Source: Patescibacteria group bacterium (GTDB taxonomy: Bacteria; Patescibacteriota; Minisyncoccia; Minisyncoccales; UBA10102). From it: 39,847 nt of DNA. Position 1 is the first letter of the stretch. Each line of letters starts with the position of its first letter. Shown here piece after piece: positions 1-39,847 of the stretch. Below the pieces are notes generated by a model. The model saw nothing but the letters and a program-made list of their open reading frames with translations, ran no database searches and was not told where the DNA came from. The stretch covers positions 257,277 through 297,123 of the forward strand of contig JANBVJ010000001.1 in assembly GCA_024239055.1 (NCBI GenBank), written 5' to 3'. Made by a program: the position numbers and the translations under genes.

Positions 1-397
1 GAAATCCCTGATTTTGAAATAATTTCTTGTTTTCTTCCGTCCGCTCCCACAAGGGGCTTATTCGAAGAAATGCAGCTTTCTCTTGCTCTCCAATTTCAGA
101 AAGTTTTCGCAAAAGAAGTTGGAGTGCTTCTTGCTTTTTATCCAATGACCGGAGTGCTGCGTCAGCTAAGACCGGGCCATGGGGCATAAGAAGAAATGTT
201 CCTCTCCTTGCTGAAATCTTTACGGCGAATGCAACTCCAACAAGCTCTGAGGCATCAAAGAATCCAAACCGCCAGATATGGTGATTTCTCTTTTGTTCAA
301 ACTCCCCCCAGTTCCATGAATGCAAAAAGGTCTTCTCAGAACATCCCAAGAGAAACCCCTCCCAAATCGTTTTGTCTGTTATTTCCTTAATCTGCAT
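1..397 (-). CDS. FemAB/FemX-like peptidoglycan bridge aminoacyltransferase, N-terminal part, truncated by window edge
   Basis: Manual minus-strand translation from ATG at 397: MQIKEITDKTIWEGFLLGCSEKTFLHSWNWGEFEQKRNHHIWRFGFFDASELVGVAFAVKISARRGTFLLMPHGPVLAD...; typical FemAB N-terminus (FLHSxxWGEF, LMPHGP). Runs off the window, absent from the ORF track; overlaps the stop of the next gene. Confidence 0.8.
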   Translation of the reverse strand, partial: MQIKEITDKTIWEGFLLGCSEKTFLHSWNWGEFEQKRNHHIWRFGFFDASELVGVAFAVKISARRGTFLLMPHGPVLADAALRSLDKKQEALQLLLRKLSEIGEQEKAAFLRISPLWERTEENKKLFQNQGF

Positions 398-1628
398 GCT
401 GCTTGATAAACTTTACCGTCCTCTTAGCCTCATTCTCTGTTATACGAATATGAGTAGGAAGGTTTAATGTTATTAAAGCCAATTCCTCTGCTTTCCTGCA
501 ACTCCCCTTCACATACCCCACAGCCTCCAACTTCGTATCAGCTGGGGCAACTGGACTAGTGTACCAGTCCCCCAGCAAAAGATTCGCGTCCCAAGCCTTT
601 CTAATAATCGCATACGCATTGGGATGGCGCACAGGTAAGCGCAAAAAGATATGCCCACTCGTCTCCTCTGATACCTCAAATGAAGTATCCAGCAAAGCTC
701 TCTTGTAATATCCAGCCATCTTTTTTCTGTGTTCATTGAACCTATCTACCTTTGATAACTGCAACAAGGCAAGCTTAGCTAACGTGTTGGGCATTGCTTT
801 TGGAAAGTAGCTTGGTTTTCTTCCACGCTTCTCTGAAAAATGCACGGCCTTTGAGAGAATATGCAGCAATTGGAAAAGCAGGAGCAGGTATTTGCCCAAT
901 ATACGGTAAGTAGGAAGCACAATCCAGTTCATTAAAACAGGGTGCAGGAGCTGTTGTAAACTCCAGTAGGATGAGGGAAAACCGGCTTTTGCCTGAAACT
1001 TTCTGAGTGCCTTTCCATATTCTGCATTATTAGTTGCTGCCATCCCACCATATACAGAAGAGATTACCTTATCTCTTGAGAAACTGAAAAAGGCAACATC
1101 TCCAAAAGTTCCTACTCCAACTCCCTTATACTCAGCCCCCAAGGCATGGGCGCAATCCTCAATTAATAGCAGATTGTTCTGTTGGCAAATAGTTTGAATC
1201 TTATCCATATCAGCGGGTTTGCCAAAGGTATGCTGTACAATGACAGCTCTGCTTTTTTTGGTTATCTTTCGTTCTAAATCCTGAGGCGAAATATTATAAT
1301 CTTCCTCGCAATCCACATATACTGGTTTTAAAGAAGACCAAAGCACCGGATTTGGCACAGCATTACAGGTAAAGGCTTGCAACAGAACCTCATCTCCTTT
1401 TTCTAACTTAAAAGCACTTAATATCGCCATTAAAGCTGATCTGCCAGAATTAAAGGAAACAGCATGACGAACTCCGATCTTATCTGAAAATTCCTTTTCC
1501 AATTCATTTATCTCTCTGCCTTGAGAACGTAAAAATCCAAAACTCACTATTTCCTTTAACGAAAGTACAATGTCATCTTTTTCGGTATTTGGAGAAAGTG
1601 ATATGGAAATGGGTTTAAATGCATTCAT
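387..1628 (-). CDS. DegT/DnrJ/EryC1/StrS family PLP-dependent aminotransferase
   Basis: HAVSFNSGRSALMAIL, EVLLQAFTCNAVPNPV, LIEDCAHALGAEY, FFSFSRDKVISSVYGGM (PLP lysine region). Confidence 0.88.
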   Translation of the reverse strand: MNAFKPISISLSPNTEKDDIVLSLKEIVSFGFLRSQGREINELEKEFSDKIGVRHAVSFNSGRSALMAILSAFKLEKGDEVLLQAFTCNAVPNPVLWSSLKPVYVDCEEDYNISPQDLERKITKKSRAVIVQHTFGKPADMDKIQTICQQNNLLLIEDCAHALGAEYKGVGVGTFGDVAFFSFSRDKVISSVYGGMAATNNAEYGKALRKFQAKAGFPSSYWSLQQLLHPVLMNWIVLPTYRILGKYLLLLFQLLHILSKAVHFSEKRGRKPSYFPKAMPNTLAKLALLQLSKVDRFNEHRKKMAGYYKRALLDTSFEVSEETSGHIFLRLPVRHPNAYAIIRKAWDANLLLGDWYTSPVAPADTKLEAVGYVKGSCRKAEELALITLNLPTHIRITENEAKRTVKFIKQHAD

Positions 1629-3196
1629 GCCAATAACTTTAATAGTCCTTGTGGTACCCTTCCTTCAAGCAGTACTACGTCCCCCTCTTTTACCATATCT
1701 TGTATTATTTTCAATATTACAGCTGGTTGCTCTTCAAGCACAATATTATCCTTTTTCATGCCTTGAGCAACAGCTTCTTCAGAAATCTCTTTAAATCTAT
1801 CTTTTGTCGTAATAATGGCGTAATCTGACATCTGACCTATCTTCTCTCCTATTCTTTTATGTACCTCTTTTGAAGAAGAACCTAATTCTATTAAAGACGG
1901 CATCACAACAACCTTCTTTCCCTGCCACAGGTTCATATAATCAATATCAGAAACAGCTCCTGTAGGATTCATTGAATAAGATGAATCAATAATATCAGCT
2001 CCGTTTATGCCTTTTTTCACCTTTAATCCTCCTGTAAAGGAACTAAGAGCATGAGCTGACTCTTTTAATCCTATTCCCACCTCCAAACTCGCAAGTTGAG
2101 CTAATAAGATGTTTTCTAGGAAAGGACCTCCAACACGAACTTGTACAGCGGCACTTTCACCTTCTTTATGTACGGCAGTAAAAGAAATCTCATGTTTTGT
2201 AATTATTAAATTTTCAGCCCATAGTTCACCTTCTTTTCCAATCTTTCGTTTCTTGCCCTGAGTTCTTTCATACATCTCTTTGCAATATGGATTAAAGCCG
2301 TTAAAGATACTCACTCCTTTATTATCCAAAGACTCAACTAATTCATACTTTCCCTCAATTATATTCTTTTGAGAGCCAAAAGTTGCCATGTGCTGTTCAT
2401 TAATGCCTGTAACTATTGCAATCTTTGGTTTTGCTATTGAAGCAAGTAAACGAATTCCTCCTTTGTTATACGCCCCCATCTCACATACAAAAACCTCATG
2501 TTCTTCTCTAAGGCCTCGTAAAATGGTCTGCGATATTCCAACTTCAGAGTTATTATTCTTTTGTGTCTTTAGAGTCTTATACTTTGCAGAAACTATATGA
2601 AAGAGAAGTTCTTTTACTGAACTCTTACCATATGAACCCGTAACACCAATAACTAAAAGACTGCTCATTTCAGCTCTCTTTTTTCTTGCTTGTTGAATCA
2701 TGCTATTTCGCTGATAGACCGCAATTGGCTGAAACAGCAAGACCACAACTGAAACCAATAAAGGAGAGGCGAGATCTAAAACAACAAGCGAGACTAAGAA
2801 CATATTTCCGCTTAAACCAACAACAAAGAATAAAATACCGACAATCACTAGCGCAATCACTATTGTCGCCACAGAGAGTATTAAAGTCTTTAAGGTAAAT
2901 ACCGGACGAGTAATAGATCTCCGTAATACATCAAAGAAAACCTTCCCCGCTTCCAAACCATAGAGAATAAAAACAAGAATATTAGCTTGAGAGAAAACAA
3001 ACAAAAAACGGATAAGCACAATCTTTACTGCAATCAAAGAATTAATGAAAAGATGACTTCCCCTATACGTTCTAAAGTGATCTGTAAACCTTCCAATATG
3101 GTATTCTTTTAACTGCCAGAGATATACCCAAAAGAGCACATTCTTTGCCATGCGAAAAAACCAGAGCACAATAACCACTGGAATAATAAAATTCAT
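1625..3196 (-). CDS. Mur ligase family protein, MurF-like, with N-terminal multi-TM domain
   Basis: P-loop VTGSYGKSSVKELL, NNNSEVGISQTIL, FVCEMGAYNKGGI, GINEQHMATFGS; hydrophobic first ~160 aa. Confidence 0.85.
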   Translation of the reverse strand: MNFIIPVVIVLWFFRMAKNVLFWVYLWQLKEYHIGRFTDHFRTYRGSHLFINSLIAVKIVLIRFLFVFSQANILVFILYGLEAGKVFFDVLRRSITRPVFTLKTLILSVATIVIALVIVGILFFVVGLSGNMFLVSLVVLDLASPLLVSVVVLLFQPIAVYQRNSMIQQARKKRAEMSSLLVIGVTGSYGKSSVKELLFHIVSAKYKTLKTQKNNNSEVGISQTILRGLREEHEVFVCEMGAYNKGGIRLLASIAKPKIAIVTGINEQHMATFGSQKNIIEGKYELVESLDNKGVSIFNGFNPYCKEMYERTQGKKRKIGKEGELWAENLIITKHEISFTAVHKEGESAAVQVRVGGPFLENILLAQLASLEVGIGLKESAHALSSFTGGLKVKKGINGADIIDSSYSMNPTGAVSDIDYMNLWQGKKVVVMPSLIELGSSSKEVHKRIGEKIGQMSDYAIITTKDRFKEISEEAVAQGMKKDNIVLEEQPAVILKIIQDMVKEGDVVLLEGRVPQGLLKLLA

Positions 3197-3197
3197 A

Positions 3198-3968
3198 TTA
3201 TTTAGTAAGAAATGTTTCTATCTCCCTTACCAATTCGTCTGGAATTTTCTTATGTGGAGTATGTCCAATGTCTGGAAATATAACAAGTTTTGCATTTTCA
3301 ATCTCCTGTTTCATAATATTCGCATCCTCAATAGGTACAAAGTCATCCTTCTCACCCCAGAGCACGAGAGTAGATGTCTTAATAGAAGAAAGTATTGGTC
3401 GAAGATTTTTTGATAGAACGCTTAAGAATATTTCTTTCATAACACCCTCAGCCTCCAAATAATCCGTTCTTTTGATGGCACGATAAAACAATCTCCTTAC
3501 GTGAGGACGCCATCTCCGTATAAAAGGAAGGGAACCAACAAGGTTTGCGGACTTTGCAATAATGAGGAGTACTTTGTGACGTAGACGCATATGACGTATG
3601 CCCGCAGCCGCGCATAGGATAAGATAAGAAAGCTCTTCTGGGTACTTTACTGCATATTGAATAGCGATCCTTCCGCCAAATGAGTGCCCAATAAGAATTA
3701 TGCCTTCAAGATTCAGTTCTTGAGAAAACTTCTCCACAAACTCCACATAGCGCTCCAAAGACCAACCAGCAGGGGGAGATGGAGTCTTTCCAAATCCAGG
3801 AAGATCGGGAACAACAACCAAATACTTCTTTGAGAGTAACTCTTGTACCTTTGTCCAGGATGCAGATGTTCCTCCCCAACCGTGAAGAATTAAAATCGGC
3901 TGACCTTTGCCAGCTATCTTGTAATTCACATCCAATCCATCTATTTTTATACTACGTTCTTCAATCAT
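3198..3968 (-). CDS. alpha/beta hydrolase
   Basis: LHGWGGTSASW, GHSFGGRIA nucleophile elbow, D...GHTPHKK C-terminal His. Confidence 0.88.
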   Translation of the reverse strand: MIEERSIKIDGLDVNYKIAGKGQPILILHGWGGTSASWTKVQELLSKKYLVVVPDLPGFGKTPSPPAGWSLERYVEFVEKFSQELNLEGIILIGHSFGGRIAIQYAVKYPEELSYLILCAAAGIRHMRLRHKVLLIIAKSANLVGSLPFIRRWRPHVRRLFYRAIKRTDYLEAEGVMKEIFLSVLSKNLRPILSSIKTSTLVLWGEKDDFVPIEDANIMKQEIENAKLVIFPDIGHTPHKKIPDELVREIETFLTK

Positions 3969-5284
3969 GTAGATTTCTTTATTTCCTTTACTCCAACATA
4001 TTTTTGCAAAACAGCAGGAATCTTCACCGATCCATCTTTTTTCTGATAATTCTCGAGTATGGCAATAAGCATTCTCCCAATGGCAAAAACAGTGGCATCG
4101 TTCATATGGACAAATTGCTTTGTCCCATCTTTAAATCGAACGCGAATATTAAGACGCCTTGCCTGATAATCAGTCATTAAATCTGAGCTATGGGTTTCCC
4201 TATATAAATCTTGCCCCGGCATCCATGTCTCAATATCAATCTGCCGTGCATCTGGCTTACCCATATCTCCAGTAGAAATAAGAACAACTTGATATGGAAG
4301 TTTTAAAGACTGCATGAGATATTCCTGAAGAGCTACAATAAATTCCTGTTCAAGTAGTGAATTCTCACCTGTTGTAAATGACTCAATCTCAACCTTATCA
4401 AACTGATGAACGCGAAGGATACCCTTTGTATCCTTACCATATGAACCGGCTTCTCGGCGAAATGATGTAGAGAACCCAACATATCTTTTTGGCAACTCTT
4501 TTTCCTCTAATGTTTCTTTCATGTGCAATGGTCCTAAGGTATGTTCTGCTGACCCAACTAAATATAAATCATCTTGTTTTAAATAATATCTTTCATCCTT
4601 GTCATCTCCAGAAAGACGGGCCATCTGAGAAAGAACCTCAGGGCGTATTATTACAGGAGGAACTACAGGTATAAAAGGAGTAGATGAATATCCTTTTTTT
4701 ACAGAGCTTGCTATCTTTTTTATAATCTTCTCAGAAGTTAAAATCTCAAAAGCATAATGAATTAAGGCAAATTCCAGCAATGCCGCCCCTCCCTTTAAAT
4801 ACGCAAATCGAGTACCTGAAACCTCAGATGCTTTTTTTGTATCTATAATATCCAACTCCTCTCCAATCTCCATATGATCTTTTGGTTTAAAATCAAAAGA
4901 TGTAGGTTTACCCCATTTTCTCAAAACTTTATTTGCAGACTCATCTTTTCCAATAGGAACATCTTTAAATGGAATATTTGGAACAGCATCCATTAACTCA
5001 AAAAATACCTCCTGAGTTCTTCTAAGCTCTGCCTCCCTTTTGCTTAACTGCTTTTTTAATTTTGCAGAATCTGCTATCTTTTTTTCCTTCTCCTTTCCAG
5101 ACAAAGAAGCAATAGAAACTGAAACCTTATTCTGCTCAGCTCGAAGCACATCAACTTCCTGAATCATTGTTCTTCGTTCTTCATCAATCTTTAAAAGATT
5201 ATCCACATCAAAAGTTAGACCCTTTGACTGAACTGCCTTCACTACCTTATCTGGATTCTCTCTAATAAACGCAATATCTAACAT
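3965..5284 (-). CDS. serS: serine--tRNA ligase
   Basis: MLDIAFIRENPDKVVKAVQSKG N-terminus; class II motifs YVGFSTSFRREAGSYGKDTKGILRVHQFDKVE. Confidence 0.95.
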   Translation of the reverse strand: MLDIAFIRENPDKVVKAVQSKGLTFDVDNLLKIDEERRTMIQEVDVLRAEQNKVSVSIASLSGKEKEKKIADSAKLKKQLSKREAELRRTQEVFFELMDAVPNIPFKDVPIGKDESANKVLRKWGKPTSFDFKPKDHMEIGEELDIIDTKKASEVSGTRFAYLKGGAALLEFALIHYAFEILTSEKIIKKIASSVKKGYSSTPFIPVVPPVIIRPEVLSQMARLSGDDKDERYYLKQDDLYLVGSAEHTLGPLHMKETLEEKELPKRYVGFSTSFRREAGSYGKDTKGILRVHQFDKVEIESFTTGENSLLEQEFIVALQEYLMQSLKLPYQVVLISTGDMGKPDARQIDIETWMPGQDLYRETHSSDLMTDYQARRLNIRVRFKDGTKQFVHMNDATVFAIGRMLIAILENYQKKDGSVKIPAVLQKYVGVKEIKKST

Positions 5285-5285
5285 A

Positions 5286-6752
5286 CTATTTTTTTTGTCT
5301 CATAAATGGAAACAGGATACTCTCGCGCAGGCTATTGGAATCTGTCAGAAGTGTAGTGAGGCGGTCAATGCCCATACCAAATCCAGCTGTTGGAGGCATA
5401 CCATACTCCAATGCTTCTATGAAGTTCTCATCCATACGTTGCGCTTCTTCATCCCCCTTCTTATACAACTTCTCTTGGTCTTTAAATACTCTTCTCTGCT
5501 CTATGGGGTCATTAAGCTCAGAGTATGCCTTTATTAATTCCCATCCTGCCGCCACTAGCTGAAATGCTCCCAACTTTGAGTCATCTTCATCAAGCTTTTT
5601 CGCTAAAGGAATGGAATCAGCAGGATAATGAATAATAAAAGTAGGCTCCCACAGCTTTGGAAAACAGTATTTCTTCATAATGGCGTCCGCCACCTTAGCT
5701 TTAGAATAGCTGGGTTCTACAGGCACATCCAACTCCTTTGCTTTCTTAATCAGAGCCGTTCTATTCAATTCTTCAATATCAACTTTCGCATACTGCTTAA
5801 TGAGTTTTGAATACTCAACTCGCTTCCATGGAGTTTTAAAATCAAGCTTTTTCCCATCATACTCAATTGTTGTCTTACCAAATACATCTTTTAATAAAGT
5901 AGTAAACATCTCCTCTGTAAACTTCATCATATCTTTATAGTCTGCATACGCCCAGTAAAACTCCAGCATGGTAAAGTCAGGATTATGGGACTTATCCACT
6001 CCTTCATTACGAAATACCCGCCCTATCTCATACACCTTTTCAAATCCTCCTACAATTAATCTCTTTAAATAGAGTTCAGGAGCAATCCTCAGGTATACAT
6101 TAGCATCAAAGGCCTTCATATGAGTTTTAAATGGAGTGGCATCAGCTCCTCCATACAAAGACTGAAGAATTGGTGTATCAACCTCCATAAATCCTTCTTT
6201 TTCCAAAAATCTTCGCAGAGATTGTATAATCTTAGTTCTCGTCTGAAACTTTTCTCTTACGTCTTTATTAAAGATTAAGTCTAAATATCGCTTTCTGTAT
6301 CGTTCTTCAACATCCTGCAAACCATGCCACTTTTCTGGCAAGGGAAGTAAAGACTTAGCTAAGATCTTGTAATCTGCAACCTCCACAGTCTTTTCTCCTT
6401 TCTTTGTTTTAAAAAGAGTACCTCTAATCTGCACAATATCTCCAATATCAAAGTTATCCAGAAAAAAAGCATATGCCTTCTCCCCTACTCCATCTCTTTT
6501 CAAATATGCCTGTATGCTTGCCGTAGCATCCTGCACATCAAAAAAGGTGGAGCCACCGTGCTCTCGAAACGAGCGCATTCTTCCCGCTATAGTAACTTCT
6601 TTTTTGCCTTTTGAGAGTTTCGTGAAATCAGAAAGAAGACCATCAATTAAATGAGTTCGTTGAGAAGTAACAGGATATGCCTTTTTTCCTGCTGACTCAA
6701 TACGTTTTAGCTTTGAAAGTCGCGCTTTTTTAATATCAGAAATACTTGCCAT
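5286..6752 (-). CDS. lysS: lysine--tRNA ligase (class II)
   Basis: RYRKRYLDLI, RIAPELYLKRLIVGGFEKVYEIGRVFRNEGVDKSHNPDFTMLEFY, GFGMGIDRL. Confidence 0.95.
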   Translation of the reverse strand: MASISDIKKARLSKLKRIESAGKKAYPVTSQRTHLIDGLLSDFTKLSKGKKEVTIAGRMRSFREHGGSTFFDVQDATASIQAYLKRDGVGEKAYAFFLDNFDIGDIVQIRGTLFKTKKGEKTVEVADYKILAKSLLPLPEKWHGLQDVEERYRKRYLDLIFNKDVREKFQTRTKIIQSLRRFLEKEGFMEVDTPILQSLYGGADATPFKTHMKAFDANVYLRIAPELYLKRLIVGGFEKVYEIGRVFRNEGVDKSHNPDFTMLEFYWAYADYKDMMKFTEEMFTTLLKDVFGKTTIEYDGKKLDFKTPWKRVEYSKLIKQYAKVDIEELNRTALIKKAKELDVPVEPSYSKAKVADAIMKKYCFPKLWEPTFIIHYPADSIPLAKKLDEDDSKLGAFQLVAAGWELIKAYSELNDPIEQRRVFKDQEKLYKKGDEEAQRMDENFIEALEYGMPPTAGFGMGIDRLTTLLTDSNSLRESILFPFMRQKK

Positions 6753-6760
6753 ATTTCAGA

Positions 6761-6789
6761 ATTATACCTAATTTTGAACCTTAGGTCAA
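6761..6789 (-). promoter_or_regulatory. lysS promoter; -10 TATAAT ends 8 nt before ATG (leaderless configuration)
   Basis: TTGACC-17-TATAAT-TCTGAAAT-ATG. Confidence 0.75.
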
Positions 6790-6824
6790 AAGAAAAATCC
6801 TGTAAAATTACAGGACTTCCCTCG

Positions 6825-7280
6825 CTATGAAATCTTAACAACTAAATAATCAATACTTCCATTTGGAGTCTCAATCTTCACCTTATCCCCTTTTTTCTTT
6901 AAAAGAAGGGCTGAACCTATTGGAGACTCAACTGAAATCTTGCCGGACATAGGATCAGCTTCCAAGGCCGTCACAATAGTATATGTTATATTTTCTGTTC
7001 CGTCTTTTAACTCTACATTAGAGCCAATCTGAACAGCTCCGTTTCCTGTGGACTTCCCAACTACCTCTGAAGTATGTATCTTTTCTCCAATCTCTATAAT
7101 CTTGCGTTCCAACATCTCCTGTTCTTCTTTCGCATTATGATAATCAAAGTTTTCAGATAAATCTCCAAAAGAAATTGCCTTTCTAAGACGAGCTGCTATC
7201 TCTTGACGCTTTGTAGTCTTGAGCTCTTTCAACTCCTCCTCAAGTTTTTTTAACCCTTCTTTGGTAATATATGTTGCCAT
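6825..7280 (-). CDS. greA: transcription elongation factor GreA
   Basis: YITKEGLKKLEEELKELKTTKRQEIAARLRKAISFGDLSENFDYHNAKEEQ; C-terminal SPIGSALLLKKKGD. Confidence 0.95.
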   Translation of the reverse strand: MATYITKEGLKKLEEELKELKTTKRQEIAARLRKAISFGDLSENFDYHNAKEEQEMLERKIIEIGEKIHTSEVVGKSTGNGAVQIGSNVELKDGTENITYTIVTALEADPMSGKISVESPIGSALLLKKKGDKVKIETPNGSIDYLVVKIS

Positions 7281-7283
7281 AGC

Positions 7284-9224
7284 CTATTGGCTAAAATACC
7301 ATTCTAAAATCTCTTTTGCAATAGGCAAAGCCGCAATCTGCTCTCCTCTTACGTCTTCAATAAGAACTGTTAAAACAATCTCAGGATTTTCATATGGAGC
7401 AAATACAGTCACCCAGTTATGTAGAATATCGGGATCTGGAGTCTGAGCCGTTCCTGTCTTGGCCGCAACCTCTACAGGGAGACTATTTAAGAGCACTGAG
7501 GAACCTGAAGTTACAGCTTGACGCATACCTTCTCGAACAATTTGTAAAATCTCCTGCTCAATGATGTTCTCTCTTACTACAACGCTCTCAATTTTCTGCT
7601 GTCCCTCATCTCTAACAATTTCCTTTACAACCTGTAACTCAAATACCGTTCCATTATTTGCTATTGCAGAAAAGGCACGCACAACCTGGAGTGGTGTTGT
7701 AAGAAGATTACCCTGCCCAATTGAAAGTAAATAGGTATCACCATCCCACCATCCTTCACCTTTTACTTCTTGTTTCCATTCTGGAGTCGGAAGCAGACCC
7801 GATTTTTCACCCTGAATATCAATTCCGGTCTTCTCTCCCCATCCAAACAAAGAAAGATACTGGGTAATCCTTGAAGGACCCAATCCTTCTTGCTGACCAT
7901 ATCCTCCTCCAATAGTATAAAAGTATACGTTTGAAGAAACGGCAATGGCATCTCGCATATTAACCCAACCATGATTCTTCCAATCTAGATACTTATATAC
8001 AATCTCGGGGTCATAACGATTTGGTACCTCAATGTATCCCTGTGTGAACATTAGCTCGTCTGGATCAATAATATCTTCTGCCAGGGCTGCTGAGGCCACA
8101 AGGGGCTTTATAGTAGACCCTGTGGGATACAACCCTCCTACGGCACGATTAAAGAGTGGTTCTGCAGGATCTTCCAGCAATTGTGAATATTCTTTTTGGC
8201 TAATACCTCCAGAAAAAGCATTAATGTCAAAACCAGGCATACTTACAAGAGAAAGAATACCGCCTGATCTTGGATCCATGGCAATGACAACTCCTTTTTT
8301 CGAACCTATACGTTTAAGATTATCAGAAAGAGCCTGTGTAACCTTTTCTTGCAGGCCAAGATCCATCCACAAAACAAGTGACTCCCCGGGTTCAGAAGGA
8401 ATCTCGCCCTTATCTTTCACAATCTTCCCATAAGCATCGCGTTCAAAAAGCTGTGCTCCTGGTTTTCCCCGTAAAACTGACTCAAAAGACTGTTCAACTC
8501 CAACTTTTCCTATTTGGTCTGTCACGCCATATCCTGAAAACTCCTCTAATTCCTCAGGAGATACTTTAGCAGTATACCCAAGTAAATGAGAGAGTACAGA
8601 ACCTTGTACATATTCACGGATTGTATTCTCCTGTACCCAACATCCTTCAAGATTTTCTAGTCTAGTCTCCACCATTATCAACTCCTCATGACTTAGATTC
8701 TCTCCAATTAACATAGTAGATGATGATTGCCTATCAAATACATCCTTTAAATCTTCAAAAGAGAAATCAGATAAACCTGCAAGTTCCTTGAACATATCCT
8801 CTCTTACACCTCTTTTTTGAGATATCTCCAACTTATCACACACCAAATCAAAACTCGGTCTATTAAATACAAGCTGGATACCAGAGGAATCATACATAAC
8901 TCCGCGTTCTGCTGCAATGGCAATGGATCTTATGGCATTCATCTTAGCTCTTTCACTTAATTCTTCTCCTTGAACAATCTGTAAATAACCTGTCCTAATG
9001 AAAAATACCGTCAAGATAACAACAAATCCAAAATATAAAACACGCAGTACGAGTTGAGAAAGAGGAATCTCAATCTTTCGCTCAAATCCGCCTTCCCGCT
9101 CTTGTTGATTTGCGGCAAGTTTATCCAAAAAAACCTCCTGAAACTCTACTTCTTTGGAGAAACGTGTAACAAATGACCCTTTATCTTTGAAGAATGGGAG
9201 GCCGAACATATGATTTAATAACAA
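7284..9224 (-). CDS. mrdA: penicillin-binding protein 2 (peptidoglycan D,D-transpeptidase)
   Basis: TGSTIKPLVA (SxxK), SSNVYF (SxN), KTGTAQ (KTG); dimerization-domain features; next to mreD and mreC. Confidence 0.92.
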   Translation of the reverse strand: MLLNHMFGLPFFKDKGSFVTRFSKEVEFQEVFLDKLAANQQEREGGFERKIEIPLSQLVLRVLYFGFVVILTVFFIRTGYLQIVQGEELSERAKMNAIRSIAIAAERGVMYDSSGIQLVFNRPSFDLVCDKLEISQKRGVREDMFKELAGLSDFSFEDLKDVFDRQSSSTMLIGENLSHEELIMVETRLENLEGCWVQENTIREYVQGSVLSHLLGYTAKVSPEELEEFSGYGVTDQIGKVGVEQSFESVLRGKPGAQLFERDAYGKIVKDKGEIPSEPGESLVLWMDLGLQEKVTQALSDNLKRIGSKKGVVIAMDPRSGGILSLVSMPGFDINAFSGGISQKEYSQLLEDPAEPLFNRAVGGLYPTGSTIKPLVASAALAEDIIDPDELMFTQGYIEVPNRYDPEIVYKYLDWKNHGWVNMRDAIAVSSNVYFYTIGGGYGQQEGLGPSRITQYLSLFGWGEKTGIDIQGEKSGLLPTPEWKQEVKGEGWWDGDTYLLSIGQGNLLTTPLQVVRAFSAIANNGTVFELQVVKEIVRDEGQQKIESVVVRENIIEQEILQIVREGMRQAVTSGSSVLLNSLPVEVAAKTGTAQTPDPDILHNWVTVFAPYENPEIVLTVLIEDVRGEQIAALPIAKEILEWYFSQ

Positions 9225-9492
9225 ACTTCACAAGAAGAACAATTCCCAAAAGAAGTATTACCCAGAATCCAAAGAAATAACCTGAGAATATATCCAAGAG
9301 CACTCCACCTACAATTGCATACCAGAAGCTCTTTATATCCCCAGATGCCTCAAAAAAGGCATAAAGAAAAATAAATCCAAAGATAAGATTAGGCACTATT
9401 CCAAAAATAGAAATATGGACAAGAAATGTTGTCTGAAAAATAATCAGAATGAGAAAAAGAATAAATATGAGAAAATTCTTTAACATAATCAA
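9181..9492 (-). CDS. mreD: MreD-like rod shape-determining membrane protein
   Basis: Short multi-TM protein between mreC and pbp2. Confidence 0.65.
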   Translation of the reverse strand: MIMLKNFLIFILFLILIIFQTTFLVHISIFGIVPNLIFGFIFLYAFFEASGDIKSFWYAIVGGVLLDIFSGYFFGFWVILLLGIVLLVKFVIKSYVRPPILQR

Positions 9493-10295
9493 AAAATAGA
9501 ACTTGGAACGTCATAATTTGTAATAACAAGCAGCACATTATACAAGCTGATATTAAAAGAAGGCTCTAGTACTGCTCGCTGAAATGGCTCAACATCTGAT
9601 GTAATAGCTTCAGTAACCTTACCTACAAGAAAATTCCTGGGAAATATACCTCCTAACTCATAGGTAGATACTATATCTCCCTGTTGAATAACCGCATCCT
9701 GCGGAAGAAGTTCTATTATAGCTTGAAACTTCCCTCTTCCTTTTAATACTCCCCCAATTCTATCTTCTCCTACCACTACATCAACTGAGCTTTGCGTATG
9801 AGAAAGAAGACGGACTCTTGAAAATTCACCAATAACCTCCTCAATTCTTCCAACGGCAATCTTCTCTGATGTAATAACGGGCATCCCCTCTTTTACCCCG
9901 GTACCCGAACGAATAACTAATACATCTTGAGTGGGGTCTTTGAAAAGAATCTCACCCTCTACAAACGTATAATCTTCCTCTAAACCAAATGCAAGAGCTT
10001 CCCTAAGTTTTTCATTTTCCTTTTGTATGCTTTCCAACTCACCAATCTTCTGTTCTAATTCTGCATTTTCAAGTAATAGACGCTCATTCTCTGTTTTTAG
10101 CCTTCCTGCATCAAATACCTCTTTACCTGCATCTGAAAAGGAATCTCCTATTTTCCATAAAGCAGACTGAGATGAAGCAAAAATATTCCATACTGTACCT
10201 CTGATTGGATTTTCAATCACATTGAGTGAGATGATTACCAAGAGCACAATAAAAAGGACTGTACGAGACCTTCTTGAAAATAGAACTTTTATCAT
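9489..10295 (-). CDS. mreC: rod shape-determining protein MreC
   Basis: TM, coiled coil (LLLENAELEQKIGELESIQKENEKLREAL), beta domain (VVVGEDRIGGVLKGRGK...GDIVSTYELGGIFPRNFLVGKV). Confidence 0.9.
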   Translation of the reverse strand: MIKVLFSRRSRTVLFIVLLVIISLNVIENPIRGTVWNIFASSQSALWKIGDSFSDAGKEVFDAGRLKTENERLLLENAELEQKIGELESIQKENEKLREALAFGLEEDYTFVEGEILFKDPTQDVLVIRSGTGVKEGMPVITSEKIAVGRIEEVIGEFSRVRLLSHTQSSVDVVVGEDRIGGVLKGRGKFQAIIELLPQDAVIQQGDIVSTYELGGIFPRNFLVGKVTEAITSDVEPFQRAVLEPSFNISLYNVLLVITNYDVPSSIF

Positions 10296-10301
10296 TTATT
10301 C

Positions 10302-10330
10302 ATTATACGGCTCTACTTACCTCTTGACAA
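10302..10330 (-). promoter_or_regulatory. mreC promoter; -10 TATAAT 6 nt before ATG
   Basis: TTGTCA-17-TATAAT-GAATAA-ATG; its -35 overlaps the + strand TTGACA of the divergent ncRNA. Confidence 0.75.
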
Positions 10331-10354
10331 CAAATGCATAATAATATAACATAA

Positions 10355-10692
10355 GGGGCATCTTGGACACTTAGAAACATGTGTCTGGGTGGTGCTCAGT
10401 CAGTGGGGGTATATCAGATGTGCTCTCAGAAAAAGACTAGTCAACGCGGAGGATTTGGTAATAACCTGGAATTAGCTACCGGGTTCAGAAGTACGCCCGT
10501 TTCCGGCAAAATGGTCCGGGATTAAGATTCTGGAGGGGTTCAATAAGACCCTAAAAGGTTCTAGGGCAACGGAATACCAGATCAATGCGCCACAGCCCGT
10601 ACTGGGTATTGGGGTTACAACTGAATAACCCACTTGGCTGACACCAAAAAGCTCTTTCCTCGACGGTACCCCTTCTGGATACCGTCTTTTTT
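10355..10692 (+). ncRNA. structured ncRNA of unknown family (~338 nt), with promoter and intrinsic terminator
   Basis: TTGACA at 10324-10329 with an AT-rich -10 (TATAAC/TAACAT). Long-range helix GGTG-C-TCAGTCA-GTGGG with CCCAC-T-TGGCTGA-CACC encloses about 220 nt. Terminator GACGGTA...TACCGTC-TTTTTTT at 10662-10692. No convincing ORF. Confidence 0.7.
10662..10692 (+). terminator. Rho-independent terminator
   Basis: GACGGTA-CCCCTTCTGGA-TACCGTC-TTTTTTT. Confidence 0.85.
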
Positions 10693-10830
10693 TATGAAAA
10701 GAAAAACCGATGGGTTTAATCATCGGTCTTCAAAATAAGCATCTCTTTGCTAGCTACATGAATATATAGATATAGCTAAAAAGTCAATATATCTATTGAC
10801 AAGTAAAGGAAATAATGATAGTCTATTTAT

Positions 10831-11021
10831 AGGGTGTTTGGGGGTAGGTCTTTGCTTACAATTGCTTGCGCTGCAAGTTCGGGCGGCGATATCCCCGGAC
10901 AGGATATCTCATTAGTGTGACCAAGTCATACGTGCAGCACTCCTGTAGATTAAGGTACAAACGCCTCCGTACCTATTCCGCTGGATAAGCTAAATACGTA
11001 GAGATCTCCCCCAAATACCCT
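10831..11021 (+). ncRNA. 6S RNA-like ncRNA candidate (191 nt)
   Basis: Promoter TTGACA-17-TAGTCT at 10796-10824. Ends pair over 14 bp: AGGGTGTTTGGGGG with CCCCCAAATACCCT. Internal hairpins GATATCC/GGATATC and GGTAC/GTACC. Followed by a strong terminator. Size and closed-rod layout fit 6S, but sequence identity is not verified. Confidence 0.55.
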
Positions 11022-11026
11022 TAAAA

Positions 11027-11068
11027 AACGCCGCAGTACAATAATTGTACCCTGGCGTATTTTTTTAC
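11027..11068 (+). terminator. Rho-independent terminator of the 6S-like RNA
   Basis: ACGCCGCAGTACAATAATTGTACCCTGGCGT-ATTTTTTT. Confidence 0.85.
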
Positions 11069-11080
11069 ATAAACAAAAAG

Positions 11081-11105
11081 CACCCAAATAAATGGGTGTT
11101 TTTGT
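11081..11105 (-). terminator. terminator downstream of 5S rRNA
   Basis: CACCC-ATTTATTT-GGGTG followed by CTTTTTGTTT on the minus strand. Confidence 0.7.
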
Positions 11106-11119
11106 TCATCATAGACACT

Positions 11120-11229
11120 GTAAGAGAGCTACCTACTTTCGCCCGTAAAGACTATCATCGGCCTTGAGAATTTTCACTTCCGAGTTCGGAATGGGATCGG
11201 GTGGAGCACTCTCAGCATAGCTCCCCTAC
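11120..11229 (-). rRNA. rrf: 5S ribosomal RNA
   Basis: Sense CACCCGATCCCATTCCGAACTCGGAAGTGAAA...GCCGATGATAGT; helix I GTAGGGGAGCTA/TAGCTCTCTTAC. Confidence 0.92.
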
Positions 11230-11552
11230 GGTATCTATGATGAAATATCAAACGTCTGCTATAAATTGTTAGCTAATATATTGAAGGGAAGATCATTAGT
11301 ACTCCTCAGCTTAATGCGTTACCGCACTTACACTTAGAGCCTATCAACCTTGTAATCTTCAAGGGATCTAAAAGTTCTTATCTTGGAGTTGGCTTCGTGC
11401 TTAGATGCTTTCAGCACTTATCCATTCCCGACGTAGCTACTCAGCAATGCTCTTGGCAGAACAACTGATACACCAGAGGTCAGTTCATTCCGGTCCTCTC
11501 GTACTAGGAACAAATCTCCTCAAAACTCAACGCCTACGGTAGATAGGGACCA

Positions 11553-11596
<44 letters not shown>

Positions 11597-11657
11597 TTGG
11601 CGAACAGCCAAACCCTTGGAAGCTGCTTCACCTCCAGGATGTGATGAGCCGACATCG

Positions 11658-11955
11658 CTTTGTCGACATTTTGCCCTCGTTACCGAGGGGATCGGACTAT
11701 ATCTTCATCCTCTAAAATCTAAGAGGCGTCGGCGTATTAGCTCTACTTAATAAATAGAACTCCGATTCTTACGAATCAAGTCTCTACAGGGTTATAACTT
11801 AATATGCAACAAACTACATACGATTTTTCAATTAAGTTAAACTTCCCACGGTATTGTCCAGATGTATCTGGTAATACATTTCCTGGAGTTCACCGTTATA
11901 AGCCGAATTTTTCTTGATGACATTACTGTCATGGCGCCCCGATGTATATTACATA
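11658..11955 (-). other. group I self-splicing intron (298 nt, no ORF) in 23S at E. coli U2500
   Basis: Exons GGCACCT^ and ^CGATGTCGG are contiguous in E. coli; intron ends in G; P1 between GGCACCU and IGS GGGCGCC with a U-G pair at the splice site; conserved S element AAGATATAGTCC at 11694-11705. Confidence 0.85.
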
Positions 11956-13868
11956 AGGTGCCGAACAGGGCCGTAGATATGGACTCGCGGGCCCTACCAG
12001 CCTGTTATCCCCGGGGTAGCTTTTATCTGATAATCTCCGCGTTTTCTACGAAAACACGTCGGTTCACTAAGTTCTGGTTTCCCAACTGCTCGACATATCC
12101 GTCTCGCAGTAAAGCTAGCTTGTGCCTTTACACTATCTCCACCATTTCCATCGGCGGATAGCTAACCTTTAAACGCCTCCGTTACCTTTTAGGAGGCAAG
12201 CGCCCCACTTAAACTGTCCACCTCCCACTGTCATTCGCTGAGCGAAATTAGTGCTATCTTCGTAAAAGATGGGTGTTTCATTGATGGCTCCACTAAGACC
12301 GAAATCTTAGCTTCAAAGCCTCCCCACTACGCTACGCATCTAAAAAAATAGAACAATGAGAAGCTACAGTAAAGCTCCCGGGGTCTTTCCGTCTAGCCGC
12401 AGGTAACCGGCATCTTCACCGGTATTGCATTTTCACCGAGCACCTCCTCGAGACAGTTCTCCAGTCGTTACGCCTTTCATGCAGGCCTGAACTTACCAGG
12501 CAAGAGATTACGCTACTTTAACACGGTTATAGTTACCGCGGACGTTCACTGGGGCTTCGACCGCTCAGCCTTCAGATAAATCCAAAGACCGGCAGTTTTA
12601 ACACTCCAGCACTGGTCAGGCGTCAGCCCCTATACATACTTTTACAAGTTGAGCAGGGACCTGTGTTTTTGATAAACAGTCGCCAGAGAAACAGTCGCTG
12701 CGGCCCTAATATTAATTAGGGCAGTCCTTATCCCGAAGTTACGGACACTGATTTGCCGAGTTCCTTAAGGAGGTTTCACTCGTTCACCTTAGCATATTTG
12801 CGCTAACCTACCTGTGTTGGTTTGCGGTACGGACTCTTTAAGTTATACGTAATAGAGATTTTCTTGGAAGCGTGCTCGTTCGGATTCCTTCTCCCGTGGG
12901 AAAAGATTTCCACCACACTTGGATTGCTCCTTATGCAGCCGACAGAAATCCAATAATCTGCCCGAAGTACTACACTCCGTCATCTACTACAACACTTAAC
13001 GAGGGGCAGGAATATTAACCTGCTGTCCATCGCTTCAGACCTTTCGGTTCAAAAGCTTAGGCCCGCCTAACCCTTGGATGATCACCATTGCCAAGGAAAC
13101 CTTAGGTTTTCGGTGTGCAGGGCTCTCACCTGCATTGCGGTTACTCATGCCAACATTCTCACTTCTCATCGCTCCACAAGAGGTCACCCTCCAGCTTCAA
13201 CGCAATAAGAACGCTCTCCTACCACTCCTGAGATAAATCTCAGAAATCCTTATCTTCGGTATTTAACTTAAGCCCCGATAAATCTTCGGCGCAAAACCTC
13301 TGAACTAGTAAGCTGTTACGCACTTTTTAAAGGGTAGCTGCTTCTAAGCTAACCTCCTAGCTATCTGAGAAGTTTCACCTCCTTTCTTAGCACTGAGTTA
13401 AAATTTAGGGACCTTAGATGAAGGTCTGGGCTGTTTCCCTTTTGAACATGGAGCTTAGCCCCCACATTCTGACTGACTATGCTAGTCACTCTAGTATTCG
13501 GAGTTTGGTAAGAATACCTAGCTTGCGCCACGAGAATCCTTTCCAGTGCTCTACCCCCAGAGTGTTGTTCATAATCGCTAGCCCTAAAGCTATTTCGGAG
13601 AGAACCAGCTATTACCAAGCTCGATTAGCTTTTCACTTCTTACCACAGCTCATCCCAAGACGTTGAACGGTCTACGGGTTCGGACCTCCCTTTGCCTTTC
13701 GGTAAAGTTCATCCTGGCCATGGCAAGCTCGCTTGGCTTCGGGTCTTCTCCCATCGATTTTAATTCGCCCTATTAAGACTTGGTTTCCCTATGCCTTCGC
13801 GCCGTAAGCGCTTTAGCAACCGATGAGAAAAACTCGTTGGCTCGTTCTGCAAAAAGCACGCCGTCACC

Positions 13869-14054
13869 CCGCATCTTTTTACTCTTTAAGAAAATATAGT
13901 TGCTGAGAGGCATAGATGTTTCACTTCTAGGCCCAACTAGGATTTGACCAGATGAGCAAGCTCATCTCCCCTCAGCGTTTGGCTCCCCACGACTCAAATC
14001 AGGATCGTTTGGGGACCGCAACATAAACAAAACTTAAAGAACAAAAAGATACGG
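13869..14054 (-). other. 23S helix 25 expansion (~186 nt)
   Basis: Sense CCGTATCTTTTTGTTCTTTAAG...CTTAAAGAGTAAAAAGATGCGG forms a ~22-bp stem at the position of the short E. coli H25 hairpin. Confidence 0.7.
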
Positions 14055-14115
14055 AGCTCCGACTCCTTGTAGGCAAGATGGTTTCAGGTACTATTTCACC
14101 GCCCTCAACGGGCTA

Positions 14116-14154
<39 letters not shown>

Positions 14155-14861
14155 AATATTAAGTATTTAGCCTTTCCCGGTAGAACGGGATGATTCCCAC
14201 GAGGCTTTCGTTTCTCGAGGTACTCAAGAATAATAACAAGGAGCATGAAAGAATTTTCAAATACGGGGCTATTACCCTCTATGGCGCCACTTTCCAGAGG
14301 CTTCTCTTAATCAACAATCAACTTGTGCTCTCCCTCAGGGGCATTCTTGTGCGTAAACACAAGAGCACTCCCGACGTTATTACCTTACAACCCCCTATAT
14401 TCCTAAAGAAATGATAGGGTTTGGGCTCTTCCCTTTTCGCTCGCCGCTACTAAGGGAATAAACAATTCGTTCTCTTTTCCTCCGCTTACTGAGATGTTTC
14501 ACTTCAGCGGGTTCGCTTCTGAGCTAACGCTCAGACGATGCTGGTTTCCCAGCAACAGGTTTCCCCATTCGGACATCTCCGGATCAAAGGTTGCTAGCCA
14601 CCTCCCCGAAGCTTTTCGCAGACACGCCACGTCCTTCATCGCCTTAATATTCCGAGGCATCCCCCATCTGCCTGTAACCTACAATATACTAACTAACAAT
14701 CGATAACATTCGTTCGATATTCTATATTTATACCTCTTTTAAGGTTCTCACGAGCAACCAAAAAACCGCGTCAGAGCGGTTTCATTTCTTTCACAAAAGA
14801 ATATCAGTCCTTAACCGCTTTGATTACTTTTTTATAATCATCTTGTTACTCATGTAAGTTT

Positions 14862-14890
14862 AGTATATATGAGACAAAGAATGATGTCAA
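14862..14890 (-). promoter_or_regulatory. promoter of the 23S-5S transcription unit
   Basis: TTGACA-17-TATACT, about 170 nt upstream of the 23S 5' end. Confidence 0.75.
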
Positions 14891-14906
14891 GGATTAATAT
14901 TTATAG

Positions 14907-15602
14907 CTAATTTGTTATTAAAAATTCACTATTAAAAAGTTCATTTAAGAAGTAACCCGACCATTCTTTATATACATCAGCTTTATGGTTATCTGCGATA
15001 ATATGAAGCAATAATTCAATACATAATGGATTAATTTTTTGAATAATCTTAATATCTTCACCTACATCTTTTTTAAGGTTATATAAACAAAAATCTTTTG
15101 AGAAAGTATCATGCAATTTTACTATATTTTGTACAAATTCAATCTCAGATGCAATTAAATCTGAGCTTTCAAGAAGCTTTGGAACCAATTTCGCTCCTGC
15201 TTGTTCATGTCCCGTAGATTCTGTATTATTTTCTTCATTAATAACATGAAGATATGTGATCCCCTTCTCCTTTTCAACTCCTTTGCCAATATCATGAATA
15301 GCGCTTGCAAGTAATAACAAATCTCCCTTGATATACTTTCCATTTTCATCAACTAACTTATTAAAATATTTCTTATACTTATCTTTTAATTCTAAAGATG
15401 TAATAAAATTAAAATTCAAAAGTTCTTGCATATTAAAAAATACATCTTCCATATGTGAAAGAACATTTTCTGAATCATGATATTCATTATTTTCAATTAA
15501 AGAAGAGAGTCGCTGCATCTCAGGTAATTTAACAACACCATCTATTACTTGAGATAAATCAGAATTAATATCTGAATTTACAATTTCAAAGTTTTTTTTC
15601 AT
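14907..15602 (-). CDS. HD-domain phosphohydrolase-like protein
   Basis: LLLASAIHDIGKGVEKEKG...HEQAGAKLVPKLL...IVKLHD; start set at MKKNFEIV because TATACT-TAAATAT-ATG precedes it. Confidence 0.7.
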   Translation of the reverse strand: MKKNFEIVNSDINSDLSQVIDGVVKLPEMQRLSSLIENNEYHDSENVLSHMEDVFFNMQELLNFNFITSLELKDKYKKYFNKLVDENGKYIKGDLLLLASAIHDIGKGVEKEKGITYLHVINEENNTESTGHEQAGAKLVPKLLESSDLIASEIEFVQNIVKLHDTFSKDFCLYNLKKDVGEDIKIIQKINPLCIELLLHIIADNHKADVYKEWSGYFLNELFNSEFLITN

Positions 15603-15735
15603 ATATTTAAGTATAACAAAAAATCTAATAAACCATATAGACTTCTTGACAAAATACAAATAATATGTAATGATATGAATCAGATTGTACTTATTGCACC
15701 TAAAAAACTAGTATGCACACGGAGATGATGCATCA

Positions 15736-16239
15736 ATGAATAAGAAAAAAATGGTCCTGATGGCGATTGTAGCCATTGCAGCTATTACTATTGGCACAGG
15801 AATTGCCTTTGCCAGTACACTGGTGACCGACTCGGTAACTATCGACGCCAAAGTTCAAGAGCCGATTGAGATTCTGAACTTCAATCACGAAAATCTTTTC
15901 TCTCCAGGAAAAGATTTCTGGCCTGGAAAGCCAGTAGTGCGATGGACTATGCAACTAAAAAACATAGCCGATGTGCCTTTCAGCGTATTGCCTCGCGTTA
16001 TGAAAAAAGATTCCGAAGGAATCGACATCGTCACGGAGACTTACGCAAACGGTGAGCTTGTCTTAACTCCTTGGGTAGGTACAAGTATTGCCCCAGGAGC
16101 GACAATAACACTCGTTGTTGAAGTCCGCATCAGTCCAACAAGTTCTCCAGGAACAATTGGAGATCTCGTTCTCCAAATAGACCGCTACCTCTCGCCTCCT
16201 GAAGTAGAGGTCGAAGAGAACAAGGGACAGCTCGGCTAG
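15736..16239 (+). CDS. secreted protein with N-terminal signal peptide, beta-rich, unknown function
   Basis: MNKKKMVLMAIVAIAAITIGTGIAFAS signal; body resembles camelysin/TasA-like layout only loosely. Confidence 0.7.
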   Translation: MNKKKMVLMAIVAIAAITIGTGIAFASTLVTDSVTIDAKVQEPIEILNFNHENLFSPGKDFWPGKPVVRWTMQLKNIADVPFSVLPRVMKKDSEGIDIVTETYANGELVLTPWVGTSIAPGATITLVVEVRISPTSSPGTIGDLVLQIDRYLSPPEVEVEENKGQLG

Positions 16240-16258
16240 TCTGACCAAAAAAATCGAA

Positions 16259-16302
16259 ATCCCCAGAGTATCTACATAGGTATGTCTGGGGTGTTTTTTA
16301 TA
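16259..16302 (+). terminator. Rho-independent terminator
   Basis: CCCCAGA...TCTGGGG-TGTTTTTTA. Confidence 0.75.
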
Positions 16303-16361
16303 TAACAAAACTCTGTAGGCATATCACCTACAGAGCATGTTTTAGAACAATATTTATTGCT

Positions 16362-17039
16362 CTACCCTCTGAGTTTTCTAATCATATCCTGCAAGAGCAT
16401 AGCTGCCGTATCTTTTCCTCCCAAGCCGAATGCTATTCCACCTGAGATTACAATTAAGGCAACAAGTCCGGTAAAGAGTGTTTGAAGTAATGCTGTAGCT
16501 ACTCCAAGTTGAGTTAACATTGCAATAATTGCAAATATCCAAATGGACCACTTTACCACAGCTCCAACTACTCCTCCGTGAGAAAACTGTGCTGATTCTA
16601 CTGTAGCTCTCATCACCTTCTCTACGATATCGGCAATGATTACTGCTACCGCAAAAATAAGAGCGGCAACAATCACGTTAGGCAAGTAAGCCAATACACT
16701 CTGAAGGAAGATTGCAAATTGGTCTAAACCGAGAATTTCTACTGAAGCAGCTAAGAATACAATAACTAAGACCCATTTTACAATAGATCCAATAAATCCT
16801 GCTGGATCTATTTTCAACTCAGCCTTGTCTAATGCTGACTTCCAGTTTCCCCGTTCAAATATTTGGTTAAAGCGTAGGCGTTTTAATATGTCGGCGATCA
16901 ACTTTCCGAATCCAGCGGAAATTAACCAACCGATAGTAAATACGAGTAGTGCTCCCACCAACTCAGGAATGAAGTTTAAGAAACTCCCCCAGAGATCAAA
17001 CAGGGCGTTCACGGTGACCGCGTACCAGTCAAGTAACAT
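16362..17039 (-). CDS. small mechanosensitive-channel-like membrane protein (conserved TM helix repeat family)
   Basis: Repeated amphipathic TM units (ELVGALLVFTIGWLISAGFGKLIADILKRL; LPNVIVAALIFAVAVIIADIVEKVMRA), C-terminal GGIAFGLGGKDTAAMLL. Confidence 0.75.
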   Translation of the reverse strand: MLLDWYAVTVNALFDLWGSFLNFIPELVGALLVFTIGWLISAGFGKLIADILKRLRFNQIFERGNWKSALDKAELKIDPAGFIGSIVKWVLVIVFLAASVEILGLDQFAIFLQSVLAYLPNVIVAALIFAVAVIIADIVEKVMRATVESAQFSHGGVVGAVVKWSIWIFAIIAMLTQLGVATALLQTLFTGLVALIVISGGIAFGLGGKDTAAMLLQDMIRKLRG

Positions 17040-17150
17040 ATGTGTTTTGATTATATTTCACTTGTATTAAACCGACCTTTCTGCAAGAGTACCTTTAAAA
17101 TGGTCTCTCAGCATTTCTTCATTATACCAGAATAAAGCAGGTCAAATACC

Positions 17151-17429
17151 TTACTTGTGGATAACTTTTGCGAGGCCCAAAACACTATCTTTGTTAACCC
17201 AACCAAATACTCTACTATCAAGACTTTCTTCCTTATTATCCCCTTTTAACCAATACTTCTTATCTATTTTTTTAATAACGCGCTTAAGTAAAAAACGAGA
17301 AGAAATGGGGTGTCTTATAACAGCAACATCTCCCTCTTTTAAACCAATAAACTTGTTCACGAATACAAAGTCCCCTTCTTTGCAGTAGGGCTCCATGCTT
17401 CGTCCTTGAACTCGAAAGAATAAAATCAT
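17151..17429 (-). CDS. sodX: S26-family signal peptidase, probable NiSOD maturation protease
   Basis: QGRSMEPYCKEGDFVFVNK (catalytic Ser), FLLKRVIKK (catalytic Lys), LKGDNKEESLDSRVFGWV; adjacent to the NiSOD gene. Confidence 0.82.
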   Translation of the reverse strand: MILFFRVQGRSMEPYCKEGDFVFVNKFIGLKEGDVAVIRHPISSRFLLKRVIKKIDKKYWLKGDNKEESLDSRVFGWVNKDSVLGLAKVIHK

Positions 17430-17875
17430 TACTTTGACGAAGCCTTCTCAAACATCTCAGCTATATTCTCTACAGCAGAAAGTAATCCCTTTGCCGTATC
17501 CATACTTACCTCCTGCTTTATTTTTGAACATAACTTAGTAGCTGACCAAAATGTATCATGCAAATCAGGAAATATTTCCAAATGTTCTTTATTAAAGAAA
17601 TCTGTCCAAAGAATAAGTAACTGTTCCTTACAAATCTGAGCATGCTCTTCTTTTGTAGCAACATAGCGAGACATGGAATTTTCATACTCCATCACCACTT
17701 TCTTATCTTTCCAGTCTGGAATCTCTAGTTCTTCAATTAACTCAACCATACGGACAACCGTACGGGCTGCTGTGTGAGCTGGTTCTGAGGTATAAATGCC
17801 ACACGGAATATCACAATGCGCATACACTGTATTAAATGGAATAAGCTTATGGATGAAAGAAATAAAACGATACAT
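17429..17875 (-). CDS. sodN: nickel-containing superoxide dismutase (NiSOD) precursor
   Basis: 19-aa leader, then HCDIPCGIY, matching the NiSOD Ni-hook HCDLPCGVY. Confidence 0.88.
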   Translation of the reverse strand: MYRFISFIHKLIPFNTVYAHCDIPCGIYTSEPAHTAARTVVRMVELIEELEIPDWKDKKVVMEYENSMSRYVATKEEHAQICKEQLLILWTDFFNKEHLEIFPDLHDTFWSATKLCSKIKQEVSMDTAKGLLSAVENIAEMFEKASSK

Positions 17876-17887
17876 ACTATTTATATA

Positions 17888-18448
17888 TTACTTATATGTT
17901 GGATGATGTTCCTCACTATGCTTTGTTTTTGCCGCATGACGAGCCATTGCATACAACAAAGAAGACAATCTATTTAAGTAAGCTAAGATTGAAGGCTCCA
18001 ACTTTTTCCTGTGTCGCCTATCTAACTTTACCATAACAACCTCAGCTCTACGAACTACAGAGCGAGCAAAGTCCAACCAAGAGGAAGCTTCATTTGAACC
18101 TGCAATAATAAATCCTTTCTCTGGCTTTACCTTCTTTTCAAATCCATCAATGAGTTTTTCAATTTCCTTAACCTTTTTTAAAGAAAATGGAGGAGCTGTA
18201 AACTTCCTTATCATTAACACTCCTACATGTGCCTGAATAATAAATAGATTCTCCTGTACCTGCTCTAAAATATCTTTATGTCCTTTAGGCAAACTCTGAG
18301 TCTTTACCAATCCCAATAGACTATTAACCTCATCCAAAAATCCAACAGCCTCAATCTCCAAAGAAGTTTTATGTATCTTCTTTCCTTCAATCTCAGAAAC
18401 ACCCTTATCCCCTTTTCCTGTATAAAATAGTCTCTTTAATAAGCTCAT
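17888..18448 (-). CDS. PduO-type ATP:cob(I)alamin adenosyltransferase-like protein
   Basis: LFYTGKGDKG, VGFLDEVNSLLGLV, ARSVVRRAEVVMV. Confidence 0.85.
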   Translation of the reverse strand: MSLLKRLFYTGKGDKGVSEIEGKKIHKTSLEIEAVGFLDEVNSLLGLVKTQSLPKGHKDILEQVQENLFIIQAHVGVLMIRKFTAPPFSLKKVKEIEKLIDGFEKKVKPEKGFIIAGSNEASSWLDFARSVVRRAEVVMVKLDRRHRKKLEPSILAYLNRLSSLLYAMARHAAKTKHSEEHHPTYK

Positions 18449-18476
18449 ATGATATTAACTTTCTCCACCAGTTTTT

Positions 18477-18962
18477 TTATTTCCCTTGAATTCCTATCAG
18501 TTCTACTTCAAAGTACAATGTTGAATTTGGTGGGATCGCTCCAGGTATTCCTCCAGCTCCATATGCAAGTTCAGGTGCAATAGTAAGATTTCTTACGCCT
18601 CCAATCTGCATTCCAGCTACCCCTTCATCCCAACCCTGAATCACTTGTCCTACTCCCAAAGTAAATGTAAATGGCGTATCCTTTGCTCTTGAAGAATCAA
18701 ATGTAGTTCCATTCTCAAACGTACCAACATAGTGTACCGTAACTTGGTCTCCTGCTTCTGCAGTTGCTCCCTCACCTACTTTTATATCTTCAATTTTAAG
18801 TTTTGTTTCTTGTTCCATATTTTCTTGTGGATTTTCTATAACGACTTGCTGATCTTCTTCTGACTGTTGAGAGGAAAAGAATATAAATCCTCCAACAATA
18901 ACAACAGCTACAATAACTAGTATTAAAACCATACTCAATCCCCTCTCTTTAATATGATGCAT
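18477..18962 (-). CDS. FKBP-type peptidyl-prolyl cis-trans isomerase, membrane-anchored or secreted
   Basis: VTVHYVGTFENGTTFDSSR...FTLGVGQVIQGWDEGVAGMQIGGVRNLTIAPELAYG; N-terminal TM. Confidence 0.93.
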   Translation of the reverse strand: MHHIKERGLSMVLILVIVAVVIVGGFIFFSSQQSEEDQQVVIENPQENMEQETKLKIEDIKVGEGATAEAGDQVTVHYVGTFENGTTFDSSRAKDTPFTFTLGVGQVIQGWDEGVAGMQIGGVRNLTIAPELAYGAGGIPGAIPPNSTLYFEVELIGIQGK

Positions 18963-19003
18963 AGAATAATATGTAATTAATAATTCGTATCTATACTATA
19001 TTC

Positions 19004-19085
19004 TACCAAAAAACCGCCTTAAAGGCGATCTTTTGCGAAATGTGGACTACATCGGATTCAATTGGAACCAAATAATTCAGGAATT
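19004..19085 (-). repeat. cassette repeat R1 (tRNA-3'-like element + terminator + extended -10)
   Basis: + strand ctaccaaaaaaccgcc..ggcgat.tttt..tgtggactacatcggattcaattggaacca. Confidence 0.75.
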
Positions 19086-19650
19086 AGGAACCTGGCAGCA
19101 GCTCAGCTCCAATCTTCTCTAAAAGTAACGGAAAAGTCTGAAATCCTGACTGTGCCTGAAAATGTTCTCCTCCTTTTACTAAAGTTACGTTAACCCCTAG
19201 ATTCTTTGCAAGTTCTTCCGCTCTCCCTAAGGGGATATAAGGGTCGTTATCGGAATGAATTACGGAAAAATGCTTACAATTTTGTTTTATCTTTTTCCAA
19301 TCAAAATCTCTTTCAGCAAAATCATCAAGATTTGGCTCCCCTTCCGCTTTAAGATGTCCTGAAAATCCTGCAACCAAGAAAGTTGCCCGAGCACTTACCT
19401 CCCACTGATTCAAAACATTTAGTATAAATGGTACTCCAAGACTATGACCCACAATAATGGAATCTGATAGGTGTTCTTTCATTGGACGAAGAGTATCCAA
19501 CCAATTCTGAAGAGTCTGTTTATCTTCTTCAATAGGAAACTGTGGTAAGAAAACCTGCAATTCTTTTTCTTCCAGTTTTTCTTTCAACCACGGATACCAA
19601 TGAGTATCTTTACTTCCAGAAGAACCGTGAATAATAAATGCTGTTCTCAT
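19084..19650 (-). CDS. RBBP9/YdeN-like serine hydrolase
   Basis: FIIHGSSGSKDTHWYPWLKEKLE, VGHSLGVPFIL, HSDNDPYIP, GGEHF. Confidence 0.82.
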   Translation of the reverse strand: MRTAFIIHGSSGSKDTHWYPWLKEKLEEKELQVFLPQFPIEEDKQTLQNWLDTLRPMKEHLSDSIIVGHSLGVPFILNVLNQWEVSARATFLVAGFSGHLKAEGEPNLDDFAERDFDWKKIKQNCKHFSVIHSDNDPYIPLGRAEELAKNLGVNVTLVKGGEHFQAQSGFQTFPLLLEKIGAELLPGS

Positions 19651-19662
19651 ACACTTTATGAT

Positions 19663-20238
19663 TCAGTACTCTTCATTTTCTACTTCTTTTGGAAATAATA
19701 ATTGAAATGGATAACCTACATAGTTCCTGTTTATTTTCCCGCAGCCAATATCTTTAAGAAATGCAACCATTTCTTCTGTAATCTTTTTAGGATCTACATT
19801 TTCATCCTTACCTTTGTACTCAATTTCTACAAAATCTCCAAGTCCTTTTATCGTATCTAATGCAATCTCATAATCTTCATGCATCCATGTTTTCCTTAAT
19901 TTATCAACTATAACGATTGATTTAAAATTAAGAACGTCTAGTATCTTCTTTAATTTACTTAAATCCCCTATCTCCGTCTCATATTCGTCAGCATAGTTGC
20001 TTTTTCCATCTTCTTCATAGTGCCAGTTCTTATAATTTATTGAGTATGTACCGCCTGAATCTCTTAGCCGTATCCACTCTTTTATTGGACGAACCTCAAT
20101 AAAATTACGATGAGCCGGAGAAAAATACTCATCTACTTGATGTTTTTCCGATTGAAAGTCAGCATTCTTTTCCAAAAACTCAATGAGTGGTTTACTGTTC
20201 TCAATCCTAACTTGTATTTCAATTTCAATATCAGACAT
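19663..20238 (-). CDS. CYTH-domain protein (class IV adenylate cyclase-like)
   Basis: IEIEIQVRIENSKPLIEFLEKNA...WIRLRDSGGTYSINYK...DYEIALDTIKGLGDFVEIEYKG. Confidence 0.82.
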   Translation of the reverse strand: MSDIEIEIQVRIENSKPLIEFLEKNADFQSEKHQVDEYFSPAHRNFIEVRPIKEWIRLRDSGGTYSINYKNWHYEEDGKSNYADEYETEIGDLSKLKKILDVLNFKSIVIVDKLRKTWMHEDYEIALDTIKGLGDFVEIEYKGKDENVDPKKITEEMVAFLKDIGCGKINRNYVGYPFQLLFPKEVENEEY

Positions 20239-20249
20239 ATATCTTACTA

Positions 20250-20340
20250 TACCAAAAAACCGCCCTTATGGCGATATTTTGTTTTTGTGGACTACATCGG
20301 ATTTAGTTGGAACCAGATTATAGAGGAATTGTTGGCTTGG
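20250..20340 (-). repeat. cassette repeat R2
   Basis: taccaaaaaaccgcccttatggcgatattttgtttttgtggactacatcggatttagttggaaccagatta. Confidence 0.8.
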
Positions 20341-20393
20341 AAGGGTTACGCAGACTTAGAGAACAGGACCTAAATCTTAAACACATTACTGAC

Positions 20394-21017
20394 TCACAAA
20401 TTATCTAATACTGAGGGTAATTCAGATAACCCATCATCCCCACTAAAATGCCCTTTGCCAGTTTCAATTATAATTTTTGCATTGAGTTCCTTCTCAAATA
20501 ACTCTTTATTCTCTTCAAATGGAACAAGAGGATCGTCTTCCGAAAAGATACAAGTGAAGCTTTCTGCGGCGTTCTTTATTCTTCTAAAATCTATAGAAGT
20601 TTCTATCCAGGGTCTTGCAATAGATTTAGATTCTTCATCTGACATCGCTTCTAAAGTAAGAGTCATCCAAGGAGCAACAAGAACGACACTCCCTACTTTA
20701 CTATACGATAAAGATTTTTCTCTATATTTCTTCCCCACAGCCTCAAAATATGGGAGCTTCTGACTAATGGATTCTAAATATCGTAGCACAGTCTGACAAC
20801 CTACGCTGTGTCCAACAAAATGTGTATTTTCATCTGGGTACTTTATTTCATCTTTAAGTAACCCAACCCAGTCCACAATAGTTGGGTTCTCTGGATGGGG
20901 CATTGTAAAAATAGATACCTCAAAATCTCTACTCTCTAATTCCTGTTTTAGCCAAGGAAACCATCCCTCTTCTGGATAGCCATCCCACCCGTGAACAACA
21001 TAAACTCTTTGCTTCAT
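20394..21017 (-). CDS. RBBP9-like alpha/beta hydrolase
   Basis: VYVVHGWDGYPEEGWFPWLKQELE, GHSVGCQTVL, FSEDDPLVP, GKGHF; start at MKQRVY, 8 nt after TACAGT. Confidence 0.8.
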   Translation of the reverse strand: MKQRVYVVHGWDGYPEEGWFPWLKQELESRDFEVSIFTMPHPENPTIVDWVGLLKDEIKYPDENTHFVGHSVGCQTVLRYLESISQKLPYFEAVGKKYREKSLSYSKVGSVVLVAPWMTLTLEAMSDEESKSIARPWIETSIDFRRIKNAAESFTCIFSEDDPLVPFEENKELFEKELNAKIIIETGKGHFSGDDGLSELPSVLDNL

Positions 21018-21029
21018 ATAATCACACTG

Positions 21030-21105
21030 TACCAAAAAATCGCCTGCTTGGCGATTCTCTGGTGTTTGTGACCAAATCGGAATCTGTTGGAACCAATTAG
21101 TAAAA
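21030..21105 (-). repeat. cassette repeat R3 (divergent)
   Basis: gtaccaaaaaatcgcctgcttggcgattctctggtgtttgtgaccaaatcggaatctgttggaaccaatta. Confidence 0.65.
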
Positions 21106-21133
21106 TCTCTTAAAGAATACGATGAACTAATGT

Positions 21134-21487
21134 CTATTTCTTCACAATGTTGTTCTCAGAATCCTTATGGTCATATTTCACAAGGATTTCATCCTTTACC
21201 ATATTGAATGCCTCCTCGACATCAACATCAAGTTGATTTGCGAGACGGCAGAGTCCAAAAAACAAATCTCCAATACCATCTACAAAAATATCTTTATTCT
21301 GTTTAACAAATTGAATCCTTTCCTCCTCTGATTTATATCTCAGGTGCTGTGACATTTCTATAAGTTCCTCGTGTAAATGATCGAACTTATCAACATTAGG
21401 AATATCTTTCCATGCGTTACGTTCAGCAAAAAACTGCACAAGAGCCTGTGATTCTTTCATTGTCTCTATTGTTTTCTTTACATCCAT
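21134..21487 (-). CDS. MazG-like nucleotide pyrophosphohydrolase family protein
   Basis: FFAERNAWKDIPNVDKFDHLHEELIEMSQHLRY...DIFVDGIGDLFFGLCRLANQLDVDVEEAF. Confidence 0.65.
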   Translation of the reverse strand: MDVKKTIETMKESQALVQFFAERNAWKDIPNVDKFDHLHEELIEMSQHLRYKSEEERIQFVKQNKDIFVDGIGDLFFGLCRLANQLDVDVEEAFNMVKDEILVKYDHKDSENNIVKK

Positions 21488-21509
21488 AAAACTATCTTAC
21501 CAAAAAACT

Positions 21510-21929
21510 TTACTCGCCAAGAAATCTTTTAAAAGCCTGATACTCTTCCATATCACAAAAGTCACTTCTCTTGAGTCGATCATCTACAGATGCCCAAAAG
21601 TAGCTGCTGTGCTCTGGAGAAAGTTTGATACTCCCTGATATGTACTTCCCCTCATATACAATAACAAACACTGGGACTTTACGATTAGCAGATTTACGAT
21701 AGTGAGCAGCAATGGGTTTCCCAATTTTATACTTCACTTTACTCCCCAATTCTTCTTTTACCTCCCGGATCAATATTTTCTCAAGCGGAATATCACCTTC
21801 AATGTTATCAATACGGCCACCCGGTAAATCCAAATGGTCGTCTTTTGTATTTCTCAAAAATAAAAACTTCTTATCTCTTTCCAAAAGTATTTTTAAGGAG
21901 ACCTGGTACTTTTCAAAATCACGGTTCAT
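21510..21929 (-). CDS. NUDIX hydrolase
   Basis: Nudix box GGRIDNIEGDIPLEKILIREVKEELG; start at MNRDFEKY, 7 nt after TAGAAT. Confidence 0.9.
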   Translation of the reverse strand: MNRDFEKYQVSLKILLERDKKFLFLRNTKDDHLDLPGGRIDNIEGDIPLEKILIREVKEELGSKVKYKIGKPIAAHYRKSANRKVPVFVIVYEGKYISGSIKLSPEHSSYFWASVDDRLKRSDFCDMEEYQAFKRFLGE

Positions 21930-21936
21930 CTTTATC

Positions 21937-22045
21937 ATTCTACCAAAAAACCGCCATTATGGCGATATTTTGTTTTTGTGGACCAAATCGGATTCAGTTG
22001 GAACCAGATTATTGCAGAGCTACAACTCTTCCAAGATCTTGGTTC
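21937..22045 (-). repeat. cassette repeat R4
   Basis: ctaccaaaaaaccgccattatggcgatattttgtttttgtggaccaaatcggattcagttggaaccagattatt. Confidence 0.8.
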
Positions 22046-22117
22046 TTTCACTTATACATAAATTACCTTATCAAAAAAGCAAAGGAATCTTTCTTTTCGC
22101 ATTGGAGTGATAGAATT

Positions 22118-22429
22118 TTAAAAAGAGTCAATCATACTTACTCCAAAAGAAACAGGAACAATATTCCTTGGTGGATCAGGAATACTTGGATTTTCTGGAG
22201 CTGTTTTTGGTGTTCGAGAAACTGGAGAAAGAGCAAATCTATCCCTTATTATAAATTTATTCATATCTTTATCATTAGCTATAACTCCTCGAAAATTTCC
22301 TTCGGAATCCCAAACTGTATTACCGTCAACCCAACCTAAATAAACGCCATCTCTTGAAAACACAAAACCACCCTCGATAAACCCCAAGTAATTTCCGTTT
22401 GTTTTGAATATAAATATTATATTACCCAT
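22118..22429 (-). CDS. small beta-repeat protein, 4-fold beta-flower-like
   Basis: YLGFIEGGFVFSRDGVYLGWVDGNTVWDSEGNFRGVI repeats; overlaps the protease gene by 8 nt. Confidence 0.55.
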   Translation of the reverse strand: MGNIIFIFKTNGNYLGFIEGGFVFSRDGVYLGWVDGNTVWDSEGNFRGVIANDKDMNKFIIRDRFALSPVSRTPKTAPENPSIPDPPRNIVPVSFGVSMIDSF

Positions 22430-23105
22430 TCTTTTCTTCTTCTAAAGTTTTATGCTCAGGAATATAAGAAGCTGGTACTGCATATCCAACGCCAAGTTGC
22501 AGATTTCTTATCAGCGCGGTGTAAATTTCGACAACATCTACTCCGTGTAGGGATAATGCACCAAACTCCATATCTTCTACCTTTTTTAAAATTTTACCCC
22601 TCTCTCTTCCTGTCGCATTAACAACACCTATTACCTCGCCATCTGAATTCATTAAAGGACATCCACTGTTTCCAAGATTAACCGTGCCATCGATAAGATA
22701 TGTAACTACTCCTACTGCATCTTTAGTTATAGCAGAGAGTATGCCTTGATGAGTTATAGGAATTTTAGAATTTAGTGGATACCCAGAAAATACCACTGGC
22801 ATTCCTTCTTTAACTACCGAAACATCCGCAAGTATAAGTGGTTCTATTGTATCATCTTCAAATTTTAAAAGGGCAAGATCGTGCTCATCATCTCGAACTA
22901 CTACTTTTGCATTAATATATTCCCCTTCTGGAAACTTAATGAGAAGAGACTCAGCTCCTCTAACTACGTGATTACAAGTAACTAAAACTCCTTTTTTAGA
23001 AAATACAAAACCTGTACCAGTTCCAGAACTTTTTCCTTTTTTGTTTATAGTAACAACGAGTGCAATACTTGACCTTGTCTTATTTACGGCATTGGAGCAA
23101 TCCAT
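22422..23105 (-). CDS. trypsin-like (S1C) serine protease domain protein
   Basis: GTGFVFSKKGVLVTCNHVV (His), DEHDLALLKF (Asp), NLGNSGCPLMNSDGEVIGV (Ser). Confidence 0.88.
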   Translation of the reverse strand: MDCSNAVNKTRSSIALVVTINKKGKSSGTGTGFVFSKKGVLVTCNHVVRGAESLLIKFPEGEYINAKVVVRDDEHDLALLKFEDDTIEPLILADVSVVKEGMPVVFSGYPLNSKIPITHQGILSAITKDAVGVVTYLIDGTVNLGNSGCPLMNSDGEVIGVVNATGRERGKILKKVEDMEFGALSLHGVDVVEIYTALIRNLQLGVGYAVPASYIPEHKTLEEEKNG

Positions 23106-23170
23106 ATTTTATACTAACTCATAGTATAATATTATTCAACAATTTCCTCTGTCTATTATAAAAGAGATCA

Positions 23171-23208
23171 TACCAAAAAACCGCCCTAATGGCGATCTTT
23201 TGTATTTG
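23171..23208 (-). terminator. terminator after tRNA-Ala, same unit as in cassette repeats
   Basis: taccaaaaaaccgccctaatggcgatcttttg; minus strand CGCC-ATTAG-GGCG-GTTTTTT. Confidence 0.7.
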
Positions 23209-23282
23209 TGGACCTGATCGGATTCGAACCGATGACCCCTTCATTGCAAATGAAGTGCTCTAGCCAGCTGAGCTACAGGCCC
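23209..23282 (-). tRNA. tRNA-Ala(TGC), CCA not encoded
   Basis: GGGCCTGTAGCTCAGCTGGCTAGAGCACTTCATTTGCAATGAAGGGGTCATCGGTTCGAATCCGATCAGGTCCA. Confidence 0.95.
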
Positions 23283-23340
23283 CTTCTCTCACATCGTGCG
23301 CACTTTGTGAGACGTGGCCGTACTTTTCACACCAGTACGG

Positions 23341-23417
23341 TGGTGGGCGTGGAAGGACTCGAACCTTCGACCTCATTCTTATCAGGAATGCGCTCTAACC
23401 AGCTGAGCTACACGCCC
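23341..23417 (-). tRNA. tRNA-Ile(GAT), CCA encoded
   Basis: GGGCGTGTAGCTCAGCTGGTTAGAGCGCATTCCTGATAAGAATGAGGTCGAAGGTTCGAGTCCTTCCACGCCCACCA. Confidence 0.95.
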
Positions 23418-23507
23418 CAAAAAAGAACTATAAGGGATTATACAAGAAAACAAACCCTTCGTAAAGGGTTGGTTTCCGTTGATTCCTAAAAGTTGTTTCA
23501 ATTCTAG

Positions 23508-25090
<1,583 letters not shown>

Positions 25091-25285
25091 AAATAAATAG
25101 AATTGAAACAACTCTTAAAAATCAACACTAGTGTGTATATTAAGTTTTCAAATAACTATCTCATCTGATTCTATCTCTCAAAACAACTCTCCAAGACATT
25201 CAAATAAACACCTTGGAGAGTGGTCTTCTAAAGAAGATTGAATATCGTTTTTTTTACATAGGTTTGTTAAATAAGCTTAATTATC

Positions 25286-25325
25286 CATGTATTAATCATT
25301 ATATACATCACAGCACCCTTGTCAA
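25286..25325 (-). promoter_or_regulatory. promoter of the 16S-tRNAIle-tRNAAla unit
   Basis: CTTGACA-AGGGTGCTGTGATGTA-TATAAT (16-bp spacer), just downstream of tRNA-Thr. Confidence 0.75.
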
Positions 25326-25333
25326 GAAATATA

Positions 25334-25408
25334 TGGAGCCAGCGGACGGATTTGAACCGACGACCTACTGTTTACAAAACAGTTGCTCTGCCACTGAGCT
25401 ACGCTGGC
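25334..25408 (-). tRNA. tRNA-Thr(TGT), CCA encoded
   Basis: GCCAGCGTAGCTCAGTGGCAGAGCAACTGTTTTGTAAACAGTAGGTCGTCGGTTCAAATCCGTCCGCTGGCTCCA. Confidence 0.95.
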
Positions 25409-25768
25409 CTACTTTTCTTCCTTTTGAGACTTCTTTCCCTCACGAAGTTGACTCCAATAAGCATCTTTGAATCTACCTTCTTTCTCTTTTGAACGCTCAC
25501 GCAGATTCTCCAACCACGCTGATGTTTTGTTATCTGTCTTGAGAGCCAATACTCTGGTCTTGCTCAAGGCCTTCTGGAGCAACTTCTCTGGCTTTAATGG
25601 CTGCAGCTTCTCTGAATTTGCAAGAGTATCTGTTGCATCAGATATTACTTCTCTTAATCCCCAGTCATCTTTGGGAAGTTCGCGGAGCCGGGAAAGTTTT
25701 GGAAGAACAATACCAAGAATACCTATAAAGCTTACTGCAAGTATAAAAGATGAAACAGGAATAACCAT
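25409..25768 (-). CDS. hypothetical protein with N-terminal TM segment
   Basis: ORF of 119 aa filling the gap between tsf and tRNA-Thr. Confidence 0.6.
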   Translation of the reverse strand: MVIPVSSFILAVSFIGILGIVLPKLSRLRELPKDDWGLREVISDATDTLANSEKLQPLKPEKLLQKALSKTRVLALKTDNKTSAWLENLRERSKEKEGRFKDAYWSQLREGKKSQKEEK

Positions 25769-26217
25769 TAGATTTCAAAGCGTGTAAACTGCTGAACTAC
25801 AATGTTCTCACCTAACTTTGCCACCGCTTCATCAACCAAATCTTTCATCTTCTTTGAGGTGTCTTTAATGTAGTCTTGCGCCATTAACTCTTTTACATCC
25901 TCCGGATCCATAGAAGCTATCTGCATGGCAATCTCGTGAGCCAGATATTTAAAGTCTTTTGCGCGGGCCACAAAGTCGGTTTCTGACCTTAGTTCTAAAA
26001 GTACTCCGACCTTGCCAGTAGAATGAATGTATGCTTCCACAATCCCATCTCCTGCTACGCGAGAGCTTTTCTTTCTTGCAACTTTCTTTCCAAGCTTACG
26101 AAGAACCTCTTTTGCCTTCTCTATATCGCCTCCAGCCTCTTTTAAGGCTTTTGCGCATTCAGCATACGAGATACTCGTAGCTTCTCTTAACTCTTTTACT
26201 TTATCTAAATCTGCCAT
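25768..26217 (-). CDS. tsf: elongation factor Ts, short form
   Basis: VKELREATSISYAECAKALKEAGGDIEKAKEVLRKLG; LELRSETDFVAR; 149 aa. Confidence 0.93.
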   Translation of the reverse strand: MADLDKVKELREATSISYAECAKALKEAGGDIEKAKEVLRKLGKKVARKKSSRVAGDGIVEAYIHSTGKVGVLLELRSETDFVARAKDFKYLAHEIAMQIASMDPEDVKELMAQDYIKDTSKKMKDLVDEAVAKLGENIVVQQFTRFEI

Positions 26218-26218
26218 G

Positions 26219-26962
26219 CTATTCTTTTTCTTCTTTTTTTTCTTCTTTTGGTTTTATACTTCCCAACTTTTCTTTGATTTGGTCAGCAACATACTTAAGA
26301 GCCAAAATTGCGTCATCATTTGCAGGAATTGCCTCATCCACAATATTGGGATCTATGTTTGTATCAACCAAGCCAAAGGTAGGAATTCCTTTTCTCTTTG
26401 CCTCGCTGGCAGCTAACGCATTCCAATCTACGTCAAAGATGAATACAGCATCTGGAAGCTTTTCCAAACTCTTAATCCCACCAAACTTGGTATCTAATTT
26501 TGATAATTCCTTATCAAAACGGGCTCTGTCTTTCTTTGTAAGCTCCTTGTATTTTTCTCCCGTTTTTTTCTCTTCAAGTTCTTTCAATCTTTCTACGCGC
26601 TTTGTAATGATATCAAAATTCGTGAGCATTCCTCCAATCCATCTTTCTGAAACATAAGGAAAGTTTAACTCTTCAGCCAGTGCTTTTACAATATCCTTTA
26701 CCTGCACCTTTGTACCAACTAAAAGAATTACCTTCCCCTCTTCTCTCAATGTAACAAGTGCCTCTAAAACCTCATTAAGCCTTGCTTTACTTTTTTCCAG
26801 GTCAATAATGTGGATAGTGTTTCTAACTCCCTCAATAAACGGGAGCATATTTGGGTGTGTTTTTGAGGTCTTATGCCCAAAATGCAAACCCACCTCCATC
26901 ATCTCTTTAATCTGAGGGTCTAGGGAAAGTTCTGTAGTTTTTGGTTTAGTATCTACTGCCAT
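26219..26962 (-). CDS. rpsB: 30S ribosomal protein S2
   Basis: MMEVGLHFGHKTSKTHPNMLPFI, IIDLEKS, ERWIGGMLTNFDII; start moved to MAVDTKPK, 8 nt after TAGAGT. Confidence 0.95.
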   Translation of the reverse strand: MAVDTKPKTTELSLDPQIKEMMEVGLHFGHKTSKTHPNMLPFIEGVRNTIHIIDLEKSKARLNEVLEALVTLREEGKVILLVGTKVQVKDIVKALAEELNFPYVSERWIGGMLTNFDIITKRVERLKELEEKKTGEKYKELTKKDRARFDKELSKLDTKFGGIKSLEKLPDAVFIFDVDWNALAASEAKRKGIPTFGLVDTNIDPNIVDEAIPANDDAILALKYVADQIKEKLGSIKPKEEKKEEKE

Positions 26963-26970
26963 ACAAAAAT

Positions 26971-26999
26971 ACTCTACCACTAAATAGATGAGGAATCAA
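26971..26999 (-). promoter_or_regulatory. rpsB promoter, leaderless configuration
   Basis: TTGATT-17-TAGAGT-ATTTTTGT-ATG. Confidence 0.7.
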
Positions 27000-27027
27000 G
27001 AACTAAACAATTATTAGAAACAAATCT

Positions 27028-27065
27028 ATAAAAAATGCCCCCAGCTTGCAATTCTGCGAAGCCAG
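27028..27065 (-). terminator. terminator after the 27092-27736 gene
   Basis: CCCTGGCTTCGCAGAATTGCAAGCTGGGGGCATTTTTTA. Confidence 0.6.
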
Positions 27066-27091
27066 GGACAAAGATTCCCAGAGACAAAGCT

Positions 27092-27736
27092 CTAGGAAAT
27101 AAGGGAGAACACACGGCAGCCTTTTTCATGCAAGGTTCGCTTTATGCTTAGTTGTGCATTCACGATCCAGCCGTCCCAATTCCAGTGGACAAGCACCTCA
27201 TAAAGCCTCCAATATTGATTCTGGATATAGAAGATATTACGCCGATTGTCGTCGTAAGTGAGGAGAATACCTTCTTCGCCATTCTTCTGGAGCTCCATGA
27301 GCGCGAATACCATGCCGAGTGTAGTCTCAGCATTTTTATCAAGCTTTTCCAAAATTGAATCGTTAGACCAAGCTGACTCCGTAAGTTCTGAGTAACGAAT
27401 CGTAGTCTCTGGCATTGGATCCTCAATCTTGTCAAGGAAGAATTCTGAGAAGTCGCTCATTATCCGAGGAATCATTACCGGGGTACTTCCTGGTACGAAT
27501 TTTTCTCGTACTATAAATGGCTCTATAGCCGCTGGGAGTGTGGCGATGCCGATGTGATCAAAAACCAGCGGGATGAGTCCAAGAAGCTTCCGGAAATCAT
27601 CTCGATTAACCACCTCAGTGTTTCCATCACGAAGATCGGCCAAGAGTCCAGATTTAACCAATGCCTGAATTTGCTCCCGAGGTGTATCTTTAAGTAACTC
27701 CAGAATCTTTCCTGCCTGCTTAAGGGTTGCATCCAT
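27092..27736 (-). CDS. hypothetical protein (214 aa) preceded by a canonical Shine-Dalgarno
   Basis: AAAGGAGGACTTGCAATG start context; composition differs from neighbours. Confidence 0.75.
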   Translation of the reverse strand: MDATLKQAGKILELLKDTPREQIQALVKSGLLADLRDGNTEVVNRDDFRKLLGLIPLVFDHIGIATLPAAIEPFIVREKFVPGSTPVMIPRIMSDFSEFFLDKIEDPMPETTIRYSELTESAWSNDSILEKLDKNAETTLGMVFALMELQKNGEEGILLTYDDNRRNIFYIQNQYWRLYEVLVHWNWDGWIVNAQLSIKRTLHEKGCRVFSLIS

Positions 27737-27860
27737 TGCAAGTCCTCCTTTTTTTTGGGTGTCGCCTTTCAGCGGACCCTTATTAAGTGCTCACGCAGCC
27801 CAATTTAGACCTGCTGCGTTCATACTACCTTTATCAAAATTTCTTCATTCCGTCAAATAG

Positions 27861-27889
27861 TTGATTACCATTAAAGAACATGGTAAGGT
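27861..27889 (+). promoter_or_regulatory. rpmE promoter, leaderless configuration
   Basis: TTGATT-17-TAAGGT-ATTTCAT-ATG. Confidence 0.65.
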
Positions 27890-27896
27890 ATTTCAT

Positions 27897-28124
27897 ATGA
27901 AAAAGGATATTCATCCAACATATTTTCCCAAGGCAAAAGTGAAGTGTGCATGCGGAAACACTTTTGAGATGGGAGCTACAAAAGAACTTATTGAGATTGA
28001 GGTATGTTCCACATGCCATCCTTTCTATTCTGGAGGAGCAAGAAACTTAGATAAGGTAGGCCAGGTACAGAAGTTCCAAAAACGAATGGAGCAAGCGCAA
28101 AAATCAAAGAAAAAGAAGTCATAA
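27897..28124 (+). CDS. rpmE: 50S ribosomal protein L31
   Basis: [46 protein letters not shown]; start trimmed from 27861. Confidence 0.95.
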
Positions 28125-28125
28125 A

Positions 28126-29154
28126 ATGGAATTAAAAGAAGCCAGAAAAGAATTTAATACTCTCACAGAACAGCTCGGAGACCCCGAGCTGCTTTCAAAC
28201 TGGAAAAAGTTTCAAGATATATCAAAACGGCGTGGATATTTAGAAAAGATAGTAAAGAAAGCAGAAGAACTGGAAGAGTTGAACCAGAAACTTGAGGAAT
28301 CAAAGCAGATTATTTCGGCAAACGAAGACGCAGAACTACTTTCTATGGCAGAGCAAGAGTTAACCTCATTAACGGATAAACAAAAACAGGCAGAAAAAGA
28401 ATTAGAGATATTGCTAAAAGGAGAAAATGAATCCCCTTCTTCCTTAATTATGGAAATACGTCCTGGAACTGGAGGTGAAGAAGCAGCTCTCTTTGCCTCA
28501 AACCTCTATACTATGTATCTCAGATATTCGGAAAATCAGGGATGGAAGACAACCATATTAAACCTTTCCAACACCGAATTAGGAGGAATAAAAGAAGTTT
28601 CCTTTGAGATTAAGGGAAAAGAGGCTTTCGCAAAACTCCATAATGAAGCTGGAGTACACAGAGTACAAAGAATACCAGAAACAGAAAAACAGGGACGAAT
28701 TCATACGTCTACCGCTTCCGTAGCCGTGCTTCCTGTGGCTCAAAAAAAGCAGATAGAAATAAAGACAGACGATATTGAAATTGATACATACCGGGCTTCT
28801 GGAAAAGGAGGGCAGAACGTAAACAAAAGAGAGACTGCAATTAGAATAACCCACAAACCATCAGGCATTGTGGTGACCTGCCAAACAGAGAGAAATCAAC
28901 TAAAGAATAAGGAAAATGCTTTAAATATTCTATCTGCAAGACTTTTAGAACAACAGGAGTCAGATACATCTTCTCAAGTTGCATCACAAAGAAAATCCCA
29001 AATTGGAAGTGCTGAAAGATCTGAGAAAATAAGAACATATAATTACCCTCAAGATCGCATCACCGACCACAGAATAAAGAAATCATGGCACGGTATGGAA
29101 CAGATACTTGGAGGAGGCTTAGACGACATCGTAAAAGAACTTGCGAAAGTATAA
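28126..29154 (+). CDS. prfA: peptide chain release factor 1
   Basis: [53 protein letters not shown] (GGQ), [12 protein letters not shown]. Confidence 0.95.
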
Positions 29155-29247
29155 AGAACCAGGTAAGTTAAACAAACTCATTTGATTTTTTGAAAAACCT
29201 TGGTACAATAATTTTGCTCTTTTCAAACTGAAGTTAAGGAAAGATAC

Positions 29248-29853
29248 ATGGAAGGTAAAATCCGCTGTATTGTGTGTAGTTCTCCTGAAATCAAATTCTA
29301 TACAAAAATAGAAGATGATGCGATAGAGGACATCATACTCTCCTGCAAAAATGAACATGAACGTAGTATTAAGGACTACATAGAAAAAGGTGCTATATCT
29401 AAAAAAGATGCAGGCATCTTAGCAGGGCAAGCTCAAGAAGGCATAGAACTGATTCGCGAGGCGCGCAATAGACCATTTCGCGCATCCGATTTAACAGCAA
29501 ACTCTGAAGTAATAGCGCAAGGATGGCCATGTGTTCGCTGTAACAATCTAGCTGAATGGGCACCACCAGGAAACACTAAAAAACAAAATAGGGCTTTGTG
29601 TCTTCCGTGTCGTGCTAATTGGATGTCATGGGGACGGAAGAAAGAAATCTCTGCCCCAGGTAGAACTCACGGTAGGCCAGCAGATTTATTCGGAGAAATA
29701 CAGTTCCAGCGCTTTCTAAACAACACAGACCCTATTGTGGACGAAGCTACAGAACTTCTCTTGGAAGACTGCCGGGATCAAGCCAAGCGTTCAAAAAACT
29801 CCGACGAGGAGTTTGTAAAGAAAGCCTCAAAAGACCCTAGATATACATCCTAA
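29248..29853 (+). CDS. hypothetical Cys-rich protein with putative zinc-binding CxxC pairs
   Basis: CIVC...; WPCVRCNNLAEWAPPG..ALCLPCRANW; upstream TTGATT-16-TACAAT. Confidence 0.7.
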   Translation: MEGKIRCIVCSSPEIKFYTKIEDDAIEDIILSCKNEHERSIKDYIEKGAISKKDAGILAGQAQEGIELIREARNRPFRASDLTANSEVIAQGWPCVRCNNLAEWAPPGNTKKQNRALCLPCRANWMSWGRKKEISAPGRTHGRPADLFGEIQFQRFLNNTDPIVDEATELLLEDCRDQAKRSKNSDEEFVKKASKDPRYTS

Positions 29854-29870
29854 GGTCTTTTTTTATTCCT
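29842..29870 (+). terminator. terminator overlapping the 3' end of the 29248 gene
   Basis: AAGACC...GGTCTTTTTTT. Confidence 0.7.
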
Positions 29871-31212
29871 CAAGTGTCTTGATATCCTCCTCGTACCTAT
29901 TGGCAATTGCTCTCACGCTATCTCCGTAGAACTCATACGCTATCTGGTTCTTACGAGAACAGTTTCCAGAAAAGTAGGATACCGCAGCACACCATTCAGC
30001 TCCATATAAATCTCTGTTTGCACCCAAATCCACAAGGTATACAGCAGAAGCTAAAAATGAATCACTTACATTCCAAGGATCGGCTGGTTTACCTAAAATA
30101 TCCTTGAATTCATCTCTATAAGCCATCCATGTGGAAGGAATGAACTGTGCTGGACCCATAGCTCCGCCATATCCATAACTTAATGGACAGGAAACCGCAG
30201 TGTTTAATGGGTCGCGTCCCAGCTCTCCGGTAATCTCCAAAAATGGCTGAATATCACGGCTTGGTTTCATGACACGTGATCTGGCAATACCCGTTGCAAC
30301 AACTACACCGCTTCCGTTAGAGGTATTCTTTAAATAGCACCTCCCAACGTTTTTCCCTAGATTAGATTCCTGTGTTAAGACAGCCAAGAGAAAGGCAGGA
30401 CGAATACCTGTTTGAGATGAAACAACATTTGCTATATCTAAAGCTTCTCCAAAAGTAGGAGCTTCTGGAACTCCAATCAATTCAAAGATACGTGAGCGAA
30501 TCTCAGCTGCCTGCTTTTTTTTATCAAGCAATAGCTTTTGATATTCCGACTCCTGGCCTTTTGTAACCTCAAGAAGATTTTCTGACTGGCTCTGTGCTGA
30601 TTTGGATTCTTCTTTCTGCAATAGGCTAATCTTTACCAAATACTCCTCATCTACTTTTTCTGACTCTAAAGCCTGTTTCTGACCTCCCAAATACTCATAC
30701 AGGGCCTCAATATCAAAAAGAAGATCTTTATTCTTTTCATTGATGGCTTGCAAAGCCATTAAGTTATCAAAAAAGTCAGAAAGCTGATCCCCCACTAGTA
30801 GAACTTCCAGCTTTGTCTTTCTATCTTCCTCGTAAATACGCTGTAGAATCTTCCCCAACTGCAGACGTATATCCGCTATATCTTCTTGTGTCTTTATAAT
30901 AGATTCTGCGGTATCGTCAATCTGAACCCTGAGGTCATTAATTAACCTATTTGACCGATAAATCTGCAAGTCCAACTTTCTAATCTTATTTTGCAAGATA
31001 TAAATCTCATTCTGTAAGGACTTTTTTTGCTGTTTAGTAATTTCAATATTATCCTCATACTCCTGAATCTCTCTTTCCAAACGCTCTAGCTCCTCTTCTA
31101 AAGATTGGCGCTCTTGTTGTTGAGTTTGAGCTGAAACAAAAGCATCTGGAATAAAAAATCCAGATACAATCAAGAGTAGAATGATAATCTTGAATACGTT
31201 CCTCCGTACCAT
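29863..31212 (-). CDS. secreted lytic transglycosylase with N-terminal coiled coil
   Basis: Signal/TM, long coiled coil, SLT-like domain AVLTQESNLGKNVG...GYGGAMGPAQFIPSTW...DPWNVSDSFLASAVYL. Confidence 0.88.
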   Translation of the reverse strand: MVRRNVFKIIILLLIVSGFFIPDAFVSAQTQQQERQSLEEELERLEREIQEYEDNIEITKQQKKSLQNEIYILQNKIRKLDLQIYRSNRLINDLRVQIDDTAESIIKTQEDIADIRLQLGKILQRIYEEDRKTKLEVLLVGDQLSDFFDNLMALQAINEKNKDLLFDIEALYEYLGGQKQALESEKVDEEYLVKISLLQKEESKSAQSQSENLLEVTKGQESEYQKLLLDKKKQAAEIRSRIFELIGVPEAPTFGEALDIANVVSSQTGIRPAFLLAVLTQESNLGKNVGRCYLKNTSNGSGVVVATGIARSRVMKPSRDIQPFLEITGELGRDPLNTAVSCPLSYGYGGAMGPAQFIPSTWMAYRDEFKDILGKPADPWNVSDSFLASAVYLVDLGANRDLYGAEWCAAVSYFSGNCSRKNQIAYEFYGDSVRAIANRYEEDIKTLEE

Positions 31213-31226
31213 AAGAACTTAAAAAA

Positions 31227-31934
31227 TTACTTTTCTTTTTTCTCCTCTTTCTCGCTCTCCTCTTTCTCCCCAGAATCACCCTCTTCTTTTGCCTCCTCTT
31301 CGCTCTCAGTCTCCTCTTCCTTTTTCTCAGCTCCTTCAACTGAAGCTACATCTTCCTCAATTGGAACCTCAAGTTCTGCCTCTACATCTTCTGCGGGAAT
31401 AACCTGAGCTACTAGATCTTCAGGATCTCTTGAAATAGTAATATCATTTGAAACAACAATATCCTTAACCAGAATTCTATCCTCAAAGGTTTTCAATCCC
31501 TGCACAAGAACTACAATCTCATGGGGAAGATTCTGGGGGAGAGCAGTAACTGCAATCTCCTGAATATTTCTGAGTAGTGTTCCACCCAGTTCCTTAACTC
31601 CCGGGGCTTCACCCTCAAATACCAAGGGAACAGTAACCTCTATCTCCTTAGTAAGGTCTGGCTGATAAAAGTCAACATGCACAGGAATGCCTGACAAAGG
31701 ATCTTTCTGAACCTCATGAATCAGACTAGGAAACTCAGTTCCATCTAACTCAACACTTATCAAAGAGGACGCTCCGGCTTGCGCATAAACTTTATCAAAC
31801 TGCTTTTGCTCAACTGACAAAACCATAGGTTCAAGTTTTGGACCATATAATATGGCTGGTATAAAACCCTGCTTTCTTAAAACATTCAGCTTCTTTTTTA
31901 CTATATCCCGTTTTTGTACAGAAAGTGTTTCCAT
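31227..31934 (-). CDS. rplY: 50S ribosomal protein L25 (CTC form) with acidic C-terminal tail
   Basis: LRKQGFIPAILYGP, HEVQKDPLSGIPVHVDFYQ; Glu-rich C-terminus. Confidence 0.92.
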   Translation of the reverse strand: METLSVQKRDIVKKKLNVLRKQGFIPAILYGPKLEPMVLSVEQKQFDKVYAQAGASSLISVELDGTEFPSLIHEVQKDPLSGIPVHVDFYQPDLTKEIEVTVPLVFEGEAPGVKELGGTLLRNIQEIAVTALPQNLPHEIVVLVQGLKTFEDRILVKDIVVSNDITISRDPEDLVAQVIPAEDVEAELEVPIEEDVASVEGAEKKEEETESEEEAKEEGDSGEKEESEKEEKKEK

Positions 31935-31971
31935 GACTCCTTATAATACTCAAATAAAAGAGAAAATCAAG

Positions 31972-32826
31972 TCAGAGAACGTTTGAGGCTGAAAATAGCT
32001 TCATTTTATCCCGCACTAAGTCTCCAACCGCTTCCCTTGGAGCTTTTAGATACTTATAAGGAGCTACTTCTTCTGGCATATTCTTGAGCGTACTTCGCAG
32101 TTTCTCGCCATAGGCTATTCTAAGTTCCGTAGAAATATGAATATTATTAAAACCAGATGCAATAACTCTTTTCATATCATCATCTGAAACTCCAGAACCT
32201 CCATGCAATACTAAAGAAACATTTAAAGCCTCAGCAAGTTGTTCTGCCAAATTAAGACGAAGGCGAGGAGTGTTTGCTGCAATTCCATGAATGGTCCCGA
32301 TTGCAGGAGAAAATCTATCAACTCCGGTCTCCTTCACAAATCGCACAGCTTCGGGTACTTTTGTATAACTCTCTTCTGGAATTGCGACCTCCTCACTGTA
32401 AATCTTAGATGAATCGGTAACAAGATACCCTAACTCGCCTTCCACCTGAACCTTTTTCTTTTTTGCATACTTTACTACCTCCTTTGTTCCAACAAGATTC
32501 TTTTCAAAAGACTCCTTGGAAAGATCAATATTTACAGAATCGTATCCAGCATCAATAGCTTCTTTTGCTAACTCAACTGAACGAAAATGATCTGCATTTA
32601 AGAATACCGCAATCCCCTGCTCTCTGTAGCTTTTTACTAAGGCTACAGCTTGCTGCATTCCCACAAATTTACTTTCGTTTTCAGAGGTCCCAACCAAAAC
32701 AGGACCCTTTACACTGTGAGCTGCCTCAACAATAGCGTTCAACTGCTCAAGAGTAGAAAAGTTAAAATGAGGAACCGCCCACTTTTCCTTTTGCGCCTTT
32801 GTAAAATAATCTTTTAGTGTTTCCAT
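31972..32826 (-). CDS. fba: class II fructose-bisphosphate aldolase family protein
   Basis: WAVPHFNFSTLEQLNAIVEAA, VFLNADHF, EGELGYL, GTIHGI, LVLHGGSGV. Confidence 0.88.
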   Translation of the reverse strand: METLKDYFTKAQKEKWAVPHFNFSTLEQLNAIVEAAHSVKGPVLVGTSENESKFVGMQQAVALVKSYREQGIAVFLNADHFRSVELAKEAIDAGYDSVNIDLSKESFEKNLVGTKEVVKYAKKKKVQVEGELGYLVTDSSKIYSEEVAIPEESYTKVPEAVRFVKETGVDRFSPAIGTIHGIAANTPRLRLNLAEQLAEALNVSLVLHGGSGVSDDDMKRVIASGFNNIHISTELRIAYGEKLRSTLKNMPEEVAPYKYLKAPREAVGDLVRDKMKLFSASNVL

Positions 32827-34817
32827 TAAATAATAAAGGCAATAATAAGTAAGGCTACAATATTAAGAACCTTAATCATAGGGTTAATAGCGGGTCCTGC
32901 TGTATCTTTAAAAGGGTCGCCAATAGTATCTCCGGTTACCGCTGCCATATGTGCGTCACTTCCCTTGCCTCCGTGCTCTCCATCCTCAATCAACTTCTTT
33001 GCATTATCCCATGCTCCCCCGCCTGAAGTCATAGAAAGCGCAAGGAAAATACCAACAATAATTCCACCAACCAGCAATCCTCCCAAGGCTTCAGGTCCCA
33101 AGATAAAGCCTACTGCAATGGGAAAGACAATCGGAAGTAAAGCAGGAAGTACCATCTCACGCAGAGAGGCCTTGGTAACAATATCCACTGCTTTTTCGTA
33201 ATCCGGCTTTGCCTTACCCTCACGAAGCCCTGGAATCTCACGGAACTGACGCCTTACTTCTTCAACAACGGCTTGTGCTGTCTTGCCCACAGAAGCCATT
33301 AAAAGAGAAACAAACAGATAACTCACTACTCCTCCTAAAAATAGTCCAATAATAACATTCGGGTCATCCAAGGCAAAGATAATTTCTCTGCCCGCTAACA
33401 CAGAAAGCTCTTCTTTAAATGCAGCAAAGAGTACCAGTGCCGCCAGGCCAGCTGAAGCTATGGCATATCCCTTGGTAACGGCTTTCGTGGTGTTTCCAGC
33501 TGAGTCCAGAGAATCTGTCACCTCTCTTGTCTTTTCAGGAAGCCCTGCCATCTCAGCAATTCCACCTGCATTATCAGCCACAGGGCCGAATGCGTCCACC
33601 GCAACCACGACACCAGCTAGAGATAACATGCCAACTACAGCTAAAGCAATGCCATAGATACCAGCTAACCAAAAGCTCAAGAAAATACCAGCTGCAATAA
33701 GAATAACGGGAGCCGCAGTTGCCTCAAATCCAACTCCAAGCCCTGCTATTACGTTTGTTGCGTGTCCGCCCAAAGAAGCCTTGGCAATCCGCTTTACAGG
33801 CCTAAACTCCTTTGATGTGTAATAATCGGTAATAGCAAACATACCAATCACCAAGACAAATCCAATTAAAACAGCTCCATACAGTTGAAAGAAAGAATAC
33901 TCCATACTATCTGAAAAAACCGTGTAGATTATGGGAAATAGCATAATAATAGCCAGAATCACTGAGATTATAACAGCGGCATATAAGCTCTTCATGACCT
34001 TGGTATACGGTACAAGACGGGAAAGGAATACGCCTAACATGGTAGCAATAATACCTACTCCTCCAGCAGCCAACGGAAAGAGTATGGCCGCCTCTACTCC
34101 GCGAAATAGCAGAGAGCCCAAAAGCATGGCTGAGAGGAAAGAGATAATATAGGTCTCAAAGAGGTCAGCTGCCATACCAGCGCAATCCCCTACATTATCT
34201 CCAACGTTATCTGCAATAACAGCGGGATTTCTTGGATCATCTTCTGGAATACCAGCCTCAACTTTACCTACTAGGTCAGCTCCCACATCAGCTGCTTTCG
34301 TAAAAATACCTCCTCCAATTCTTGCGAATATTGATACTAAACTTCCTCCAAATCCCAAACCTATAAGAGCCATAAAATCTCCTATAAAATAGTAAAAAAG
34401 GCTTAGCACCAAGAGAGCCAGTCCCGCAACCATAAAACCGGTTACGGCTCCCGAACGAAGCGCAACTCTAAAGGCTGAAACCTCAGAAGTTCCCGCAGCT
34501 TCCGCTGCAGCTCCATTGGCGTGTACTGAAACAATCATGCCAATATAACCCGCTGCGGCTGAGGCTATGGCCCCTACTAAAAATCCTGCGGCTACCTTCC
34601 AGGAGAACAAAAAAAATAAGGCAACGAATATGACTGCCGCCACAACAGCAATAGCACGATACTCACGAGCAAGATACGCCTTTGCTGAGGAACGAATAAA
34701 ACCCGTAATCTCACGGACCTTTTTATTTTTTACAGAACCCCTCTTAAATTCCAAAGCCCAGATAGAAGCTATAACAAGAGCTGAAAGAGCGGAGAGCGAA
34801 GAAAAAAGGATAATCAT
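32826..34817 (-). CDS. hppA: membrane-bound proton-translocating pyrophosphatase
   Basis: [54 protein letters not shown]; multi-[12 protein letters not shown]. Confidence 0.95.
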
Positions 34818-35833
34818 TATAATGTCTTAGCCACAGCTTCCAGGTGCGAAACAAGTGTTGCAACATACCCAGCCTCGTTATCATACCAAGAAAGTACTTT
34901 TACCAAATCTCCATCCACCACCCTTGTGAGATTCAAATCCACGATAGCCGCATAAGGCTCCCCAATAATATCTGCTGAGACTATGGGATCTTCTGTGACC
35001 TTGAGAATACCCTTCCATCTCTTTGAACTGGCGGCCTTACTTAAAATACTGTTTATTTCTTTCACTGATGTCTTTCTCTTTGAAATAAAGGTAACGTCTG
35101 CAATGGAACCCGACAACACAGGAACTCTCAGGGCAATACCGTCAAATTTACCTTCAAGTTCTGGAATAGCTCGGGCAACGGCTATGGCAGCTCCCGTGGA
35201 TGAAGGAACAATATTTTGAGCAGCTGCCCTTCCCCGCCTTACATCCTCTCCTTTAGACGAACCATCCACCAAATTCTGAGAGGCTGTATACCCATGAGAG
35301 GAATTCAGAATTGCCTTTAGCATGCCAGGATTCTTTCTCAAAATCTCAATAACCGGGGCTGCGGCATTTGTAGTACAGGAACCGTTTGAGGTAATAGTGG
35401 CCGAGTCAATCTCATTATCATTAACCCCAACGAGTATGGTCTTTGAATCCTTTGTATCTTCGTCTTTGGAGGGAGCCGTAATGACTACTCGTTTTGCTCC
35501 AGATGCCAGATGCACTTTTGCTGAACCATAGGAACGGAATGCGCCAGTTGCCTCAACAACCACATCCACCTTAAGTTTTCCCCATGGAAGCTTCACCGGA
35601 TCCTTTTCTGAAAATACCTTAATAGACTTTCCTCCAACGACAATGCTATCCTTTTTTATCTCAACCTTTTCAGAAAATCTGCCATAAACCGTATCATACT
35701 TTAAAAGGTACGCTAGTTGTTCAATATCCCCCAAGTCATTTATTGCTACAATTTCAAATCCGCCTTTCTCAACTACCTGCCGAAAGAAAAGACGTCCTAT
35801 TCTTCCAAAACCGTTAATTGCAATGCGTGTCAT
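34817..35833 (-). CDS. gap: glyceraldehyde-3-phosphate dehydrogenase
   Basis: [36 protein letters not shown]. Confidence 0.96.
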
Positions 35834-35869
35834 AGTATTTATTATACATTAAATAATTTACTTGCCAAA

Positions 35870-36580
35870 TCATACTTTTTTCACATATGAAGGTAATTTT
35901 GTCTGCGTAAATACTGTAATAACAACCAACAGACCAAAGACAATGGCAAAGGCATAGTCAGAAGAGCGAGGACCCAGAGCGAGCATCTGCTCTAATACAA
36001 AATCAGAGAAACTTCCTGCAAAGGCAAGAAACATAATAAATCCAAGTCCCAGTGCGCGAATCTTAATATGAGGCTCTAAAGCTGTTGATGACTGCTGAAA
36101 AAATATGTAGCCCATAGGCAAAAAGGTTAGGAAAAAGGCAACTGCCCTGGGAATTGAGACACCTAAAGGAATAGCCCACTGAACGGCCGAAGCAACCTCG
36201 TCAAAAATAGGTTCATAGGGTAGAAAAACTGCAAGCACAGTTGAAAGAATGGTAATGGCAAAGATTATCCCAAATCCAATCTTTGGAGAAATACTTTTTA
36301 TCTTTAAAAAAACAATCATATACCCCAAAAAAGACATGCCTAATCCTTGAAAAAAGGCAGCTGTAATTACAGCAAACTTAAGGGCGGAACTGCTCTCATA
36401 TAAAAACAGAGTAACAAAAGCAGTAATGGCCAAAAACACTGTGAAACAAGCACTGAAATAAAAGAACATACGTGAGGTCACGGTATTCTCAGCTTTAGCG
36501 TAAGAAAAGAACCTCCATGTTAATAGAATAAAAGAGATCAGTCCGGCAAGATATGCAATAGCGGTAATGGAAACTGGCAT
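35870..36580 (-). CDS. hypothetical multi-TM membrane protein
   Basis: About 7 hydrophobic segments in 236 aa. Confidence 0.7.
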   Translation of the reverse strand: MPVSITAIAYLAGLISFILLTWRFFSYAKAENTVTSRMFFYFSACFTVFLAITAFVTLFLYESSSALKFAVITAAFFQGLGMSFLGYMIVFLKIKSISPKIGFGIIFAITILSTVLAVFLPYEPIFDEVASAVQWAIPLGVSIPRAVAFFLTFLPMGYIFFQQSSTALEPHIKIRALGLGFIMFLAFAGSFSDFVLEQMLALGPRSSDYAFAIVFGLLVVITVFTQTKLPSYVKKV

Positions 36581-36589
36581 CTAGTTTTT

Positions 36590-37441
36590 TTATAGAGAAT
36601 TACCTTCACTATACTTTGGATCTTTCTGTAAAAGATACAAGGTAGACCTAAGCCAATTTTCCTTATCCCCGCACTCAAGCCACTCTCCGTCCACCTCATA
36701 TCCATAGACAACTTTACCGTGATTCACCATATCAGAATATACTTCTGTAAGATTAACCTCCCCCTTCTGATCAGGCTTGGCCTTCTTTAAATAATCAAAG
36801 ACTTCTGCAGTAATAATCCTGCGTCCGACAATAGCAAGATTAGAGGGAGCTGAACCTGACTGGGGTTTTTCTACTATTCCTCTTATCTTTCCAAGGCGTC
36901 TGGCAATGGGTTCCTGGGAAACCACGCCATAAGAAGAAAGTTTCTCGTCTGGCAGACGGAATAGACCAAGCACGGGCTTTTCTGAGGTCTTAAAGACGTT
37001 TGCCAGCTGTTGAACGCATGGAATCTTGGAAATAACAACATCATCTGGATATACGACAAAACAAGGATCATCTTTAACAATCTTTCTTGCCTGAAGTACT
37101 GCGTGACCATCTCCCAAGGGCTTGTCATTTATATACGTAAAAGTAAGCCCCCGCATCAAGTCATCTATCTTCTTTAGTTCTTTTAAGGGTTCCGCCTGTT
37201 TTCTATCTTGTAGTAGTTTTTCTAAAGCAGGAGACTTTTTAAAGTACTCCAGAATATACTTTTTATTGGTGTTTACAATAAAAATGACGTCTGTAACTCC
37301 TGCTGCCTTAAGCTCCTCAATTGCATATTGTATGAGAGGTTTGTCTAGAAGAGGTACAAGCTCTTTTGGAAATGCCTTGGTTATAGGATAAAATCTCGCT
37401 CCTAAACCAGCTATTGGAATAATTGCCTTTGTAATAAGCAT
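36590..37441 (-). CDS. galU: UTP--glucose-1-phosphate uridylyltransferase
   Basis: KAIIPIAGLGARFYPITKAFPKELVPLLDKPLIQYAIEE; VDGEWLECGDKENWL. Confidence 0.93.
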   Translation of the reverse strand: MLITKAIIPIAGLGARFYPITKAFPKELVPLLDKPLIQYAIEELKAAGVTDVIFIVNTNKKYILEYFKKSPALEKLLQDRKQAEPLKELKKIDDLMRGLTFTYINDKPLGDGHAVLQARKIVKDDPCFVVYPDDVVISKIPCVQQLANVFKTSEKPVLGLFRLPDEKLSSYGVVSQEPIARRLGKIRGIVEKPQSGSAPSNLAIVGRRIITAEVFDYLKKAKPDQKGEVNLTEVYSDMVNHGKVVYGYEVDGEWLECGDKENWLRSTLYLLQKDPKYSEGNSL

Positions 37442-37443
37442 AC

Positions 37444-38778
37444 CTATCCTTGAGAGCGATTACGAAGAAATGAAGGGATATCCCACTTCTTCTCCTCCTC
37501 TTCTATATTCTTTAATTCCTCATCCACCTCTTTTTTTAAATCCAAAGCATTCTTTCTCACCATAACAGGAGATTGTTGAGGAGATGGCGCAGGTTTTGAT
37601 TTACGCGGCACCTTTTTCTTTAACTTTGCCGTTTTTTTTACTACCTTTTTTTTCTTTGGTTTTAAAGCAGGCTCGGGCTTTTCCTCCTTCTTCTCTTCTG
37701 GCTCCTTAATAATTTTCTTTCTTTTTGGTTTCTTCTTCTTTAAAGCTTCTTTTTCCTCTTTTTTATCATTACAACCTATAGCTAAAAGAGTTATACGGAG
37801 CTTATTCTTAAAGTCAGATCTAAATGAGATACCAAAGATAATACGCGCCCTGGGATTACTGTCTGAAATAGTTTTTGAAATCTCAGCAACCTCCTGCATT
37901 CGCAGACTTTTATCAGATGTAATATTAAAGAGAATGCGATCAGCTCCAGAAATACCATATTCTCCAAGACGTGAATTAAGAACATCTTCTGAACCCTCCT
38001 GCGCCTTATTCTCTCCAGATGCCTGAATACTATTAAGATATCCCAGACGACCTCTTCCATCCAGAACTGATCTCAAATCTGCAAAGTCCACATTAATCAA
38101 CCCCGGCAGATATATAGTCTCAATTAAACCCTCAAGGGAATCAGCCAGACGCTTGTTCACTACAGAAAGGGCTGCTGGTAATGGAGTGCTCTTGTCTATA
38201 ACATTAAATATCTTCTCATTTGGAATTACAACATATGAATTTAATAATGGCTTTAAGCGCTCAAGAGCAGATTCTGCAATCTGACGTCTTTTTTCTCCCT
38301 CAAAGCTAAATGGAAGGGTAAAGATACCAATAGTTATACACTTTGACTCTCTGGCGGCTTCTGCAAATATGGGAGTAGCTCCAGAACCCGTTCCTCCGCC
38401 CAATGAAGCTACGATGACACAAAAATCCTGCCCCTCAAAAAGTTTCTTTATTCTCTCCTTTTCAGCTTTTGCTGCGGCCTCCCCAACTCTTGCATCCATA
38501 CCGGCTCCTAATCCATGCGTAAACTCTTGCCCAAAGGCAAAAGACCTAACTTTCTTTGAGATGCCCTTTAATGCCTGAGTATCTGTATTGGCGGCAACAA
38601 AATCAACCTTTGAAACTCCAAAAGACACCTCTGATATAATGTTACCCGCTCCCCCGCCAACTCCAAGTATGCGCATCTTAATGCGGCGTGCTGAGTCCAG
38701 GTCACTCTTTTTTGGAGAGCGCCTCTTTACAACTGTCTTCTTTTTCTTAAGTGGAGCCTTTTTAACTGCCTTTGGCAT
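37444..38778 (-). CDS. ftsZ: cell division protein FtsZ with Lys-rich N-terminal extension and C-terminal linker
   Basis: GVGGGAGNII, ASLGGGTGSGATPI, INVDFADLRSVL; terminal WDIPSFLRNR. Confidence 0.96.
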   Translation of the reverse strand: MPKAVKKAPLKKKKTVVKRRSPKKSDLDSARRIKMRILGVGGGAGNIISEVSFGVSKVDFVAANTDTQALKGISKKVRSFAFGQEFTHGLGAGMDARVGEAAAKAEKERIKKLFEGQDFCVIVASLGGGTGSGATPIFAEAARESKCITIGIFTLPFSFEGEKRRQIAESALERLKPLLNSYVVIPNEKIFNVIDKSTPLPAALSVVNKRLADSLEGLIETIYLPGLINVDFADLRSVLDGRGRLGYLNSIQASGENKAQEGSEDVLNSRLGEYGISGADRILFNITSDKSLRMQEVAEISKTISDSNPRARIIFGISFRSDFKNKLRITLLAIGCNDKKEEKEALKKKKPKRKKIIKEPEEKKEEKPEPALKPKKKKVVKKTAKLKKKVPRKSKPAPSPQQSPVMVRKNALDLKKEVDEELKNIEEEEKKWDIPSFLRNRSQG

Positions 38779-38786
38779 AATACTCT

Positions 38787-38815
38787 AGTGTAAAGACGTA
38801 GAGCTATTTTGTCAA
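38787..38815 (-). promoter_or_regulatory. ftsZ promoter, leaderless configuration
   Basis: TTGACA-17-TACACT-AGAGTATT-ATG. Confidence 0.8.
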
Positions 38816-38816
38816 T

Positions 38817-39833
38817 TTACTTTGAAACAACATTAATGGGTTTATCCTTCATAAACCCAACAATATTCTCAATAGTTCCATCTAAAATCCTCTGTAAAGC
38901 CTCTTTTGTGTTAAAAGCATTATGTGGAGTTACAATAACATTAGGAAGATCAATGAATATGTGATTGGCAAGGAGTGTTGATAGAGTTTCTCTTTTTCCA
39001 TCACCCTTTAAAAGAAACCCCAGCTCATCCTGTAGAGCTCCTTCTTCTTCTAAAACATCTAATGCTGCTCCCGCAATGACCTTGTTTTTAAGGCCCTTAA
39101 CTAAGGCATTGGTATCTACACATCCACCTCTTGCGGTATTAATAAGATAAGCGGTAGGCTTCATTAACTTTAATGTTTTCTCATTAATTAAGTGCTTTGT
39201 TTCTTTTGTAAGAGGAACATGCAGGGTAACTATATCTGAAACAGAAAGGAGTTTTTTTAAAGATACATACTCAAATCCTAACTTTTTTGCGTAAGCCTTA
39301 TCAGCATATAGGTCGTAAGCTGCAACATTCATCTCAAAACCCTTTGCAATACGAATAACATTCTTTCCAATTCTTCCTGTTCCAATAACCCCCAACGTCT
39401 TCCCATTGAGTTCAAAACCATCCAAACCCTCAATACTAAACTTTCCCTGATCTCGCAATCGGTCATATGCATCTGCAATCTTACGTGCCAAAACAAGTAT
39501 AAGTCCAAACGTATACTCGGCCACGGTTTCATCCCCATATGAAGGAACATTTGAGACCGTAATGCCGAGCTTCTTTACCGCCTTAAAATTAATATGGTCA
39601 TACCCCGTAGAACGAGTTGCAATAAACTTTAAGTTTGGGAAGTATGAGAGGGTCTTTGCAGTTACTTTAGTTCTAAAGGTAGATAGTATCTCAACGTCTG
39701 CATCTTTTTTAAAAGATGCCTTATCAATTGCTTCATCAATAAATAAAAACTCACATCCGAGCTTTTTTAACTCCTTGTTTGCCTCAATATATTTTCTCTC
39801 TGATGGCTTTAACTTAAAAAAAGCAATCTTCAT
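38817..39833 (-). CDS. D-isomer-specific 2-hydroxyacid dehydrogenase (D-lactate dehydrogenase-like)
   Basis: LGVIGTGRIGKNVIRIAKGF, LHVPLTKETKHLINEKTLKLMKPTAYLINTARGG, VTPHNAFNTKEA. Confidence 0.9.
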   Translation of the reverse strand: MKIAFFKLKPSERKYIEANKELKKLGCEFLFIDEAIDKASFKKDADVEILSTFRTKVTAKTLSYFPNLKFIATRSTGYDHINFKAVKKLGITVSNVPSYGDETVAEYTFGLILVLARKIADAYDRLRDQGKFSIEGLDGFELNGKTLGVIGTGRIGKNVIRIAKGFEMNVAAYDLYADKAYAKKLGFEYVSLKKLLSVSDIVTLHVPLTKETKHLINEKTLKLMKPTAYLINTARGGCVDTNALVKGLKNKVIAGAALDVLEEEGALQDELGFLLKGDGKRETLSTLLANHIFIDLPNVIVTPHNAFNTKEALQRILDGTIENIVGFMKDKPINVVSK

Positions 39834-39847
39834 ATTATTCTATTATA

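Follow-up and report, generated by a model that had tools for sequence, protein, structure and literature searches.

The 39,847-nucleotide stretch analysed here (the window) belongs to the genome of a Patescibacteria group bacterium (Minisyncoccales; UBA10102) and contains an 824 bp interval between mreC and the 5S rRNA gene (positions 10296-11119). Two units lie inside this interval, both on the + strand and therefore on the strand opposite to mreC and 5S rRNA (Table 1). The initial annotation had placed an unassigned structured RNA at 10324-10692, next to mreC. That gene assignment is confirmed by a match to the MreC family, and the structured RNA, termed RNA1 below, is borne out by its folding, its strand asymmetry and its lack of an Rfam match. 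The second unit, RNA2, had been overlooked. It is built like RNA1, with a promoter, a folded RNA and a terminator, and lies 140 nt downstream. The GC content of RNA1 and RNA2 is 0.49 and 0.47, respectively, compared to 0.27 in the flanking spacers; in AT-rich genomes, a locally raised GC content within a long intergenic region points to a structured RNA gene (PMC8632094).

Table 1. Features of the 5S-mreC interval and its surroundings, in window positions.
Feature	Position	Strand	Remarks
mreC	9489-10295	-	MreC by PF04085, E 5.9e-26
mreC promoter	10302..10330	-	TTGTCA (10330-10325), 17 nt, TATAAT (10307-10302); 11/12 consensus match
RNA1 promoter-like site	10324..10352	+	TTGACA, 17 nt, TAACAT; expected start ~10355
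RNA1 structured RNA	10355..10693	+	~338 nt including terminator; strand-specific fold, high GC
RNA1 5' hairpin, 9 bp	10362..10389	+	pair probability 0.97
RNA1 closing helix, 5' strand	10391..10407	+	16 pairs with 10629-10645
RNA1 closing helix, 3' strand	10629..10645	+	16 pairs with 10391-10407
RNA1 inner domain	10445..10589	+	9-bp helix 10452-10460/10575-10583 around three hairpins
RNA1 intrinsic terminator	10662..10693	+	GACGGTA..TACCGTC, then T7
Terminator-like hairpin facing left, between RNA1 and RNA2	10702..10731	-	
RNA2 promoter-like site	10797..10825	+	TTGACA, 17 nt, TAGTCT; read from the sequence and from alignment with the RNA1 promoter
RNA2 structured RNA	10832..11066	+	fold z, basal helix; without Rfam family
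RNA2 terminator hairpin with T7	11028..11066	+	pair probability 0.92-0.97
5S rRNA	11120-11228	-	
Group I intron in 23S gene	11673-11976	-	70.8 bits

Structure and transcription signals of RNA1 and RNA2

Folding of RNA1 (10340-10692) gave an energy of -119.2 kcal/mol and a z-score of -3.2 relative to dinucleotide-preserving shuffles, none of which (0/100) reached the same energy. This z-score is moderate; intergenic regions elsewhere on the chromosome equal or exceed it. Upon removal of the terminator (10355-10660) the z-score was -3.6 on the + strand (0/150 shuffles) and +0.5 on the - strand. The asymmetry is caused by 17 G.U pairs that become A.C mismatches on the opposite strand. It fixes the strand of the RNA and speaks against a simple DNA palindrome. 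The minus strand was accordingly ruled out as the RNA strand, and a strong minus-strand fold at 10561-10800 was discarded because it covers two terminator hairpins, and these can form on both strands. In an ORF scan the longest + strand frame starting from ATG encoded only 48 aa, in agreement with the earlier statement that RNA1 holds no credible ORF; an 83-aa ORF on the - strand overlaps RNA1.

The 16-bp long-range helix described previously proved exact. It is composed of GGTG/CACC (4 pairs), TCAGTCA/TGGCTGA (7 pairs, one of them U.G) and GTGGG/CCCAC (5 pairs), with mean pair probabilities of 0.93-1.0. When the outer thirds of RNA1 were paired with each other, the best duplex scored -59.5 and was beyond all shuffles (-35.1 +/- 6.1, minimum -50.2). 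Enclosed by this helix are an unpaired A-rich inner strand (10429-10444) and the inner domain, which folds with a z-score of -2.8 on the + strand and -0.8 on the - strand and whose 9-bp helix has a probability of 0.98.

RNA2 folds more strongly than RNA1, with a z-score of -6.9 for the whole unit and, for 10832-11020, of -6.1 on the + strand and -3.1 on the - strand. Its basal helix of 23 bp (10832-10855/10998-11020) has a probability of 1.00, and its ends carry inverted repeats. When the chromosome was scanned for intergenic regions closed by long helices, this helix ranked third, behind the stem of the 5S precursor and the top-ranked helix at positions 460776-460913 of the main chromosome contig (C1). 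The latter, on the - strand (L161:776-913), is a further structured orphan RNA: its closing helix measures ~24 bp, a TTGACA-type promoter lies nearby, and it has no Rfam family. Tandem duplication as the origin of RNA1 and RNA2 was rejected since their promoters are similar but their RNA bodies dissimilar. RNA1 and RNA2 showed no more complementarity than shuffles, be it between the two or with the 16S, 23S and 5S rRNAs.

The promoter proposed for RNA1 is in place and matches the consensus at 10 of 12 positions, but the consensus match by itself is at chance level (2 sites found, 2.1 expected). The site carries weight because of its position and its likeness to the RNA2 promoter, which extends over 32 nt and was equalled in none of 300 shuffles. 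The claim of a strong terminator holds: the stem at 10662-10686 forms with a probability of 0.99 and is followed by TTTTTTT. It is absent from the list of a simple terminator scanner, presumably owing to its loop size. RNA1 in this way combines a promoter, with the above reservation on its consensus, with a terminator, a strand-specific structure and the absence of an ORF, which are the marks of an independent noncoding RNA gene.

The -35 boxes of RNA1 (TTGACA, 10324-10329) and mreC overlap by 5 bp, the common stretch reading TTGACAA on one strand and TTGTCAA on the other, so that polymerase should not occupy both promoters at once. Transcription of RNA1 would therefore probably compete with that of mreC. 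A TATAAT-like box is found just upstream of mreC in the gap sequences of most relatives, and RNA1 consequently appears to have been gained on top of an existing mreC promoter.

Comparison with known RNA families

A covariance search against Rfam, the test by which the initial annotation proposed that its reading could be refuted, returned nothing for RNA1 at the gathering threshold; relaxed to E 10, it gave no more than off-target noise. The same was true of RNA2. The absence of RNase P RNA and tmRNA signatures from RNA1 was upheld. The class A RNase P RNA model (RF00010; P4 core GAGGAAAGUCC / ACAGAA) and the tmRNA model (RF00023; tRNA-like ends and a tag reading frame) matched neither RNA1 nor RNA2, and ARAGORN found no tmRNA in the window. 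RNase P RNA and tmRNA resemble RNA1 in being of similar length, single-copy and structured with paired ends, but both are encoded elsewhere on the chromosome, RNase P RNA at C1:317091-317455 (125.9 bits) and tmRNA at C1:430062-430420 (130.4 bits).

The SRP RNA model (RF00169) likewise matched neither RNA1 nor RNA2, even up to E 10, and the symmetric loop of SRP helix 8, GGUCAGG...AGCAGCC, was absent from both on reading, as had been noted before for RNA1. Covariance and pattern searches of C1 for an SRP RNA gave nothing convincing. Across 11 genomes, this one and 10 relatives, RF00169 exceeded its cut-off in none, the sole weak match being located on contig C16 of this genome's own, probably mixed bin. 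SRP RNA in this order is divergent or missed.

For 6S RNA (RF00013) no covariance-model match was obtained in RNA1, in RNA2 or elsewhere in the genome. In its organization 6S RNA is like RNA1, as a stand-alone gene with a sigma-70-like promoter and a terminator, in which a long closing helix leads through a wide internal loop to an upper domain. It is, however, ~185 nt long compared to the 338 nt of RNA1. A weak RF00013 match below cut-off (28.8 bits) was found in one relative, G011 (L137:1505-1633, - strand), and corresponds to a stand-alone RNA that is closed by a helix of 21 bp. A model built from this RNA finds C1:87971-88099 (L142:7971-8099, + strand) with 20.2 bits and E 0.07. This region, which is missed by Rfam, has a TTGACA-type promoter, GCCC/GGGC closing ends and a terminator, and shares the stretch CACCCACCTGG with the RNA of the relative. 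An ACAGC..ACACCCACCTGG-like sequence is also common to the two, and both lie between promoter and terminator. The region is on these grounds a better 6S candidate than RNA1, and is to be taken as a lead and not as proof. A palindromic repeat of ~100 nt (TTTTGAGAACGTTGGGAGCGCGACTGGCGCGAGC...) was also observed at two unrelated places of the same relative, in L137 and in the 5S-mreC gap (L072).

The bacterial GOLLD, ROOL and OLE RNAs are ~600-800 nt in size. Like RNA1, these 'ornate' RNAs are free-standing, large and highly folded, with functions that are not obvious (PMC12286853). Their families have many members, whereas RNA1 has none, is shorter and lacks an Rfam match. A closer likeness is found in the orphan candidates of the GC-IGR pipeline, which share with RNA1 a long intergenic region, high local GC content in an AT-richer genome, no ORF and a strong fold (PMC8632094). 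For each candidate in that publication a few homologues or more exist, while RNA1 is known from a single sequence. RNA1 belongs with such orphan structured RNA candidates, a kind already described. Literature on noncoding RNAs of Patescibacteria/CPR beyond housekeeping RNAs is very limited, and no dedicated study was found.

Distribution in relatives and genomic setting

The gene order 23S-5S-mreC is kept in 19 relatives for which 5S and mreC lie on the fetched stretch. In these the 5S-mreC gap spans 47-376 bp, with a median of 81, versus 824 bp here, and the extra DNA is RNA1 and RNA2. No homologue of either RNA was found there. By blastn no relative of either was recovered from 25 genomes of the family, 247 of the order, phages or plasmids, and covariance models, each built from a single sequence and hence of limited reach, recovered none from the order (246 genomes) or from a sample of the phylum (380 genomes). 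Exact scans of IMG/VR viral contigs for 16-17-mers identified 25 loci, none of which was accepted by the RNA1 or RNA2 models, and a MreC query against a collection of genome contigs gave no useful relative. Matches rejected for lying inside coding DNA comprised the sub-threshold model matches inspected, one of 15.7 bits in thrS of G057 and others in L100 and L102, and a blastn match (E 0.002) inside a UDP-GlcNAc epimerase-like gene of G134. RNA1 is also single-copy in its own genome. With no homologue recovered, there is no covariation to speak for a conserved structure. The earlier suggestion of a new CPR RNA class, which calls for homologues with compensating base changes, is therefore not supported; relatives with the same gene order lack the RNA. 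On the sequences compared, the pair would most simply represent a lineage-specific gain; close sister sequences may exist unseen in metagenomes.

The rRNA operon adjoining the interval is split (window 11276-25096). Between 16S-tRNA-Ile-tRNA-Ala and 23S-5S lie roughly 8.5 kb of protein-coding DNA in the same orientation, including genes for Ni-superoxide dismutase, cobalamin adenosyltransferase and FKBP. Besides the group I intron of the 23S gene here, one is present in a relative (L062). In three other relatives (L066, L067, L085), ORFs of ~190 aa or more are found upstream of mreC; they fall inside the 23S match or close to it and are possibly intron-encoded.

The genome bin is probably a mixture, in which case its size of 1.08 Mb would be inflated. 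The GC content of C1 (568,579 bp), which may be nearly the whole chromosome, is 0.40, and that of C2-C6 and most small contigs 0.33-0.37. Contig C4 (53.6 kb; L130, L134-L136) has the look of a large phage. It encodes, by PHROGs, a terminase large subunit, a polynucleotide kinase, an ATP DNA ligase and a helicase, by eye a TyrRS-like ORF, and further ~25 tRNA genes in 9 kb and a tmRNA (85.7 bits). C4 also carries an RNase P RNA of its own, which at 81.8 bits falls short of the gathering score of 100 and from this gene content is possibly phage-encoded.

Interpretation of the locus

We consider it probable that 10355-10693 is an independently transcribed noncoding RNA gene on the + strand, that RNA1 and RNA2 were gained together between 5S and mreC in a single lineage, and that RNA1 acts in trans. 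The case for the gene is a good one, with fold and strand computed, and from its layout we infer the following mode of action. RNA1 would be transcribed from TTGACA-17-TAACAT, starting at ~10355 and ending at the intrinsic terminator. The 16-pair helix would close the RNA and carry the multi-hairpin inner domain, and the stable product would act in trans, either bound by protein or pairing with other RNAs via its unpaired inner loops. Firing from the overlapping -35 box may in addition block the mreC promoter, or vice versa.

The alternatives were weighed against the same data. RNA1 and RNA2 might be a fossil, that is a decayed mobile element, intron or phage insert whose inverted repeats fold but serve no function. 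A 0.7-kb insert confined to one lineage within an otherwise conserved gene order, inverted repeats at the ends of RNA2, the lack of relatives and the strong folding of several other intergenic regions of the contig all fit such an origin. Two promoter-RNA-terminator units in register are not expected from decay, however, and folding that depends on strand through G.U pairs is unlike that of DNA palindromes. Neither a transposase nor a further copy was found in the genome, and searches of phages, plasmids and viral contigs produced no accepted match. We regard the fossil as unlikely, although it is the alternative to be taken most seriously. Somewhat less likely still is that RNA1 is a very divergent housekeeping RNA, namely SRP RNA, 6S RNA or an additional RNase P RNA or tmRNA. 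This would account for the missing SRP RNA on the main chromosome contig, for the failure of RF00169 in all 10 relatives searched and for the lack of an RF00013 match in the genome, and the rod of RNA1 with its wide internal loop is loosely 6S-like. The initial annotation's suggestion of a very divergent known RNA keeps some ground because no SRP RNA was located, but RNA1 has no defining feature of the families tested, is three times the size of a small SRP RNA, and competes with a better 6S-like candidate, while RNase P RNA and tmRNA are accounted for elsewhere. A housekeeping RNA would moreover be expected in relatives, where none was found.

The overlap of TTGACA and TTGTCA, through which one polymerase would exclude the other, could also mean that RNA1 is mainly a divergent transcription arrangement that controls mreC in cis, with the RNA body as a by-product. 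A by-product needs no 16-pair closing helix, folded inner domain or terminator of its own, and RNA2 is equally structured yet has no contact to mreC, which makes such an arrangement improbable, slightly more so than a housekeeping RNA. Least credible is a degenerate group I-type ribozyme that has become free-standing. The idea arises from the intron in the adjacent 23S gene and from a CAGAA...TTAAGATTCTG segment that by eye could mimic P7 and J8/7. RF00028 (P3-P8, P4-P6 core, P7 G-binding site) readily finds the 23S intron but, in the same search and up to E 10, did not match RNA1, and attempts to assemble a P3-P8 core by eye failed.

RNA1 is therefore probably best described as a credible but unexplained RNA of one lineage, an orphan candidate. 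It is a speculative extension, which we hold to be rather unlikely, that RNA1, RNA2, the RNA at C1:460776-460913 and possibly more form a set of lineage-specific, free-standing long-helix RNAs, fast-evolving and functional, perhaps united as a family by their shape and protein partner and not by their sequence. The rRNA-mreC junction is compact apart from the 0.7 kb that RNA1 and RNA2 together fill. This suggests that such reduced genomes acquire new structured RNAs, in this case beside, and possibly coupled to, a gene for cell shape.
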